Assembly: GCA_016195565.1 (NCBI GenBank)
Contig: JACPZK010000021.1
Span: 1 to 64,000, forward strand
Direction: 5' to 3'
DNA: 64,000 bases
Source: Nitrospirota bacterium
Lineage (GTDB): Bacteria > Nitrospirota > Thermodesulfovibrionia > Thermodesulfovibrionales > UBA1546
The position numbers were made by a program, and so were the translations under genes. Below, in pieces: positions 1-64,000 of this stretch. Every line of letters begins with the position of its first letter. The stretch's first letter is position 1. Under the pieces are notes generated by a model. That model searched no databases, had not been told where the DNA came from, and saw nothing but the letters and a program-made list of their open reading frames with translations.

Positions 1-357
1 GCTGAAAGCGAGCTTGTCGCGGGATATTTTACAGAATACAGCGGATTCAGGTTTGCTTTATTTTTCCTCGGCGAATACACAGCGATGCTGATAATGTCTT
101 CTATAGCAGCGCTCTGCTTTTTAGGGGGGTGGACGATACCTAAATTTATTACAGATGCAATGCCTTTCTTGCTGAATGTGCCGGGTATTGTGTGGTTTCT
201 GATAAAGGTTTATGCCTTTATGTTCTTTTATTATTGGGTAAGGGCGACTTTGCCGAGATACAGGTATGATCAGCTTATGGCTATAGGATGGAAAATACTG
301 ATACCTTTAGCCCTGTTCAATATAGTGTTAACAGGATTGATAAAAATATGGATTTAA
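1..357 (+). CDS. nuoH: NADH-quinone oxidoreductase subunit H, C-terminal part
   Basis: This is the 3' end of a gene that begins before the window; the frame is open from base 1. The visible residues include a [10 protein letters not shown] segment, three hydrophobic helices and the [13 protein letters not shown] motif, which is diagnostic of the membrane subunit that forms the quinone-binding chamber of complex I. It ends in a last transmembrane helix ([18 protein letters not shown]). The stop overlaps the likely nuoI start by ten bases, so the two are translationally coupled. Identification is firm; the N-terminus is not visible. Confidence 0.95.
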
Positions 358-965
358 AAGCAGAGCAACAGAGCAGCAGAGCAACAGAGCAGCAGGATAA
401 AAAAACTACTGCGCTACTGCGCTACTGCGCTACTGCGCTAAGGGCGATATTCTTTGTAGAGATTCTGAAAGGTGTAACGAGGCGCTATCCAAAGGTCAAA
501 AGGCCTGTAAAGCAGGGCTTCAGAGGGATGCACGCCCTTGTGAGGGACCCGAATACAGGGAAGGAGAAGTGTGTTTCCTGTTTAAGATGTGCAACTGTAT
601 GTCCCTCCCAGTGTATCTACATAGACTACAGAGAGCAGGAAGATGGCAGTAGAATTGTAGAAAAATACGAGATAGAAGCCCTCAGATGTGTTTATTGTGG
701 TTACTGTGTTGAGGTATGTCCTGTATGTGCCCTTGTGCTTACCGAGGCCTATGAATATTCCAATTATTCCCGTGACCAGTTTTATTTTGACAGGGAGCGA
801 TTATTAAAAAATTGGGATGAATTTACATCAAAACTGAAGACTGATAAATACTTCAATAAATTCTGGAGACCAGAGGGCATAGATGTAAAAAGAATGCCTG
901 TGGGCAAGAGAATACAGGAGCCAATTTCTCTTGGGTATGACAGTTCAGAATCGAATTTTGGTTAA
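348..965 (+). CDS. nuoI: NADH-quinone oxidoreductase subunit I (2x 4Fe-4S)
   Basis: NuoI carries the two [4Fe-4S] clusters (N6a, N6b) that pass electrons from the peripheral arm to quinone. From the ATG at 348, the two ferredoxin motifs are C75-x2-C-x2-C-x3-C85P and C114-x2-C-x2-C-x3-C124P. An ATG at 288 would extend the protein through nuoH coding sequence, so 348 is preferred. The first 30 residues are unusual: they are encoded by tandem copies of a CAGAGCA-type repeat followed by four copies of a TACTGCGC-type repeat, and precede the conserved FFVEILKG segment. This looks like repeat expansion into the N-terminus. Operon with nuoH upstream and nuoJ downstream. Confidence 0.93.
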
Positions 966-1066
966 AACTTGACATAGGCAAGAAATATTGCTTAAATTAA
1001 CAGCTAATTATGATTGATAATTAAATAAAGGATGAGCTTAAAGACAAAACGAGGAGATATTTTGTA

Positions 1067-1579
1067 ATGCTGTCTGAATTGTTTTTTGGATATTTTGCAA
1101 CAATGATAATAATTCTTTCGATTCTTGTTGTGACAAGGAGGAATCCCGTTCACAGCGTTATGTGGATGCTATTGCTTTTCTTCCATATCGCAGGCCTTTA
1201 TCTGTTCCTGAACGCTGAATTTATTGCAGCCATACAGGTTATAGTTTATGCAGGAGCAATACTTGTGCTGTTCCTTTTTGTTTTGCTTCTTCTGAATCTT
1301 AGGGAAGAAGTTAAAGTGAAAAAATTTGTCGGCGCATGGCCCGCCGGGCTTTTTATAACTGCGGCTTTGCTTGTGATTCTCTTGAGTGTGGTAAAGTCTT
1401 TTGTGCCGGGGCCGGCCGGAAAATATTCCATTGAATTTATAAAACAGGAAACTCATACAAAGGCGCTTGGGAAACTCTTATATACCGATTACCTTTTTCC
1501 TTTTGAAATAGCTTCCCTTGTGCTGCTTGTTGCGATTATAGGCGCAATAGTGCTGGCAAAGAGAAAGACGGGGAACTAA
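1067..1579 (+). CDS. nuoJ: NADH-quinone oxidoreductase subunit J
   Basis: A 170-residue membrane protein with about five transmembrane helices. The motif NAEFIAAIQVIVYAGAI followed by a run of VLFLFVLLLLNLRE is typical of NuoJ, including the pi-bulge helix TM3 that links quinone chemistry to the antiporter chain. A GAGGAGATATT ribosome site precedes the ATG. The gap to nuoI is about 100 bases and contains no gene. The downstream gap to nuoK is filled by direct repeats. Confidence 0.93.
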   Translation: MLSELFFGYFATMIIILSILVVTRRNPVHSVMWMLLLFFHIAGLYLFLNAEFIAAIQVIVYAGAILVLFLFVLLLLNLREEVKVKKFVGAWPAGLFITAALLVILLSVVKSFVPGPAGKYSIEFIKQETHTKALGKLLYTDYLFPFEIASLVLLVAIIGAIVLAKRKTGN

Positions 1580-1582
1580 TGA

Positions 1583-1680
1583 AAAGAAGATTCAAGATTC
1601 AAGATTCAAGATTCAGGATGCAGGATTCAAGGCTCAGGAATTTTAAATTTTCAATTTTAAACTTTGAATTCTTGCGGAGC
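1583..1680 (+). repeat. AT-rich direct repeats between nuoJ and nuoK
   Basis: Tandem, slightly varied copies of AAGATTCAAGATTC and CAGGATTCAAGG, then a TTTTAAATTTTCAATTTT tract ending in GAATTCTTGCGG. The same terminal GAATTCTTGCGG recurs after nuoK at 2028-2041, so the same repeat family occupies both gaps of an otherwise tight operon. No gene is seen here. Confidence 0.8.
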
Positions 1681-1685
1681 AAGCT

Positions 1686-1988
1686 ATGGTCCCTTTAAAC
1701 TGGTATCTGATGCTGAGCGCGGTTGTCTTTATGATAGGAGTCTTCGGGTTCCTTACGAGGAGGAATATCATAATAATGTTCATATCTGTTGAACTTATGC
1801 TGAATGCTGTGAATATCAGCCTTGTGGCATTCAGCCATTACCTGCAGGACTTGAGAGGCCAGATTCTTGTGGTCTTTATAATCACTGTTGCAGCGGCAGA
1901 GGCCGCGATAGGGCTTGCGATAATTATTGCGCTGTTCAGGAACAAGGACACAGTCCATGTTGATGAGATGAATGAGATGAAGGGATGA
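1686..1988 (+). CDS. nuoK: NADH-quinone oxidoreductase subunit K
   Basis: A 100-residue, three-helix membrane protein, the usual size of NuoK. It shows [12 protein letters not shown] with the conserved glutamate in helix 2, and [12 protein letters not shown] with the conserved glutamate in helix 3. Both belong to the proton channel of the antiporter-like arm. It lies between nuoJ and nuoL but is separated from each by repeat-filled spacers of about 100-165 bases, unusual for this operon. Confidence 0.94.
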
Positions 1989-2057
1989 AAAGAATATTTA
2001 ATATTCAATATTCAATATTCAAGAATTTTGAATTCTTGCGGACTGTATTGTTTGTTC

Positions 2058-2132
2058 TGTCATTCCCGCAGTTCTTAAGCGGGAATCCAGAAAAAAAGGG
2101 ACTGGATTCTCCGGTCAAACCGGAGAATGACA
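2058..2132 (+). repeat. TCATTCCCGC double-hairpin palindromic element
   Basis: A 75-base element with the plan TGTCATTCCCGC, loop, GCGGGAATCCAG, A-rich centre, CTGGATTCTCCG, loop, CGGAGAATGACA. It contains two small hairpins nested in one long imperfect inverted repeat. Related copies lie at 10046-10114 and, in frame, inside mnmE at 22831-22888. Elements of this sequence type are dispersed in many bacterial genomes; this one sits in the nuoK-nuoL gap. Confidence 0.85.
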
Positions 2133-2153
2133 ACCATTGGAACGGAGTGAGAT

Positions 2154-4073
2154 ATGAATAGTTATCTTTTAATCCCATTTCTGCCGCTTGCCGCCTTTTT
2201 GATAAATATCCTGTTCGGCAGGAAGTATCTGAAGGAGAATAGCCACTGGGTGTCGATACTGGCAGTTGCCGGCTCGTGGATTGTGAGCGTGATAACACTG
2301 CCTGATGTCCTGTCAGGCAAGGTAATAAATGAAGACCTCTACTCATGGATTGTTTCCGGCGAATTCAAAGTCTCCGTAGGGTTCCTTATTGACCAGCTTA
2401 CGGCAGTGATGCTGATTGTTGTGACAACCTGCAGCACACTGATTCATATCTATTCTGTCGGCTATATGCAGGGAGACAAGGGCTACTACCGTTTTTTTGC
2501 ATATCTCAGCCTTTTTACTTTCTGTATGCTGATGCTTGTCATGGCTAATAACTTCCTCCAGTTATATTTCGGGTGGGAGGGCGTCGGTTTGTGTTCATAC
2601 TTTCTCATTGGATATTACTTTGACAAGAAATCAGCCTCTGATGCAGGCAAAAAGGCTTTTATAGTGAACAGATTCGGCGACTTCGGCTTTGGCCTCGGAA
2701 TAATAATGATATTCCTTACATTCGGAACCGTTTATTATGAGCCTGTCTTTTCACAGGCAAAGGGCCTTGCAGCACAGACAATTAATTTCCTTGGATATGA
2801 TGTGCATCTTATGACATTGATTGCGCTTCTTCTTTTCTGCGGCTCAATCGGGAAGTCAGCACAGATGCCGCTCCATGTATGGCTTCCTGATGCAATGGAG
2901 GGCCCCACGCCTGTAAGCGCGCTGATACACGCAGCAACAATGGTAACGGCAGGCGTTTTTCTCGTTGCAAGGTGCAGCCCGATATTCAGCCTTTCTGAAA
3001 CAGCGCTTATAGTGGTTGCATTAACAGGGGCTATAACATCACTCTTTGCTGCAACAATAGGCCTTGTACAGAATGATATAAAAAGGATTATCGCGTATTC
3101 AACTATCAGCCAGCTCGGATATATGTTCCTTGCAGCAGGGGTCGGAGCTTACACCGCAGGAATGTTCCATCTTTATACGCATGCATTCTTTAAAGCCCTT
3201 CTATTTCTCTGTGCAGGAAGCGTTATGCACGCAATGGCAGGAGAGCTTGACCTTCAGAAGATGGGCGGACTCAAGAAATATATGCCCGTTACATACTGGA
3301 CAATGCTTATTGCATCATTGAGCATTGCAGGCGTGCCCGGCTTTGCAGGATTCTTCAGCAAGGATGAAATACTCTGGCTTGCATATTCAGGGCAGAGTCC
3401 TGTGGGGAAATTCGTGTGGGCTATCGGCACTGTGGTTGCGTTCCTTACAGCCTTCTACTCATTCAGGCTTATATTCCTCACGTTCCACGGAAAATTCCGG
3501 GGCACGCACGAACAGGAGCATCATCTCCACGAATCTCCAAAGGCGATGACAATACCATTGATGATTCTCTGCATCGGCGCTGTTGCATCAGGATGGATTG
3601 GGATTCCCCATCTACTTGGAGGCGGCGCGCATTTCACGGAATTTTTAAAACCTGTGCTCGGGCATCCCGAAGCGCACGGCACACATGCAGAGGAATGGAT
3701 GGTGATGGCGATATCAATAATTGCAGGTTTTTCAGGGATAGGGCTTGCAGCATTATTCTATCTCATAAAGACTGATATTCCTGTCATGCTCGCGCAGAAA
3801 TTCAATGCCGCATATAAAGTGCTCTGGAATAAATACTATGTGGATGAACTTTACAGTCTTATAATTGTGAGGCCAACAATCTGGACAGCTAAGAATATAC
3901 TTATTGGTATTACGGATGCAAGGATTATTGAGGCTGTTGTTAATGGAGTTCCTAAAGGCATTGGAGAGTTAAGCAGGATATTGAGGAAAGCCCAGACAGG
4001 CTTGTTACAGCACTATGCAGCGATAATGGCGCTTGGTGTGTTAGTTATAGTTGCCATGATGCTTCTGAGGTAA
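2154..4073 (+). CDS. nuoL: NADH-quinone oxidoreductase subunit L
   Basis: A 639-residue antiporter-like subunit with a long C-terminal extension (lateral helix), the normal NuoL size. Visible family motifs include FFAYLSLFTFCMLMLVMANN, the GWEGVGLCSYFLIGYY segment with the conserved glutamate, KSAQMPLHVWLPDAMEGPTPVSALIHAATMV, and DIKRIIAYSTISQLGYM. It pumps protons at the distal end of the membrane arm. A histidine-rich loop (EQEHHLHES) follows the core. Three bases separate its stop from the nuoM start. Confidence 0.96.
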   Translation: MNSYLLIPFLPLAAFLINILFGRKYLKENSHWVSILAVAGSWIVSVITLPDVLSGKVINEDLYSWIVSGEFKVSVGFLIDQLTAVMLIVVTTCSTLIHIYSVGYMQGDKGYYRFFAYLSLFTFCMLMLVMANNFLQLYFGWEGVGLCSYFLIGYYFDKKSASDAGKKAFIVNRFGDFGFGLGIIMIFLTFGTVYYEPVFSQAKGLAAQTINFLGYDVHLMTLIALLLFCGSIGKSAQMPLHVWLPDAMEGPTPVSALIHAATMVTAGVFLVARCSPIFSLSETALIVVALTGAITSLFAATIGLVQNDIKRIIAYSTISQLGYMFLAAGVGAYTAGMFHLYTHAFFKALLFLCAGSVMHAMAGELDLQKMGGLKKYMPVTYWTMLIASLSIAGVPGFAGFFSKDEILWLAYSGQSPVGKFVWAIGTVVAFLTAFYSFRLIFLTFHGKFRGTHEQEHHLHESPKAMTIPLMILCIGAVASGWIGIPHLLGGGAHFTEFLKPVLGHPEAHGTHAEEWMVMAISIIAGFSGIGLAALFYLIKTDIPVMLAQKFNAAYKVLWNKYYVDELYSLIIVRPTIWTAKNILIGITDARIIEAVVNGVPKGIGELSRILRKAQTGLLQHYAAIMALGVLVIVAMMLLR

Positions 4074-4076
4074 TAT

Positions 4077-5621
4077 ATGGAACAGGTGATAATAAATAAC
4101 TTAGGTTTTCCGATATTGAGCACATTGATATTCCTGCCAATTGCAGGCGCGGCTCTTTTGCTCCTGATAAGCAGGTCTAATGAAAACCTCATAAAATGGC
4201 TGAGCCTTATTGTGAGCACGGCGGCATTTATTATTTCAATTCCTTTGTTTACGGAGTTCAAGAAGTCCACGCACCTTATGCAGTTTACAGAAAAACATGC
4301 ATGGATTCCTTCGTTGAATATTAATTACAGTCTCGGCATTGACGGCATAAGCATACTGTTTGTCCTTCTCTCAGCCCTTATTACAATACTCTGCGTTCTT
4401 ATCTCATGGAATTCCATCAAGGCAAAGACAAAGGAATTTTATATCTCTATTCTGATAATGGAAGGCGCAATGATAGGCGTTTTCTGTTCGCTGGATTTCA
4501 TGCTCTTCTATCTGTTCTGGGAGGCGATGCTGATACCTATGTATCTTTTGATAGGCGTATGGGGCGGGCCTAACAGAATTTATGCCGCTGTAAAATTCTT
4601 CCTCTTCACGCTTGTTGGAAGCGTGCTTATGCTTGTCGGAATAATCGTCCTTTATTATCAGGCAGGCGGGACCTTTGACATACTTGAACTTACGACAAAG
4701 GCATATCCCTATCAATTGCAGCTCTGGCTCTTCTGGGCGTTCTTTGCTGCATTTGCCGTAAAGGTGCCGATGTTCCCTGTGCATACGTGGCTTCCTGATG
4801 CGCATACGGAGGCTCCTACGGCGGGAAGCGTTATTCTTGCGGCTGTTCTTATAAAGATGGGCGCTTATGGTTTTATCAGGTTCTCATTGCCGTTATTCCC
4901 TGAGGCGTCAAAGGCAATGACGCCTGTAATGCTTACGCTTTCTGTTATTGCGATAATTTACGGCGCGGTGATATGCCTTGCCCAGACAGATTTAAAGAGG
5001 CTTATCGCATACAGCTCTGTCAGCCACATGGGTTTCGTAACGCTCGGAATATTTGCCCTGAATTTGCAGGGCATGGAAGGCGGAATACTCCAGATGATAA
5101 ACCATGGCATAGTCACGGGCGCTTTGTTTTTGAGCGTCGGAATGATTTATGACAGGACTCATACACGGCAGATTTCTGATTACGGAGGAGTCGCTTCCGT
5201 AATGCCTGTGTATGCGTCTTTGTTTATGGTGTTTACGCTTGCATCAATAGGGCTTCCGGCAACAAACGGGTTCATAGGAGAGTTCCTGATTATTCTCGGA
5301 GGGTTCAAGGCTAATCAATGGGCAGGCGTGCTTGCGGCAACAGGCATAATCATAGGCGCAGGTTATATGCTATGGCTCTATCAGAGGGTTTTTTTCATGG
5401 AGACAAACCAGAAGATAGCACAGATGGGGCTTGCAGATATTAATCTAAGGGAAATAATAACCCTTCTGCCGATGATCATACTGATATTCTGGATCGGAGT
5501 TTATCCCAATTTGTTCTTGGACTTCATGCACGAATCTGTAAAACACCTGCTTGAAAGGATAAACGCCGGAGGCGGCACAGAGACGGGTATAGCAAAAAAT
5601 ATTCTGGAGATAATCAAATGA
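4077..5621 (+). CDS. nuoM: NADH-quinone oxidoreductase subunit M
   Basis: A 514-residue antiporter-like membrane subunit. Motifs: NYSLGIDGISILFVLL near the N-terminus, FYLFWEAMLIPMYLLIGVWGG with the channel glutamate, AVKVPMFPVHTWLPDAHTEAPTAGSVILA, and DLKRLIAYSSVSHMGFV. These define NuoM rather than NuoL or NuoN. The stop overlaps the nuoN start by four bases (ATGA), indicating coupling. Confidence 0.96.
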   Translation: MEQVIINNLGFPILSTLIFLPIAGAALLLLISRSNENLIKWLSLIVSTAAFIISIPLFTEFKKSTHLMQFTEKHAWIPSLNINYSLGIDGISILFVLLSALITILCVLISWNSIKAKTKEFYISILIMEGAMIGVFCSLDFMLFYLFWEAMLIPMYLLIGVWGGPNRIYAAVKFFLFTLVGSVLMLVGIIVLYYQAGGTFDILELTTKAYPYQLQLWLFWAFFAAFAVKVPMFPVHTWLPDAHTEAPTAGSVILAAVLIKMGAYGFIRFSLPLFPEASKAMTPVMLTLSVIAIIYGAVICLAQTDLKRLIAYSSVSHMGFVTLGIFALNLQGMEGGILQMINHGIVTGALFLSVGMIYDRTHTRQISDYGGVASVMPVYASLFMVFTLASIGLPATNGFIGEFLIILGGFKANQWAGVLAATGIIIGAGYMLWLYQRVFFMETNQKIAQMGLADINLREIITLLPMIILIFWIGVYPNLFLDFMHESVKHLLERINAGGGTETGIAKNILEIIK

Positions 5622-7054
5622 CAAATCCTGCCGGATTCATAATGCCTGACCTTGGGCCGGTTATGCCTGAAATCGTAATGACTTGCCTTGCCCTTCTCAT
5701 CCTTCTTTCAGAGCTTGTGATTAAAAGAAAAGAGACAATCGCTTTCCTGAGCATCGTGAGCGTTGCAGTGGTTACCTATCTGCTTGCCGGTTCCACGGGA
5801 ACCACGTTTAACGGCATGTTTATAGCTGACGGCTACAGCCTGTTTTTCAAGCTTATATTTATGCTTAATGTTGTTCTGACTGTCCTTATATCAGTGAAAT
5901 ACATTGCAATTGAAAAAGTGAATTTCGGGGAATATTACGGCCTTATACTCTTTTCCACTCTTGGCATGATGCTTATGGCATCGGCAGGAGACTTGATAAC
6001 CCTTTATATCGGGCTTGAGCTTATGGCTTTGAGCACTTATGTGCTCGCGGGATTCCTCAGGCACGATATAAAGTCTAACGAGGCTGCAATAAAGTATTTC
6101 CTCCTCGGCGCGTTCGCTTCGGCATTTTTGCTCTACGGCATATCATTGATATACGGGCTTACAGGCACGACAGACCTTCATGCAATATCCTCATATATAT
6201 CACAGAAAGGGCTTTCAGGCAATCCTGTTTTAACGCTGTCTATGATCATGTTTGCGGTTGCTTTATCGTTCAAGATAGCTGCCGTTCCTTTCCATATGTG
6301 GGCGCCTGATGTTTACGAGGGCGCGCCTACTTCCATCACTGCGTTTATGTCTGTGGGGCCTAAGGCTGCCGGGTTTGCCCTGATTGGAAGGGTTTTCATG
6401 ACAGCATTCGGCGCGGCAAGAATTGAATGGACAGGCATTCTTATCCCGATAGCGATACTCACAATGGCTGTCGGAAACATAATTGCCCTTTCCCAGACCA
6501 ATATAAAGAGAATGCTTGCGTATTCTTCAATAGCACATGCGGGTTATATGCTTCTTGGAATAATTGCAGGGACATCTGAAGGCCTGGCAAGTGTTCTGAA
6601 TTATCTGTTTATTTATGCATTCATGAACATAGGCGCATTTGCAGTTGTGATTATGCTCAGGTCAGAGGGATTTAAGGGAGATAATATCTCTGATTATGAG
6701 GGGCTTGCAAAGACACATCCATTAGCTGCCGCCTTGATGCTTGTATTTATGTTTTCACTTACAGGGATTCCACCCACGGCAGGGTTTATGGGCAAGTTTT
6801 ATCTTTTCATGAGCGCAGTAAGCGCAGGATATACATGGCTTGCAGTGACGGCGGTTATATTCAGCGCGATATCAGCATATTTTTATCTGCGAATCGTAAT
6901 GTACATGTACATGAAAGAACCCAAGACCGAAGTTCAGCTTTCTGCCTCTCCGGGGATAGCCCTTGCGCTTGCAATAACAGTAATCGCAGTTCTGGTTATC
7001 GGAGTGCTGCCCTCAAAAGTCATCAGTGTTGCCCGCATAGCAGCAGGATTTTAA
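5618..7054 (+). CDS. nuoN: NADH-quinone oxidoreductase subunit N
   Basis: A 478-residue antiporter-like subunit. Diagnostic motifs are LITLYIGLELMALSTYVLAG with the conserved glutamate, KIAAVPFHMWAPDVYEGAPTSITAFMS and NIKRMLAYSSIAHAGYML. It is the last gene of the nuo operon visible here. No clear terminator follows; the next gene is convergent and starts its 3' end 30 bases downstream. Confidence 0.96.
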   Translation: MTNPAGFIMPDLGPVMPEIVMTCLALLILLSELVIKRKETIAFLSIVSVAVVTYLLAGSTGTTFNGMFIADGYSLFFKLIFMLNVVLTVLISVKYIAIEKVNFGEYYGLILFSTLGMMLMASAGDLITLYIGLELMALSTYVLAGFLRHDIKSNEAAIKYFLLGAFASAFLLYGISLIYGLTGTTDLHAISSYISQKGLSGNPVLTLSMIMFAVALSFKIAAVPFHMWAPDVYEGAPTSITAFMSVGPKAAGFALIGRVFMTAFGAARIEWTGILIPIAILTMAVGNIIALSQTNIKRMLAYSSIAHAGYMLLGIIAGTSEGLASVLNYLFIYAFMNIGAFAVVIMLRSEGFKGDNISDYEGLAKTHPLAAALMLVFMFSLTGIPPTAGFMGKFYLFMSAVSAGYTWLAVTAVIFSAISAYFYLRIVMYMYMKEPKTEVQLSASPGIALALAITVIAVLVIGVLPSKVISVARIAAGF

Positions 7055-7083
7055 GAATGATTGAAGAGGCAATGAAGTATTAA

Positions 7084-7980
7084 TCATATCTGTTCAACAG
7101 GATAACCCTTCCTTTTCAGCAGCTCTATAATCCCTTTATTCCCGACAAGGTGCCCTGCGCCGACAACAACAAAGTAGCTCTCGTTTGTTTTTAAGAATTC
7201 TTCTATCATGGATGTCATATTTGCATTTCTTTCGTAGTAGAGCTTTTCATATATCCGGGCGATCCGCCTGTCTCCGTTTACTCTCGATGCTATTGATTCT
7301 ATGCCTTTTGCATCTCCTGTCAGCCAAGCCTGAAGAAGCTTATCAATTTCCTGTTTAAGTATTTTTAAATCTTTCAGCGTATGAAGTAAAAACAGTTCCT
7401 GCTCTTCATCAGAAAATCCTGAAAGGAGATTAATCTGATAATCAAGGCTTTCAAGTTCCATTATCTTTTTCTTTCCCGCAGCCTTTTTAAGGAAATGATT
7501 GTCTATCCCGTATTGGGGATTAAACCCCAGTTTCATGAGTTCTATTGATTCCAATGTCATTGCTAAAAACCATGGTTTTTGTTTGTTTATCAGCTCAAGG
7601 GGCATGCCCATGCTCCCTGTTTCTTTTTTGACGAGCTCGTAAGTCTCTTTTGAAACATGTTTTTCCAGTGTTTCATTTCCCGGATAGAAGGCGCTTGTCA
7701 GTAATTTCTGCAAATCCAGTTTAGCTGCATCATTGATATTTGCCTCTACTGCGAGAATATTTGATTTTTCAAAAGCATCTTCGATTTTATTGTTTAAAGG
7801 ATAAACCTCTTTTTTCATGAGGTGCACAGAGCCGAGCACATAAACGGTTGATGTCTTTGACTGGACTTTCCACATGAATGTCTTCTGATTTTGAGCAGCA
7901 GCATTGTGGGCATACAGAGACGCATCAAGCAGAAATAGAATCAAGAAAAAAGGCAGAAACCTTGCCGTTAATTTTCTCAT
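7084..7980 (-). CDS. TraB/GumN family protein, exported
   Basis: A 298-residue protein with an N-terminal signal sequence (residues 1-30, ending AHNAAAQ). The domain has the TraB/GumN pattern: FMWKVQSKTSTVYVLGSVHLMK near the start, an ILAVEANI segment, and a C-terminal VVVGAGHLVGNKGIIELLKRKGY, which supply the conserved GxxH and GxHLxG motifs. In eukaryotic Tiki the same fold is a metalloprotease; the bacterial role is not established. It is convergent to nuoN. Likely periplasmic or lipid-facing. Confidence 0.85.
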   Translation of the reverse strand: MRKLTARFLPFFLILFLLDASLYAHNAAAQNQKTFMWKVQSKTSTVYVLGSVHLMKKEVYPLNNKIEDAFEKSNILAVEANINDAAKLDLQKLLTSAFYPGNETLEKHVSKETYELVKKETGSMGMPLELINKQKPWFLAMTLESIELMKLGFNPQYGIDNHFLKKAAGKKKIMELESLDYQINLLSGFSDEEQELFLLHTLKDLKILKQEIDKLLQAWLTGDAKGIESIASRVNGDRRIARIYEKLYYERNANMTSMIEEFLKTNESYFVVVGAGHLVGNKGIIELLKRKGYPVEQI

Positions 7981-8095
7981 TTAATTGCTCCCTTGAGTTT
8001 TATTCTAATTATACTATGTCTGACAATAGATTGACTGCAAACATCCTGCATGATATTCTCTATATCAAGTGGTAGGCAGTAAGCAAGGAGGTATT

Positions 8096-9271
8096 ATGCC
8101 TTATGATTTTGTTTTGCCTGATTTAGGTGAAGGCATCACAGAGGGCGAGATACGGAGATGGCTTGTCAAGGAAGGCGATGCTGTTGAAGAGCATCAGACT
8201 GTTCTTGAGATAGAGACAGACAAGGCAGTGGTGGAAGTCCCATCCCCTAAAAAAGGGAAGGTCTTGAAGATAAACAAAAACATCGGCGATATTGCAAAGG
8301 TCGGTGAGGTATTGATGACTATTTCGGAAGCAGGCGAAGCTGTTGAAGAAAAGCCAAAAGCAGAAGAAAGGCCAAAATCTGTTTCTGTTGTCGGCGTATT
8401 GCCTGAAGAAGAGGAAGAAATACTTGCAACGCCTGCTGTAAGGGCATTGGCAAAAGAGCTTGGCGTTAAGCTTGAATCAATCAAAGGATCGGGTCCGGGC
8501 GGAAGCATTACGAAAGATGATGTCACAGAGGCCTCTGCAAAAGGCAAAAAGACTGAAGACCAGTACGGCGCGATAGAGAGGCTGGCGATAAAAGGATTGA
8601 GAAGGACCATAGCAAAGAACCTCATTACATCACAAAAGACAACTGCCTTTGTAACAGGAATGGATGAGGCAGACATTACCGAGTTATGGAATCTGAGAGA
8701 GAGGGAGAAAAAAACCATACAAGGGAAAGGCATTCATCTTACATTTCTGCCATTTTTCATTAAAGCTGTGCAACATGCACTTGCAGAGCATCCTTTGCTT
8801 AATGCATCTGTTGATGAACAAAGGGAAGAGATAATAATCAAAAAATATTACAACATCGGCGTTGCCGTTGACACGCCTGACGGCTTGATGGTTCCAGTGA
8901 TAAAAAATGCCGACAAAAAGACCATTCTTGAACTCGCCTCAGAGATTCAGGTGTTAAGCGTTAAAGCGCGAGAGAGAAAGATAATGCTTGAAGAGATAAA
9001 GGGGAGCACTTTTACAATCACAAATTACGGACATTTCGGAGGATGGTTTGCAACGCCAATAATCAATTATCCTGATGTTGCGATACTCGGCACAGGCAAG
9101 ATTTCCGAAAAGCCGTGGGTCAAGGACGGCCAGATTGTTATCAGAAAAATCCTGCCGTTATCGCTTACCTTTGACCACAGGGTGACAGACGGTGTTGATT
9201 CAGCAAAGTTTTTGTCTAAAGTTATTCAATACCTTGAAGACCCGGCACTGCTGTTTATTGAGAGTGCATGA
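8096..9271 (+). CDS. pdhC: 2-oxo acid dehydrogenase E2 (dihydrolipoamide acyltransferase)
   Basis: E2 core of a pyruvate or branched-chain 2-oxo acid dehydrogenase complex, transferring acyl groups to CoA. It has one N-terminal lipoyl domain with the lipoylation site ETDKAVVEVPSP, a linker rich in E, K and A, a peripheral subunit-binding domain (ATPAVRALAKELGV, GPGGSITKDDV) and a catalytic domain ending with DHRVTDG, the active-site histidine motif. The ATG at 8096 has a perfect AAGGAGG site seven bases upstream; an in-frame start at 8069 lacks one. The E1 genes lie 2.7 kb downstream, separated by a toxin-antitoxin pair and acdA. No E3 gene is seen. Confidence 0.93.
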   Translation: MPYDFVLPDLGEGITEGEIRRWLVKEGDAVEEHQTVLEIETDKAVVEVPSPKKGKVLKINKNIGDIAKVGEVLMTISEAGEAVEEKPKAEERPKSVSVVGVLPEEEEEILATPAVRALAKELGVKLESIKGSGPGGSITKDDVTEASAKGKKTEDQYGAIERLAIKGLRRTIAKNLITSQKTTAFVTGMDEADITELWNLREREKKTIQGKGIHLTFLPFFIKAVQHALAEHPLLNASVDEQREEIIIKKYYNIGVAVDTPDGLMVPVIKNADKKTILELASEIQVLSVKARERKIMLEEIKGSTFTITNYGHFGGWFATPIINYPDVAILGTGKISEKPWVKDGQIVIRKILPLSLTFDHRVTDGVDSAKFLSKVIQYLEDPALLFIESA

Positions 9272-9289
9272 AGGATAGTAGAGAAAAAA

Positions 9290-9679
9290 TCAGAAACTTA
9301 TTTTCTGCGAATATCGTTTGAACCACTTTGCCGTATCGGTGACCGAGGCTTTTCCAGTTGCCATGTTGAGGGTAAAGTCCTCAAGTTCTTTCTGCGATGT
9401 TTCAAGATTAAAGCCGTTTATGCGAAGGAATAGTCCGGTCGATGAAATTGCTGTCCGTTTGTTCCCGTCAATAAACGGATGATTTTTGACAAGCGATTCC
9501 ATGAGCGCCGCTGCTTTTTGAAAAATATTAGGATAGAGGTCTTCTCCTCCGAAGGTTGCCATCGGCCTTGCTACCGCAGACTGAAGAAGCCCCAAGTCCC
9601 TTATCCCGTGAGAGCCGCCTGTCTCATCAATCAGCCTGCTGTGAATGAAAAGCACTTGTTCGGCTGTAAGATATTTCAC
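9290..9679 (-). CDS. doc: Doc/Fic-family toxin
   Basis: A 129-residue death-on-curing type protein. The Fic motif HPFIDGNKRTA is present around residues 65-75, and the N-terminal MKYLTAEQVLFIHSRLI is typical of Doc. Doc proteins phosphorylate EF-Tu and arrest translation. The start overlaps the stop of the antitoxin gene by four bases (9676-9679), so antitoxin is translated first. The partner is an AbrB-type rather than a Phd protein. Confidence 0.9.
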   Translation of the reverse strand: MKYLTAEQVLFIHSRLIDETGGSHGIRDLGLLQSAVARPMATFGGEDLYPNIFQKAAALMESLVKNHPFIDGNKRTAISSTGLFLRINGFNLETSQKELEDFTLNMATGKASVTDTAKWFKRYSQKISF

Positions 9680-9924
9680 TTCTTTGCAAGCGCTTTCAGA
9701 GCCGGGCGGTATTTTTCAATGAATTCATTCACCTGTGAGACAAATTCCCTGTCTATTCCCCTGGGATATTTTTTCTTTTTTACAGGCTCAAGAATAATCC
9801 TTTCACCGGACTTATCAAGAGCAATGTCAACCTCGGAGCCGACAGAGAGATTCAGCTTTTCAATCATCTCGCGCGGGATTGATACTCCCTGACTGTTTCC
9901 TATAGAGCATAATTTTCTGTGCAT
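9676..9924 (-). CDS. AbrB/MazE-type antitoxin of the Doc module
   Basis: An 82-residue protein with an N-terminal swapped-hairpin AbrB DNA-binding domain (KLCSIGNSQGVSIPREMIEKL, VGSEVDIALD) and a C-terminal basic tail that would bind the toxin. It precedes doc in a two-gene operon. A perfect 8-bp inverted repeat lies just upstream and is a candidate self-regulatory operator. Confidence 0.88.
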   Translation of the reverse strand: MHRKLCSIGNSQGVSIPREMIEKLNLSVGSEVDIALDKSGERIILEPVKKKKYPRGIDREFVSQVNEFIEKYRPALKALAKK

Positions 9925-9938
9925 ATTATCTCCTCCAA

Positions 9939-9959
9939 TGTTATAACATGATTATAACA
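9939..9959 (-). promoter_or_regulatory. Inverted-repeat operator of the AbrB-Doc module
   Basis: TGTTATAA-CATGA-TTATAACA is a perfect 8-bp inverted repeat with a 5-bp spacer, 15 bases upstream of the antitoxin ATG. Its position over the expected promoter suggests autorepression by the AbrB antitoxin, as usual for such modules. Inference only. Confidence 0.6.
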
Positions 9960-10045
9960 GAAAAGAAGCCGGTTTGTTTATCAGTTTATATGAGTTCTGG
10001 TTTTGTATGCATAGTGTAGTGTTTCAGAAATAGCTTCACATGGTC

Positions 10046-10114
10046 TGTCATTCCTGCGCAGGCAGGAATCCAGAAAAAAACAGAACTGGATTCCGTATCA
10101 AGTGCGGAATGACA
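10046..10114 (+). repeat. TCATTCCTGC double-hairpin palindromic element
   Basis: Second copy of the family at 2058-2132: TGTCATTCCTGC, loop, GCAGGAATCCAG, A-rich centre, CTGGATTCC, loop, GGAATGACA. It is nested in a longer imperfect inverted repeat whose outer arms are near 10017-10043 (GTTTCAG..CTTCACATGG) and 10121-10147 (CATGTAATGAAG..CAGAAAC). The outer right arm abuts the acdA promoter. Confidence 0.8.
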
Positions 10115-10159
10115 ACAAAACCCATGTAATGAAGTGTCAGAAACAGCACACTAATATAG

Positions 10160-10165
10160 TATAAT
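10160..10165 (+). promoter_or_regulatory. -10 hexamer of acdA (leaderless)
   Basis: A perfect TATAAT ends seven bases before the acdA ATG at 10173. No Shine-Dalgarno sequence intervenes, so transcription would begin at or next to the start codon. Confidence 0.55.
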
Positions 10166-10172
10166 CAAACCT

Positions 10173-11543
10173 ATGGATAACAATATGAGCCTTGATTCTC
10201 TATTTAAGCCCAAATCCGTTGCCCTCATCGGCGCGGCGCACAGCGAAGAGAAGCTCGGCGGCGTGATTCTTAAGAATCTCCTCAAGTTCAAAGGGAATGT
10301 TTATCCTGTAAATCCTAAATACGGCGAGCTTATGGGGTTAAAAGCGTATCCTTCTGCCCGTGATATTCCGGAACCTGTGGATCTGGCAATAATCATGAGG
10401 CCCGCTGCTGAAGTCCCTGAAATACTCAGAGAGCTTGCGGGCAGGACAAAAAGTGTAATCATTGCCAGTTCCGGGTTTGCGGAAATTGGGGAGAACGAGC
10501 TTCAGGATGAAGTTATAAAGGCAGGCAAGGAGATAGGCGTAAGAATCCTCGGCCCAAACTGCATGGGCATATATAATCCATCTCACAGGCTGGATACATT
10601 TTTCCTTCCTGACGAGAGGCTGAAAAGGCCTAAAAAAGGGAATGTGGCTGTTGTATCGCAGAGCGGTGCCATCCTGAGCTGCTTATTGGGTGCGCTTGAG
10701 ACTTCAAACACAGGTGTATCAAAGGCAATAGGATACGGCAATGCAATAGACATTGATGAGGCGGATATATACGAATACCTTGCCAAAGACAGAAATACCG
10801 GCGTCGTAATTTCGTACATTGAATCACTGGGCAATGGAAGAAAGTTTATTGAAAAGGCAAAAGTTTTATCGGAGAAAAAACCATTGCTCATCCTCAAGGC
10901 AGGCAAGGGTGTAAGCGGGCAGGCGGCAGCATTTTCGCATACAGGGAGGCTTGCAGGGAAATATGAGGTCTTCCATTCAATACTCAGACAGTTCGGAATA
11001 AGGGAAGTGGAGGATTTTGATATGCTTATTGATGCGGCAAAGGCGCTCGCATTTCAGGGACGAGCGGCGAGAGAGAAGAAAGAATGGGAAATTGGGAACA
11101 GAGTGCTTATCATTACAAATGGCGGAGGCTCCGGAGTTTTGGCTGCTGATGAATGCATGAGGCAGGGGCTTGATGTGGCAAAGCTGCACGTAGATAAAAC
11201 GGAAAAACTCAAACAGATATTCCCTCACTTTTACGGAATCAACAACCCGATTGACCTTACTGCGCAAGTCAGGGATGAGGATTATGTTACGGCGTTAAAT
11301 GAATTAAAAGACGACTACGATGGATTCTTGGTTATTGCCCTGTCAAATGTATATGGGATTACAGAGAGGCTTCCTGAAATGATAAAGGCTTGCAAGGCTG
11401 ATATAAATAAACCGGTTGTTTTCCATATCGCACAGAGCGGCATATCAAAGAAACTGACCGCTCTTCTCGAAAAAGCAAAAATCCCTGTCTATCCCTCGCC
11501 TGAAAGGGCAGTCAGGGGATTAAAGGCGCTTTTACGTATTTAA
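10173..11543 (+). CDS. acdA: ADP-forming acyl-CoA synthetase, alpha subunit
   Basis: A 456-residue protein with an N-terminal CoA-binding Rossmann domain (LFKPKSVALIGAAHSEEKLGG, VYPVNPKYGELMGLKAYPS) and a succinyl-CoA-ligase-like second domain with VVSQSGAI and the phosphohistidine motif FSHTGRLAG near residue 250. This is the alpha half of acetate/acyl-CoA ligase (ADP-forming), which conserves ATP from acyl-CoA. The ATP-grasp beta half is encoded separately at 59560-60243, so the enzyme is split. A downstream ATG at 10185 is an alternative start; neither has a ribosome site. Confidence 0.9.
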   Translation: MDNNMSLDSLFKPKSVALIGAAHSEEKLGGVILKNLLKFKGNVYPVNPKYGELMGLKAYPSARDIPEPVDLAIIMRPAAEVPEILRELAGRTKSVIIASSGFAEIGENELQDEVIKAGKEIGVRILGPNCMGIYNPSHRLDTFFLPDERLKRPKKGNVAVVSQSGAILSCLLGALETSNTGVSKAIGYGNAIDIDEADIYEYLAKDRNTGVVISYIESLGNGRKFIEKAKVLSEKKPLLILKAGKGVSGQAAAFSHTGRLAGKYEVFHSILRQFGIREVEDFDMLIDAAKALAFQGRAAREKKEWEIGNRVLIITNGGGSGVLAADECMRQGLDVAKLHVDKTEKLKQIFPHFYGINNPIDLTAQVRDEDYVTALNELKDDYDGFLVIALSNVYGITERLPEMIKACKADINKPVVFHIAQSGISKKLTALLEKAKIPVYPSPERAVRGLKALLRI

Positions 11544-11561
11544 AAAATATATTTGTCAGGA

Positions 11562-11742
11562 TGAGGCTCCATTTCAGGCGGCTGTGACTGTCTTTCGGCA
11601 ATATTAACCGTTACAAAAGTATAGATGTTAGTACAATATACATAGTCTCTTACAAGTTCTCATGCGGGGCTTACGCTCCACTTTGTGCAGACTTCAGCCC
11701 CTATTCTGACAGGTCTGTGAATCTTGCCTCAATCCAGCCCCG
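11562..11742 (+). repeat. Dispersed 170-180 bp repeat, copy A
   Basis: This segment matches 23241-23410 in opposite orientation along its whole length, with small gaps. Shared blocks include CTGTCTTTCGGCAATATTAA, ACAAGTTCTCATGCGGGGCT, CTTCAGCCCCTATTCTG and GAATCTTGCCTCAA. A GGGGCT..AGCCCC pair can form a stem. One end interrupts the small reading frame at 11694-11822. No protein is obvious. The remainder of the 11544-12003 gap, from 11823, shows no gene. Confidence 0.75.
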
Positions 11743-11822
11743 TTGCTCTTTACTAAAAATTCGACATCCGCTTTCCCGAGTGCGCGCTGTGGAATAGTAA
11801 AGAAAACATCGTGTTTAGCCAT
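11694..11822 (-). pseudogene. Truncated small ORF cut by repeat copy A
   Basis: A good ribosome site (AAGGAGATAA) leads to an ATG at 11822 and a 42-codon frame. The first 29 residues (MAKHDVFFTIPQRALGKADV and following EFLVKSNG) look like a genuine conserved N-terminus of a small uncharacterised protein, but the frame then runs into the dispersed repeat and ends after LRQDSQTCQNRG. I read it as a gene whose 3' part was replaced by the repeat. No function is claimed. Confidence 0.45.
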
Positions 11823-12003
11823 TTCATTTATCTCCTTTTTTTGTGTTTAACAATGATTAGACCAACTTGGTATTTTCTTCCCTTATGGCAAAAATAGTAG
11901 CACATTCTGCAACTCTTGAAAAGGGAAAAATCTTTTAAATCACGAGGGAAACAATTCCCGCTCAGGGTATTTTCTGGTAATATTGATATAGGGAGATATA
12001 AAA

Positions 12004-13059
12004 ATGCCTGAAAGAATAATAGAATCATGCAATGTAAAACGGCTTGAAGTCCTTGATGAAAAGGGCAATGCTGATGAGTCCCTCATGCCTTCCTTGTCCG
12101 ATGAACAGATAAAAAAAATGTATGAACTCCTTATCCTTTCGCGGACCTTTGACCAGCGCGCCCTAAACCTTCAGAGGGAAGGCAGGCTCGGCACCTACGC
12201 ATCAATCCTCGGTCAGGAGGCATCACAGATTGGAAGCGCATTCGCGCTTGAGAAATCAGACTGGATATTTCCGTCATTCAGGGAAATGGGCGTCTATATC
12301 ACAATGGACTATCCTTTGCATATGTTGTTTCAGTACTGGTCCGGAGATGAAAGAGGAGTGAAATGCCCTGATGACTTGAATATCTTTCCGGTATGCGTAC
12401 CTGTAGGGACACAACTGCCTCATGCAGTCGGCGCTGCAATGGGAGTGAAATACAGGGGAGATAAAAAGACGGTTGCCTGTTATTTTGGTGACGGCGGCAC
12501 ATCTGAGGGAGATTTTCATGAAGGGATGAACTTTGCCGGTGTGTTTAAACTCCCTGTTGTTTTTATCTGCCAGAATAATCATTGGGCAATATCAGTTCCG
12601 AGAGAGAAACAGACTGCATCCAAGACGCTTGCACAAAAGGCTTTTGCCTATGGCTTTGAAGGGATTCAGGTTGATGGAAATGATATTTTCGCTGTTTATA
12701 AAGCTGCATCGGAAGCTGTCAGAAAGGCAAAGGATGGTAACGGGCCAACGTTCATAGAATGTTTTACATACAGGATGTCAGACCATACAACAGCAGATGA
12801 TGCGGCAAGATACAGGTTAAAAGAAGAGATTGATAGCTGGAAGCCGAAAGACCCGATTCTGAGACTGAAGTTGTTTATGGAGAAAAAGGGGCTCTGGAAT
12901 AATCAATATCAAACAGATGTTGAAAATAAGGCAAGGGAAACTGTTGATGAGGCTGTAAAGAGGGAAGAGGCAATAGAGCATCCTGAACCAAAAGATATGT
13001 TCACATTTACTTATGAAAAATTGACACAGCGGCAGATGAGGCAGATTAAGGAGTTATGA
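12004..13059 (+). CDS. pdhA: Pyruvate dehydrogenase E1 component, alpha subunit
   Basis: Thiamine-diphosphate enzyme that decarboxylates pyruvate (or a branched 2-oxo acid) and reductively acylates E2. The ThDP motif runs from GDGGTSEGDFHEGMNFAG to CQNN near residues 161-195, and the phosphorylation-loop region FTYRMSDHTTADDA is present. 351 residues is normal. A GGGAGATATAAAA leader precedes the ATG. The beta subunit follows after one base; E2 lies upstream at 8096. Exact substrate (pyruvate versus branched-chain) cannot be fixed from sequence alone. Confidence 0.92.
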   Translation: MPERIIESCNVKRLEVLDEKGNADESLMPSLSDEQIKKMYELLILSRTFDQRALNLQREGRLGTYASILGQEASQIGSAFALEKSDWIFPSFREMGVYITMDYPLHMLFQYWSGDERGVKCPDDLNIFPVCVPVGTQLPHAVGAAMGVKYRGDKKTVACYFGDGGTSEGDFHEGMNFAGVFKLPVVFICQNNHWAISVPREKQTASKTLAQKAFAYGFEGIQVDGNDIFAVYKAASEAVRKAKDGNGPTFIECFTYRMSDHTTADDAARYRLKEEIDSWKPKDPILRLKLFMEKKGLWNNQYQTDVENKARETVDEAVKREEAIEHPEPKDMFTFTYEKLTQRQMRQIKEL

Positions 13060-13060
13060 T

Positions 13061-14023
13061 ATGCCGAAACTAAACATGGTTCAGGCTATCAACCTTGCAT
13101 TAAAAGAAGAAATGCAGAGAGATAAAAATGTTGTCCTTCTCGGCGAGGATGTCGGCAAAGACGGAGGAGTCTTCCGAGTTTCAGAAGGCCTGTTAGATCT
13201 CTTTGGGCATGAAAGAGTAATTGATACTCCGCTGGCTGAATCAGGGATTACAGGTGTTGCAATAGGAATGGCTTTGTATGGCCTAAGGCCAGTTGCAGAG
13301 ATTCAATTCATGGGGTTTATATATCCTGCAATAGACCAGATATTCTCCCATGCATCAAGAATACGCGCACGCTCAAGAGGAAGATTCACATGCCCGCTGG
13401 TTGTAAGGGCTCCATGCGGAGCCGGGATTAAGGCGCCTGAACTTCACTCGGAAAGCAGCGAAGCGTTGTTCTGCCATATGCCGGGAATAAAAGTTGTTGT
13501 GCCGTCATCTCCATACAATGCGAAAGGGCTTTTAATCTCATCAATAAGAGACCCTGACCCTGTTATATTTCTTGAATCAACAAGGCTGTACCGCTCAATA
13601 AAAGAAGATGTCCCCGAAGGCGAATATATAATCCCGCTTGGAAAGGCAAGAGTTGTCCGTGAAGGGAAGGCTGTAACCTTACTTGCATGGGGGAGCATGC
13701 TCCACAGAACACTTCAGGCGATTGAAGATATTGATGCAGAGGTGATTGATTTGATGACATTGAAACCCTTTGATGAAGAGACAATACTTAAATCAGTGAA
13801 AAAGACAGGGCGTGTTGTTATTGTCCATGAAGCTCCGAAGACATGCGGATTCGGTGCGGAGCTTTCAGCAACAATAGCAGAGGATGCAATATTTCATCTT
13901 AAGGCGCCGATAATGAGGGTGACCGGCTATGATGTTGTCCTGCCGCTTCCTAAACTTGAAGATTTTTACATACCGACAACTGCAAGGATAAAGAAGGCGA
14001 TTGAAGAAGTGATGAAGTATTAA
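13061..14023 (+). CDS. pdhB: Pyruvate dehydrogenase E1 component, beta subunit
   Basis: A 320-residue transketolase-like protein: LNMVQAINLALKEEM, VVLLGEDVGKDGGVFRVSEGL, DTPLAESGITGVAIGMALYGLRPVAEIQF and a C-terminal transketolase domain with VVIVHEAPKTCGFGAELSATI and DVVLPLPKLEDFYIP. It forms the alpha2-beta2 E1 with the product of the preceding gene, one base away. It is convergent to mqnC. Confidence 0.94.
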   Translation: MPKLNMVQAINLALKEEMQRDKNVVLLGEDVGKDGGVFRVSEGLLDLFGHERVIDTPLAESGITGVAIGMALYGLRPVAEIQFMGFIYPAIDQIFSHASRIRARSRGRFTCPLVVRAPCGAGIKAPELHSESSEALFCHMPGIKVVVPSSPYNAKGLLISSIRDPDPVIFLESTRLYRSIKEDVPEGEYIIPLGKARVVREGKAVTLLAWGSMLHRTLQAIEDIDAEVIDLMTLKPFDEETILKSVKKTGRVVIVHEAPKTCGFGAELSATIAEDAIFHLKAPIMRVTGYDVVLPLPKLEDFYIPTTARIKKAIEEVMKY

Positions 14024-14048
14024 GGACTCGCCTGCTTATTTTTTATGT

Positions 14049-15155
14049 TTAAAATCTTTTTATTATGTTGTAGTAAGTATCTCTCTGCGCGGGATAGAAT
14101 CCGGCATTTTTTATTGCCCTGATTATGTCTTCCATTGAAACCCTGTAGCTCACTCCTGCTGATGCAACTACATTTTCCTCTATCATTGTAGAGCCAAAAT
14201 CGTTTGCACCGAACCTCAATGCAACCTCGGCGATTTTCAACCCCTGCGTTACCCACGATGCCTGAATGTTTTTCACATTGTCGAGATATATTCTGGATAA
14301 AGCAAGAACGCGAAGATATTCCACAGCAGTAGCTCCCCACGGGGACAGTCCCGATTCTACGACTTCGCTTTGCTCAGTCCGTAAATCTGGGACAGTCCCC
14401 TCTGACTTCTGAGCTAATTCTGTATTCCCAGGCTGGAATGTCCACGGGATGAATGCGGTAAACCCCCCTGTCCTGTCCTGAAGAGTTCTTATTGCATCAA
14501 GATGTTCAATGATGTCTTCAGGTTTTTCAATGCTCCCGAACATCATTGTCGCAGTTGTCCTCATGCCGAGCCTGTGCGCCTCCTCCATTACCTTAAGCCA
14601 TGATGATGATTTTATTTTCCTTGGGCTCAGTATCTCCCTCACCCTGTCAGAGAGTATCTCTGCCCCTCCTCCGGGAATGGAATCAAGCCCCGCGCCTTTC
14701 AATATTTTCAAGGCTTCCTTAATTGTCAGGTCTGATTTATCAGCGATGTAGCATATTTCAGGAGGTGAAAATCCATGGACATTAATGTCAAAGCGTGATT
14801 TTATTGACTTGAGCAGATTGATGTAATACTCAATATTGAAATCAGGATGCAATCCTCCCTGAATCAATATTTGCGTGCCGCCGAGATTTATTGTCTCTCC
14901 AATCTTCTTGAATAACTCATCTTCACTCAAAATATAGGAATCTTTGTCTTCCTTATCCCTCCAGAACGCACAGAACTTGCATTTATTTATGCAGATGTTT
15001 GTGTAGTTTATATTCCTGTCAACAATGAATGTGCCGGTCTTTTCAGGATGAAGTTTTTCCCTTATCCCGTCTGCCTGCTGGCCAAGCTCAAGCAGGTCAG
15101 AATTTTTCAGTAATTCAAGCCCTTCACTTTTTGTTATGCGTTTATGCTTATTCAT
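14049..15155 (-). CDS. mqnC: Cyclic dehypoxanthinyl futalosine synthase
   Basis: Radical SAM enzyme of the futalosine route to menaquinone. The CxxxCxxC cluster motif is in NICINKCKFCAF near residues 50-61, followed by GGTQILIQGGLHPD, GLDSIPGGGAEIL and the family-specific GGFTAFIPWTFQPGNT. These match MqnC rather than MqnE. The protein carries an extra stretch of about 25 residues after QPGNTELAQ, encoded by a pair of GGGACAGTCCC repeats, before the conserved ATAVEYLRVLALSRI. The start overlaps the mqnE stop by eight bases. Confidence 0.93.
   Translation of the reverse strand: MNKHKRITKSEGLELLKNSDLLELGQQADGIREKLHPEKTGTFIVDRNINYTNICINKCKFCAFWRDKEDKDSYILSEDELFKKIGETINLGGTQILIQGGLHPDFNIEYYINLLKSIKSRFDINVHGFSPPEICYIADKSDLTIKEALKILKGAGLDSIPGGGAEILSDRVREILSPRKIKSSSWLKVMEEAHRLGMRTTATMMFGSIEKPEDIIEHLDAIRTLQDRTGGFTAFIPWTFQPGNTELAQKSEGTVPDLRTEQSEVVESGLSPWGATAVEYLRVLALSRIYLDNVKNIQASWVTQGLKIAEVALRFGANDFGSTMIEENVVASAGVSYRVSMEDIIRAIKNAGFYPAQRDTYYNIIKRF
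14341..14400 (+). repeat. GGGACAGTCCC repeat pair inside mqnC
   Basis: GGGGACAGTCCC at 14341-14352 and GGGACAGTCCCC at 14389-14400 bracket 36 bases. The two can pair with one mismatch to form a 12-bp stem. The insert keeps the mqnC reading frame open, adding about 25 residues between two conserved blocks. Confidence 0.8.
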
Positions 15156-16206
15156 TAACCTTTAACTCTCTATAAAAACTATCCCTCTCAACAGGAATCT
15201 TCCCCGCTTTTTTAATGAGATTTTTTAATTGCTCTGCTGTCATTGCATTCCCGCTGAGCGCACCTGCAGAGTGCGTAATCTTTTCTTCAATTATGGTTCC
15301 GTCAATATCATCAGCTCCGAATAAAAGCGCAAGCTGTGATACTTTCTCTCCAAGCATAATCCAGTAAGCCTTAATGTGCGTAAAATTATCAAGCACAAGC
15401 CTGCTCACTGCAATCGTCTTTAAATCATCTATGCCTGATGAATATGAACCGCCTATCTCAGTGTTTTTAGGATGATATGCCAGCGGAATAAATGCCTGAA
15501 ATCCTCCTGTCCTATCCTGTAACTCTCTCAGTCTCATCAGGTGATCAACCCTCTGCTCATAGCTTTCAATGTGTCCATAAAGCATAGTTGCATTCGTCTT
15601 TATGCCTGCCTTGTGCGCAGTTTCCATGACATTAAGCCATCCCTCGCTTGAGAGTTTCTCAGGGCATAACTGATTTCTTACTCCAGCATCAAATATCTCT
15701 GCCCCTCCGCCGGGCATTGCATCAAGGCCATGCTTTTTGAGTTCAAGAAGTGTGTCCGTAATGCTCAGGCCGCTTATTTTTGAAAAATACTCTATCTCTG
15801 TCGCAGTGAATGCCTTTATGCATATTTTCGGGAACGTTTTTTTTATTTTGGAAATCAACTCAAGATAATATTCAAATTGCCAGTCGGGATGCAGTCCGCC
15901 GGTGATGTGAACTTCGGAAAAAGAAGTTGAGAGTTTCCGGATAATTTCATCCAGTGTCATCTCATATGCCCCTTCTTCCCCTTTTGAGCGGCTGAATGCG
16001 CAGAACTTGCAGCGGTTCACGCAGATGTTTGTGGGATTAATGTGGATGTTTCTTATGAAGTATGCCTTATTGCCGTTCTTCTTTTTGGCGGCGTGGGATG
16101 CGAGTTTTCCAAGAGTGAATATGTCATCCGTCTCAAATAGCCTGAGAGCGTCTTCCTTTGTGAGCCTCTGTCCGGAGAGGATTTTATCTTTAATGTTTTG
16201 CAGCAT
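15148..16206 (-). CDS. mqnE: Aminofutalosine synthase
   Basis: Radical SAM enzyme that joins chorismate-derived enolpyruvyl benzoate to SAM in the first committed futalosine step. The motif PTNICVNRCKFCAFSRSKGE supplies the cluster cysteines; EVHITGGLHPDWQFEYYLEL, IKAFTATEIEYFSKISGLS and GGFQAFIPLAYHPKNTE are typical of MqnE. 352 residues is the family size. It is first in a two-gene operon with mqnC. Confidence 0.93.
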   Translation of the reverse strand: MLQNIKDKILSGQRLTKEDALRLFETDDIFTLGKLASHAAKKKNGNKAYFIRNIHINPTNICVNRCKFCAFSRSKGEEGAYEMTLDEIIRKLSTSFSEVHITGGLHPDWQFEYYLELISKIKKTFPKICIKAFTATEIEYFSKISGLSITDTLLELKKHGLDAMPGGGAEIFDAGVRNQLCPEKLSSEGWLNVMETAHKAGIKTNATMLYGHIESYEQRVDHLMRLRELQDRTGGFQAFIPLAYHPKNTEIGGSYSSGIDDLKTIAVSRLVLDNFTHIKAYWIMLGEKVSQLALLFGADDIDGTIIEEKITHSAGALSGNAMTAEQLKNLIKKAGKIPVERDSFYRELKVNE

Positions 16207-16302
16207 TTTAAAAACAGCCTGATTAGATAATTGGGTTTTCCTTGAAGCTTTAGCTAATAAGATATTATACTATAAACTCTTAAATTCATTTTGGAGACTA
16301 CA

Positions 16303-17283
16303 TTGGCTAAAAAGAAAGTTGTTATCGGCACTCGCGGAAGCAAGCTCGCTTTATGGCAGGCTGAATGGGTGAAGTCTGAGCTTTTAAAATTAAATCCCGA
16401 CCTGACTATTGAACTTAACAAGATAAAGACAACAGGAGACAAGATTCTTGACGTGCCTCTTGCAAAGGTGGGCGGAAAAGGGCTTTTTGTCAAAGAGATT
16501 GAAGAGGCAGTGCTCAGAGGCGAGGCAGGCCTTGCAGTCCACAGCATGAAGGATGTGCCAACAGATTTTCCTAAAGGGCTTCACCTTGCTGTTATATGTA
16601 AAAGAGAAGATCCAAGGGATGCGTTCATTGCGCCAATGCAAAATGGAAAATTCAAAGTTCAAAATTTCAAAAGCCTTCCTGATGGAGCAATAATAGGAAC
16701 AAGCAGTTTAAGGAGGGCGTGCCAGTTGTTGAGCATAAGGCCTGATTTAAAGATAGCACAGTTAAGGGGAAATCTGGATACGAGGTTGAGAAAGCTTGAT
16801 GAAGGACAGTTTGACGCAATTATCCTTGCAGCAGCAGGTGTTAAAAGGCTTGGATGGGCTGAGAGAATAACAGAGACCATAGAACCGGAAGTAAGTCTTC
16901 CTGCAATCGGGCAGGGCGCAATCGGGATTGAATGCAGGGTTGACGATGATTTTATAAATGAGCTTATCTCTCCGCTTAATCATAATGAAACCTCCATCTG
17001 TGTAAAAGCTGAAAGAGCCTGTCTTAAGAAACTTGAAGGCGGCTGTCAGGTTCCGATAGCTGCGCATGCGACTCTTAATAATGATAAGTTGTCAATGGAT
17101 GGATTAGTCGGAAGCGTTTCGGGCGACAGGATTATTAAGAGCCATATTGAAGGCAGTCCAAAAGATGCCGAATCTCTCGGCGTCAAACTCGCAGAAGACC
17201 TGCTTTCAAAGGGTGCAAAAGAAATTCTCGACGAAGTCTACGGCAAAAACATCAGGCCTGTTAATGGTGAGATAGCGAGCTGA
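16303..17283 (+). CDS. hemC: Porphobilinogen deaminase
   Basis: Hydroxymethylbilane synthase, assembling four porphobilinogens. It shows IGTRGSKLALWQAEWV at the N-terminus, AVHSMKDVPTDFP with the catalytic aspartate, GTSSLRRACQL, and GGCQVPIA with the cysteine that binds the dipyrromethane cofactor. The TTG at 16303 is chosen because GGAG lies seven bases upstream; an in-frame TTG at 16291 overlaps that site. A lysine/asparagine-rich stretch (NGKFKVQNFKS) before LPDGAIIGTSS is encoded by an AT-rich AAAATTCAAAG repeat and is not usual for the family. It is convergent with tyrS, one base apart. Confidence 0.94.
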   Translation: MAKKKVVIGTRGSKLALWQAEWVKSELLKLNPDLTIELNKIKTTGDKILDVPLAKVGGKGLFVKEIEEAVLRGEAGLAVHSMKDVPTDFPKGLHLAVICKREDPRDAFIAPMQNGKFKVQNFKSLPDGAIIGTSSLRRACQLLSIRPDLKIAQLRGNLDTRLRKLDEGQFDAIILAAAGVKRLGWAERITETIEPEVSLPAIGQGAIGIECRVDDDFINELISPLNHNETSICVKAERACLKKLEGGCQVPIAAHATLNNDKLSMDGLVGSVSGDRIIKSHIEGSPKDAESLGVKLAEDLLSKGAKEILDEVYGKNIRPVNGEIAS

Positions 17284-17284
17284 A

Positions 17285-18502
17285 CTATTTCCCTACAATC
17301 CTAAAAAACATCCTCTTCCCGGCCTTGAAAAGATAGCTTCCCTTTTTTAGCTTGGCATTAGGATCATCACATTTCTTGCCATCAATCGTCAGTCCGCCCT
17401 GTTTGATAAGCCTGATAGTCGTGCTTGTGCTTGTGCTTCCCGCTGGGCTTATATCCTTCATAATCTTAGGTATCCACATCTCGTCTTCTTCCCACTTAAG
17501 CTCAAAAACAGGAATCTCATCAGGCATTCCTTTATCCTTGAAAATATGCCCGAACTCTTCTTTGGCTTTTAATGCCGCATCTTTTCCACAGTATCTTTCC
17601 ACAATCTCCAGTGCAAGATTTTCCTTTGCAGTCTTTGGATGGATTGTGCCCTTTTCTATTCCTTTTTTAAGTGCGCTGAGTTCATCAATTGATATATGGC
17701 TCAGAAGTTCATAGTACCTGAGCATAAGGGTATCGTTTATTGACATCACCTTTCCGAATATATCCTTTGGCTGCTCCGTAATCCCAATGTAATTCCCAAG
17801 GCTCTTTGACATCTTGTTAACTCCGTCCAGTCCTTCAAGCAATGGCATAAGGACAACAGCCTGCTCTTCAACCCCGAATTTTCTCTGGAGTGTCCTTCCC
17901 ATCAGGATATTGAATTTCTGGTCTGTGCCGCCAAGCTCAACATCGGCTTTGAGATGAACAGAATCATACGCCTGGAATAATGGATAGTAAAATTCAAGTA
18001 TCGATATGTCCTGCTGGTTTTCAAATCGCTTTTTGAAATCTTCTCTCTCTAACATCCGCGCAACTGTCTGCATCGCGCCGAGCTTCACAATGTCCATAGC
18101 ATCCATTTTTGCAAGCCATTCGCTGTTGAACATGACCTTGGTTTTTTTAGGATCCAATATCTTAAATATCTGCTCTCTGTATGTCCCGGCGTTTTTTAAT
18201 ACCTCTTCCTTTGTCAGGGGTTTTCTCACCTCTGACCTGCCGGTAGGGTCTCCAATCATTCCTGTGAAATCGCCGATTAGAAACAATATCTCATGCCCCA
18301 GTTCCTGAAACTGGCGCATTTTTTCAAGAAGGACTGTATGGCCAAGGTGAATATCAGGCGCAGTGGGATCAAACCCTGCCTTTATCTTTAAAGGCGTGTT
18401 CTTTTTTACAGACTTCTCAAATTTGGCAAGGAGCTCTTTTTCGCTGATTACTTCAACAGCCCCTCTTTTGATTATCTCAAGTTGTTTCTCAGGCGTAATC
18501 AT
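17285..18502 (-). CDS. tyrS: Tyrosyl-tRNA synthetase
   Basis: A 405-residue class I aminoacyl-tRNA synthetase. The ATP-binding [10 protein letters not shown] (HIGH variant) is near residue 50 and KMSKSLGN near residue 233. The tyrosine pocket is seen in [13 protein letters not shown]. The C-terminal S4 RNA-binding domain includes [16 protein letters not shown]. The order of elements and length fit the shorter bacterial TyrRS type with an S4 tail. Convergent to hemC. Confidence 0.95.
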
Positions 18503-18563
18503 GGGAATTATGATAACCCCTTAAGGTGATTGTAGTCAATTTTTACATCCTGCCCTCGTTATC

Positions 18564-18593
18564 TTGACTTTATTCCTGCTAAAAAGATATACT
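18564..18593 (+). promoter_or_regulatory. Promoter of rpmH
   Basis: TTGACT at 18564-18569 and TATACT at 18588-18593 with an 18-base spacer form a sigma-70-type promoter about 20 bases upstream of the rpmH ATG. Confidence 0.6.
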
Positions 18594-18612
18594 TTTCCTC
18601 TGGAGAAAAACA

Positions 18613-18753
18613 ATGGGAACATATACTACATACCATCCTCACAAGATTAAAAGGAAACGGACACACGGCTTCCTTGAGCGCATGAGTTCAAAGGGAGGAC
18701 GCAAGGTCATTCAAAGAAGAAGGGCAAAGGGCAGGAAGAAACTGGCCGTTTAA
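18613..18753 (+). CDS. rpmH: 50S ribosomal protein L34
   Basis: A 46-residue, very basic protein: [19 protein letters not shown], then [20 protein letters not shown], the canonical L34 sequence. A TGGAG ribosome site precedes the ATG at 18613. In most bacteria rnpA (RNase P protein) follows directly; here only 89 non-coding bases separate rpmH from yidD and no rnpA is visible in any frame. Confidence 0.97.
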
Positions 18754-18842
18754 TCTTTGATTCCTTATCGCAGACAGGGCTTTACACCCATGAACCTTAT
18801 TAATAATGTGAGCGGCTCTGATGCATACAGTGTAGGAGTTGC

Positions 18843-19067
18843 ATGGCGGGAGATATAATTAAAAATATTTTATTAGGGTCTATAAAACTCTATAAATATG
18901 CAATCTCGCCATTATTGCCTGACAGCTGCCGGTTTGTGCCGACCTGCTCTGAATATTCGGCAGAGGCAATAAAAAGATATGGCGCTGTAAAAGGCAGTTA
19001 TCTTTCAGTAAGGAGAATACTCAGGTGTCATCCGTTTCATAACGGCGGATATGACCCTGTAAGGTAA
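18843..19067 (+). CDS. yidD: Membrane protein insertion efficiency factor YidD
   Basis: A 74-residue protein with the YidD signature: [20 protein letters not shown] with two conserved cysteines, [19 protein letters not shown], and a final [14 protein letters not shown] with the third. It assists YidC-dependent insertion at the inner membrane. It lies eight bases upstream of yidC. Confidence 0.95.
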
Positions 19068-19075
19068 ACAGAATA

Positions 19076-20668
19076 ATGGGAACAGAAAAAAGAACATTAA
19101 TAGCTATAATCCTTTCAATAATCATTCTTGTAGGGTATCAGTTTTTATTCCCTACTCCGCCTGAGAAACAACCGGCAACCGAACAGGCAAAGGAAGAAAA
19201 GAAAGAAAATAAACCGCAGGAGCCTGTCAAGCCTGTTTCCGTTCCTGCTTCAAAACCGGCAGTATCCCAGGCAGAAGAAAAAGAAGTCAGGATTGAAACA
19301 GGCCTTTATTCTGCAACGCTCTCGTCAATAGGCGGGACAATAAAAAAATGGGAATTAAAAAAATATAAAGATAAAGATGGGCTGCCCGTTGTCCTTCAGC
19401 AGGGACAGAGTATTTATCAGCCTCTCAGCATAGGGTACCAGAATGATTTTAATCTTGCAAAGGTGAGTTTTAGACTCTCAGGCAAGGATCTGAAACTTAA
19501 TGAAAACACAAGTACAGGCGCCATTGTTTTTGAATATGCAACCTCTGAATCTTCCATAAGAAGGACTTACACTTTTTATAATGACAGCTACAAGGTTGAC
19601 CTTAAGGATGAAGTTGCGGGTTTGCCAGAATACTGGATAACCACAGGCACTGACTTCGGTATTTATGACAAAAAAGATACGTCAGTTCATCTCGGGCCTG
19701 TGCTCCTAAAAGACGCAGAGAGAATAGAATTTGACGCAAAAAAACTGAGCGAGACTAAAAGCTATCAGGGCAGGCTTAAATGGATTGCGCAGGAAGATAA
19801 ATATTTCTTCTCAGCTATTGTGCCGGTGACGCAGATGGATGAGGCACAGGCATGGAAGGTTCAGGATGCATCCGTTATCGCATTCAAGGGAAAATCCGGC
19901 ATTAATAATTTTATCGTTTATGCCGGGCCGAAAGAACACGACAACCTCAAAAAATTAGATGTCGGGCTTGAGCACATCATTGATTTCGGCTTTTTCTCCA
20001 TCATATCAAGGCCGCTGTTCTGGCTTATGAAATTCTTTCATAACTTCATGGGGAATTACGGATGGGCCATAGTGCTTTTGACAATAGTAACACGAATTCC
20101 ATTCATTCCGCTTCTAAATAAAAGCCAGGCATCAATGAGAAAGATGCAGGAAATCCAGCCCAAAATGGCTGAGATAAAAGAAAAATACAAGAAAGACCCG
20201 CAGAAGATACAGAAGGAAACAATGGAGCTTTACAAAAAACACAAGGTAAACCCCCTTGGGGGCTGCCTTCCTATGCTGTTGCAGATTCCTGTATTCTTTG
20301 CGTTATATAAGATATTATCAATCGCCATTGAATTAAGAGGCGCGCCGTTCATTCTCTGGATAACAGACCTCTCAGGCCCGGACACGCTTTTCGGACACAT
20401 CCCTTCGTCGTTCCCTTTGATTGGCGGTTTCGCTCTCGGCCCACTGCCGATTGCCATGGGGATTACAATGGTCATCCAGCAGAAGATGACGCCGTCGTCA
20501 GCCGACCCTGCCCAGCAGAAGATGATGATGCTCATGCCGGTTATATTCACATTCATGTTCCTTAACTTCGCGTCAGGGCTTGTGCTTTACTGGCTGATAA
20601 ACAACTTACTCTCAATTGCCCAGCAGTTTTATGTGAACAGAAAACTTGCAAAAGAAAAAGCTGAATAA
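19076..20668 (+). CDS. yidC: Membrane protein insertase YidC
   Basis: A 530-residue YidC of the Gram-negative type. It has an N-terminal transmembrane helix (residues 7-24), a K/E/P-rich linker, a large periplasmic beta-domain (about 70-300), then the conserved five-helix core starting at FHNFMGNYGWAIVLLTIVTRI and including NPLGGCLPMLLQIPVFFALYK and a C-terminal YWLINNLLSIAQQ. It inserts membrane proteins alone or with SecYEG. The usual downstream partner khpB (jag) is absent; a foreign cassette lies between yidC and mnmE. Confidence 0.96.
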   Translation: MGTEKRTLIAIILSIIILVGYQFLFPTPPEKQPATEQAKEEKKENKPQEPVKPVSVPASKPAVSQAEEKEVRIETGLYSATLSSIGGTIKKWELKKYKDKDGLPVVLQQGQSIYQPLSIGYQNDFNLAKVSFRLSGKDLKLNENTSTGAIVFEYATSESSIRRTYTFYNDSYKVDLKDEVAGLPEYWITTGTDFGIYDKKDTSVHLGPVLLKDAERIEFDAKKLSETKSYQGRLKWIAQEDKYFFSAIVPVTQMDEAQAWKVQDASVIAFKGKSGINNFIVYAGPKEHDNLKKLDVGLEHIIDFGFFSIISRPLFWLMKFFHNFMGNYGWAIVLLTIVTRIPFIPLLNKSQASMRKMQEIQPKMAEIKEKYKKDPQKIQKETMELYKKHKVNPLGGCLPMLLQIPVFFALYKILSIAIELRGAPFILWITDLSGPDTLFGHIPSSFPLIGGFALGPLPIAMGITMVIQQKMTPSSADPAQQKMMMLMPVIFTFMFLNFASGLVLYWLINNLLSIAQQFYVNRKLAKEKAE

Positions 20669-20818
20669 ATAGGAATAGCGGCCTTTTTATTTTTCGGAAT
20701 ACTCTGCGTAATTTTCCTACCTGAATCTCTTCTTGTCAAGAAATATGGGATGTGTCCCTAATTAACTATTCTAATTAACTATTTAAATAACCAAATGCCT
20801 AAAACCAATTTGCATGCC

Positions 20819-20881
20819 TCATAACAATGCGAGCTAAAAAAGCGTCCTGTGGCACTCGTTCAGTGCACGCAATTGTTAGAG
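20819..20881 (-). other. attC-like recombination site
   Basis: On the minus strand: CTCTAAC, then AATTGCG, a central part with a GCACT..AGTGC hairpin, CGCATT and GTTATGA. The outer arms pair as TAACAAT[T]GCG with CGCATTGTTA, leaving one unpaired T, the extrahelical base that is a hallmark of attC. The 63-bp size fits short attC sites. Confidence 0.72.
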
Positions 20882-21539
20882 TTGATATTCAATATACAAA
20901 CTCCAAAGATAATGCTTTTACATTGAACTTCTTTTCGATAAAAGTCTTAAGTTTTTCAAAAGACTCCTGAAGACCTTTGAGAGCATCATCACAAAGTCCA
21001 TATATTGAATCAGTCATATCCTTTAGAATGGCAACGGTAGCCCCATCCAAAGTTGCTTCGGGGCCAAGTGTCGCCATTCTTTTTTGCATAATTTCATGTC
21101 GTTCGTTTCGCTGATCAAGTGCGCCAAGTAAAGTGCGAAATTTATGCTCTGATATCATAAGTTCGTTCAAGAGCTGTGCACTATCACCGTCAAGCATAAA
21201 AACAAGTGATGCAATATCGAGACTGGGAAACTTTGCAAGAACAGAAAATGGCTTTAAGGTGAGATGCCGATTAATGTCATCCTTCATTGGATCAAGAACC
21301 TGTTTCTTCATATTTTTGACAGCATTAAGCTGCGTTGTAATTACAAACTGTGCATGTTTTGCAGCAGATATCTGTGCTTCTCGTTCTTTCTTGTCGGCAT
21401 GACGACGTTCGAAATAGAATGCTAAAAAAGCACCCAGAAAGGTACCAAATAAAGCAGCCAGAGCCGTCTCTGCATTATCACGGATTATGTTAGTCATCCA
21501 TTCGAGAAGTGGTGTCATTTTTAAATTTTAGTACTCTAA
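20825..21539 (-). mobile_element. Lone integron-type gene cassette
   Basis: Read on the minus strand, the segment begins with TTAGAG of a G|TTAGAG junction (GTTAGAG at 21540-21534), carries one gene that almost fills it, and ends with an attC-like palindrome closing on the G of GTTATGA. The attC R'' box at the 3' end, CTCTAAC, is the exact complement of GTTAGAG at the cassette's own 5' end, as expected of a circular cassette opened at G|TT. The length of 715 bp is normal for a cassette. No integrase gene is in the window. It sits where khpB is usually found. Confidence 0.75.
20889..21518 (-). CDS. Cassette-encoded membrane-anchored protein, unknown function
   Basis: A 209-residue protein that I do not recognise. 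One transmembrane helix lies at about residues 18-36 (ETALAALFGTFLGAFLAFYF), followed by a basic RRHADKKER stop-transfer and a long, mostly helical, cytoplasmic region with possible coiled-coil segments (AAKHAQFVITTQLNAVKNMK; the C-terminal LQESFEKLKTFIEKK). It is the only gene of the integron-type cassette, opposite in orientation to yidC and mnmE. The overall plan, one membrane anchor plus a helical bundle, is common for cassette genes of unknown role. No catalytic motif is visible. Confidence 0.8.
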   Translation of the reverse strand: MTPLLEWMTNIIRDNAETALAALFGTFLGAFLAFYFERRHADKKEREAQISAAKHAQFVITTQLNAVKNMKKQVLDPMKDDINRHLTLKPFSVLAKFPSLDIASLVFMLDGDSAQLLNELMISEHKFRTLLGALDQRNERHEIMQKRMATLGPEATLDGATVAILKDMTDSIYGLCDDALKGLQESFEKLKTFIEKKFNVKALSLEFVY

Positions 21540-21734
21540 CAATTAATCGACCAAGCACCCCTTTCCGCGAATGCTTGAATAAGACTATAGCATATTGCAA
21601 AACGATATGACAGAAGAAATTTTTTTGAAATCAACAGGCGCAAATTTTTATCATGTCGTATTTTGTGGTCAGCCTGAGGCGGATGGATAAATTTACATAT
21701 AATCAAACAGGAGAAAGGCGTATCCCGACTAAGT

Positions 21735-21740
21735 TATACT
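21735..21740 (+). promoter_or_regulatory. -10 hexamer of mnmE (leaderless)
   Basis: TATACT ends seven bases before the mnmE ATG, and no ribosome-binding site is present between them. A -35 box is not obvious. Confidence 0.4.
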
Positions 21741-21747
21741 ATTAATT

Positions 21748-23217
21748 ATGATTCTTGATGACACCATAGCCGCCATTTCTACTCCTGCCGGAGAAGGCGG
21801 AATCGGCATTGTCAGATTAAGCGGAAAAGACGCAATAAAAATAGCAGGCAGGCTGTTTCATTCTTCAAAAGGCAAAACCCTCTCTGCCTCAGCCTCGCAC
21901 AGAATAATCTATGGCTTTATAAAAGACCCTGAGACAAATGAAACTGTGGATGAGGCGCTTGTCTCAATAATGCGCTCGCCGAATACCTACACGAGAGAAG
22001 ATATTGTTGAGATTAACTGCCACGGCGGAATGTCCCCTCTGAGAGATGTGCTTGAGCTTGCAGTTAAAAACGGCGCGCGGCTTGCAGAGCCCGGAGAGTT
22101 CACAAAAAGGGCCTTCTTAAACGGAAGGCTTGACCTGAGTGAGGCAGAGGCAGTGCTGGACCTCATAAGGGCAAAAACAGATGAGTCGCGCAGAATCGCT
22201 CTTGAACAACTGAGAGGAAAACTCTCTGAAAAGATTCTGAATCTCAGGGAACAGATTACAAAGATATGCGTCTTCATAGAGGCTTACATAGATTTTCCTG
22301 AAGAGGACATAGAGCTTGCATCGAAGAAAGAGATTATTGAATCAGCAGAGACAATCCTGAAAGAGCTTGAGTCGCTTCTAAAAAGTTACGATGAAGGCAG
22401 ATTTTTCAGAGAAGGGCTTGCAGCGGCAATCGTAGGAAAGCCTAATGTCGGAAAATCTTCTCTCCTTAATGCGCTTCTTCAGAAAGACAGGGCGATTGTC
22501 ACAGATACCCCTGGCACAACAAGGGACACAATTGAAGAATATCTGAATATCAACGGCCTGCCGCTTCGCATAATTGACACAGCAGGAATAAGAGAATCGC
22601 ATGACATGGCAGAGAAAGAAGGAGTTAAAAGAAGCATCAGGGCCATGGAAGATGCGGATTTAGTCATAGCTGTTATTGACGGCAGTGAGCCTCTGAAAGA
22701 TGAAGACATCGAGGTGCTCGGAAAGACAAAAGGTAAAAACACGATAATAGTTATCAATAAATCCGACTTAATAAGTTCAGAAGAGCAGAAGAGCAGAAGA
22801 GCAGAAGTTAAACGGCTTCTTGGTAAAAGGTCATTCCCGCTTGTCGGGAATCCTTCTGAAGAAAGACTCCGGACAAGCCGGAGTGACAAATCAGATGTTT
22901 ATGATATCTTTACTATTTCCGCAACGAGAGGCGAAGGGATTGAGGGGCTTAAGCAAACAATATTTAACTCCTCGGTTAAAAACTGGAAAGAGCAGAAGGA
23001 GGGTGTTATTGTTACTAATCTCAGGCATAAGATTGCAATTCAGGCTGCTTATGATTCTCTAAAGAATGGGATTAAGGCAATTGAAACTGACAAGCCGCTT
23101 GAGATAATTGCAATTGAATTCAGGGATGCGCTTGACAGACTCGGAGAGATTGTTGGAGCTGTAACAACAGATGATATTCTCAACAGGATATTCAGCGATT
23201 TCTGCATCGGAAAGTAA
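21748..23217 (+). CDS. mnmE: tRNA modification GTPase MnmE
   Basis: With MnmG it makes the cmnm5 modification at U34 of tRNAs. The N-terminal folate-binding domain starts DDTIAAISTPAGEGGIGIVR; the G domain has GKPNVGKSS at 231-238, DTPGTTRD at 253-260, DTAG at 277-280 and NKSD at 337-340; the protein ends with the catalytic CIGK. At 489 residues it is some 30-35 longer than usual. The excess is at about 342-383, directly after NKSD, where a GAGCAGAA tandem repeat and a TCATTCCCGC palindrome have been translated in frame. SATRGEG (G5) follows intact, so function is probably kept. Confidence 0.95.
   Translation: MILDDTIAAISTPAGEGGIGIVRLSGKDAIKIAGRLFHSSKGKTLSASASHRIIYGFIKDPETNETVDEALVSIMRSPNTYTREDIVEINCHGGMSPLRDVLELAVKNGARLAEPGEFTKRAFLNGRLDLSEAEAVLDLIRAKTDESRRIALEQLRGKLSEKILNLREQITKICVFIEAYIDFPEEDIELASKKEIIESAETILKELESLLKSYDEGRFFREGLAAAIVGKPNVGKSSLLNALLQKDRAIVTDTPGTTRDTIEEYLNINGLPLRIIDTAGIRESHDMAEKEGVKRSIRAMEDADLVIAVIDGSEPLKDEDIEVLGKTKGKNTIIVINKSDLISSEEQKSRRAEVKRLLGKRSFPLVGNPSEERLRTSRSDKSDVYDIFTISATRGEGIEGLKQTIFNSSVKNWKEQKEGVIVTNLRHKIAIQAAYDSLKNGIKAIETDKPLEIIAIEFRDALDRLGEIVGAVTTDDILNRIFSDFCIGK
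22831..22888 (+). repeat. TCATTCCCGC palindromic element inside mnmE
   Basis: TCATTCCCGC, TTGT, CGGGAATCC, centre, GACTCCGG, ACAAG, CCGGAGTGACA: the same two-hairpin plan as the intergenic copies at 2058 and 10046. It is translated within the G domain, coding SFPLVGNPS..LRTSRSDK. Immediately before it, 22780-22810 has AGAAGAGCAG tandem repeats. Confidence 0.85.
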
Positions 23218-23240
23218 AAGGACAAAAATTGTGAGGAGGC

Positions 23241-23410
23241 GGGGGCTGGGTTGAGGCAAGATTCACGGGTCTGCCAGAATAGGGGCTGAAGTCGCAACGA
23301 AGTGGAGCGGATAGCCCCGCATGAGAACTTGCAAGAGATTAATATATTGTATTAACATCTGCATAATTGCAAGGGTAGTTTAATATTGCCGAAAGACAGC
23401 TTCAGCCTCG
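23241..23410 (-). repeat. Dispersed 170-180 bp repeat, copy B
   Basis: The reverse complement of this stretch aligns with 11562-11742. It begins 24 bases after the mnmE stop and ends shortly before the HARP gene, so it fills the convergent gap. GGGGCT..AGCCCC and GAAGTCGCAACGAAGTGGAG features are shared. No coding potential was recognised. Confidence 0.75.
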
Positions 23411-23433
23411 TGAAAGATTCGTTGAATGAATTG

Positions 23434-24054
23434 CTAACTTTTCGCCGCTGCCGACATCTCAGCCTTTTTGATGGAACTTTGAAGATATTCTTTGAACTTG
23501 GAAGACACCAGCCATTTAATCCCAAATTTTTCAGCCCATTTTATTATCCCCTGGTCTGCTGTTACAAGCAGCGCATCAAGCTCCCGTGCAAGCAGAATGA
23601 GGTCAACATCCTCCTTGCTGTCAATAATCCCTTCCCTTAAAGCCTCTCTGTATTTTCTCCTCATGTCCTTAATAATCTCTTCTTCGCCTGCTTTTGAAAC
23701 ACCCCTTACAGCTTTCTCTGCCACCCTGAGCCCCTTATTAATCCTCTCTCTCATGTCTTCTATCAATTCATAGAGCAGAAATGCAGGGCATGTAAGCTCA
23801 TGTTTCTTTGGAGGTTTTTGCTGAAGAACCACGAGCAGGTCTCCTGATATTTTTTCAGGTTCTATGAAATTAAGGAGTTCCTCAAATATGGACGGCGGCA
23901 TATAGAACTCAAGGTGAGGAATCTGCGATGCTAAAAACAGGAAGTCCTCAAGCGCCTCTGTAGGTGTCCTGCCAAAGCTCTCGCGAACCTCAGGATTTAC
24001 AAAAAGGCTTGTATCTAAAACTACAGCGCTCTTTTTAAATTTTGCCTGCCCCAT
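23434..24054 (-). CDS. HARP-type protein-only RNase P (PIN domain)
   Basis: A 206-residue PIN-domain protein of the family once called RNA ligase partner/UPF0278, which includes Aquifex Aq_880, the minimal RNA-free RNase P that trims tRNA 5' ends. Seen: [18 protein letters not shown] with acidic residue D14; an internal helical arm rich in basic residues ([32 protein letters not shown] at 101-142); and [25 protein letters not shown] at 146-170 with several conserved aspartates. Length is close to Aq_880. It overlaps the start of its operon neighbour lapAB by 20 bases. Its presence together with the missing rnpA suggests it is the working RNase P here; that link is inference. Confidence 0.88.
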
Positions 24055-25348
24055 GAAGTTTGAACGTATATGTATTCCAGTTATTGCAACTCGGGCACCT
24101 GCCGGACCAGTCCTGTGATAAGTAGCCGCAGGCTGAACACCAGTAAGGAAGCCGGAACGCTATTTTCATGTCCACAGCTTTTTTGAATTCCACCGCTGCC
24201 TTGTCGCATTGATTGCGCCTGAGATAAAGGTCGCCCATTATCTGATAAAGTTCAGGGGACGCCACCCCGCTTGCATCTACGTAAGAAAATGTTTCAAATG
24301 CATCGTCTATCATCTCAAGCCTGTAGTAGAGCTTCCCAAGCAGAAATCTCAGCGCATGGTTCTGAGGCTTCTTTGACAGGCTGTTGACATAAAGCCTTAT
24401 GAGCCTTGCAGGTTCTCCAATGTTTATAAGCAAATCTTCAAGCCTTGCAAGAACTATCAGGGACGCTGTCTGATCATAGCTCTTTTCAAGAAAGTCAACG
24501 GCATCTTCTGACTCGCCTTCCCTGAGCATTACCTCGGCAAGTCCGATGTATGACGGCACAAAATCCACATCCAGCCTGAGCAGTGTCTTGAACAGTTTCT
24601 TTGCCTTTTCAATATCCCCGCGTTCAAGGCTGTAACGGCCGTATTCATACTTATATCCAAGGAGGTTCATCTGCTCCCTCTGCCGGTCTTTTTCTGTATG
24701 TTCATGTTTCAGTATCGTCTTCTGCACCTCAACAAGGTCGTCCCATTTTTCATCCCTTTCGAGAATAGCCCTCTTTTTGTAGAGAGCGCTGAGATTGTCA
24801 GTATCTATGTCGAGGATTTTCTCTATGTAATTCAGCGCCTCTGCCCACCTTCCTGTTTTTTCCATCAGGTTTTCAAGCGAGAACAGCACCTCGGGGTTCT
24901 GCTGGTTGGAAGCAAATGCCTTGTTATAGAAGCTCATTGCCTTCTGATATTCCTCTTCGGCAGATGCGATGTCGCCGAGCCTGAGCAGCGCGTCAAGATG
25001 TTTCGGCTCTTCTGCAAGGATGCCTTCAAGCGCTTCCTTTGCTTCATCCTCATTATGAGCAAGAAGCGCATTCAGCGCCTTTGAATACATCTCCTGAACC
25101 CTTGCCTCTTTTTTCTGTTTGCGCTGATACTGAAGGTTATCTATAAAGCGTTTTGTGTCTCTTATAGTAAAGACAACGAGCATCGCAAGCGCGCCTGCAA
25201 CGCATGAAAAGAGTATCAGTGCTATCTTGGAAGTCTCATACGCATCGCCAAAAGGTATTTTGATTGTTGTGATTTCCTGGTTAACATATGCCAATCCCCC
25301 AAGCCCGGCAAGAAAAAGTATGAATATAAATATTGCGATCTTACCCAT
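24035..25348 (-). CDS. lapB: LapA-LapB-like fusion: TPR protein with rubredoxin-type zinc tail
   Basis: A 437-residue protein. Residues 1-65 hold two transmembrane helices around an INQEITT-like segment typical of LapA (DUF1049). About 85-395 is a series of TPR repeats ([40 protein letters not shown] and others). The C-terminus has CSACG and CPSC as a four-cysteine metal knuckle, as in LapB/YciM, which tunes LPS synthesis by recruiting FtsH to LpxC. In enterobacteria LapA and LapB are separate proteins; here they appear fused. It is followed by the HARP gene with overlapping ends. Confidence 0.82.
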
Positions 25349-25350
25349 TA

Positions 25351-25665
25351 TCAGTTATGGCCCTTTCCCTCTCCATGTATTCTCGGCGCATCAAGCCAGA
25401 GTTTTTCAAGCTGATAGTAGGCCCTTGTTTCTTCTTCAAACACATGAATAATGATATCTCCGTAGTCCATTAACACCCAATGACTGTAATTCAGCCCTTC
25501 GATTCCGATAGGACGAATACTTTTTTTTGAAAAGTTCTCTTCTATTGCCTCAGCAATCGCCCTGACCTGTGTTGTGCTTTCTCCTGAACAGACAATGAAA
25601 TAATCTGCAATGATGGACAATCCTTTCAGCTCAAGGACACGCACATCCACGGCTTTCTTTTCCAT
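25351..25665 (-). CDS. rsfS: Ribosomal silencing factor RsfS
   Basis: Binds L14 on the 50S subunit and blocks subunit joining in starvation. Motifs: KAVDVRVLELKGLSIIADYFIVCSGESTTQVRAIAEAI, then IEGLNYSHWVLMDYGDIIIHVFEEETRAYYQLEKLW. The first ATG is at 25665, but the frame is open upstream and encodes KALAAAKIA directly before it, residues that match the usual RsfS N-terminus. A strong AAAGGAGG lies at 25719-25726 and the only initiation-like codon in range is ATA at 25705-25707. The true start may therefore be upstream and non-canonical. Confidence 0.92.
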   Translation of the reverse strand: MEKKAVDVRVLELKGLSIIADYFIVCSGESTTQVRAIAEAIEENFSKKSIRPIGIEGLNYSHWVLMDYGDIIIHVFEEETRAYYQLEKLWLDAPRIHGEGKGHN

Positions 25666-25735
25666 TGCTATCTTCGCTGCTGCAAGGGCTTTGGCTTTAC
25701 TTTTTATTAAAGGCTTATCCTCCTTTCCATATTGA

Positions 25736-25813
25736 AGTTAAAAGTTAGAAGTGAAAAGTTAAAAGTTATGATTAACTCTTTCGCCTCAGGCGAACCCGCC
25801 GAAGCGGGCAACC
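25736..25813 (-). repeat. GTTAAAAGTT repeats plus two GC-rich hairpins
   Basis: AAGTTAAAAGTTAGAAG-type tandem units are followed by a perfect palindrome TTCGCCTCAGGCGAA at 25780-25794 and a CCCGC-CGAA-GCGGG hairpin at 25795-25808. They separate nadD from rsfS. The same AT-rich unit appears in many gaps of the window. Confidence 0.75.
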
Positions 25814-25814
25814 C

Positions 25815-26471
25815 TTAACCTTTATAAATCTTATGAGTAATTATATAGGATTCAACTTCTTCTGGCAATAGGTATTTTATGCTTTTCCCGCGCTTTATCA
25901 GCTTTCTGATGCCGGTTGCCGATATCTCAACAGGCGTAATATGCAGCATTGTTATGTCCCTGCCGCTTATTAGTTTTGTTTTATATGACTGAAGTTTTGC
26001 ATCATCAAGCTTTTTAAGGATGCTTCTATTTATCTTCAGATACGGTGAAGAGGCAAGGCCTGTGAATTTATAAGACGGCCTTGAGATGACTATAAAATCC
26101 GCAAGGCTGACAAGCCTCTCAGGCTGCCACCAGTTAGGGATGTCAATAAAAGCATCAATGCCGGCTATAAAGTAAAGCCTTGCGCCGGGATAAATGCGGC
26201 GCAGCTTTTCAATGGTATCCACGGAATAAGATTTATCCTTTTTTTTATATTCGATATCAGAAACAGCAAAGGAGTGGTTTTTAGATATGGCAAGCTTTAC
26301 CATCTTATATCTGTGTTTTGCGTCTGCAAGCTCTTTATCCTTGAGCGGAGGGTTGCCTGACGGCACAAAGATAATCTTGTCAAGCCCGAGTTTTTCCTTC
26401 ACCTCTTCTGCGGCTGTGAGATGTCCGTAGTGAATCGGATTAAACGTCCCGCCGAATATGCCGAGTTTCAT
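25815..26471 (-). CDS. nadD: Nicotinate-nucleotide adenylyltransferase
   Basis: Adenylates nicotinate mononucleotide in NAD synthesis. The nucleotidyltransferase motif GGTFNPIHYGHL (HxGH) is at the N-terminus and ISATGIRKLIKRG (ISxTxxR) near the C-terminus; 218 residues is normal. The start codon overlaps the stop of an antitoxin remnant (TAATG). Its first 74 codons recur as a truncated copy at 28074-28298 in the same orientation, with six substitutions in 74 residues. Confidence 0.94.
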   Translation of the reverse strand: MKLGIFGGTFNPIHYGHLTAAEEVKEKLGLDKIIFVPSGNPPLKDKELADAKHRYKMVKLAISKNHSFAVSDIEYKKKDKSYSVDTIEKLRRIYPGARLYFIAGIDAFIDIPNWWQPERLVSLADFIVISRPSYKFTGLASSPYLKINRSILKKLDDAKLQSYKTKLISGRDITMLHITPVEISATGIRKLIKRGKSIKYLLPEEVESYIITHKIYKG

Positions 26472-26656
26472 TATCCCCGTCCCTCAATTACCGCATCTGA
26501 GAAGGGGGAACCTTTTACTTTTTTCCTGAACTTAGGCTGTAAAGGGGGCTTGTAAAAACTTGGCAAGATTATTTTGCCCTCAAGTGATAATTTCAATAAA
26601 AGGGATTGCAACTTTTTTTTACGGGTCACCTTCGCTGTCATGTAGTTAATTATCAT
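26471..26656 (-). pseudogene. C-terminal remnant of a Phd/YefM-type antitoxin
   Basis: A 61-codon frame ending KKVKGSPFSDAVIEGRG. The string LEGKIILPS followed by a basic linker and an SDAVIEGR end resembles the C-terminal toxin-binding tail of Phd/YefM-like antitoxins (typically KGKPLSEAVIEDR). The N-terminal DNA-binding part is missing and no toxin follows; nadD takes its place with overlapping stop and start. Similarity is judged by eye, so this is tentative. Confidence 0.45.
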
Positions 26657-26785
26657 GCATTAGACTGCGTTGTCAAGCAGAGGGATAGTTCAATTATAAT
26701 TAACATTCAAGGTTTTATTCAATTGATTGACAGACACCGCACAAAATATTATTTTTTCTGATGAGCAAAAAAATAAGCTAATAAA

Positions 26786-26815
26786 TTTGCTTTTGAGCAA
26801 AATTATTACTATAAT
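26786..26815 (+). promoter_or_regulatory. Promoter of the AAA ATPase gene
   Basis: TTTGCT at 26786-26791 and a perfect TATAAT at 26810-26815, spacing 18. The -10 ends six bases before the ATG, so the transcript would be leaderless. Two TGAGCAAAA direct repeats lie around the -35. Confidence 0.5.
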
Positions 26816-26821
26816 ACGTTT

Positions 26822-27994
26822 ATGGTAAAAGAGCGATACTTAACGCCTTACATCGTTAATGACCTCAAGGAAAAGATGGTCTTTGTCGGAGGTCCCCGGC
26901 AGGTGGGTAAAACAACCCTTTGCCGTGAACTTGTTGCGTCTTATTTTAAAAAACATTCATATTTCAACTGGGATAATAGAAATGACCGGAAGGCCATTCT
27001 AAGCTCAAGCTGGCCGGCAGACAGCAAATTGCTGATTTTCGACGAATTGCACAAATACAAAAAGTGGAAAGGTTTCATCAAGGGAGAGTACGACAAGCTC
27101 AAGGATGCTTTTCACTTCATTGTAACAGGCAGCGCAAGACTGGATTTGTATCGCCGCGGAGGCGACTCGCTGCAGGGAAGATACCATTATTACCGGCTTC
27201 ACCCCTTCACTGTCGCTGAAATAGCAAAGACATTTCAGCCTGCAGTTCCTTTCAATAAACTTATCATTCCTGATATGACATCTGAAGATGTTGTGGAATC
27301 ACTCTATGCATTCGGAGGCTTTCCCGAACCCTTTCTAAGACAGACGGCAAGGCATCTGAGAAGATGGCACAATGAAAAAATTGAGCGGATGTTAAGGGAA
27401 GACATTCAGGATATGCAACTCATAAGAGATATGGGCAGCATGAGGCTTTTAAGCGATATATTGCCTTCGAAAGTCGGCTCTCTGCTTTCAATAAATTCTA
27501 TCAGGGAAGACCTTGAAGTAAGCTTTAGGGCAGTGGCTCACTGGATAGATGTGCTTGAGTCATTTTACTATCTTTTCAGACTATATCCGTTTTCCGGCAA
27601 AAAGATACGCTCTTTGAAAAAAGAGCCTAAGCTTTATTTGTGGGATTGGGCAGAGATCGAGAACGAATCCGCAAGGTTTGAAAATCTGATAGCCTCGCAT
27701 CTCCTTAAGTTCGTGCATTTCCTTATTGATTTTGAAGGCCACAAGGCTGAGCTTTATTTTCTTCGGGATGTGGATAAGCGTGAGGTTGATTTTCTTGTCA
27801 CTGTAAAAGGAAAACCATGGTTTGCGGTAGAGGCGAAACTCAACAATGAACGGCTCTCGCCTTACCTCCTGTATTTTAAAGACCGTCTTAATATTCCTTT
27901 CTGCTATCAGGTGGTTAAAACAGCAGGTATTGACAGGTTTGAAAAAGGAGTAAGGATTATCTCAGCCGGGAAGTTTTTGGGAGGAGTAGCATAA
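26822..27994 (+). CDS. AAA_14/DUF4143 family ATPase
   Basis: A 390-residue protein of a widespread accessory ATPase family of unknown role. Walker A is GGPRQVGKTTL at about 18-28, Walker B LLIFDELHK near 68-76, sensor VTGSARLDLYRRGGDSLQGR near 101-120. The C-terminal DUF4143 part holds REVDFLVTVKGKPWFAVEAK, a D..E-x-K pattern like a PD-(D/E)XK nuclease fold. It is alone on the plus strand within a segment bracketed by direct repeats of the nadD 5' end, which suggests it arrived with that rearrangement. Confidence 0.85.
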   Translation: MVKERYLTPYIVNDLKEKMVFVGGPRQVGKTTLCRELVASYFKKHSYFNWDNRNDRKAILSSSWPADSKLLIFDELHKYKKWKGFIKGEYDKLKDAFHFIVTGSARLDLYRRGGDSLQGRYHYYRLHPFTVAEIAKTFQPAVPFNKLIIPDMTSEDVVESLYAFGGFPEPFLRQTARHLRRWHNEKIERMLREDIQDMQLIRDMGSMRLLSDILPSKVGSLLSINSIREDLEVSFRAVAHWIDVLESFYYLFRLYPFSGKKIRSLKKEPKLYLWDWAEIENESARFENLIASHLLKFVHFLIDFEGHKAELYFLRDVDKREVDFLVTVKGKPWFAVEAKLNNERLSPYLLYFKDRLNIPFCYQVVKTAGIDRFEKGVRIISAGKFLGGVA

Positions 27995-28073
27995 GAAGAG
28001 CTATTCTATATTCCCTCCACTACGAAGCGGTATAGATTATTGCTTTTCAAATACCCTTCCTGCGCCAGTAATT

Positions 28074-28298
28074 TTATTCAATATCAGAAACAGCAAGGGA
28101 GTGATTTTTAGATATGCCAAGCTTTACCATCTTATATCTGTGTTTTGCGTCTGCAAGCTCTCTGCCCTTAAGCGGCGGGTTTCCTGACGGCACAAAGATA
28201 ATCCTGTCAAGACCGAGTTTTTCCTTAACCTCTTCTGTGGCTGTGAGATGACCATAGTGGATTGGGTTAAAGGTCCCGCCGAATATGCCAAGTTTCAT
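28074..28298 (-). pseudogene. Truncated second copy of nadD (N-terminal 74 codons)
   Basis: This frame begins MKLGIFGGTFNPIHYGHLTA and follows the intact nadD for 74 codons, then stops at the codon after VSDIE. It keeps the HxGH motif but lacks the rest of the fold. Its ATG overlaps the stop of the PIN toxin gene (ATGA). It is a direct repeat of 26249-26471, and the two copies enclose 1.6 kb. Just beyond its end, 28040-28072 resembles 28995-29027. Confidence 0.9.
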
Positions 28299-28717
28299 AT
28301 TTTTTCTAACTTCTTCAAAGAAATGAACTTATCAAAACCCTTTTTCTCCAATCCTTTCATCAGCTCTTTATCTCCGGTCAAAAGATAGGCATCAAGAAAA
28401 ATAGAGAGCGCTATAAAAGGGGTGTCATTTTCATCTGTGTCCTTGCACAAAGAGTGCGCCCTGTTAAAAATCTCTCGTGGAATAGTCTCCTCATTTATGA
28501 AATGTATTTTTGAAACGATATTTCCTAACTGCGTAAGAATCTCATCCTCGCTTAACTTTGAAATGGCCTTGATTTTGTCTTTATGCTTAAAGATTTCTAC
28601 AAATAGAAAATTGCAGCTATAAAAGGTATGCTTGCTTAGATATAAAAGCGATCTGAAACGGTTGTCAGGACTCAAGAGGGCGGAAAAGAGAATATTACTG
28701 TCTATTACCAGTTTCAT
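28295..28717 (-). CDS. PIN-domain toxin (VapC-like)
   Basis: A 140-residue PIN protein: MKLVIDSNILFSALLSPDN supplies the first conserved aspartate, KDTDENDTPFIALSIFLDAYLLTGDKELMKGLEKKG the later acidic residues. This is the pattern of a single-stranded RNase toxin. Its start overlaps the end of the short upstream gene by 23 bases, the expected antitoxin-toxin layout, and its stop overlaps the nadD fragment. Confidence 0.82.
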   Translation of the reverse strand: MKLVIDSNILFSALLSPDNRFRSLLYLSKHTFYSCNFLFVEIFKHKDKIKAISKLSEDEILTQLGNIVSKIHFINEETIPREIFNRAHSLCKDTDENDTPFIALSIFLDAYLLTGDKELMKGLEKKGFDKFISLKKLEKI

Positions 28718-28907
28718 TAATAAATCTCTGTTTATTCTCCTTCCACCATTTTTCTTTCATCTTTTTTGAAAGTCTCAAAATATCTTCTGAGGTTGCCTTG
28801 CTCTTTTTTGCAATCTCAATAGCGGACAGAAAAGACAGGATGTCCTCATCTACTTTTCCTACAGCAAATTCCAGCAACACTTTGTTGCCCTTTAAAACGG
28901 CTTGCAT
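28695..28907 (-). CDS. Putative antitoxin of the PIN toxin
   Basis: A 70-residue, charged, mostly helical protein (MQAVLKGNKVLLEFAVGKVD.. KKMKEKWWKENKQRF). An AGGAGGATAAA site precedes the ATG. The size, tight 23-base overlap with the PIN gene and order make it the cognate antitoxin. I do not recognise its family. Confidence 0.65.
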   Translation of the reverse strand: MQAVLKGNKVLLEFAVGKVDEDILSFLSAIEIAKKSKATSEDILRLSKKMKEKWWKENKQRFINETGNRQ

Positions 28908-28908
28908 T

Positions 28909-29094
28909 TTATCCTCCCTTCAATTGTTGCTTTTGTTCTATTATACCAATATTAGCGAGAAATTCTTCAAACAGAGCATTGTTGATTCTCTCAGCCTTTA
29001 AATACCATTCCTGCTCCAGTAATTTTTTCGGGCAATCGTGCAAGTCCTTAATAAAATGCAGCACAGGCACTGTTTTCGGGGGGGGGTAGGTCAT
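28909..29094 (-). CDS. Small ORF upstream of the antitoxin, unknown
   Basis: A 61-codon frame (VLHFIKDLHDCPKKLLEQEW.. LFEEFLANIGIIEQKQQLKGG) ending one base before the antitoxin ATG, with the antitoxin ribosome site inside it. It begins in a run of nine G on the plus strand, so its N-terminus may be affected by slippage. A short piece of its sequence (LLEQEWYLK) recurs at 28040-28072 as LLAQEGYLK. It may be the tail of a larger lost gene. Confidence 0.35.
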   Translation of the reverse strand: MTYPPPKTVPVLHFIKDLHDCPKKLLEQEWYLKAERINNALFEEFLANIGIIEQKQQLKGG

Positions 29095-29106
29095 GGGGAA
29101 AGAATG

Positions 29107-29238
29107 CTATTTCATTAAACTTTTCAGTGTTTGATATTCCTTGCCCTGTTCAACCAGATAACATTCTACATCTTCGCTTATCCGCCCAAATGGCGATTCA
29201 GCCTGATAAGTGTATAACTTCTTATCTTTTCGTTGCAT
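29107..29238 (-). CDS. 43-residue ORF downstream of the HEPN gene
   Basis: ATG at 29238, eleven bases after the HEPN gene stop: MQRKDKKLYTYQAESPFGRI then SEDVECYLVEQGKEYQTLKSLMK. It is the last possible gene of the restriction-modification operon. Composition is plausible for a small protein; no family recognised. Confidence 0.35.
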   Translation of the reverse strand: MQRKDKKLYTYQAESPFGRISEDVECYLVEQGKEYQTLKSLMK

Positions 29239-29248
29239 GATCAGGCGG

Positions 29249-29827
29249 CTAATTCATTAAATCCCATAAAATAAAATAGCAATATTTCACAACTTCATGA
29301 TTTACTTCGGATGGCTCAAGATGTCCGTGGAAAAGGTAGCAACGTATTTGATATAAAATTTCTATGAGGCAAGCGCAAAATTTCTGTTTATCGCTAATAA
29401 TGAAAATCTCATTCAGTTTAATTTTGTCTGGCTGTCGTCTTAATTTAACTAAGTTAGTATAGCCGGCAGGGGTTTTGCGTTGTGAATAATCAAATAATGC
29501 CGTTTCATAAGAAACATTATAATTATGATGGCCTTTCGGATATTTAATAGATGCTCTGCTTAAAGAATAATGTAAAGACTCTAAATTTGATTTAAATTTT
29601 AGATTTTCCTTTATAGGCCCGTCTGCAATTAGATTACAAAATCTTGAGAAAACTTGATTTCTTCCTGTGAAATCAGTTTTTAATTTATCTATAAAAGCTC
29701 TGTCCCGTTTATCAACTTCGGAATAGTGAGAACGATACCATGAATTAAATCCCAACCAGAGCGTCATAAACTGAGAGAAATAATCCATGCTTGCCTTCTC
29801 TAACCACTCTTTTTTAAAATCCGGCAT
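29249..29827 (-). CDS. HEPN-like protein of the R-M locus
   Basis: A 192-residue, helical protein. Near the C-terminus IRCYLFHGHLEP contains R162-x4-H167, the RNase motif of HEPN domains, in a helix followed by VVKYCYFILWDLM. The N-terminal part has LWLGFNSWYRSHY. HEPN proteins are often RNA-cleaving effectors in defence and toxin-antitoxin loci. It overlaps the hsdS stop by 14 bases, so it belongs to the restriction-modification operon. Role as effector is inference. Confidence 0.6.
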   Translation of the reverse strand: MPDFKKEWLEKASMDYFSQFMTLWLGFNSWYRSHYSEVDKRDRAFIDKLKTDFTGRNQVFSRFCNLIADGPIKENLKFKSNLESLHYSLSRASIKYPKGHHNYNVSYETALFDYSQRKTPAGYTNLVKLRRQPDKIKLNEIFIISDKQKFCACLIEILYQIRCYLFHGHLEPSEVNHEVVKYCYFILWDLMN

Positions 29828-31271
29828 CTTTCAATCCTGATTTTATAATCTCATCTTTTATCCACTTTTCCGCGTCTTTCTCGCTCTTCTCAATCGCCAT
29901 TTCAACGCCTCGTTTGGCGATATAGAGAAGACGCTTTGAATGTTCACGATCGGAAAATGATTCATCTATTTTTGTGGATATTTCTTTTTGCACAGAAACT
30001 GGCAGAATAGGAATCAACGTGTTTTTTACCTGATCTACAAGCCAATGATTAATTATTGACCCACCGGAGTCCCGTTCAATCTGTTTCTGGACAACAATAG
30101 AGTTTAATGCAAGTGTAAGATATTCAGGATAAATGCTATTGATGTCTTTTACTGTTATCCGGAGTATTCCACCAGAAGGAATCATCTTGCAGGGTGTTTC
30201 TTTTAGATAAAATGCGATTCCCGGTGTGGCATCCTTCGATAGCAAAATCTCACCTTTCTTCGGCTGATGCATTTTAAGAGTGTCGTACAACGACACAGAC
30301 AAGAATTGCTGGTTATCGTTATTGATCCCGAATTTCGAGAGATTGCTGACTCTGAGGAATGGAATGCCGTTATCCTGATAAGCGTCGCTACCGGGTTCAA
30401 TACATTTCTTTATTGAAACGATATCGCCTAAACAAGCGTGATTCTTTGAAGACCTAATGGCCTTGACTATCTCCTCATACATCGGTTGAAAATATTCGGC
30501 GTCAATGCGGTTGCTGGATTGCGTGTCGAAAAAATTCTTAATGAAGTAAAGTTGATGTTTTGGTTTCCAGTTTGGAAGACCTAATTCATTGAGCAGCGCA
30601 TCTTCTGCTTTAGCGTATTGTTCGGCGGATTTTATATAAAGACTCTGACTCTGAATAAATATCTGACGGATTATTTTTTCGAAAAATCCGTCCATAGGTT
30701 TATATATTAATATCCTGCCGACTCTCTCAAGTGTCAATTGATATTGTATAGTTAATTCACGCTCTCTGACCAGTTGTTCAAAACCATATTTTGATCTCAA
30801 GTAAACAGTTAGATAAAAAGGATCTATGCCTTCTATTTTAAAAACACCCAGAACCGTTCTCGACAGAGCCACTTCATCAAGGCCATAAACTACAGACGCA
30901 TAGCAAGGAGACCCAACTTTAGTAATCACGATATCCCCATTTTTCAATATCTTGATAGTTTTATTTTCTTTAATAAAAGAACGAGGCAGCCTTTCAAATG
31001 TATCGTTTTGCAAAGAAGTAATGGCGGGAAATTCAATGCAATCCACACACCTGATAAAGGGCATTTCTCCAGTAGCATAATATTCTGTGGCGGATGGATA
31101 GAAAGCACTTGATGCGAGCTTGCAGTAATCAGATAAGGGCTTAGCATTAACTTTTTTGAGTTTGCCTTCATTCTCTAAATAAGAAGGCTCGAAATATTCA
31201 GCATCAATTCTGTCGTCCAAATCTACATTTGAGCTACTTACAATAGATGCTTTCATTTGCCATTTTTCCAA
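29814..31271 (-). CDS. hsdS: Restriction-modification specificity subunit (HsdS-like)
   Basis: A 485-residue DNA-recognition subunit with two target-recognition halves. Each half starts with a similar block (NVDLDDRIDAEYFEPSYLE and SSNRIDAEYFQPMYEEIV) and ends in a conserved helical spacer. Half one has VDCIEFP..GDIVITKVGS, half two NGIPFLRVSNLS..KGEILLSKDATPGIAFYL. Two halves imply a bipartite asymmetric target. The start overlaps the methyltransferase gene by 19 bases. It is distinct from the second hsdS at 54425. Confidence 0.85.
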   Translation of the reverse strand: MEKWQMKASIVSSSNVDLDDRIDAEYFEPSYLENEGKLKKVNAKPLSDYCKLASSAFYPSATEYYATGEMPFIRCVDCIEFPAITSLQNDTFERLPRSFIKENKTIKILKNGDIVITKVGSPCYASVVYGLDEVALSRTVLGVFKIEGIDPFYLTVYLRSKYGFEQLVRERELTIQYQLTLERVGRILIYKPMDGFFEKIIRQIFIQSQSLYIKSAEQYAKAEDALLNELGLPNWKPKHQLYFIKNFFDTQSSNRIDAEYFQPMYEEIVKAIRSSKNHACLGDIVSIKKCIEPGSDAYQDNGIPFLRVSNLSKFGINNDNQQFLSVSLYDTLKMHQPKKGEILLSKDATPGIAFYLKETPCKMIPSGGILRITVKDINSIYPEYLTLALNSIVVQKQIERDSGGSIINHWLVDQVKNTLIPILPVSVQKEISTKIDESFSDREHSKRLLYIAKRGVEMAIEKSEKDAEKWIKDEIIKSGLKDAGF

Positions 31272-33292
31272 AAGCTGAGTTTCTCTTTTTTAGCCCATTC
31301 AATAAACGCCTCAGCTATACCGTAAGGTAATTCGCCGCCCTGATTATGCAAGTCATGATCAACAACAAGGTGGCCATATTTGTCTAACTTCCGCTTGCCG
31401 TCGCCGTTTTTGACATAGATATACTCGCCTGAATTGTCCTTGCCGGATTTTTCAGACACACCAAAAAAAATAGGATAATCATCTTTTTTTGGACAGAGCT
31501 TGTCATCCCATTTCTGCAGGAACAAGATGCTTGTCTTTGTGCCAGTGTGGGGCTTGAACGTGTTTCCATGCAATCCCACGACTGCCAGAATGCGGGCCTT
31601 GTCGGCGATAAATTTACGGATGTCTTTATCTGACGTATTATTGAAGCGTCCTTGAGGCAGGACAATCGCCATTCGTCCGCCGGGTTTTATGAAATCAAGA
31701 TTTCGCTCGATAAAAAGGATATCTCTGCCAACTTTCGGCTTAGGCTTGTTCTTATCGTTATAGCCAAGCTCGTATTTATGAATGATGCGCGGTTCTTTAA
31801 TGTCGCCCGCAAATGGCGGATTTGCCATTAAAATATCGAAGAGAAAAGTCTTATATGAAATTATCTCCTTCTTGAGAACTTCAAGCCGTTTGAACCCCTT
31901 GCCATAGGTCATAAGCCAGTCCGGATTCTTTATAGTCTCATTCCAACGGTCATAATCAAGAGTATTGAGATGCAGAACATTTGTCTCACCATCACCGGCA
32001 ATGAGGTTTAATGTGCGGGCAACACGGACAACCTTTTCGTCAAAATCAATACCAAACACCTTGAGGACATCTTCTTTTTCTTCCTGCGAAATCTCGGTAT
32101 TTTCAAAGAGATGTCCTGTTAAATGAAAGATGGTGTGAACAGTGAAGCCGCAAGAACCAGCGGCGGTGTCAATCATGTATTCGCCTTTTTGGGGATTGAG
32201 CATCTTGACGCACATATCAATTACATGGCGTAGCGTGAAATACTGGCCTTTTTCGCCCTTAGAGGATTTGCTTACCAAATATTCAAAGGCCTCATCAATA
32301 ACCTGCAGATTGGAATTAAAAAGCTTAACGTCCTGAAGGCTTGAGACACAGACGGAAAGATGAGAGGGCGAAAGGTCACTTTTGCTTTCATCTGGAAATA
32401 CGCCGGGCCATTTCTTTTTGGCCTCGTCAAAAAGTTTCTGAATCTTCTTCTTTAGCTCACCTTCGGACTGTCCTGTATTCCTGAACTCAAGAACTCGGAA
32501 ATCGCGCGTATCAACATCTTTCAAAACAGATTTTAATTTCTCGAAATCGCCAATTTCATCAGCTTTTAATTTTCGCTTAATCGTTCGGTCGGTAATAACT
32601 TTGTCGTCTTTGCTCTTGGTCTCATCAAAAAGTTTCGTAAAGATGAGCTTGAAAACCTCCTCAAAGACATCAACACCAGCATTTGCGAGGACTTCATCTT
32701 CCATTTCAGTGATAATCGTCTTAAGTGATTTGCCCTCATTCAGAATTTTATCTTTGACAATCAGATCCAACCACGTGAACCGCTCTTTTAAGATGTCTTC
32801 AAGGGTCTGATCAGCTTTCGGAATGTCGGTTATATCCACAAAGAAATTCGGGTCTTTGCGGTTATAGTGGGAAATCTGTCCGCCGTTTGACCACACGCCG
32901 ATAGGTGCGCCTGTAGCATTACAGTATGACCTAAGCTGTTCCTTGCCGTCCTTGAGCTTCGGTTTCTTGACCTCAACGATAATGTATTCAACGGTCGGCC
33001 TGTCTTTATCAAAGACGACTATATCGGCAGATTTTGTCTCCCGCCCAAACTGAACAGGATGCTCAAAGCGTATCCGCTTCTTAGGATAGCCGTATTCGTT
33101 AATGAGTTTAATTGCGTAAAGCTGACGAACAACTTCCTCCGGCTTGAGCTGAACTTCTTTCCCACGAATGATACAGTCAACGTAAGGCTTGTTTTTCTGA
33201 ACCTTGATTTTTGCCTCAAGTGCTTTTATATCGGCTTCTGCAAAAAGCGCAAGATCGTAGTTTGTATCTTTAAAAATTTCGTTTATTTTCAC
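31253..33292 (-). CDS. Fused HsdR-N nuclease domain and N6-adenine methyltransferase
   Basis: A 679-residue protein. Residues 40-160 form an HsdR N-terminal-type PD-(D/E)XK nuclease domain with SAD90 and VE107VK109. Residues 330-650 are an HsdM-type gamma methyltransferase: KGQYFTLRHVIDMCV, SAM motif IDTAAGSCGF at 374-383, catalytic NPPF at 491-494. There is no helicase, and no separate HsdR gene. The layout (nuclease-methyltransferase plus a separate S subunit) recalls BcgI-like type IIB systems. GTG start, overlapping the stop of a 42-residue ORF. Confidence 0.82.
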   Translation of the reverse strand: MKINEIFKDTNYDLALFAEADIKALEAKIKVQKNKPYVDCIIRGKEVQLKPEEVVRQLYAIKLINEYGYPKKRIRFEHPVQFGRETKSADIVVFDKDRPTVEYIIVEVKKPKLKDGKEQLRSYCNATGAPIGVWSNGGQISHYNRKDPNFFVDITDIPKADQTLEDILKERFTWLDLIVKDKILNEGKSLKTIITEMEDEVLANAGVDVFEEVFKLIFTKLFDETKSKDDKVITDRTIKRKLKADEIGDFEKLKSVLKDVDTRDFRVLEFRNTGQSEGELKKKIQKLFDEAKKKWPGVFPDESKSDLSPSHLSVCVSSLQDVKLFNSNLQVIDEAFEYLVSKSSKGEKGQYFTLRHVIDMCVKMLNPQKGEYMIDTAAGSCGFTVHTIFHLTGHLFENTEISQEEKEDVLKVFGIDFDEKVVRVARTLNLIAGDGETNVLHLNTLDYDRWNETIKNPDWLMTYGKGFKRLEVLKKEIISYKTFLFDILMANPPFAGDIKEPRIIHKYELGYNDKNKPKPKVGRDILFIERNLDFIKPGGRMAIVLPQGRFNNTSDKDIRKFIADKARILAVVGLHGNTFKPHTGTKTSILFLQKWDDKLCPKKDDYPIFFGVSEKSGKDNSGEYIYVKNGDGKRKLDKYGHLVVDHDLHNQGGELPYGIAEAFIEWAKKEKLSFWKNGK

Positions 33293-33417
33293 TTCTTCCC
33301 CTTATGCGGTTTCTTCGGCGTCCATACCTTTTTCCTCGGCAGGGAGTTCATCACCACTGACAGCATCCTCAGCTTCTTATCTATTTTGTGAGTAGAAAGA
33401 CTATTCCATATCAACAT
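33289..33417 (-). CDS. 42-residue ORF coupled to the R-M operon
   Basis: Frame MLIWNSLSTHKIDKKLRMLS then VVMNSLPRKKVWTPKKPHKG KK. Its TGA stop overlaps the GTG start of the methyltransferase gene, implying coupling. The very basic C-terminus is notable. The ATG lies inside the first operator palindrome, so a later ATG (33366) or leaderless start is possible. Family unknown. Confidence 0.4.
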   Translation of the reverse strand: MLIWNSLSTHKIDKKLRMLSVVMNSLPRKKVWTPKKPHKGKK

Positions 33418-33479
33418 TTTATGTTGAATTATCTACATTTAATATGGTTTTTGTCAATTAATATCCATCTTTAATGTGG
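33411..33479. promoter_or_regulatory. Three operator repeats between the R-M operon and its XRE regulator
   Basis: Three related 15-mers: CAACATTTTATGTTG inside the perfect palindrome at 33411-33427, CTACATTTAATATGG at 33433-33447, and on the opposite strand CCACATTAAAGATGG at 33465-33479. Centres are 21 and 32 bases apart, near two and three helical turns. They lie between the divergent XRE gene and the R-M operon, the place where controller-protein boxes of restriction systems are found. Confidence 0.65.
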
Positions 33480-33528
33480 TTTTAATAAAGCCTTCCGGCA
33501 AGCGATTATTAACTGCTCTGGAGGATTT

Positions 33529-33849
33529 ATGAGAACTACAAAGAAACTACTCGGCGAAAGAATAAAGGAACTAAGGAAGGCAAAAAAGCTGTCTCAGGAC
33601 AAACTCTCTGAACAAATTGGTATAGACCCAAAGCATCTAAGCCGCATAGAAGTTGGCAACAGCTATCCTTCTCTCAGCACTCTTGAGAAAATAGCTATAG
33701 CTTTAAATGTAGGAATAAAAGAGTTCTTTGAGTTTGAACATCTTAGCAGTCGAAAGGATTTGATTAATAATGCGGTAAAATTGCTTAAAGATACTGACGA
33801 GGAAAGAGTCAAGCTTATTTCAAAAGTTATCAGGGCAATTGTCAATTAA
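33529..33849 (+). CDS. XRE-family regulator, likely R-M controller protein
   Basis: A 106-residue protein with a helix-turn-helix at residues 10-64 (LGERIKELRKAKKLSQDKLSEQIGIDPKHLSRIEVGNSYPS split over the motif) and a short C-terminal helical tail for dimerisation. It is divergent from the R-M operon, with three operator-like repeats between them. This matches controller (C) proteins that delay restriction until DNA is methylated. A GGAGGA site precedes the ATG. Confidence 0.85.
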   Translation: MRTTKKLLGERIKELRKAKKLSQDKLSEQIGIDPKHLSRIEVGNSYPSLSTLEKIAIALNVGIKEFFEFEHLSSRKDLINNAVKLLKDTDEERVKLISKVIRAIVN

Positions 33850-33923
33850 AATTTTCAGGAGACCCATATCTGTTCCAAAACATGAAGTGAGGTTTTTATC
33901 TGGAGTAAAGGAAGTGGCTATAT

Positions 33924-34085
33924 TCAGTAATACCTCTGTTCCGGTTTTATGCCGATTGAGGCAAGCCATTCTGTGATTGTCTTTCTCATTGCGCCTGCAT
34001 TCAGCGCAAACCATTTCTTTCTGTACGCGGGATAATCAGCAAGCGCCTTTTTGAACCTGCTGAATGAGTTGGGGCTGTTGAGAGG
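33924..34085 (-). pseudogene. C-terminal duplicate of the UPF0158 gene
   Basis: The frame encodes LNSPNSFSRFKKAL.. to ..GIKPEQRYY-stop, matching the last 52 residues of the intact gene at 35373-35894 with eight substitutions. It is in the same orientation and has no start. The two copies enclose about 1.3 kb carrying the HigBA module. Confidence 0.88.
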
Positions 34086-34294
34086 AAAAACCCAGGGACA
34101 CTTCCCGTATACTTCTACACGTAGTCCGCAATTATGGAGTTTTCGGAACTTGCGAAATTATCCTGCCAGCATCTGGCAGTTTTAAATAGAGGGTCAAAAC
34201 GCAGAAGAGCGGAAGCGGGAGAATAAAGTATCAAAGGGTCAGAGTATCAGAGCGGGGAAGCTGGGAAGCACGCAAGTGCATTGTTTTTTCACTT
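34086..34294. other. Non-coding remnant region
   Basis: No gene is seen. There is a GGGACACTTCCC imperfect palindrome near 34096, a CTGCCAGCATCTGGCAG hairpin at 34162-34178, and tandem-like AGAGCGGAAGCGGGAG and GTCAGAGTATCAGAGCGG repeats at 34204-34255. It looks like repeat debris between the duplicate and the toxin-antitoxin module. Confidence 0.5.
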
Positions 34295-34501
34295 TCAAAG
34301 CTGAGAGATTGCCCTCTCGCTTCGCACAAACGAACAGCAGGCTTCGCAATGATACGTCTTTAAAGCAACTATCTTCGTTTGCCCGTTTGGGTCGGTAACA
34401 ATTCTCGGAGTAATAGATACACTTAGATTTGCTACGCCCCTGCAATGCGGGCAATATGAAACCTGCATCGCCGCTATATTACTTTCTATCTTGTTGCTCA
34501 T
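34295..34501 (-). CDS. Small zinc-knuckle protein of the HigBA operon
   Basis: A 68-residue protein with two CxxC pairs (VSYCPHCRG and YHCEACCS), a likely zinc ribbon. It overlaps the end of higA by four bases (ATGA), so it is third in the operon. Zinc-ribbon proteins of this size occur beside antitoxins; whether it stabilises the antitoxin is unknown. Confidence 0.6.
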   Translation of the reverse strand: MSNKIESNIAAMQVSYCPHCRGVANLSVSITPRIVTDPNGQTKIVALKTYHCEACCSFVRSERAISQL

Positions 34502-34860
34502 GTCCGCCTCTTTCCGGTGGGCTTGTTCCCGTAAACTGCAATTTCTTCGGCCACGCGCATTTCGCTTCCCTTTGCCTCCGGCTTAAATGTCACGCGGACG
34601 CGGGCGTGCAGTACCTCGGCCACGCGGCGCAACATGCTGAGTGAGTGGCCTTCATAGCCAGGCGATTCCAACCTGCTGATCTGCTGCTGAGAGGTCTTGA
34701 GGAGTTTTGCAAGCTCCTTTTGGGAAAGTCCCGACTTCTGACGAAGGGCGGCAATCTGGAGTGCCACATCCCAAGCCTCGCCGGCACGATCAAATCGGTC
34801 AGCAAACGCCGGGTTTTTCAACTGCTCTTCAAGATAACGATCAAAATTAGTCTTCTTCAT
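34498..34860 (-). CDS. higA: HigA-type antitoxin (XRE)
   Basis: A 120-residue protein with a helix-turn-helix at about 35-90 (LRQKSGLSQKELAKLLKTSQ, QISRLESPGYEGHSLSML). The N-terminal FDRYLEEQLKNPAFADRFDR resembles HigA-like antitoxins that follow their toxin. It overlaps the toxin gene by four bases. It would repress the operon and neutralise HigB. Confidence 0.85.
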   Translation of the reverse strand: MKKTNFDRYLEEQLKNPAFADRFDRAGEAWDVALQIAALRQKSGLSQKELAKLLKTSQQQISRLESPGYEGHSLSMLRRVAEVLHARVRVTFKPEAKGSEMRVAEEIAVYGNKPTGKRRT

Positions 34861-35216
34861 CGCTCTACTCTTTTCTGCCAGTCTTTCATTCGTTCCCGCG
34901 CAAGCCTAATGTCACGGTCAGGAATCGCCTGTCCTTTATTTCGGATACCGTGGACAGCAACAATGCGGTGATTCTTCACAAAAAACCAAAGAACCCGCGT
35001 ATTGAGTTTGCCAACGTGGCGGAGCTCAAAGAGCCCGCCGCCGAGCGACTTGGCTAACGGTTCCCGGTGGTACAGCCGGTTCCTAAGTTTCGCCAACCCG
35101 GCAACGACGGCAGCAAAATCATCCGGATCAGTGGTCTTTAGTTTGTCCATGAACTCTCGCACAGGACAAGCGCCAACCTCTGTCTCATAAAATTCTACTG
35201 TAAAATTCATATTCAT
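34857..35216 (-). CDS. higB: HigB-type toxin (Gp49-like)
   Basis: A RelE/HigB-fold mRNA interferase: FTVEFYETEVGACPVREFMD, AKLRNRLYHREPLAKSLGGG, LFELRHVGKLNTRVLWFFVK and HRIVAVHGIRNKGQAIP are typical of phage Gp49-like HigB. Start at 35216 (MNMNFTVEF) rather than 35261, because the family begins near this residue. The toxin gene precedes the antitoxin, the normal order for higBA. Confidence 0.87.
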   Translation of the reverse strand: MNMNFTVEFYETEVGACPVREFMDKLKTTDPDDFAAVVAGLAKLRNRLYHREPLAKSLGGGLFELRHVGKLNTRVLWFFVKNHRIVAVHGIRNKGQAIPDRDIRLARERMKDWQKRVER

Positions 35217-35372
35217 GTCAACACCAATATTGATGTACGTCTTCCAGAATTTTCCCCTCAATCATACCCCTTCAAGCGCTGGAATTTCAAGGGAGAGAAA
35301 ATACGATAATAGGGAAGCTCTATAATCAGGCTTAACATGCCACATCCTCTTGCTAACAGTATGGCAGTATAT

Positions 35373-35894
35373 TCAATAATACCCCTGTTCCGGTTTTATG
35401 CCGATTGATTCAAGCCATTCTGTTATTGTTTTTTTCATTGCGCCTGCATTCAGCGCAAACCATTTCTTTCTGTGCTCAGGAAAATTGGAAAGCGCCTTTT
35501 TGAACCTGCTGAATGAGTTGGGGCTGTTGAGAGCGGCTGAGAGTTCATCGTATGGCCTGAGTTCTTCTATCCCCTCCGTGAATTTTTTCATGAGAGCATA
35601 TACCTCCTGAGACTCGCGCTCCGGGATTCTGACATATCTCTGCTTTTCAGAGAATATTCTTATTGCAAGCTCCACTTCATCTTCAATCCACTCAGGCATG
35701 TCATACGCTTCAAGAGAAGATTCATCAATGAGTTCATCACCTCTATAAAGACTGCTCTTTGCGCCTTCAAGCGCATCAACAGAGATTGTTTTAATCTCTC
35801 CTGTCTCAAGGTCGAGAAAGTAGTCAAATGCATCCCTTGACACATCCTCCATTGCCTTCTGAATTTCATTGAAATCTATCTTTAGAAGTTTCAA
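35373..35894 (-). CDS. UPF0158 family protein
   Basis: A 173-residue cytoplasmic protein of unknown function: DAFDYFLDLETGEIKTISVD at the N-terminus, MPEWIEDEVELAIRIF in the middle and FKKALSNFPEHRKKWFALN near the end are characteristic of UPF0158. The last 52 codons are duplicated at 33924-34085. It is on the same strand as proA but separated by an inverted-repeat element. Confidence 0.85.
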   Translation of the reverse strand: MKLLKIDFNEIQKAMEDVSRDAFDYFLDLETGEIKTISVDALEGAKSSLYRGDELIDESSLEAYDMPEWIEDEVELAIRIFSEKQRYVRIPERESQEVYALMKKFTEGIEELRPYDELSAALNSPNSFSRFKKALSNFPEHRKKWFALNAGAMKKTITEWLESIGIKPEQGYY

Positions 35895-35911
35895 GTGATT
35901 TAATTACCGGC

Positions 35912-36037
35912 AGGGAGGATATGGTATCCGAGCGGTTTTTTTTGCCGATATTCCGACAGCACACATAAAATAATCAAGAGGCAAAAACCTCGGAGGTCGG
36001 AACGACCGAGAATGAGCGAAGATGCCATATCCTCCCT
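35912..36037. repeat. 126-bp element with 16-bp terminal inverted repeats
   Basis: AGGGAGGATATGGTAT at 35912-35927 and ATGCCATATCCTCCCT at 36022-36037 are inverted repeats with one mismatch. The interior contains a poly-T run and a CTCGGAGGTCGGAACGACCGAG imperfect hairpin. There is no room for a transposase; it could be a miniature element or encode a structured RNA. Confidence 0.65.
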
Positions 36038-36045
36038 AAGCCGAT

Positions 36046-37302
36046 TCATTCTCTTAGTTGTCCATCCCCAAGCACTATAAACTTCGTGCATGTGAGTTCT
36101 TCAAGCCCCATCGGCCCCCTTGCATGAATCTTGTCCGTTGATATTCCTATCTCAGCGCCGAGGCCGAACTGATAACCGTCATTCAATCTTGTGGATGCAT
36201 TAACGAAAACAGCGGATGAATCAACCTCACGCAGGAAGCGCATCGCCTTCTCATAATTCTCCGTAACAATTGAATCAGAATGAGCAGAGCCGTATTTTGC
36301 GATATGCTCCATTGCCTCATCAATTCCCTTGACTACCTTTACATTAAGGATAAGTTCCAGATACTCCATATAAAAGTCTTCTTCTTTCACAGCAGCAACT
36401 GATTTGTCTATCTTCCTTGTCTCAGGACATCCCTTAAGGCTGACCTTTGCATCTTTAAACCTCTTAATCATTGATGGGAGAAATGCCTTTGCAATCTTTT
36501 TGTCAACGAGCATTGTCTCCATTGCATTGCAGGTGCCGGGCCTCTGGACTTTTGCATTAAAGCATATATCCTCAGCCATCTTCAGGTCAGCATCTCTGTC
36601 AACAAAAACATGACATACTCCTTTGTAATGCTTAAGCACGGGAATTCTTGAATTTGCCGTAACTGTCCTTATCAGCCCTTCGCCCCCGCGCGGGATTATG
36701 AGGTCGATAATCCCCTCAAGCTTAAGCATCTCCATAACTGCTTCTCTTTCAGGTATGTCAATGAATGTTATTGCATCCTCATTAAGCCCTTTGCTCTTTG
36801 CCGCATCCCTCAGTATCTTTACAATCGCCTTATTGGAGTTTATTGCCTCAGAGCCTCCTCGGAGAATAACCGCATTTCCTGCCTTTAAGCATAGGCTCGT
36901 TGCATCTGCCGTTACATTAGGCCTTGATTCATAGATGATTCCGATAACTCCGATAGGCACGCGCATCTTTCCGACAACCATCCCATTGGGCCTCTGCCAC
37001 ATTTTTATCACTTCTCCAACAGGGTCAGGAAGCGCTGCAACCTCAATCAACCCCTGCGCCATCTCATTTATGCGTTTGTCATTCAGGGCAAGCCTGTCTA
37101 TCATCGCCTTTGAAAGCCCTTTCTTCTCCGCAAAGGCAATGTCTTTTTTGTTTTCTTTTATAAGTTCTGCCTTGCGTTTTTTAAGGGCATCTGCCATCTT
37201 TAAAAGCGCATTGTTCTTTTCTTTAGAAGATGCCCTTGCAAGCAGCCTTGCGCCCTTTTTGGCTGCCTTCGCCTTTTTCAGAACATAAGCCTTAATATCC
37301 AT
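36046..37302 (-). CDS. proA: Gamma-glutamyl phosphate reductase
   Basis: Second enzyme of proline synthesis, reducing gamma-glutamyl phosphate. 418 residues. The catalytic cysteine lies in QRPGTCNAMET near residue 256. Other motifs are GVIGIIYESRPNVTADA, GNAVILRGGSEAINSN and IGISTDKIHARGPMGLEELT at the C-terminus. Its partner proB is not nearby. trpG lies 15 bases upstream in the same orientation. Confidence 0.95.
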   Translation of the reverse strand: MDIKAYVLKKAKAAKKGARLLARASSKEKNNALLKMADALKKRKAELIKENKKDIAFAEKKGLSKAMIDRLALNDKRINEMAQGLIEVAALPDPVGEVIKMWQRPNGMVVGKMRVPIGVIGIIYESRPNVTADATSLCLKAGNAVILRGGSEAINSNKAIVKILRDAAKSKGLNEDAITFIDIPEREAVMEMLKLEGIIDLIIPRGGEGLIRTVTANSRIPVLKHYKGVCHVFVDRDADLKMAEDICFNAKVQRPGTCNAMETMLVDKKIAKAFLPSMIKRFKDAKVSLKGCPETRKIDKSVAAVKEEDFYMEYLELILNVKVVKGIDEAMEHIAKYGSAHSDSIVTENYEKAMRFLREVDSSAVFVNASTRLNDGYQFGLGAEIGISTDKIHARGPMGLEELTCTKFIVLGDGQLRE

Positions 37303-37316
37303 CTCTCCTCCGGATT

Positions 37317-37886
37317 TTATATTCGCAATTTCAGGAAGTTTTTCAGAAGTGTTTTTCCGACTTTTGTAAGTATCGACTCAGGATGAAACTGCACGCCTTC
37401 CACTATAAACTCCTTATGCCTAACTCCCATTATCTCATCCTGCTCAGTCCATGCGGTAATCTCAAGGCAGGAAGGCAGGGTCTCTTTTTTAATAATAAGC
37501 GAGTGGTATCTTGTTGCCTCAAATGGATTGGGCAGTCCTTCATATATTGTCTTTCCGTCGTGGTATATCATGGACGTCTTGCCGTGCATCAGCCTCGGCG
37601 CCCTTATTATGTCTCCTCCGAATGCAGCTCCGATTGCCTGATGCCCTAAACATACGCCGAGGATAGGAATCTTGCCTGCAAAGTATTTTATGACATCAAC
37701 AGAAACTCCCGCCTCTTTAGGTGTGCACGGCCCCGGAGATATGACAATGCTTTTCGGTTTTAATTCTTTAATCTCTTCTATTGTAACCTTGTCATTCCTG
37801 AAAACCTTTATATCCTCTCCAAGCTCTCCAAGATGCTGGACGAGGTTATAGGTAAAGGAATCATAATTATCAATCATCAGTAACAT
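37317..37886 (-). CDS. trpG: Anthranilate/aminodeoxychorismate synthase glutamine amidotransferase
   Basis: Class I glutaminase of 189 residues. The nucleophile is in [10 protein letters not shown] near residue 79; the catalytic H and E are in QFHPESILT near 170. N-terminal [20 protein letters not shown] is typical. It supplies ammonia to TrpE, whose gene lies upstream with an unrelated four-helix-bundle gene between them. It could also serve PabB; operon context favours anthranilate synthase. Confidence 0.93.
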
Positions 37887-37918
37887 AAAATTAGAAGTTG
37901 AAAGTTAGAAGTTAAAAG

Positions 37919-38302
37919 TTAAGAAAAACATTTAACCTCCCTCTTTTCCCTCCTTTCTTTTGATGTCCTTACAATTGCTGACAGAATGTTCTTGATATTT
38001 TCAGACTCATTTATAAGGTTTTCGACTTCTGTGCTTTTCATCAACTCTGAGTCTTTTATCAACCTTAACCAATAATTTGTTTCTCTTGACTCCTTTAAAG
38101 CAATATTCATTTTGAATATAAAGTCATCCTTGCTAAATGCACCTGTCGCTTCTTCAATGTTTGCTCCAATGGATGTCCCTGACCTGATTAATTGCCGTCC
38201 AATAACAAATCCGCCTGTATTTGCAGGCAGTTTCTTTACAAATTTTACCACCATAATTGCAAACTCATAAGTCCTTTCCTGTATCCCATTATTACTTTTC
38301 AT
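37919..38302 (-). CDS. Four-helix-bundle protein (S23/IVP family)
   Basis: A protein of about 127 residues of the 23S rRNA intervening-sequence protein family: ERTYEFAIMVVKFVKKLP, QLIRSGTSIGANIEEATGA and FKMNIALKESRETNYWLRLI are diagnostic. Such proteins form pentameric four-helix bundles; relatives include the Avd accessory protein of diversity-generating retroelements. The ATG at 38302 is preferred over a TTG at 38323. It interrupts the trpE-trpG pair and is flanked on both sides by GTTAAAAGTT-type repeats (37888-37925 and 38305-38352), suggesting it arrived with them. Confidence 0.88.
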   Translation of the reverse strand: MKSNNGIQERTYEFAIMVVKFVKKLPANTGGFVIGRQLIRSGTSIGANIEEATGAFSKDDFIFKMNIALKESRETNYWLRLIKDSELMKSTEVENLINESENIKNILSAIVRTSKERREKREVKCFS

Positions 38303-38347
38303 CTTGCACTCTTTAATTTTCAACTCTTAACTCTCAACTTTTAACTT

Positions 38348-39832
38348 TTAATTTAGTCCTCTCTCTGCCATCTCCACTGCCTTCATCATCCCCATAGCCT
38401 TATTCACTGTTTCAGTGTATTCCCTCTCAGGCACTGAATCAGCTACTATCCCTGCGCCTGCCTGAACATAAACCTTCCCGTCTTTTATTATAAGCGTTCT
38501 TATAGTGATACATGTATCCATATTCCCTGAATAGCTGAAATATCCCACAGAGCCGGCATAAGGCCCTCTCTTTATAGGCTCAAGTTCATCTATAATCTCC
38601 ATGGCCCGAACCTTTGGAGCGCCTGTAACAGTGCCTGCCGGAAAACATGCCCTAAGCACATCAAACGCATCAAGATTTTTCTCCAGCTTTCCTTCAACAT
38701 TTGAGACCATGTGCATCACATGGCTGTATCTTTCAACAGCCATCAACTCTGTCACATTAACAGAACCTTTCTCTGCAACCCTGCCGACATCATTTCTTCC
38801 AAGGTCAACGAGCATTATATGCTCTGCCATTTCCTTTGGGTCTTTTTTAAGCTCCTCTTCCAAGGCTTTATCCTCTGCCTCTGTTTCGCCCCTTCTCCTT
38901 GTGCCTGCAATAGGCCTCAGAACAATTTTCTTATCCTCAACCCTGACAAGTATCTCAGGAGATGAACCGGCAATCTCTGCGTCTCCTGTGTCAATGTAAT
39001 ACATGTAAGGAGACGGATTAATCACACGCAGCGCACGGTAAACATCAAACGGCTTAACGTCTGATTTGCGCTCAAACCTCTGCGAGAGCACAACCTGAAA
39101 TATATCGCCTGCCGCAATATATTCTTTTGACTTAAGCACAGCCTTCTCAAAAGCCTCTTTCGTCTTAAAGCTGGATTTAAATTTGTTGACTGGTTTTTGT
39201 TTCTTGCCTTTTGAATTTTTAACTTTCAACTTTGCACTTTTTAACTTTTCCGTTATTGCATCTATCTTTTCCACTGCTTCTTTATACGCCTTTGCAGGGC
39301 TTTTCCCGTCTACATGCACATTAGAGACAATTTTTATCTTCTGCTTAAGGCTGTCAAATATGAGCATTGTGTCAGCAAGCATAAAGAACATATCAGGCAA
39401 ATCAATGCCGGGTTTTTTGCTGTCAGGAACACGCTCAAAAAATCTGACCATGTCATATCCCATATATCCGACCAAGCCGCCTGAAAATCTCGGAAGACCC
39501 GGAACATCAACAGGCTTATAAAGAGCTATCTCTCTTTTAAGCACATCCACAGGGTCCTCTGCCTCAAATACAACCGGCTTCCTGCCTCTTTCTATTATCT
39601 CCATCTTCTTTCCCCTGCCCTTTATAACCTTTGACGGATTAGTTCCGAGGAAGGAATATCTGGCCCATTTCTCTCCTCCGACAACACTCTCAAGAAGGAA
39701 AGAAGGGCTTTTGCCAATCTTTAAAAATGCAGAGACAGGAGTGTCAAAATCAGCAAGGATTTCCCTATAGACAGGGATGAGATTTCCCTTTCCGCATAGA
39801 GACTTAAACTCTTTAAGGTCAGGATACAGCAT
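38348..39832 (-). CDS. trpE: Anthranilate synthase component I
   Basis: Chorismate-utilising enzyme of about 494 residues. Features: TrpE-specific N-terminal domain with PVSAFLKIGKSPSFLLESVVGGE, then the chorismate-binding domain with QRFERKSDVKPFDVYRALR, PSPYMYYID, PIAGTRRRG, DLGRNDVGRVAEKGSV, FPAGTVTGAPKVRAMEIIDE and YSGNMDTCITIRT. An insert of lysine-rich residues (KLKSAKLKVKNSKGKKQKP) between the two domains is encoded by an AT-rich repeat. ATG at 39832 chosen; TTG at 39844 has its ribosome site too close. Confidence 0.94.
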   Translation of the reverse strand: MLYPDLKEFKSLCGKGNLIPVYREILADFDTPVSAFLKIGKSPSFLLESVVGGEKWARYSFLGTNPSKVIKGRGKKMEIIERGRKPVVFEAEDPVDVLKREIALYKPVDVPGLPRFSGGLVGYMGYDMVRFFERVPDSKKPGIDLPDMFFMLADTMLIFDSLKQKIKIVSNVHVDGKSPAKAYKEAVEKIDAITEKLKSAKLKVKNSKGKKQKPVNKFKSSFKTKEAFEKAVLKSKEYIAAGDIFQVVLSQRFERKSDVKPFDVYRALRVINPSPYMYYIDTGDAEIAGSSPEILVRVEDKKIVLRPIAGTRRRGETEAEDKALEEELKKDPKEMAEHIMLVDLGRNDVGRVAEKGSVNVTELMAVERYSHVMHMVSNVEGKLEKNLDAFDVLRACFPAGTVTGAPKVRAMEIIDELEPIKRGPYAGSVGYFSYSGNMDTCITIRTLIIKDGKVYVQAGAGIVADSVPEREYTETVNKAMGMMKAVEMAERGLN

Positions 39833-39884
39833 ATTGACAAACAAGTCCTTTTTTCATTATTCTTGATAGTATAACTCAAAAGCG

Positions 39885-39966
39885 AGTTAAGAGTTGGAAA
39901 TTAGAAGTTAAGAGTTAAAGATTTTGGGTTTCAACTTTTAATTTTTAACTTTCAACTCTCAACTTT
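39885..39966. repeat. AT-rich 9-10-mer repeat cluster
   Basis: Units of GTTAAGAGTT and, inverted, AACTTTTAATTTTTAACTTT form an imperfect inverted array that could fold into a long hairpin. It lies between trpE and tRNA-Gly. A related array fills 40078-40170 between the two tRNAs. Confidence 0.75.
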
Positions 39967-39976
39967 TTTCTTTTAT

Positions 39977-40051
<75 letters not shown>

Positions 40052-40074
40052 TAATGCAAATTTTGTGAAACAAA

Positions 40075-40172
40075 ATTTGTAGTTAGAAGTTAAAAGTGTA
40101 GAGTTATGAATTAAAGGAAAAAGAGAAGTGGATTTTAACTTTTCACTTATCACTTTTAACTCTTAACTATTT
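40075..40172. repeat. AT-rich 9-10-mer repeat cluster between tRNAs
   Basis: AGTTAGAAGTTAAAAGTG units and inverted AACTTTTCACTTATCACTT units form a self-complementary array between tRNA-Gly and tRNA-Cys. Same family as 39885-39966. Confidence 0.7.
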
Positions 40173-40177
40173 TTATT

Positions 40178-40253
40178 GGCGGCGTACCCAAGTGGCTAAG
40201 GGGGAGGTCTGCAAAACCTTTATGCAGCGGTTCAAATCCGCTCGCCGCCTCCA
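40178..40253 (+). tRNA. tRNA-Cys (GCA)
   Basis: A 76-base cloverleaf: acceptor GGCGGCG pairs with CGCCGCC, the anticodon is GCA in the loop CTGCAAA, and the T arm is AGCGGTTCAAATCCGCT. The 3' CCA is encoded. Confidence 0.96.
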
Positions 40254-40368
40254 AAATTTTCTGCATTCTTCGCTCTTTCCTAAGGTTATCGCTTAAATTT
40301 TTCGACTAAAGAAGGAAATAATACAAATACCATGCTATACTTATTTAAAATCAGCAAGGAGGCGGCTC

Positions 40369-40611
40369 ATGGCAAATTATCATGAAAAAATTGAGATAAA
40401 CCCCAAGATTCTTCTCGGCAAGCCTGTCTTCAAAGGCATACGTATCCCCGTTTATGTCGTTCTTGATATGCTTGCCGAGGGCACAACTGCCAAGGAAATA
40501 ACAAAATATTATCCTGATTTAAAAGAGGAGGATATTAAGGCTGCAATACTATTTGCTTCTGATACGACAAAGCACATATCGGAGATAGAGCTTGAAACTG
40601 CTGATAGATGA
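40369..40611 (+). CDS. DUF433 antitoxin-like protein
   Basis: An 80-residue protein: INPKILLGKPVFKGIRIPVY, VVLDMLAEGTTAKEITKYYP and DLKEEDIKAAILFA are the DUF433 signature, a winged-helix antitoxin family normally paired with a DUF5615 PIN-like toxin. AAGGAGGCGG precedes the ATG. The paired toxin is only a remnant here. Confidence 0.88.
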   Translation: MANYHEKIEINPKILLGKPVFKGIRIPVYVVLDMLAEGTTAKEITKYYPDLKEEDIKAAILFASDTTKHISEIELETADR

Positions 40612-40666
40612 AAATATCTCTCCTGAGATTACCAAAAATCTCAAATTGCCTTATTATTTTTATTGA
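40592..40666 (+). pseudogene. DUF5615 PIN-like toxin remnant
   Basis: Starting at a TTG overlapping the DUF433 stop, the frame reads LKLLIDENISPEITKNLKLP then ends after four more residues. The LLIDENISPEI N-terminus with its catalytic aspartate is typical of DUF5615; the rest of the roughly 110-residue toxin is gone. Confidence 0.7.
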
Positions 40667-40752
40667 AAAAATTTCTTCTTTAACTGTGCCTTTTGTGTTA
40701 TATTTTCTCATGTCTTCAGTAAAAAGAAAGTTCGTATAATTGTTAAAGTAAT

Positions 40753-41352
40753 ATGAAGCTATCACGGTTTTTAAGTTTAATGGCGGCTTTCATCGGTTTG
40801 GTCGGTGCAATAAAAATGGCTTGGAGTATCTTTGCGTTAAGTCCAGAAGCCATATTACATTTAACATCTCCTTATTCTAAAGTTGCCCATGCTCCAGAAC
40901 AAATTGCCTCATTAGTAGAACAGAAAGCAGATACCTTAATTGGTGTTTTTTGGGTAGCCTTAGCATTTTTGATTGAAATAGTTTCACTGATTTTTGTGAA
41001 AGAAGATACGAATACACCTTTAATCAGGAAAATCAAGAAACAATGGCTCAAGACATTATCAGGGGTTTCAATTATTCTCCTTATTGTTCTAGTTCTTGTA
41101 TGGGGATCAAAAAATGCAAATTCAATAATTGTGGGGCAAAATAAGTTAGCGGTAGGAAAACTTGCAGTTAAAAATCACTTATCTTTTATCCATAGGATGA
41201 AGAAGAAACCAGATATTACAGATATTAAATATATAGAAGAAATGTGCGAGGACCTCCTTGGCTTTAGAAAAAACGATTCTGAAACATCAACGGCTTTTCT
41301 GAAAAGAGTATCAGATTATGTGGAATGGAACGCGCCGCTACACGGAAAATAA
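40753..41352 (+). CDS. Two-helix membrane protein, unknown function
   Basis: A 199-residue protein that I do not recognise. Transmembrane segments at about 8-28 (LMAAFIGLVGAIKMAWSIFA), 65-83 (IGVFWVALAFLIEIVSLIF) and 101-118 (SVSIILLIVLVLVWG region) are followed by a soluble C-terminal domain (SFIHRMKKKPDITDIKYIEE onward). The start lies 11 bases after TTGTTAAAG, and a GC-rich palindromic region with GGCGTTATCCG follows the stop, so it may be another integron-type cassette gene. Composition is more AT-rich than neighbouring core genes. Confidence 0.7.
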   Translation: MKLSRFLSLMAAFIGLVGAIKMAWSIFALSPEAILHLTSPYSKVAHAPEQIASLVEQKADTLIGVFWVALAFLIEIVSLIFVKEDTNTPLIRKIKKQWLKTLSGVSIILLIVLVLVWGSKNANSIIVGQNKLAVGKLAVKNHLSFIHRMKKKPDITDIKYIEEMCEDLLGFRKNDSETSTAFLKRVSDYVEWNAPLHGK

Positions 41353-41361
41353 ATAAAAATA

Positions 41362-41446
41362 AAGATCGGACGCGGTGAGACTGCGCCGCACAGTTCAAGC
41401 TTTAATCTTCACTTGTTTTAAGTCGCCGGAACTGCAGGCGTTATCC
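41362..41446. other. Possible degenerate attC-like palindrome
   Basis: CGGACGCGGTGAG at the left, CAGTTC..GAACTG in the middle and GCAGGCGTTATCCG at the right give a long imperfect palindrome ending in a G|TTATCC junction. The R'' box that should complement the GTTAAAG at 40742 is not intact (CTTTAAT at 41399-41405 is closest). Evidence is much weaker than for 20819-20881. Confidence 0.3.
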
Positions 41447-41488
41447 GCAAATACAATTACAAGTAGGCATTTCAGCTACAGCACCATA

Positions 41489-41590
41489 CTAAACTGATAA
41501 TAGCGTAAGATGTTCTATGCCTTTGAAGTGCGCATCATTGCTAATAAAAGGCATCTTATGCTCAATGCAGATGGCTGCAATCCAGAAGAC
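41489..41590 (-). pseudogene. VapC C-terminal remnant
   Basis: A frame encoding FWIAAICIEHKMPFISNDAH then FKGIEHLTLLSV-stop matches the C-terminal part of a PIN toxin (ISND..F pattern). It has no start and overlaps the 3' end of the DUF104 antitoxin gene in another frame, so a deletion joined the two. Confidence 0.6.
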
Positions 41591-41801
41591 AATCTACCTT
41601 TTCAAATTCCTCTTTAACAATCTTCAGCATCTCTTTGGCGTCGCTGTCAGGCAGAATCCCGCAAAGCCCTTCAAGTGGATGTTTTTTCTTGGAAGGTTTT
41701 TCAAAAGTTATAGCAATCCTTTGATGCTTCTTCAGTCCTTTTATTGGATTAAGGGGACGAAGCACTCCATCTTCATAAATCGCTTCTATTGTCTTCGGCA
41801 T
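41562..41801 (-). CDS. DUF104/AF2212-type antitoxin
   Basis: A 79-residue protein: MPKTIEAIYEDGVLRPLNPI, KGLKKHQRIAITFEKP is the AF2212-like beta-barrel antitoxin signature. The final LLDCSHLH residues are read from the remains of vapC in a shifted frame, so the true C-terminus may be lost. AGGAGGGGAT precedes the ATG. Confidence 0.82.
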   Translation of the reverse strand: MPKTIEAIYEDGVLRPLNPIKGLKKHQRIAITFEKPSKKKHPLEGLCGILPDSDAKEMLKIVKEEFEKVDCLLDCSHLH

Positions 41802-41857
41802 TTTTATCCCCTCCTTTTTGATTATTTTATCACATCACATCAAAATCCTGCCTAAAA

Positions 41858-43135
<1,278 letters not shown>

Positions 43136-43255
43136 TCACAATGACAGTATCTGATTATTGTGTATAATATATCGTAATGAGACATAAAAGTGAAGCGGTG
43201 ATTTTCCTAAGATTATTTTTAGAAAACATTTTTTTATTCAAGGGTCAAAAAAATC

Positions 43256-43284
43256 TTGACAAAAATTTCATGTTGCTGTAATTT
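43256..43284 (+). promoter_or_regulatory. Promoter of speD
   Basis: TTGACA at 43256-43261 and TAATTT at 43279-43284, 17 bases apart, 60 bases before the speD start. The leader contains AAGAGAGC-AATGAA-GCTCTTT, a small hairpin. Confidence 0.6.
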
Positions 43285-43343
43285 ATTTAGCTTAAGAGAG
43301 CAATGAAGCTCTTTAGATTAAAATCTGACATGGAGGTAGAGGG

Positions 43344-43766
43344 TTGCATGCTTTAGGTAAACATTTATTAGTGGAGCTTAAGGATTGTGATCCTGAAATT
43401 CTCAAAAGCCTCGACAAGGTAAGAGATGCAATGGTCTCAGCGGCAAAAAAGGCTAAAGCAACCATCATTGATGTATCCTTCCACGAATTCAGTCCATTTG
43501 GAATAAGCGGTATGGTAGTTATAGCTGAATCTCATCTTTCTATCCACACATGGCCGGAATACGGTTATGCAGCTGTAGATATTTTTACCTGCGGCGATAT
43601 TATTAAGCCCGAAGTTGCCGCTCAGTTTCTGATTGAAAAATTCAGATGCAAAAATCCGTCTGTTGTTGAGATGAAGCGCGGCATTCTCTCTCATTCAGGA
43701 GAAAAGCTGCCATATAAGGTGAATTCTTCCGAACTGACTCTTGTCGCAGGCTGCAGGACTGCATAA
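43344..43766 (+). CDS. speD: S-adenosylmethionine decarboxylase proenzyme
   Basis: Pyruvoyl enzyme giving decarboxylated SAM for spermidine synthesis. It belongs to the short prokaryotic class (140 residues). Self-cleavage occurs before Ser63 in E62-S63-H, giving the pyruvoyl group; H68 and C83 are the processing and catalytic residues, at the same numbers as in the Thermotoga enzyme. Start is TTG at 43344, preceded by GGAGG. No spermidine synthase gene is adjacent. Confidence 0.94.
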   Translation: MHALGKHLLVELKDCDPEILKSLDKVRDAMVSAAKKAKATIIDVSFHEFSPFGISGMVVIAESHLSIHTWPEYGYAAVDIFTCGDIIKPEVAAQFLIEKFRCKNPSVVEMKRGILSHSGEKLPYKVNSSELTLVAGCRTA

Positions 43767-43843
43767 CAAAAAGTTAGAAGTTTAAAGTTAAAAGTGAAAA
43801 ATTGAAAACCTCTAATTTTTAACTCTCAATATATTCATATCTT

Positions 43844-44581
43844 CTACTTCATTTCCCATGTCTTTGCATATTTCAGAAAAGTATAGTAGCTGTAAAGCAC
43901 AGCAAGCACCAACCCGTATCTGCCGTCCAGAAAACCGAATCTGAAAAAAAACATCTTTATGAATGCAGCCGGCGGGCGCAGAAGAAAGTCCAGCACATTA
44001 GGCGCAACTCCGGTTTTTTTAAGTTCCTTTGCTGCAAGCGTGGAATAAACGTCCATCCGCTTCAAATAATCGGAAACAGAATTATACGTATAATGGACAA
44101 GTGGATTTTTAAGATACGACACGCTCCCATTGACAATTACCTTCTCGTGCACCTCTCTGTCTTCAACCTTGCCTGCATTTTTCCTGAACAGCCTTAAGGT
44201 ATAATCAGGCCGCCACCCTCCGTGCCTGATCCATCTGTCCATGAAAAAGTTTTTTCTCGGGGCATAAAAACCGTCATAGCTGTCTTCTTCTACTGCATTT
44301 ATAACCTCTGCCTTCAGTTCAGGCGTAAATCGCTCGTCAGCGTCAAGTATAAAAACCCACGGGCCTTCGGCAAGGTCAACCGCCGACTGCTTCTGCCTTG
44401 CATACCCTTCCCACTCTTTCTGAAATACTTTATCCGTGTATTTCCTGCATATTTCAACAGTCCTGTCCGAACTGAATGAGTCAATGACAACTATTTCAGC
44501 GGCATCCTTTACGCTGTCAAGCGCAGCTTCAATATTTGCCTCTTCATTTTTTGTTACGATTACAATTGATACTGGTATCAA
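43844..44581 (-). CDS. Family 2 glycosyltransferase, LPS core type
   Basis: A 245-residue GT-A enzyme: PVSIVIVTKNEEANIEAALD at the N-terminus, DAAEIVVIDSFSSDRTVEI, WVFILDADERFTPEL with the DxD motif, and FYAPRKNFFMDRWIRHGGWR. This is the WaaE/KdtX-like branch that adds a sugar to the lipopolysaccharide inner core. A C-terminal hydrophobic segment (FFFRFGFLDGRYGLVLAVLY) suggests membrane association. It overlaps the upstream gene by four bases. Confidence 0.88.
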   Translation of the reverse strand: MIPVSIVIVTKNEEANIEAALDSVKDAAEIVVIDSFSSDRTVEICRKYTDKVFQKEWEGYARQKQSAVDLAEGPWVFILDADERFTPELKAEVINAVEEDSYDGFYAPRKNFFMDRWIRHGGWRPDYTLRLFRKNAGKVEDREVHEKVIVNGSVSYLKNPLVHYTYNSVSDYLKRMDVYSTLAAKELKKTGVAPNVLDFLLRPPAAFIKMFFFRFGFLDGRYGLVLAVLYSYYTFLKYAKTWEMK

Positions 44582-45330
44582 TACCTTCCTCCGACTAATA
44601 GGGCATTGATAGAGCCTATGGCGACTTTTGTCTGGAGTTTTACAGGTATCCGCTTCTCATCGTCTGTCAGCCAGATATAGATGTCGCCTTTCTTATAAAA
44701 TATTCCTTCTGATTTCATTAACGGCTTAACCAAGATTGTATCAACTGTGCCTGTCGGAAGCATTACCTTTTCTTTTCTGAGCACCTGCACTTCAACATTC
44801 CAGACTTTTTTGCTGTCAAACATGGTTATATATACAGGCTCTCCAACAACGAGCTTCAGCGTCCTGAGATAATAGAAGCTCGACAGCGGGTCAAATATAA
44901 GAGAAGGCACATCAAAACTATGCTTCTCATTATTGATATGGTCTATGTATGTAACTTTATTGCCGGAGTTAAAAATTACCTCTTTGTCTCTTCTATGCCG
45001 GCCTTCTCGTATCCTGAGCCTGTAATTGACAGGCTCTCCGAGAAACATCAATGAGGATTTTTTTGCGAGAATGCTCTCTACCCTGTCGTCAACAGTATAA
45101 AAAATAGAAACCCAGTTAGCTGACTGCGCTGTAGAGATGATTTTCACGTCATTGCCTGTTCTTGTTATCTCAAGTGTGGCTGTGCCTGCCTTTACGCCCG
45201 TCCATGTGAGTTCATATTCAAACCTCTCCGGAATGTTGAATGGAAAAGCAGCAGTTGCAAATGCAAAATTAAAAATTAAAAATGCAAAATTAAAGAGTAA
45301 CTTTTTAAAATTTAAATTGTAATTTTTCAT
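44578..45330 (-). CDS. DUF3108 exported protein
   Basis: A 250-residue protein with an N-terminal signal peptide and a beta-rich domain (ERFEYELTWTGVKAGTATLE, DDRVESILAKKSSLMFLGEP, GDIYIWLTDDEKRIPVKLQT) of the DUF3108 family, often periplasmic and linked with envelope glycan or LPS genes. The signal peptide region (residues 4-27) is encoded by an AAAATTAAAAATGCAAAATT repeat of the AT-rich family, an unusual origin for a signal sequence. Confidence 0.85.
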   Translation of the reverse strand: MKNYNLNFKKLLFNFAFLIFNFAFATAAFPFNIPERFEYELTWTGVKAGTATLEITRTGNDVKIISTAQSANWVSIFYTVDDRVESILAKKSSLMFLGEPVNYRLRIREGRHRRDKEVIFNSGNKVTYIDHINNEKHSFDVPSLIFDPLSSFYYLRTLKLVVGEPVYITMFDSKKVWNVEVQVLRKEKVMLPTGTVDTILVKPLMKSEGIFYKKGDIYIWLTDDEKRIPVKLQTKVAIGSINALLVGGRY

Positions 45331-45366
45331 TTTGCTCTTTGAATTTTTATCTTTTCCCGCTTATGT

Positions 45367-45372
45367 TATATT
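45367..45372 (+). promoter_or_regulatory. -10 hexamer of hisA (leaderless)
   Basis: TATATT ends five bases before the hisA ATG and there is no ribosome site, pointing to a leaderless mRNA. Confidence 0.35.
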
Positions 45373-45377
45373 AATCT

Positions 45378-46106
45378 ATGTTTGTTATTCCTGCAATAGA
45401 TTTAAAAAACGGGCAATGCGTCAGGCTCCTTCAGGGAAAGGAAGATGCTGTAACAATATATTCAGACGACCCTGCATCAACGGCAAAGAGATGGGAGGGA
45501 TGCGGGGCAAAACTCCTTCATGTTGTGGACCTTGACGGCGCATTCACAGGCAGTCAGAAAAATTTTAATGCAATAATAAAGATACGGGAATCCGTATCAA
45601 TTGACATAGAGGTCGGTGGAGGCATACGGGATATAAAAAAAATAGACGAACTTATCGCCCTCGGCATTAACAGAATAATCCTCGGAACAGCGGTGATAGA
45701 AAAACCTTCTCTTATGAAAGACGCCTGCAATAAATATCCGGGCAGAATCCTTGCAGGCATTGATGCCAAAGGCGGCAAGGTTGCAGTAAAAGGCTGGGTT
45801 GAGGTTACGGGCGCTGACGCAAAAGACCTTGCGCGAGAAATGGAAAAGGCCGGCGCCGCAGGCATAATATACACTGATATATCAAGGGACGGCATGCTTG
45901 CCGGCCCGAATATCCCTGCCATGGAAGAAATGGTTGAAACCGTCAGCATACCGATAATTGCATCCGGCGGCGTGTCTTCCATCAAAGACATAATAGCTTT
46001 GAAGGAGATTAAAAATCTCTGGGGTGTGATAACAGGCAAGGCTATTTATTCGGGCGCTGTTGACTTGAAAGAGGCTATAAGGATTGCTCAGTCTCCGGGT
46101 TTTTGA
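45378..46106 (+). CDS. hisA: ProFAR isomerase HisA
   Basis: A 242-residue TIM barrel of histidine synthesis. Motifs: FVIPAIDLKNGQCVRLLQGK with catalytic D8-equivalent, IEVGGGIRDIKKIDELIALG, RIILGTAVIEKP, YTDISRDGMLAGPN with the second catalytic aspartate, and ASGGVSSIKDI. The isolated position, away from other his genes, is notable. PBP1A follows after 36 bases with its own promoter. Confidence 0.93.
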   Translation: MFVIPAIDLKNGQCVRLLQGKEDAVTIYSDDPASTAKRWEGCGAKLLHVVDLDGAFTGSQKNFNAIIKIRESVSIDIEVGGGIRDIKKIDELIALGINRIILGTAVIEKPSLMKDACNKYPGRILAGIDAKGGKVAVKGWVEVTGADAKDLAREMEKAGAAGIIYTDISRDGMLAGPNIPAMEEMVETVSIPIIASGGVSSIKDIIALKEIKNLWGVITGKAIYSGAVDLKEAIRIAQSPGF

Positions 46107-46132
46107 CAGCGCTTTCAGGTCGGGGTTATAAT
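46103..46132 (+). promoter_or_regulatory. Promoter of the PBP1A gene
   Basis: A perfect TTGACA at 46103-46108 and perfect TATAAT at 46127-46132, spacing 18. The -35 overlaps the hisA stop. The -10 lies ten bases before the ATG, giving a leader of only a few bases. Confidence 0.65.
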
Positions 46133-46142
46133 CAATTTAACT

Positions 46143-48464
46143 ATGAAAGCACGGGCTGTTGTTTTTCTTCTAATCATTTCAGTAATAACCGGCGTATCTG
46201 TCGGAGGGTACTTTGCGTTTGCAAAAGGAATTCCTTCCATCGCAGAACTCAAACAGTACAAGCCTACGTCAGGCACAAAGATATACGCTGATGACGACAC
46301 TCTCATCGGGGAACTCAAAGTTGAAAAGGGCGTTTTTGTGCCTCTGAACAGAATGCCAAAACACCTTATAGATGCAGTGATAGCTGTTGAGGATTCAAGG
46401 TTCTGGAATCATAAGGGCATAGATTACATTGCAATCGGCAGGGCGGTCTTAAAGGATATTCTCCATGCCGGGCTTAAAGAAGGCGGCAGCACAATAACCC
46501 AGCAGCTCGCAAAAGTTGTATTCCTCACCCCTGAGAAAACATTTAAAAGAAAGGTCAGGGAGGTATCCCTTGCAATAAAGATGGAGAAAAATCTGGATAA
46601 AAAAGAGATACTGGAGCTTTATCTGAACAAGATATACTTTGGCCACGGCGCTTACGGCGTTGAGATGGCATCACGTGTGTATTTTGGCAAATCAGTGGGA
46701 GAACTGACTCTGCCGGAGGCGGCAATGATAGCCGCTCTTATAAAGGCGCCCTCGACATATTCTCCTTATAACAACCTCACAAAATCAAAGGAAAGGCAGG
46801 AGACAGTGCTTTTTCGGATGGAGGAAGAAGGATATATCAAAAAGTCTGAAAGGGAGAAGGCGGCAAAGCAGCCCCTTTATCTCTCAACCCTGAGAAGGGG
46901 ACTGGAGTCAAATAATTATTTCATTGAATATGTCAGGAAATATCTGGAGGAAAAGTACGGAGAAGAGACTGTCTACAAGGGAGGACTGAAGGTTTATACT
47001 ACGCTTGACAGGGCAATGCAGGCTGCCGCACAAAAGGCGCTTCAGGAAGGACTCAGAGAGCTTGACAAGAGGAGAGGATGGCGCGGCCCTGTAGAGCATA
47101 AGAAGGATATAGACGTTAAAAAAGAGATGGAGAGCAAAGATGTGCAAAACGCTGCTATCGGAGGCGGGGATGACATAACATCAGGGCTTGTCCTTAAAGT
47201 GAGTGAAACTGAGGCTGTTATTAAGACAAGGGGGATTATCGGCAAGCTGTCAATAGCCGATGCCCAGTGGGCAAGCGCTCTTCTGGATTCAAAAACAAAG
47301 AAAACCACAACGATAAAGGGATTTAATCTGACAAAGATACTCAAACCGGGGGATATTGTTAAGGTAAAGATTAAGGGCGTAAAGGGGAAAGAGGTCAGCC
47401 TTGCCCTTGAGCAGGAACCTGAAGTGGAAGGCGCAGTCGTAGCAATTGAACAGAGAACAGGTTTTATAAGGACAATTATCGGAGGCTATGATTACACCAA
47501 GAGCGAATTTAACCGTGCAATCTATGCAAAACGCCAGCCCGGCTCTGCGTTCAAGCCGATAATATACGCTGCTGCAATGGATAACGGGTTTACGCCCGCG
47601 TCCATGATAAATGACGAGCCTGTCACATATAAAGGCGGGCCCAAGGGTGACTGGACGCCTGAAAACTATGACCACAAACATTACGGGCCTACAAGGCTTA
47701 GGGAGGCGCTTGCGTATTCAAGGAATGTGATAACAGTGAAACTTGTGGACGCAATAGGGGTTGATAAAGTTATAAAATTCTCCAGGAACATCGGGTTTGA
47801 AGGCGATATACCGCATAACTTAAGCATTGCTCTTGGCAGCCTTAGTGTCACTCCGCTTGAACTCTGCTCAGGCTACAGCGTATTTGCCAACAATGGACTA
47901 AGAATGAACCCCATCGCAGTTAAATACATCACTGATTCAAAAGGAAAGATACTTGAGAGCAATGAACCGGAAGGGATGCAGGCAATAAGCAATCAGACAG
48001 CGTTTCTCATAACATCAATGATGCAGGATGTTATAAATCATGGAACAGGCTGGAGGATAAAGGCTTTAGGCAAACCTGCAGCAGGAAAAACAGGCACAAC
48101 AAATGATTACAGGGATGCCTGGTTTGTTGGATATACAACAGGCATTACTGCGTCTGTATGGGTGGGGTTCGACGATGTGAGGCCTCTGGGCTCTCAGGAA
48201 ACAGGAGCCAGGGCGGCGTCACCGATATGGCTTAACTTTATGAAGTCTGCATCAAACATTGTAGAATCTTCTGATTTCTCTGTGCCGGAAGGCATTGTAA
48301 TCTATCCGATTGACCCGTCAACAGGGCTTCTGTCAAAAGAAGAAACCGCAACCTCTTTAAAGGAATATTTTAAAGACGGCACGCAGCCGACACAATTCTC
48401 CACTGCTTCGCCTTCTCCATCTGGAGTGGAGCGAAAAAGCATTTCTAATCCGGATTTTGATTAA
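46143..48464 (+). CDS. mrcA: Penicillin-binding protein 1A (transglycosylase/transpeptidase)
   Basis: Bifunctional murein polymerase of 773 residues. After an N-terminal transmembrane anchor (5-28), the GT51 domain shows VEDSRFWNHKGIDYIAIGRA with the catalytic glutamate, GGSTITQQLAK and KILELYLNKIYFG-type motifs. The transpeptidase has RQPGSAFKP (SxxK), YSRN (SxN) and GKTGTTND (KTGT). The region between them carries an OB-fold with an S1-like segment (LKPGDIVKVKIKGVKGKEV), typical of PBP1a. Confidence 0.95.
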   Translation: MKARAVVFLLIISVITGVSVGGYFAFAKGIPSIAELKQYKPTSGTKIYADDDTLIGELKVEKGVFVPLNRMPKHLIDAVIAVEDSRFWNHKGIDYIAIGRAVLKDILHAGLKEGGSTITQQLAKVVFLTPEKTFKRKVREVSLAIKMEKNLDKKEILELYLNKIYFGHGAYGVEMASRVYFGKSVGELTLPEAAMIAALIKAPSTYSPYNNLTKSKERQETVLFRMEEEGYIKKSEREKAAKQPLYLSTLRRGLESNNYFIEYVRKYLEEKYGEETVYKGGLKVYTTLDRAMQAAAQKALQEGLRELDKRRGWRGPVEHKKDIDVKKEMESKDVQNAAIGGGDDITSGLVLKVSETEAVIKTRGIIGKLSIADAQWASALLDSKTKKTTTIKGFNLTKILKPGDIVKVKIKGVKGKEVSLALEQEPEVEGAVVAIEQRTGFIRTIIGGYDYTKSEFNRAIYAKRQPGSAFKPIIYAAAMDNGFTPASMINDEPVTYKGGPKGDWTPENYDHKHYGPTRLREALAYSRNVITVKLVDAIGVDKVIKFSRNIGFEGDIPHNLSIALGSLSVTPLELCSGYSVFANNGLRMNPIAVKYITDSKGKILESNEPEGMQAISNQTAFLITSMMQDVINHGTGWRIKALGKPAAGKTGTTNDYRDAWFVGYTTGITASVWVGFDDVRPLGSQETGARAASPIWLNFMKSASNIVESSDFSVPEGIVIYPIDPSTGLLSKEETATSLKEYFKDGTQPTQFSTASPSPSGVERKSISNPDFD

Positions 48465-48481
48465 CCCGATAATTCCCTTCT

Positions 48482-48614
48482 TGTCATTGCGAGCCGAAGG
48501 CGAAGCAATCTTGCTTTTACGCTCAGAATAAACTCCGCGTGGCAATCTTTCTTTTGAAATTGTTCCGAACCTGTCATGAGATTGCTTCGGCTCGGGACGA
48601 GCCTCGCAATGACA
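48482..48614. repeat. TCATTGCGAG inverted-repeat element
   Basis: TGTCATTGCGAGCCGAAGGC GAAGCAATCTT on the left pairs with AGATTGCTTCGGCTCGGGAC GAGCCTCGCAATGACA on the right, across about 65 bases. This sequence type (TCATTGCGAG..GAAGCAATC) is dispersed in many bacteria. It fills the gap between the PBP1A and glcD genes, which converge. Confidence 0.85.
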
Positions 48615-48630
48615 TATCAGGTTTTAACGT

Positions 48631-50007
48631 TCATATAAAAATCTTCCCCGGATTAAGAATGTTTTTAGGGTCAAAGAGATTTTTTATTCCTTTCATCAGC
48701 TCAAGCTCATGTTTTCTTATTTCCATACTGAGATACGGAGCCTTTGTAATCCCTATGCCGTGCTCTCCTGAGATAGTGCCTCCAAGGCTTAGAGTTGCCT
48801 CAAATATCTCTCTCACAAGAGATTCTGCCTTAAGGTATTTTCCACCGTCTTTTTTATCAACCATGATATTTACATGGATATTGCCGTCTCCTGCATGTCC
48901 GAAATTCACTATCTGTATGCCGCTTTCTTCTGAAAGCCTTCTCAGCTTTTTTAATATGTCAGGGATTTTATCTCTCGGCACAACAATATCTTCATTTATC
49001 TTAGTTGAATTCATGTGATAAAGCGCAGGCGATATGGACCTCCTTGCCTCCCAGAGCTTATCACGTGCAGCATCATCCTCTGCCATCTTCACTTCCGCAT
49101 TGAGTGATTCGCATATCTCTATTATCTTTTCCGCCTGTTTTGTTATTGCTGACGGATGCCCGTCCAGTTCAATCAGAAGAAGCGCCTCAACGTTTCTCGG
49201 AATTCCCACAGGCTTGAAATTCTCTACTGCAGCGATTGTTCCTGCATCCATAAACTCAAGAGTCCTCGGTATTATTTTTGATGCTGTTATTTTTGCTACT
49301 GCTGAACCTGATGCCTCAAGGTTATCAAACATAGCAAGCAGAGTAATAACCTCTTCCGGCAAAGGAAGAATCCTGAGACGCAGTTTTGTTATCACAGCAA
49401 GAGTGCCTTCCGAGCCTGTGAGTAATCTCGTAAGGTCATAGCCTACAACCCCTTTTGTTGTCCTCACCCCTGTTGTTATCACGCCGCCGTCAGGCAGCAC
49501 CGCCTCTATCTCCATCACATAATCCCTTGTGACACCGTATTTCAATGCCCTCGGGCCTCCTGCATTATTCGCCGCGTTTCCCCCTATTGTGCAGAAATTC
49601 ATACTCGCGGGATCAGGCGGATAGAAAAAACCGAGATGCTCAATATCACGCTGCAGCCTGCCGTTTATAATTCCGGGCTCAACAACAACATTGAGATTAT
49701 TAGTGTCAAGTTCTACCAGTTTATTCATCTTCTCAAGGCTTAAGACAATGGCGCCGTTCAATGGAATGGAGCCTCCTGTCATGCCTGTGCCTGCGCCTCT
49801 CGGCGTGACAGATATCTCATTTTCAAAGGCATACTTCATCACCCTGACAACTTCTTCTGTGTTTTTTGGCCAGGCAACTGCCGAGGGACGGCTTTCAATC
49901 CCGGATGCGTCAAAGCCGTAACAAATTAAATCTTCCGGCTCCACTGATATCTTTATGTCAGGAAGGATATCTCTAATCTTGTTTTCCAACCGGTCATTAT
50001 TTTTCAT
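48631..50007 (-). CDS. glcD: FAD-binding D-lactate/glycolate oxidase subunit
   Basis: A 458-residue GlcD/D-lactate dehydrogenase type flavoprotein. FAD_binding_4 motifs are RPSAVAWPKNTEEVVRVMKY, VTPRGAGTGMTGGSIPLNG, NNAGGPRALKYG and LTGSEGTLAVITKLRL. The C-terminal FAD-oxidase domain has INFGHAGDGNIHVNIMVDKK and the terminal SGEHGIGITKAPYL. It would oxidise a 2-hydroxy acid; the iron-sulfur partner GlcF is not adjacent. It shares orientation with ruvC, one base apart. Confidence 0.9.
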   Translation of the reverse strand: MKNNDRLENKIRDILPDIKISVEPEDLICYGFDASGIESRPSAVAWPKNTEEVVRVMKYAFENEISVTPRGAGTGMTGGSIPLNGAIVLSLEKMNKLVELDTNNLNVVVEPGIINGRLQRDIEHLGFFYPPDPASMNFCTIGGNAANNAGGPRALKYGVTRDYVMEIEAVLPDGGVITTGVRTTKGVVGYDLTRLLTGSEGTLAVITKLRLRILPLPEEVITLLAMFDNLEASGSAVAKITASKIIPRTLEFMDAGTIAAVENFKPVGIPRNVEALLLIELDGHPSAITKQAEKIIEICESLNAEVKMAEDDAARDKLWEARRSISPALYHMNSTKINEDIVVPRDKIPDILKKLRRLSEESGIQIVNFGHAGDGNIHVNIMVDKKDGGKYLKAESLVREIFEATLSLGGTISGEHGIGITKAPYLSMEIRKHELELMKGIKNLFDPKNILNPGKIFI

Positions 50008-50008
50008 C

Positions 50009-50590
50009 TTACTTTAAGATTTTCATTGTATTTAGATGGCACAATGCCAGTGCAAGCGCATCTGCGCTGTCCGTAGATAATTTGGTTTTCAGATTCAGTA
50101 TTTTTGAAACCATACTCTGAACTTGATGTTTTTCTGCCCTGCCGTAGCCCACAACTGCCTTCTTAACCTCAAGCGCGCTGTACTCATAAACAGGAAGCCC
50201 GGAAGAAGCTGCTGCAACCAGCGCCGTGCCTCTTGCCTGTCCGAGGACAAGGGCAGCCTTTATGCTCTTTGCAAAAAAAACCTTTTCAATGGAAACTTCA
50301 TTGGGGGAATATTCTCTTATAATGTCTGTAAGGTTGGCGTAAAGTTCTTTCAGCCTTACATCCAGCGGCTGTTTAGAAGGCAGCATTATTCTTCCCGATG
50401 CAACATAGACAGCATCTGAAGTTAAGAGTTGAGAGTTAAGAGTTAAGAGTCGTGGATATATATTTTTATTTTCACTTTTAACTTTTAACTTATAACTCTC
50501 AACTGTCTTTATTATTCCATAGCCGCAGACAATACTGCCCGGATCAATGCCGAGTATAATCCTTGACTTATTTTTTTCTTGGCGCCTCAA
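50009..50590 (-). CDS. ruvC: Holliday junction resolvase RuvC
   Basis: Junction-cutting endonuclease. Catalytic acids are in ILGIDPGS, SIEKVFFAKS and the terminal DSADALALALCH. RuvC normally begins MRILGIDPGS; here the TTG at 50590 is chosen because GGAGG lies nine bases upstream, adding RRQEKNKSR. An extra segment of about 25 residues (ESYKLKVKSENKNIYPRLLT and LNSQLLTSD) between IIKTV and AVYVASGRI is encoded by a self-complementary GTTAAAAGTT-type array at 50420-50510. The start overlaps gmhA. Confidence 0.92.
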   Translation of the reverse strand: MRRQEKNKSRIILGIDPGSIVCGYGIIKTVESYKLKVKSENKNIYPRLLTLNSQLLTSDAVYVASGRIMLPSKQPLDVRLKELYANLTDIIREYSPNEVSIEKVFFAKSIKAALVLGQARGTALVAAASSGLPVYEYSALEVKKAVVGYGRAEKHQVQSMVSKILNLKTKLSTDSADALALALCHLNTMKILK

Positions 50591-51152
50591 AAAGTATCTC
50601 CTCCACCATCTGGCAGAGGACATGTCCAAGCGTTATGTGGGTTTCCTGAATTCTCGGGGTGTTATCAGAGGGGACAATAAATGCATATGTGGCCTTTGCC
50701 GCAAATTTTTCTCCTTTGGCTCCGGTAAATGCTATGGACTTTATTTTCTTCTTCTTTGCCACGTCCATCGCCTTAAGCACATTGGCTGCGCCTCCGCTTG
50801 TGCTTATGGCAATAACAATGTCGCCTTCTTCTCCGAGCGCCTTAAGCTGCCTTGCAAACACATCAGAATAATCATAATCATTTGCAATAGAAGTAATGAC
50901 TGCCATATCAGTATTAAGGGCGATTGCAGGAAGGCCCGGCCTTTCCTTTTTGAACCTGTTAACAAATTCAGCCGCTATATGAGAAGCGTCTGTTGAACTG
51001 CCGCCGTTGCCAAAGAGAATAAGTTTTTTGCCGTCACTAAAGGTGTCAGCTATGGCTTTTGACACCTCAACTACAGCGTCAACGTTCTCTTTTATGAACT
51101 GTTCCTTGACCTTTATGCTTTCTTCAAATGCCTTTAAGATTTTTTCTTTCAT
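50568..51152 (-). CDS. gmhA: Sedoheptulose-7-phosphate isomerase
   Basis: First step of ADP-heptose synthesis for LPS inner core. A 194-residue SIS-domain protein: LFGNGGSSTDASHIAAEFVN, DVFARQLKALGEEGDIVIAISTSG with the sugar-phosphate site, and IQETHITLGHVLCQMVEEIL. It overlaps the ruvC start by 23 bases. Confidence 0.93.
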   Translation of the reverse strand: MKEKILKAFEESIKVKEQFIKENVDAVVEVSKAIADTFSDGKKLILFGNGGSSTDASHIAAEFVNRFKKERPGLPAIALNTDMAVITSIANDYDYSDVFARQLKALGEEGDIVIAISTSGGAANVLKAMDVAKKKKIKSIAFTGAKGEKFAAKATYAFIVPSDNTPRIQETHITLGHVLCQMVEEILFEAPRKK

Positions 51153-51236
51153 AAGTGTATTGATAGATTAATTTAATTATGCTTTACCTGTCAATTGATT
51201 TTTAGGGTAAAATATGAATAAAGGGCGTACGGAATC

Positions 51237-51671
51237 ATGAATATCCAGAGAAACGGCCAGCTTACAGACAACATGGGAAGGGCGTCAAGACTGCGCGAGA
51301 TATTTGAAACCCTCTGCGAACGTAACAAAGATATCCCCGTAATAGTTGAGGGAAAGAGAGATGCAATTGCGCTCAGGGAGCTTGGGCTTCAGGGAGAGAT
51401 ACTCATGCTTCACAGCGGGCAGAGCATATATGACTTTTGCGAAGAGATATCGGAGAAGTTTCACCGCGTGATAATACTCCTTGACTGGGATGAAAAAGGA
51501 GAAAGCCTGAATAAAGCTCTATGCAGGCACCTGAATGGGCAGTGGGAAGAATTCTCGGCGTTCAGGGAATTGATAAAGATACTATGCCAGAAAGAAATCC
51601 AGGACATAGAGGGTATTCCAAAACTCATAAGGAGACTTGAAGCGAATGGAACAGGTTGGCAGCAGGGGTGA
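51237..51671 (+). CDS. Toprim-domain protein
   Basis: A 144-residue small primase-like/RNase M5-like protein. The Toprim fold is shown by PVIVEGKRDAIALRELGLQG (conserved E..G..D) and RVIILLDWDEKGESLN (DxD). The family is common in Nitrospirota and archaea and its exact role is not settled; nucleic-acid cleavage or ligation is likely. It overlaps yraN by 26 bases. Confidence 0.8.
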   Translation: MNIQRNGQLTDNMGRASRLREIFETLCERNKDIPVIVEGKRDAIALRELGLQGEILMLHSGQSIYDFCEEISEKFHRVIILLDWDEKGESLNKALCRHLNGQWEEFSAFRELIKILCQKEIQDIEGIPKLIRRLEANGTGWQQG

Positions 51672-51993
51672 GGATCTCGCCGCTGAATTCCTCAAAGACA
51701 AAGGTTACAGGATAATCGGAAGAAATTACAAGACTCCAGTTGGGGAACTGGATATCATTGCAAAGGACGGAGAGACGCTTGTTTTTGTTGAGGTCAAAAC
51801 CCGTTCAAGCAATGCCTTCGGTTATCCGTTTGAGGCCGTAGACTCAAGGAAAAAACATAAACTGAAAAACCTCGCCCTGTTCTATCTTAAAAATCAGAAG
51901 AAAACCTGCGCTGCAAGATTTGATGTCATAAGCATTAAATTAAGCGGGGCAAAAAACGAGATAGAGCATATCAAGGATGCATTTGAGATATAG
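51646..51993 (+). CDS. yraN: UPF0102/YraN-family putative endonuclease
   Basis: A 115-residue restriction-like protein: [49 protein letters not shown] with the GELD and VEVK motif of a PD-(D/E)XK fold, and [18 protein letters not shown]. The ATG at 51646 is preferred over the TTG at 51637. Function is unproven; processing of recombination intermediates has been suggested from context. Confidence 0.9.
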
Positions 51994-52036
51994 AGTAGTT
52001 GAAAACATCTCTATTTTTGTAATAGTATATCAGGAT

Positions 52037-52122
52037 GCCGAAGTGGTGGAACCTGGTAGACACGCACGTTTGAGGGGCGTGTGGGGCAACCCATGCGGGT
52101 TCAAATCCCGCCTTCGGCACCA
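52037..52122 (+). tRNA. tRNA-Leu (GAG)
   Basis: An 86-base class II tRNA: acceptor GCCGAAG pairs with CTTCGGC, the anticodon arm is CACGT-TTGAGGG-GCGTG with anticodon GAG, there is a long variable arm (TGGGGCAACCCA), the T arm is GCGGGTTCAAATCCCGC and CCA is encoded. Confidence 0.96.
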
Positions 52123-52187
52123 TATCCTTTAAAACACACCGATGCCGAACCCTTTGAGCGGTATCATTTGTCCTGTTACTTCTTTTC

Positions 52188-52215
52188 TTTACAAAAACAA
52201 AATTTCAGCTAAAAT
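52188..52215 (+). promoter_or_regulatory. Promoter of the selenoprotein peroxiredoxin gene
   Basis: TTTACA at 52188-52193 and TAAAAT at 52210-52215, 16 bases apart, 30 bases before the ATG. TCAGGAGGTG supplies a strong ribosome site. Confidence 0.5.
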
Positions 52216-52244
52216 TTAATTAAGATTATTTCAGGAGGTGCATT

Positions 52245-52853
52245 ATGTGCGAACCATGCTGTGGTTTGAGAGTTGGGCAAGCAGTGCCGGATTTTAAGAT
52301 TGAGACATTTGAGCCTGCTGAGAATTTTTTCGGAGAGAGAAGTCTTGAGGCATTGAAGAAAGAAGGGAAATGGACGATACTTTTTTTCTATCCTGCTGAT
52401 TTCACATTCGTCTGAGCAACGGAATTCGCTGATCTGGCAGATCAGTATGAAAACCTTAAAAAAGAAAGTGCAGAGGTCATCACAGTAAGCACAGACACGA
52501 AATTCGTTCATCTTGCATGGCAGAGGGAAGAGAAAATGCTTGAAAAAGTTAAATTCCCGATGGCTGCTGACCGCACCGCAAAACTCTCAAAGATGTTCGG
52601 CGTTTATGATGAAGAGACAGGTCATGCCCTGCGGGGCACATTCATCATAAACCCCGAAGGAAAACTTCTTGCATCAGAGGTGAATTTTTACAATGTCGGG
52701 AGAAATGCAGATGAGCTATTAAGAAAGATACAGGCCAACGCGCATCTTGCAGCTCATACAGATGAGGCATGCCCCGCCTCATGGAAGCCCGGCGAAAAAA
52801 CCCTCAAGCCGTCTGAAAAAATGGTGGGAAGGGTTTACGAGGCATTGAAGTAG
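52245..52853 (+). CDS. Selenocysteine-containing 2-Cys peroxiredoxin
   Basis: A 202-residue peroxiredoxin if the in-frame TGA at 52413-52415 is read as selenocysteine. The TGA falls exactly at the peroxidatic position: PADFTFV-U57-ATEFADLA, where Cys enzymes have FTFVCPTE. The frame, conserved sequence and family length continue on both sides without other interruption: R130 of GTFII, the resolving cysteine C176 in EACPASW and a normal C-terminus. A hairpin after the TGA fits a bacterial SECIS. It would reduce H2O2 and organic hydroperoxides in the cytoplasm. A gene caller would see only the 3' half from 52536. A sequencing error (TGT or TGC to TGA) is the main alternative. Confidence 0.85.
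52413..52445 (+). promoter_or_regulatory. Sec codon (TGA) and SECIS hairpin
   Basis: After TGA, 13 bases lead to a perfect 7-bp stem CTGATCT-GGC-AGATCAG. The apical GGC loop begins 21 bases after the TGA and has G in the first two positions, matching the bacterial SECIS model (16-37 bases, small loop with early G) recognised by SelB. Confidence 0.72.
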
Positions 52854-53151
52854 TTTTAGCTCCGAAGGTGCCATAGCGCTACCTGCTTTTGCTCTTCTGA
52901 GCTTTGGTACTTACAGACTTTAGACTGAGTTAAGTATCGTGAGACTGATTTAAGTATCGTGTCCCCAGAATCGCGGAATTCACTTTGGATAAAATAAGCA
53001 TATAAATCAACAGGTTGTTGCATTCTTAGTAAAAACACTTGACAAGCCCAGTTAATTGTATCATAATGATACTCCAAATGAGCTTTCCGATTGAGATATT
53101 ACGCAAAATAATATTTTGGCAAGGGGATTATCTTTGTGATAACATACACCC
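52854..53151. other. Gap with 20-bp tandem repeat and mqsR operator
   Basis: No gene is seen. AGACTGAGTTAAGTATCGTG at 52922-52941 is repeated with one change at 52942-52961, followed by TCCCCAG. A perfect 5-bp inverted repeat TTATC-TTTGT-GATAA at 53128-53142, nine bases before mqsR, is a candidate operator for MqsA. Confidence 0.55.
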
Positions 53152-53463
53152 ATGTCATCATCAAAGCCAAAATACGACCTTAGCAAAATTAAAAAACTCT
53201 TATGCGATTCGGACTCATATCTTATAACTTTGGAAGCTCATCGCGGTGCAGCCGCGTTAGGGTACATGGATGCAGAATCTATAATTGACTTAATTGAAAA
53301 TATTCAGGAAGATGATTTTTATAAGTCTATGCCTTCGGAAAAGATGCAACAACTATGGCAAGACGTTTATAGAGTAAATGACGGCAATAACAAAATCTAC
53401 ATAAAATTGCAGCTTTCAGTAAATGGGAAAAAAGTAGTTGTAGTGCAGTTTAAGGAAAAATAA
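53152..53463 (+). CDS. mqsR: MqsR-family toxin
   Basis: A 103-residue RelE-like mRNA interferase of the MqsR family: PKYDLSKIKKLLCDSDSYLI at the N-terminus, LGYMDAESIIDLIENIQEDD, FYKSMPSEKMQQLWQDVYR, and a C-terminal IYIKLQLSVNGKKVVVVQFK. MqsR typically cleaves at GCU. It has no ribosome site; a TTATC/GATAA operator lies just upstream. First of a three-gene toxin-antitoxin-chaperone module. Confidence 0.9.
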   Translation: MSSSKPKYDLSKIKKLLCDSDSYLITLEAHRGAAALGYMDAESIIDLIENIQEDDFYKSMPSEKMQQLWQDVYRVNDGNNKIYIKLQLSVNGKKVVVVQFKEK

Positions 53464-53477
53464 TCTCGGAGGTTTTA

Positions 53478-53993
53478 ATGCAGGAGAATTGTCCTATATG
53501 TGGCGGAAATTTAAGCGGGAAAGTAACTGACGAAACATTTACATACAAGGGGAAAACTAAAACAATCCCTGACTATGTTACATACGCCTGTATTCAGTGC
53601 GGCGAATCTATAGTTGACCCTAAAACTTTGAAGGAATCGGGCAAGATACTAAAAGATTTTCAACGCGAGGTAGATGGGCTTCTGACAGGCATAGAAATAA
53701 AGAAAATAAGAGAAAAGTTAAATCTTACTCAAGAGCAGATGGCCGGAATATTAGGTGGCGGCTTGAAAGCCTTTGCACGATACGAAGCGGGGAGAATATG
53801 TCAAAGCACAGCGATGTACAATCTTTTGCGCATTCTCGATAGATATCCGAATGTGATTCATGTGCTATTGAAAGATACAACACAAGAATATAGGGTCACG
53901 AACATTATTCGTTTATCTGAAATTAGGCAGAAGTATAAAACTAAAGCCGAAAGATTCAACACTCAGATTAAGGAACTTCAGTATGGAACTTAA
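53478..53993 (+). CDS. mqsA: MqsA-family antitoxin with extended C-terminus
   Basis: A 171-residue protein: N-terminal zinc site CPICGG..CIQCGES, then an XRE-type helix-turn-helix at about 70-125 (IKKIREKLNLTQEQMAGILG, GGLKAFARYEAGR). It ends with an extension of about 40 residues after MqsA's usual end (VLLKDTTQEYRVTNIIRLSE.. KELQYGT), the location where chaperone-dependent antitoxins carry their chaperone-addiction tail. It overlaps the SecB-like gene by 11 bases. Confidence 0.9.
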   Translation: MQENCPICGGNLSGKVTDETFTYKGKTKTIPDYVTYACIQCGESIVDPKTLKESGKILKDFQREVDGLLTGIEIKKIREKLNLTQEQMAGILGGGLKAFARYEAGRICQSTAMYNLLRILDRYPNVIHVLLKDTTQEYRVTNIIRLSEIRQKYKTKAERFNTQIKELQYGT

Positions 53994-54420
53994 ATTTAAG
54001 ATCCAAACTATAAAGCTCTTAGAATCTCATTTTAAAATTAATCCTGATTTCAATTGGGATAATAAGCCTGTTAGCGTTTCTAGTTCTCTCGGAGTTCAAT
54101 ATGCAAAGAAAAATAAAAATGTTCAAGTTATATTGTCTGTCAATTCTGACGATAAAAATCAGCCATTTATCTTTAACATAGTATTAGCAGGTCTTTTTGA
54201 TTTTCATGAGATTCCTAAGCCAAAGGAACTTGAAAAGATAGTAAACATTAATTGTGCAGCTATTCTTTTTCCGTATGTCAGAGAGATTGTAGCGGATTTA
54301 ACGAGCCGTGCAGGTATTTCTCCATTTCATATGCCTCCTGTTAATTTCATTAATTTCTATGAAAAGTTAGAACAATCTCGCAAGAAATCCACTAAGCAAA
54401 CTACGGTGAAAAAGAAATAA
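53983..54420 (+). CDS. SecB-like chaperone of the toxin-antitoxin module
   Basis: A 145-residue protein with the SecB pattern: NKNVQVILSVNSDDKNQPFI, FNIVLAGLFDFHEIPKPKEL, NCAAILFPYVREIVADLTSR and FHMPPVNFINFYEKL. In toxin-antitoxin-chaperone (TAC) systems such a SecB relative folds the antitoxin and protects it from proteases. The gene is adjacent and overlapping, which supports that role. It converges on hsdS. Confidence 0.88.
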   Translation: MELKFKIQTIKLLESHFKINPDFNWDNKPVSVSSSLGVQYAKKNKNVQVILSVNSDDKNQPFIFNIVLAGLFDFHEIPKPKELEKIVNINCAAILFPYVREIVADLTSRAGISPFHMPPVNFINFYEKLEQSRKKSTKQTTVKKK

Positions 54421-54424
54421 TATC

Positions 54425-55630
54425 TCACGCCGCTAATTCCCCTGTAAAGGCCCTTTGCATGAGGCTCTGGAAAAGTTCATCCAGTTTTTTCCTGCTCTCT
54501 GCCTGTCTTGCTTTCTCTGCCTCAATGTCTTCGACAAGTTTTGCGAATTCCTGCTGGAGAGGGAGAGGAGGAAGGAAAATCTTTTGACGCAAAATGTCTT
54601 TTTGGCCAACGGTAGTCATTGTTGCCGTTTGTGATGTATTAACAGTATATGTTCTGACACCAGGGTGATTGAAGTAAATGCTTGCATACAATGGATTTAG
54701 AGCTTTTTTGTTTAACCGAGCCATTATTGTATGACATTCAAAGACAGTTGGTTCCTTTAAATCTAACGCAACAACACACTTTGCGACCCCCTCCTTTTTT
54801 AGTGAAGACCTACAAAAGAATAAATCGCCATCTTCAATTAAATATTTTTGTAATTCTTCTTGTGTTACCGATACCCGATCGAGCTTTTTCATATCCACTT
54901 TATACTCTGCAAATAAATCGACAACATTAATTAAGGGCACACCTGAGCCAAATTCGCTTGGCCTTTTAAAAAGACCGTTTTTAACAGATAATGTTACATC
55001 CTTCAGCTTTTTTACTTCCCATCCCTTCGGATTGTTTGCAGGGTCGCCGAACATCTGGACAAAGAGCGAGGGTGTGAGGTCGTTCATCTTCTCATCCGCC
55101 TGCCTGCGGAGCTTTCGTAGATTGTCAGCTTCTTCCAGAATCTCAACGATTTTGTGCTGAGTGGGGAGAGGAGGGAGGGGGATTTCAAATTGCGAGAACT
55201 GAGACTTATTAATAATAGGCACTACTGGCGCATTTGTAAAGCGCTCTAATAAAAGCTTTCTTTTGAAAATAGCATAGGCAAGGTATTTGGAAATAATTCT
55301 TGCGCTATTTGTCACAATAGCATTTATTTGTTGATTAAAGGAGGCTTCTTTTTCAATAATGCCAACCTTACCAATTGTACCAATGCAAGTTACCAATACA
55401 GCCGCAGAAGGAGCTATACGTGCATATTTAGAACCCTCTTCACTTATAAAATCCTTCGATTCTGTTAAGTCTGTTATTGCATTTTGGTCAAAATCATCAG
55501 GCTTAAAAAAGTTGATATGTCGCTTGTTGTAGAAGATGTCCTGCTTTTTTGATGGGGTATTTCCAGTAATAATTTCTCCAACCTCCCCCAATCTCACCCA
55601 CTTCCACCCTTTAGGCAAAGTCTTTTGCAT
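54425..55630 (-). CDS. hsdS: Type I restriction specificity subunit HsdS
   Basis: A 401-residue S subunit with two target-recognition domains, each beginning with a similar block (KGWKWVRLGEVGEIITGNTPS and KGWEVKKLKDVTLSVKNGLF) and separated by helical spacers (LPPLPTQHKIVEILEEADNL, LPPLPLQQEFAKLVEDIEAE). It directs methylation and cleavage to a bipartite site. It follows hsdM by one base. Confidence 0.92.
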   Translation of the reverse strand: MQKTLPKGWKWVRLGEVGEIITGNTPSKKQDIFYNKRHINFFKPDDFDQNAITDLTESKDFISEEGSKYARIAPSAAVLVTCIGTIGKVGIIEKEASFNQQINAIVTNSARIISKYLAYAIFKRKLLLERFTNAPVVPIINKSQFSQFEIPLPPLPTQHKIVEILEEADNLRKLRRQADEKMNDLTPSLFVQMFGDPANNPKGWEVKKLKDVTLSVKNGLFKRPSEFGSGVPLINVVDLFAEYKVDMKKLDRVSVTQEELQKYLIEDGDLFFCRSSLKKEGVAKCVVALDLKEPTVFECHTIMARLNKKALNPLYASIYFNHPGVRTYTVNTSQTATMTTVGQKDILRQKIFLPPLPLQQEFAKLVEDIEAEKARQAESRKKLDELFQSLMQRAFTGELAA

Positions 55631-55631
55631 A

Positions 55632-57116
55632 CTATTCTTTAACCTTATCCAATAGTCGTTTTAAACCTGAGCTTATTTTATCTTCCAACTCTAAGACCTC
55701 AGAAATAATAATCTGAGGTTCAGTATACTTGACCTCCTCATGGACATGAGGTTTGTAACGCCCGGCGGTAAGATTTAAATCGTTTTCGACTATCTCATCC
55801 TTTGAGGCATACCAGCTTCTATCACTCTCCGGCTTTGTCTCCCATTTTTCAAGAAGGTCTGGAATGTCGTTTTTATCCGGCTGAGGTGTCCGCTTATCAT
55901 CAAGACTGTAGCCGTCTGCGGTGATTTCATAGAACCAGACCTTATCAGTCTTGCCGCCGCGCTCAAAAACAATTACAGAAGTCTTCACTCCTGCATAGGG
56001 TTTAAATACGCCTGACGGAAGGCTGATGATTCCAAGAATCTTGCATTCATCAAGCAGCCATGTCCTCAGTTTCTTATGAGCATTTGTTGAGCCGAACAGC
56101 ACGCCTTCAGGAACAATTACCGCCGCCTTGCCCTCTGGCGCAAGATGTTTGTAAAAAAATTCTCCGAAAAGAAGTTCTGTCTTTGAGGTCTTCAGGTCAA
56201 AGTCTTCAAGAATTGCCTCTTTGTTAACATTGCCTGCAAAAGGAGGATTGGCAAGGATGATGTCATATTTTCTTTCGTTCGGATTCGGCAACGTCAGAGG
56301 GTCGTGATGCCTGACATTCGCGTTTTCAAGCCCGTGAATATAGAGATTCATAATCGCAATTTTCACCATGTCGGTATCATTGTCATATCCTGTAAGAGCA
56401 TGCATCTTTAGAAACTCGTGCTGATCCGGCCTTAATTTGTCGCCCGTGATGTGCCCCTCCTGCTTGACGTCTTCACTGGTATTCTGCGCCATGATATGAA
56501 GGTATGCCTGAATAAGAAAACCCGCTGTCCCGCAGGCCGGGTCAAGAATATACTGCCCTGATTGCGGCTTGATTATGTCAACCATCATCTTGATGATATG
56601 CCTCGGTGTCCTGAATTGGCCGTTAGTACCTGAGATAGATATTTTGCTCAAAAGATATTCATAGAGGTCGCCCTTGACGTCGGTATCGTATTTCTGAGAG
56701 TCGTTGTAATCCATGCTGTCAATGATTGAAACCACAGAGCGTAAGGTAGGCCGATTGAATATCTTCAGATGCGCCTGTCTGAAAAGAATTTTGCCCATTG
56801 GCGAGAGATTGGGAAGTTCATGGAATTTTTCAAAGGCTTCTGAAAGGGTTACGTAAAGTGGATCGCCGGAAAGGCGGGCAACCGTCCTCCAGCTATATTT
56901 TGCCAAGGAGTTGGAGAAAATAGGCGCATAGATATTCCCCATTATCTTCTGCAATTGCTCCTGCTTTTCATCCATTTCTGTGAGACTTTTAAGGAACATC
57001 AAATAAGTGATTTGCTCAATAGATGTCATAGGGTTATTGACACCACCAGCAAACAACTCATTCATCAATTGATCAACACTTTGTTTTAAACCAGAGTTAA
57101 TAAAATTTGTCGGCAT
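55632..57116 (-). CDS. hsdM: Type I restriction methyltransferase HsdM
   Basis: A 494-residue N6-adenine methyltransferase. An N-terminal HsdM domain (LKQSVDQLMNELFAGGVNNP) is followed by NGQFRTPRHIIKMMVDIIKP, SAM motif DPACGTAGFLI and catalytic NPPFAGN. The last part folds into the S-subunit interface. It lies three bases after the hsdR 3' part and probably still methylates with HsdS even if restriction is lost. Confidence 0.93.
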   Translation of the reverse strand: MPTNFINSGLKQSVDQLMNELFAGGVNNPMTSIEQITYLMFLKSLTEMDEKQEQLQKIMGNIYAPIFSNSLAKYSWRTVARLSGDPLYVTLSEAFEKFHELPNLSPMGKILFRQAHLKIFNRPTLRSVVSIIDSMDYNDSQKYDTDVKGDLYEYLLSKISISGTNGQFRTPRHIIKMMVDIIKPQSGQYILDPACGTAGFLIQAYLHIMAQNTSEDVKQEGHITGDKLRPDQHEFLKMHALTGYDNDTDMVKIAIMNLYIHGLENANVRHHDPLTLPNPNERKYDIILANPPFAGNVNKEAILEDFDLKTSKTELLFGEFFYKHLAPEGKAAVIVPEGVLFGSTNAHKKLRTWLLDECKILGIISLPSGVFKPYAGVKTSVIVFERGGKTDKVWFYEITADGYSLDDKRTPQPDKNDIPDLLEKWETKPESDRSWYASKDEIVENDLNLTAGRYKPHVHEEVKYTEPQIIISEVLELEDKISSGLKRLLDKVKE

Positions 57117-57119
57117 GAC

Positions 57120-58889
57120 CTACTTCATCCTCGCAAGCTTAAAGGGCGGGCTTTGCCGTATATTAAAGAAAATTGGTTTTGTCTTTTCTCCGAAGGCTGC
57201 GATATAGGCATCTGTACCGCCATAAAATTTAAACGGCTGGTTTTCAAGAAATTTGAAATCGCCTTTTTCAAACTGTTCTGCATATTTTGGGCTTTGCACA
57301 ATTTGTTCAATAAGAACTCTCAGTAATCTGATCTGCATAAGATTGAGACTGTATTCAACCTTCAGGAAATCAATCAGCGCCTCCATCTGTTGGTATGGTG
57401 TAGGCAGTTTCCCGATGTCCAGCGCCTCTTTAATAAAATCTGTGATGTCCGCAAAAATCCGATAAACCTTTGCGAGATTGGTTTCATTGAAGTATTCAAC
57501 AGGACGATTTAAGACCTCAGTATTCAAATATTCCATAAGCTGGTCTGTAAAGTTATCTGTTTTGGCCGCTTCCACAAGGTCGGGTTTTATTTTCGCAACC
57601 TCTCTTATCTTTTCCTCCCATTTGTTCTGATACAGCATGCGGTCTACCTTTTCTCCTTCAGGGCCTACCTCTATAAACTCAGTCATTACCAGCATATCCG
57701 GAGATTGAGAGACAAGAAGCCCTTTTTCTGCTCTGCGTTCTTCCGGTATCTTTTTGGAATACTCCGCTATATCTTCTGCACCGACAGGCGCCTCAAAATC
57801 GGGGGCTGGCAATGGTGCATTGAAATCGTATTCTTCTTCAAAATACTCAACAACTTCACAAAAATCATGGATGATAAAATGAGTTTTCTGGGTTCCATCA
57901 GAAAATGAATAACGGCGGGTTCCACGGCCTTTTATTTGTATGTAATTTGTAGACGAAGCGATAGGACGGGCAAGGACAATGTTTAATATCTCTGGACAGT
58001 CATAACCAGTTGAAAGCATATCAACAGAAACAGCAACTCTTGGCCAGTAGTTTTCATCTTTACGGAATGCCTTGGCGAAATCCGAAGCTCCTTTTACTCT
58101 TGAAGTTATGACCTGTGCAAACCTCCCATTTGCTTCAGGCATAAGGGCATTCAATTCCTTTGCGAGTGCGCCCGCATGATCCTGAGATACAGCAAAGACG
58201 ATAGTTTTGCCCATTGAGCCATCAGGAGTTTTTAACGCATACTTAAGAAACTCCTCGCATATAAGCCTGTTCCTGTATGGCACATTGACCTTTCTCTCAA
58301 GTTCTGAAATGGCGAATGTATAATCTTCACCATCAATATCAACGTTCCAACCCTCTTCGGATACAGACTCTCTCGTTATGAGAGAATAAAGCTTGTATAT
58401 TTTTGGAGGCACGAGATAGGGGCCGGGTTGCGGCGCATTCACGGCATCCTGAATGGAATATCTGTATGTCGGTTCTCCCGCCTCGCAGCCAAAGTGTTTG
58501 TAAGTGTCTCTCATCATGCGGTATTCAAGCGCCTTTGGATTGTTTTCGCTCAGTTCTTCAATATCAATATTTTTGAGGAAATCCTTCGGTGTTGCAGTAA
58601 GCCCTATTCTTGTTGCCTGAAAATATTCAACTACCTGACGTGGGAGTTCTCCATAAATTGAACGGTGACATTCATCGTTAAAGACAAGGTCGAAATATCC
58701 GGGCGTGAAATCTTCTTTATAGTGGATGTTGAGGCTCTGAATGGTAGCAACAACCACAGAGGCCCCGCCCCATTCTCCATGCTTTCCCGGTTTATAGCGG
58801 ACGCTCTTAATATTTATCACGAAATGCAAGCTGAAAAGCTTCAAGCGCCTGCTTTGCAAGCTCAATTCTATCAACAATGAATAATACAC
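57120..58889 (-). pseudogene. hsdR: hsdR, 3' fragment after frameshift
   Basis: The helicase part of a type I restriction subunit. Reliable HsdR sequence runs from about 58835 (SVRYKPGKHGEWGGASVVVA) through FNDECHRSIYGELPRQVVEY with motif II, GLTATPKDF, SVDMLSTGYDCPE and QIKGRGTRRY with motif VI, to a C-terminal HsdM-binding region. The codons upstream of 58835 belong to the other frame. It is the direct continuation of the next feature, out of register by one base. Confidence 0.88.
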
Positions 58890-59451
58890 GCTCTGCCTGA
58901 TGCGATTTTAAGAACCTGTCGATTATTGCGGCGGCGAGTCTTGTCTTGCCCGTGCCGGTTGCCATTTCAAGCAAGAATGCCCTTTTGCCTCTGTCGTATT
59001 GTGCAACAATAATATCGCTTGCCTCTTTCTGATATGCTCTGTCAGCAATGTCGAGCAGATGTTCAACCTGAGATAGAGGCTTTCTAACGAGTTTTAAATC
59101 TGTTCGCCTCTGGAGGTCGTCAGGTGATATAAAACGCTCGATAGGTCGCGCATCACCTTCATCAAGATCCCAGAAATAAATCTGCTCTGAGTTTGCGAGG
59201 AAAATATATTTACATCCGTGCGCAAGGGCATAGCCGTGTGCCTGTCCTTTTGCAAGATAGACATCGCCTTGATTGTCGTCCTTCGCTTCTAAAACAGCAA
59301 GGTTCTGCCCCTTTCTTCCTAAGAGAAGATAATCAGAAAAGCCTGCGCCGCAATGCTGTTCAGTGAGGACATTCTTATCCGGGCCTTCGAGTTTCCAGCC
59401 AGCCTCGATCAGCTTTCGGTTAATGATTATCCTTGCGTCTTGTTCTGTCAT
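58807..59451 (-). pseudogene. hsdR: hsdR, 5' fragment before frameshift
   Basis: The N-terminal 214 residues: a nuclease domain (AGFSDYLLLGRKGQNLAVLEAKDDN with the D..E-x-K motif), then Walker A LLEMATGTGKTRLAA and VLFIVDRIELAKQALEAFQ. It ends at a TAA after FRDKY, in the middle of a continuous helicase domain whose remaining part is in the next frame. No homopolymer lies at the shift, so it is more likely a real mutation than a sequencing artefact. Confidence 0.88.
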
Positions 59452-59511
59452 AGTTTTAACTGATTAAACCTACGCCACATTTTATACTAAAGCACCTGAT
59501 TTTTTCAGCAC

Positions 59512-59545
59512 GAAAAAAGAGCAGGAGATTTCTATTTTCTGCTCT
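59512..59545 (-). terminator. Intrinsic terminator of acdB
   Basis: On the minus strand AGAGCAG, a 14-base loop, CTGCTCT, then TTTTT. It lies 15-50 bases after the acdB stop and is the clearest intrinsic terminator in the window. Confidence 0.75.
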
Positions 59546-59559
59546 ATGGAATTACCGCA

Positions 59560-60243
59560 CTATATAATTTTCAGCTTCGCATCAAGCACCATTGCGCCCT
59601 TTGGATAAAGCGCAACAGGATTTAAATCAATCTCTTCAACATACCCTGATGCTATTATTTCGGATACTGTGAGGATTGTTTTTATGAGCGCAACTATATC
59701 AACAGCGGGCTTTCCGCGGTAGCCCTCAAGAAGCCTGTATCCCTTCACCTGCTTAATGAGCCAGAGAGCGTCTTCTTCTTTTAAAGGCGCAAGGGCAAAG
59801 GCAATGTCTTTGAAAAGTTCAACAAACACCCCTCCAAGACCGAACATCACAACAGCCCCGAACTGCTTATCAATCACACCGCCTATGATGACCTCAATCC
59901 CCTCGTGAGCCATCTCTTCTATAAGCACACCTTCTGCATTCTCAATTCTCAGCAGTTCTGAGACAGCCTTCTTTAGCTCAACATCATTCTTCAACCCTAA
60001 CCTGATACCGCCCGCATCGCTCTTTGATGTTATTTTTGCGGATGACACCTTCGCCGCAAGCGGATAAGCAAGGGTTGCAGAAGGAATATACCCGTCTTTG
60101 TCTACAAATATGCCGTTAGGAACAGTAAGCCCAAGGCTTCTTAAAAACACCTTCACTTCATGCTCAAGAAACACCCTTTTCCCTTTATGCTTTTTCAAAA
60201 AGGAAACCGTGCGCTTCAGAACAGAATCATCACTGGCTGTCAT
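59560..60243 (-). CDS. acdB: ADP-forming acyl-CoA synthetase, beta (ATP-grasp) subunit
   Basis: A 227-residue ATP-grasp_5 protein: EHEVKVFLRSLGLTVPNGIF, YPLAAKVSSAKITSKSDAGG, IEEMAHEGIEVIIGGVIDKQ, FGAVVMFGLGGVFVELFKDI and EEIDLNPVALYPKGAMVLDA. This is the beta subunit of acetyl/acyl-CoA ligase (ADP-forming). The alpha subunit is at 10173-11543. The two halves work together to make ATP from acyl-CoA, ADP and phosphate, a trait of fermentative anaerobes. Confidence 0.9.
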   Translation of the reverse strand: MTASDDSVLKRTVSFLKKHKGKRVFLEHEVKVFLRSLGLTVPNGIFVDKDGYIPSATLAYPLAAKVSSAKITSKSDAGGIRLGLKNDVELKKAVSELLRIENAEGVLIEEMAHEGIEVIIGGVIDKQFGAVVMFGLGGVFVELFKDIAFALAPLKEEDALWLIKQVKGYRLLEGYRGKPAVDIVALIKTILTVSEIIASGYVEEIDLNPVALYPKGAMVLDAKLKII

Positions 60244-60381
60244 GGATAAAGTTTACCATAACACATAAAAAATGACTTCGCTTTTAATGAACTGTTATGG
60301 TAGAATTTTACCGAGTTAACTATTCTCTATAAAACCCTAAAGAGGAGGAAATATGAAAAATTAATAATCTTAATTTCGTAC

Positions 60382-61140
60382 ATGCTGTGTGTTGCCGCGC
60401 CTGCCTTTTCACAGGAGCTTTCAGGCCTTGACATCATGAAAGAGCAGAAGAAAAGGCACGAAGCAGCCCAGGAATATGAAAATATAAAGATGGTGCTTGT
60501 TGACAGTTCAAACAATAAAGAAACCCGCGAATTAAAGCGCTATGCCAAGAAAGACAGTGCAGGGCTTTTTAAATATCTTGCACGCTTTGAGGGGCCTGCC
60601 GATATAAGAGGGACAGCGCTGCTTACATGGGAACAAAAAGACAGAGAAGATGACCAGTGGCTTTACATGCCGGCATACGGACAAAAGCTTAAGAGAATTG
60701 CAGGCGGCAATAAGAAGGGATATTTCATGGGCACTGATTTTTCCTATGAAGACCTCAGGCCTGAAAAACTTGAGACCCACACATACGCTGTCTTAAAGAA
60801 AGAAAAATACGACAATCAGGACTGCTATGTTATTGAATCCCTGCCGTCAACAGATGAAGAAAAGAAGACCACCGGATACGCAAAACGGATTTTATGGATT
60901 ACCACAGACACCTTTGTTACCCTGAAGGTGGATTTCTATGACCACAGCATGAAACTTCTCAAGACACAGACCGCGCATAATGTAAAACCGATAAAAGGAA
61001 AGCTGATGCGCGCAGACAAGGTATTAATGACACACCACCAGAACAAACATCAGACACTGATGGGATTGGTAGACCGGAAGATAGACGGCAATATAGACGA
61101 TTCAATATTCACAGAACGCGCAGTGACAAGCTTCAAATAA
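60382..61140 (+). CDS. Outer-membrane lipoprotein-sorting-like protein (LolA fold)
   Basis: A 252-residue protein of the LolA/YbbB-like family seen beside RND/MMPL transporters: LFKYLARFEGPADIRGTALL, WLYMPAYGQKLKRIAGGNKK, MGTDFSYEDLRPEKLETHTY, and MTHHQNKHQTLMGLVDRKID. It is a periplasmic protein that may carry lipid. An AGGAGG site leads to an ATG at 60353 whose frame stops after three codons; with one more A in the following run of five, it would read MKKLIILISY directly into this frame and complete a signal peptide. Start from 60382 is the formal reading. Confidence 0.8.
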   Translation: MLCVAAPAFSQELSGLDIMKEQKKRHEAAQEYENIKMVLVDSSNNKETRELKRYAKKDSAGLFKYLARFEGPADIRGTALLTWEQKDREDDQWLYMPAYGQKLKRIAGGNKKGYFMGTDFSYEDLRPEKLETHTYAVLKKEKYDNQDCYVIESLPSTDEEKKTTGYAKRILWITTDTFVTLKVDFYDHSMKLLKTQTAHNVKPIKGKLMRADKVLMTHHQNKHQTLMGLVDRKIDGNIDDSIFTERAVTSFK

Positions 61141-61143
61141 AAA

Positions 61144-61175
61144 GCCGCCCCTCGCACAGGGGCGTGGATTGAAAC
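61144..61175 (+). CRISPR. Isolated CRISPR-type repeat (single copy, type I-C-like)
   Basis: A 32-base sequence from GCCGCCCCTCGC to GGGGCGTGGATTGAAAC. It has the hairpin CGCCCCT-CGCAC-AGGGGCG followed by the ATTGAAAC tail, the exact layout and length of type I-C repeats. Only one copy exists and no cas gene or array is in the window. It lies three bases after the stop of the LolA-like gene and 27 before the RND gene. Confidence 0.6.
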
Positions 61176-61202
61176 AAATAAAAAGGGGAATACGGGGAAA
61201 AC

Positions 61203-63938
61203 ATGGAAAAGCTTGTCAGATTTTCATACGATAAACCGTGGATTATAATCCTTATTACCGCTTTACTGACTATTGCCCTTGCCATACCCGCGCTTCAGTT
61301 AAAGATAGATGTCTCAAGCGACAGGTTCATGGCAAGGGACACGCCGGAAAAGAAGAGATATGAAGAAACTAAAAAGGTCTTTGGCTCTGATGTCCTCTCT
61401 TTCGTTTATATAAGAGATTCCGACCTTTTCACTGAAAAGAAACTCAGCCGCCTCCGCGTGATGTTTGACCAGCTTGCTAACATGAAAGGTGTCGAGAAAG
61501 CTGAAAGCCTGTTCACAATTAATAACATCAAGGGACAGCAGGGCATGATTGATACAGCTCCGCTCCTTGACATAATACCCGGAGATCCAAATGAACTGCT
61601 GATAAAACAAAAAGACGCCATTGAGAATCCGGTAATTTACAGAAATTTCATTTCTCCTGACGGAAAATCCACGGTTATCTCCCTGTATCTCAGCAGGGAT
61701 AAAAAAGATGATAAGTTTGACAGTCGAATCAAAAAAGACATAGAAAAGGTTACAAGCGAATATAAAGGTGATTTTCAGGAAATATTCCAGACAGGCGCTC
61801 CTTATGTGAATACATCTATGTCGGAATATATCGTTGACGACCAGCTTGTTCTGGTGCCGATTGCTGTTTTTGTATTGCTTTTCACTATTATGCTGACACT
61901 CGGCAACTATCACGGAGCAATAGTGCCGACAATAAATGCCGCAATAAGTATTTTTTGGACGTTTGGCTTAATGCGATTGCTGAGCATACCGATAAATCCC
62001 CTTACTGCTATAGTGCCCGCTATTATGATTGTTATAGGCTCAACAGAAGATACACATATGGTCACTGAGTTTTTAGAAGCCACTTCCAAGGGCGAGCCTC
62101 CGAGAGAGGCTGTGCTTATCGGTATAGGCAAAAAGCTCGGCATGGCATTTTTCTTAACCGCGCTTACCACAGTTATCGGTTTTGGCACGATTGCCTTTAC
62201 TGATGTGGTTATCCTGCAGGATTTCGGAATAGCTTCAGGCATAGGGTTTTTCCTGAACTTTTTCATAACAGTAACCATGACGCCGGTATATCTCAGGTTT
62301 TTCGGCAAGTCCATTATGGCAAGAGGGTTCCATAAAGACACAAAAGGCAGCAAGCTTCTTGAAAAAATCGTGCATAAAGTAATCTACTGGGGCTATCAAT
62401 ACAGAAGAAGAATAATAATCGCAAGCTCTTTTGCCCTGATAATCTCGTTGATTGCTTCAGCTTTCATATATGTCAACAATGATGTCATATCATACTTTAA
62501 GAAAAGTTCTCCTATTGTAAAGGCTGCCGAAAAAATGCATGAAAACCTGTCGGGGCAGAATATCTTTTATGTCGTCTTTGAAAAAGATACGGGTGATTTT
62601 AAAAGCGCAGCCAGCCTTAAAAAGATAGAGGAGGCTGAAGCATACCTGAGAAACCTAAAGGTATTCGATACAGTGCTAAGCCTCCCCGACTACATATCAC
62701 TCGTAAACAAAGGGATGCAGAACGGAGACCCTGCATTTCACAAGGTCCCTGACTCTGATAATTTGATATCACAATACCTGCTGTTCTTCCAGCGGAATGA
62801 CATAGAGCGGTTCGTCTCAGGAGATTACTCTAAAGTCAATATCATGGTTCGTCATAATATTAATTCTTCCACAGAGTTAAATAATCTTGTTGAAAAAATC
62901 AAAAAAGATTTAAACAGCGGACGTTACGGCAAATACAGCAATGTTTTAATTACAGGCGAAGGAATTTTAATTGCAGATGCCGCTGAGAACTTTATATCAG
63001 GACAGCTCACATCTCTTATTTCAACAGCCGTAATGATAGCTGCAATAATGGCGTTCCTTTTTATGTCATGGAAAGCAGGATTGATTGTGCTAATACCAAA
63101 TCTGCTTCCGGTTGCCATATTCTTCGGCCTGATGGGAATTGCGGGAATTCCATTAAATGCGGGGACTGTTATGGTGGCGGCGGTTACCATTGGCATTGCC
63201 GTTGATGACACCACTGTATTTATGGTTCTTTACAACCAGAACCTTAAAAAATACGGTGATGAAAAAAAGGCGCTTGAAGATACGCTTATCGCGGAAATCA
63301 AACCTATATTCATTTCAAGCGTCTCGCTGGCAGTAGGGTTTGGGACCTTGGTCTTTTCGAAGTTCGTTCCCATAGTTCAGTTTGGCGCTCTCAGCGCATT
63401 TGTTATGGTCATCGCAGTTGTTACGGAATTGTTCATAACCCCTATGACGCTCTCATCTGTACGCCTTATCACTTTGTGGGATGTTATCGGCCTTGAGCTG
63501 AGAGACCGGCTCATCAAACAGTCCTTATTGCTTGAAGGCCTGAGCAAGTTCCAGATACGGCGGCTGATTCTGATGTCCCACATGCAGGATGCTAAGGCAG
63601 GAGAGCAGATAATCCGTGAAGGCGATGCGGGAGACAAAATGTATCTCGTTGTGGACGGTGAGATGTCCGTGTCTAAAGATGTCAATGGCAAACGGGCGTC
63701 TATTGCCACATTGGAACCTGGCGATGTATTCGGAGAAATTGCGCTTGTAAGCAGTCAGCCGAGGACAGCTGATGTGTTTGCTGTAACTAATGCAAAGCTT
63801 TTATCGCTTGACTGGAAAACACTTGAGAGATTGCGCCGCCTGAGCCCGTTCATCACTTCAAAGCTTTTCCTCAATATCTCAAAGATTTTAGGAAACCGCC
63901 TTATAGAAACTACGGACAAAATGGTATGCCGCATATAA
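61203..63938 (+). CDS. RND/MMPL-type transporter with C-terminal cyclic-nucleotide-binding domain
   Basis: A 911-residue inner-membrane protein with two MMPL/RND halves: helix 1 at 12-30, a periplasmic loop to about 215, helices 2-6 with GLMRLLSIPINPLTAIVPAI and LTALTTVIGFGTIAF, then a second set from about 405 with VAAVTIGIAVDDTTVFMVLY. Such proteins move hydrophobic substrates (hopanoids, lipids). From about residue 790 a CRP-like CNB domain follows: DAKAGEQIIREGDAGDKMYL, ATLEPGDVFGEIALVSSQPR, with the phosphate-binding GE..A..SQPRTA site. The fusion suggests activity gated by a cyclic nucleotide. It overlaps the next gene. Confidence 0.87.
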   Translation: MEKLVRFSYDKPWIIILITALLTIALAIPALQLKIDVSSDRFMARDTPEKKRYEETKKVFGSDVLSFVYIRDSDLFTEKKLSRLRVMFDQLANMKGVEKAESLFTINNIKGQQGMIDTAPLLDIIPGDPNELLIKQKDAIENPVIYRNFISPDGKSTVISLYLSRDKKDDKFDSRIKKDIEKVTSEYKGDFQEIFQTGAPYVNTSMSEYIVDDQLVLVPIAVFVLLFTIMLTLGNYHGAIVPTINAAISIFWTFGLMRLLSIPINPLTAIVPAIMIVIGSTEDTHMVTEFLEATSKGEPPREAVLIGIGKKLGMAFFLTALTTVIGFGTIAFTDVVILQDFGIASGIGFFLNFFITVTMTPVYLRFFGKSIMARGFHKDTKGSKLLEKIVHKVIYWGYQYRRRIIIASSFALIISLIASAFIYVNNDVISYFKKSSPIVKAAEKMHENLSGQNIFYVVFEKDTGDFKSAASLKKIEEAEAYLRNLKVFDTVLSLPDYISLVNKGMQNGDPAFHKVPDSDNLISQYLLFFQRNDIERFVSGDYSKVNIMVRHNINSSTELNNLVEKIKKDLNSGRYGKYSNVLITGEGILIADAAENFISGQLTSLISTAVMIAAIMAFLFMSWKAGLIVLIPNLLPVAIFFGLMGIAGIPLNAGTVMVAAVTIGIAVDDTTVFMVLYNQNLKKYGDEKKALEDTLIAEIKPIFISSVSLAVGFGTLVFSKFVPIVQFGALSAFVMVIAVVTELFITPMTLSSVRLITLWDVIGLELRDRLIKQSLLLEGLSKFQIRRLILMSHMQDAKAGEQIIREGDAGDKMYLVVDGEMSVSKDVNGKRASIATLEPGDVFGEIALVSSQPRTADVFAVTNAKLLSLDWKTLERLRRLSPFITSKLFLNISKILGNRLIETTDKMVCRI

Positions 63939-64000
63939 GATTCTGTTTAACAGCCATCATATTTATTCTGTTTTCAACAGTTGTTTTTGCACAGGACGAA
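63926..64000 (+). CDS. Exported protein, N-terminal part
   Basis: An ATG at 63926 inside the transporter gene opens a frame with a signal peptide (MPHIRFCLTAIIFILFSTVV then FAQDE) and a likely cleavage after FA-Q. The rest lies beyond the window. It overlaps the RND gene by 13 bases, so it is probably co-expressed and periplasmic or outer-membrane. Confidence 0.7.
   Translation, partial: MPHIRFCLTAIIFILFSTVVFAQDE

Follow-up and report, generated by a model that had tools for sequence, protein, structure and literature searches.

We propose that the segment between yidC and mnmE analysed here is what remains of an old chromosomal integron, which lost its integrase gene (intI) in this lineage and kept a cassette promoter (Pc), its attI site and a single gene cassette; judging from sequence comparison, the probability of this reading is roughly 0.87. 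The locus lies within a 64-kb window (the whole stretch of DNA that was analysed, 64,000 nucleotides), which belongs to contig C21 in a genome of 2.3 Mb and 33 contigs (G000). The host is a groundwater-type Nitrospirota bacterium; among named genomes, those closest to it are Nitrospirota MAGs from the order Thermodesulfovibrionales. We read the locus as an old integron deprived of its intI because copies of its attI occur in relatives, an intact intI occupies the same gap in one of them (G004), and a remnant of the leader between intI and attI persists in the window. The following features were recognised:

19076-20668, plus strand: yidC, the left flank (ORF list; orthologues in the genus are 88-93% identical, and it adjoins mnmE in outgroups)
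20756-20882, minus strand: attC of the long, ~130-bp VCR-like type (R'' at 20881-20875, spacer, L'', conserved stem arm, central part)
20889-21518, minus strand: cassette gene of 209 aa (ORF list; N-terminal hydrophobic stretch and a helical part)
21534-21540, minus strand: predicted crossover site G|TTAGAG, the boundary of attI and cassette (identity among attI copies collapses from about 0.9 to background level right after G|TT)
21539-21603, minus strand: predicted attI of type B, into which the -10 part of the cassette promoter falls (the copies at G005:C232, G005:C39 and G041:C149 are 91-94% identical)
21584-21613, minus strand: Pc candidate, CTGTCA-18-TATAGT, the second hexamer being preceded by TG (9 of 12 matches in a consensus scan)
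21600-21667, minus strand: diverged remnant of an intI-attI leader, intI itself being gone (aligns to the leaders at G005:C39 and G041:C149)
21748-23217, plus strand: mnmE, the right flank (ORF list; its start is overlapped by the intact intI in G004)

The 82 bp preceding the gene, used as a BLAST query, recovered the three 65-bp copies of attI type B, one of them in a genome from a different family of the same order (G041). The copy at G005:C232 lies upstream of mnmE, as in the window, and there another gene comes directly after G|TT; the copies at G005:C39 and G041:C149 adjoin intI genes truncated to 30 and about 119 codons, respectively. A second type of the site, attI-A, was found in G046, where an intact intI and a cassette flank it, and also just upstream of mnmE in G001, G002 and G007. 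Mean pairwise identity before the crossover was mostly 0.7-0.95 (over the last 50 bases for type A, n=25, or 60 bases for type B, n=4); in these 25 A and 4 B copies it stayed high at TT and was 0.2-0.5 a few bases past the crossover. This sharp drop at G|TT appears to be the signature of site-specific insertion, and the segment with the 209-aa gene is joined to attI at precisely this point. On comparison of the draft genomes, the 65 bp at 21539-21603 (minus strand) are best regarded as an integron promoter-attI element, the attI function of which we infer. It resembles integron attI sites in its G|TT crossover, its upstream promoter and the adjacency of intI in G046, G005 and G041; unlike the usual integron attI, it also occurs as dispersed copies without intI. 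The Pc candidate is weak by itself, since the region contains 5 Pc-like sites and shuffling alone predicts 3.1. A AAAATACGA-like motif was noted near the intI start (window 21637-21667, minus strand) and again inside attI-A (L077 1110-1330); it is possibly a repressor operator for intI and Pc.

The presence of a genuine promoter-attI directly before the gene speaks against both origins considered in the sequence-only reading, namely a secondary-site insertion or a single-cassette CALIN, the latter of which takes no account of attI. An off-target event, in which an IntI encoded elsewhere placed one cassette in a chance secondary site, would agree with the IntI fragments found elsewhere in the genome and with a locus free of intI. 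However, the sequence before the junction is the conserved element common to intI-linked loci, and attI with cassettes occupies the yidC-mnmE gap in five species of the genus (G000, G001, G002, G005 and G007), the cassettes differing among them. The attI copies largely refute this explanation, which we consider very improbable.

As had been noticed from the sequence alone, no integrase is nearby: contig C21 contains no integrase gene, and attI has no intI adjacent to it, as it would have in a complete integron. No full intI was found in the genome assembly, which holds at least two IntI C-terminal fragments, situated at contig ends (C5 and C26) and, judged by C-terminal sequence, belonging to the same clade as the IntI of G004 and G046. 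The intact intI of G004 (444 codons, over the TIGR02249 cut-off) lies directly upstream of mnmE, and its stop overlaps the mnmE start (ATGTTTGA). In the window, the leader remnant matched each of the two intI-linked leaders at a level reached by 1 of 1000 shuffles, which we count as a weak match.

These observations bear on a further explanation, that a Pc-attI platform was copied into this gap without intI and its cassettes were served in trans from the start. Such a history would suit the approximately 28 dispersed promoter-attI copies in relatives, nearly all of which are without intI and some without the intI-proximal leader. It is nevertheless unlikely, given the intact intI between yidC and mnmE in G004 and the leader remnant in the window.

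Overlaps of the intI stop with the start of the next gene were seen with prmC in G000:C5 (L062 1-170) and G046:C64 (L049 9381-10679), with mnmE in G004:C220 (L044 8488-9819), and with an alcohol dehydrogenase-like gene in G041:C25 (L050 1-942), and they suggest translational coupling of the integrase to its neighbour. Just past the intI stop in G025:C41 (L046 about 1575-1660) and G010:C63 (L065 end), a C-terminal remnant of a different IntI type (..KNILG..SPLDK) was observed, as if one integron had replaced another at the same locus.

The other end of the cassette was examined with two covariance models (CMs), both built with the window excluded; the E-values of such home-built models are rough. 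The short-attC CM (14 canonical short attC sites of the 59-be type from relatives) has an L helix that is 96% paired with compensatory changes, although the helix was picked by eye and the figure is partly circular. This model recovers sites outside its training set, including those at G000:C31, C4, C24 and C26, and gave no match at the window site up to E = 10. The long-attC CM (12 sites) produced a sole match in the 64 kb, at 20756-20882 on the minus strand (45.9 bits, E 3.1e-11); intact members of the long family reach 137 bits. In their layout, R'' and L'' (the latter with an extrahelical base) are separated by about 5 nt; a CGAGTGCCAC/GTGGCACTCG stem and a long centre follow, and then L' and R', again about 5 nt apart. 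The site in the window is conserved to about 20782, its 5' two thirds match the model, and most pairs of the 3' arm, those of L' and R' included, are broken.

The attC covariance search, which had been recommended as a check, thus yielded a match, but the site had been mis-drawn at 20819-20881: the GTTATGA at 20819 is internal to the long attC, and in an intact family member this stretch likewise lies in the interior. The fold described for the site as first drawn does exist with its extrahelical T, but its stability is modest (-11.6 kcal/mol, z -2.1; 5 of 200 shuffles did as well). Rfam contained no matching attC family. Home-made attC finders, based on R-box complementarity and folding, returned equal match counts on shuffled and real sequence and were replaced by the CMs.

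We consider the window site to be a truncated long attC, and the segment would accordingly be a fossil cassette that no longer functions. It is probably immobile, because the 3' arm (L'-R') of its attC is degraded; from what is known of attC biology, its excision is unlikely. The 15-mer TGTGGCACTCGTTCA of this attC occurs in 9 of the 61 genomes. In a contig of a Nitrospirota MAG (G010:C78, L188) it is repeated five times within 4.8 kb, and all ORFs found there are on the minus strand, between the repeats; the contig carries a tandem array of cassettes whose attC repeats are VCR-like and ~130 bp long. In Vibrio, VCR-type attC sites are about 130 bp long, repeated within the lineage, and form tandem arrays behind single genes. 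The repeats described here share the length of ~130 bp and the tandem arrangement behind single genes (a likeness taken from general knowledge and not from a comparison of sequences), but constitute a sequence family of their own with the CGAGTGCCAC/GTGGCACTCG stem, and the copy in the window is devoid of the 3' arm. At the yidC end of the locus, the last attC-like R' box overlaps the yidC stop in G007 (ATTACGC) and G002 (GTTACGC), as does a degraded version of it in G001.

The exact complementarity of the segment ends was confirmed: G|TTAGAG (minus strand, G at 21540, TTAGAG at 21539-21534) faces CTCTAAC (minus strand, 20881-20875), and these lie within perfect 12-bp inverted repeats (AATTGTTAGAGT at 20871-20882 and ACTCTAACAATT at 21533-21544). 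A perfect inverted repeat might also delimit an invertible switch, flipped by IntI. Yet the R'' box is always complementary to the 5' end of its own cassette, so that such a repeat is to be expected; the segment was not seen in the opposite orientation, and the genes of the G010:C78 array lie on the strand predicted by the cassette reading. An inversion switch, considered once the motif had been seen in the opposite reading, was dropped once this tandem array had fixed the orientation of attC, and we give it hardly any weight.

As the sequence-only reading had stated, one gene nearly fills the segment: the single 209-aa ORF (minus strand) leaves few non-coding bases, as in a typical cassette. 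Its product, a putative membrane protein, fitted no Pfam, NCBIfam or PADLOC family, and a single-sequence AlphaFold model was poor (pLDDT 49). Homologues, 20-31% identical, are scattered over a few unrelated families of the phylum, with matches in 7 of 396 phylum genomes, its own included; five of the six members of the protein family match phrog_21267, a PHROG profile of unknown function, and tblastn of plasmids and phage genomes revealed no homologue. The only relative of the gene within the genus lies in G006, directly after attI-A. The patchy spread fits a mobile accessory gene, and a role in phage defence would be a guess only.

Were the gene an ordinary resident of the locus, with the inverted repeat and the fold due to chance, one might expect the missing match to the short attC model and the fold z of only -2.1. 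Against this stand the absence of the gene from the yidC-mnmE locus in the other genus genomes searched, the position of its genus relative after attI-A in G006, the exact junction shared with G005 and the long attC match, and we regard a resident gene as extremely improbable. The designation of a lone integron cassette between yidC and mnmE was right in kind, though wrong in detail; an attC match was obtained, and the relatives carry different genes at the locus instead of the same one.

The cassette was also thought to interrupt a cluster in which khpB normally lies between yidC and mnmE, which does not hold for this lineage. In more distant members of the order the gap is mostly 19-190 bp long with no gene between, and khpB was thus not displaced by the cassette. 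Traces of the element extend beyond the genus: in G013 (another genus) an attI-A scrap is present in a 126-bp yidC-mnmE gap, and in G012 the gap is 1.8 kb long, with genes on the minus strand and a weak match to attI-A. The gap of G003 is short and has no attI, which could reflect either a deletion or an original empty site. The compared genomes are drafts, mostly MAGs, in which intI copies, as repeats do, lie at contig ends.

According to the old-integron reading, a chromosomal integron (intI, Pc, attI and array) would have inserted between yidC and mnmE before the diversification of the genus, intI being directed into mnmE and the cassette array back toward yidC. IntI would have put cassettes in at the G|TT of attI. 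In the lineage of the window, intI would later have been deleted, leaving the leader remnant, Pc-attI and one cassette for the 209-aa putative membrane protein, after which the far end of the long attC may have decayed. Either Pc or a promoter of its own most likely drives the gene, which would no longer be efficiently excised. At the level of sequence, this scenario is supported by attI identity, the exact junction, the long attC with its broken 3' arm, the varied cassettes at the locus and the intact intI in G004; the order of losses, immobility and expression are deductions. Several facts count against it: attI types A and B occupy one locus in different species, a pattern for which simple vertical descent does not account; the assembly has no full intI; the leader match is weak; the gap of G003 is free of attI; and the genomes are drafts.

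The closest published case is the sedentary chromosomal integron of Xanthomonas at ilvD, an ancestral locus in which intI is often inactivated or deleted and the cassettes vary from species to species; further clusters of cassettes lacking intI recur there at other conserved loci and are described by means of attC sites (PMC12444791). The locus studied here is similar in its old insertion at a conserved site, intI decay and species-varying cassettes. In contrast to the one intI locus of Xanthomonas, the genomes here retain attI with a promoter at several loci, and most often no intI is left beside it. CALIN calls require at least two attC sites (PMC12444791; for usage see also PMC8618304). The segment resembles a CALIN in having a cassette without neighbouring intI, but has an attI and one broken attC in the window instead of two. 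In the literature, clusters of cassettes without integrase are traced to off-target insertion and to intI loss, among other routes (PMC8618304), and the yidC-mnmE locus supports intI loss.

The usual picture of an integron is that of a single intI-attI platform in each genome. With an attI-A sequence model (strong copies, E < 1e-10), we found two strong copies in G000 (C31 and C6), four in G001, three each in G007 and G005, and one or two in most others; G046, of another family, also has three, and G004, G008 and G012 have none at this threshold. Promoter-attI thus usually occurs in 1-4 strong copies per genome in the family of the window, at conserved housekeeping loci and almost always without intI. 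Among the 28 platforms with enough intI-side sequence, intI was intact in one and represented by truncated starts in three, and some platforms have no intI-proximal leader altogether. Orthologous platforms carry different cassettes at tsaC/hisD (G000:C31 versus G007:C19) and pilD/recG (G000:C6 versus G001:C9); at prfA/prmC, G002 retains attI without intI, and in G000:C5 and G046:C64 intI is joined to prmC by TAATGA. Gene names at these platforms come from reading translations, not from HMM searches.

A tentative interpretation, which we hold to be possible though rather less probable than its opposite, is a distributed integron in this family of Thermodesulfovibrionales. Several promoter-attI docking sites per chromosome, each placed between two housekeeping genes (yidC/mnmE, tsaC/hisD, pilD/recG, prfA/prmC, yajQ/pheS and others) would exchange cassettes through one or two IntI in putative trans action, the surviving intI being translationally coupled to a housekeeping gene (mnmE, prmC). 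Full-text searches of open-licence papers on integrons with Nitrospirota and with Thermodesulfovibrio revealed no paper on dispersed attI platforms.

Dispersed docking sites, mostly without integrase, with different cassettes at orthologous sites of sister species, allow all stages of decay to be compared side by side, from an intact through a truncated intI and a leader remnant to a bare attI and finally a scrap. How cassette loci without integrase arise, a persistent question in the study of CALINs, thereby becomes directly testable. The lone cassette was recognisable via attI despite its broken attC, and attC-only searches can miss such cases. The case may illustrate how a gene-capture system spreads through a chromosome and then freezes.

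Some other genes attracted attention. Judged by eye, a cassette gene downstream of attI-A and beside recG in G000:C6 (L147 5394-6161) resembles one for a TIR-domain protein, and the tsaC-hisD cassette region of G000:C31 (L146 5609-6171, attI orientation) contains a small ORF pair like an antitoxin and a MazF-type toxin. In the window, an ORF at 29814-31271 (minus strand) looks, again by eye, like one for a type I restriction specificity subunit. Two copies of the first 74 nadD codons (25815-26471 and 28074-28298, minus strand) flank an AAA-ATPase-like ORF (26822-27994, plus strand), an arrangement which is a partial duplication around an insertion.
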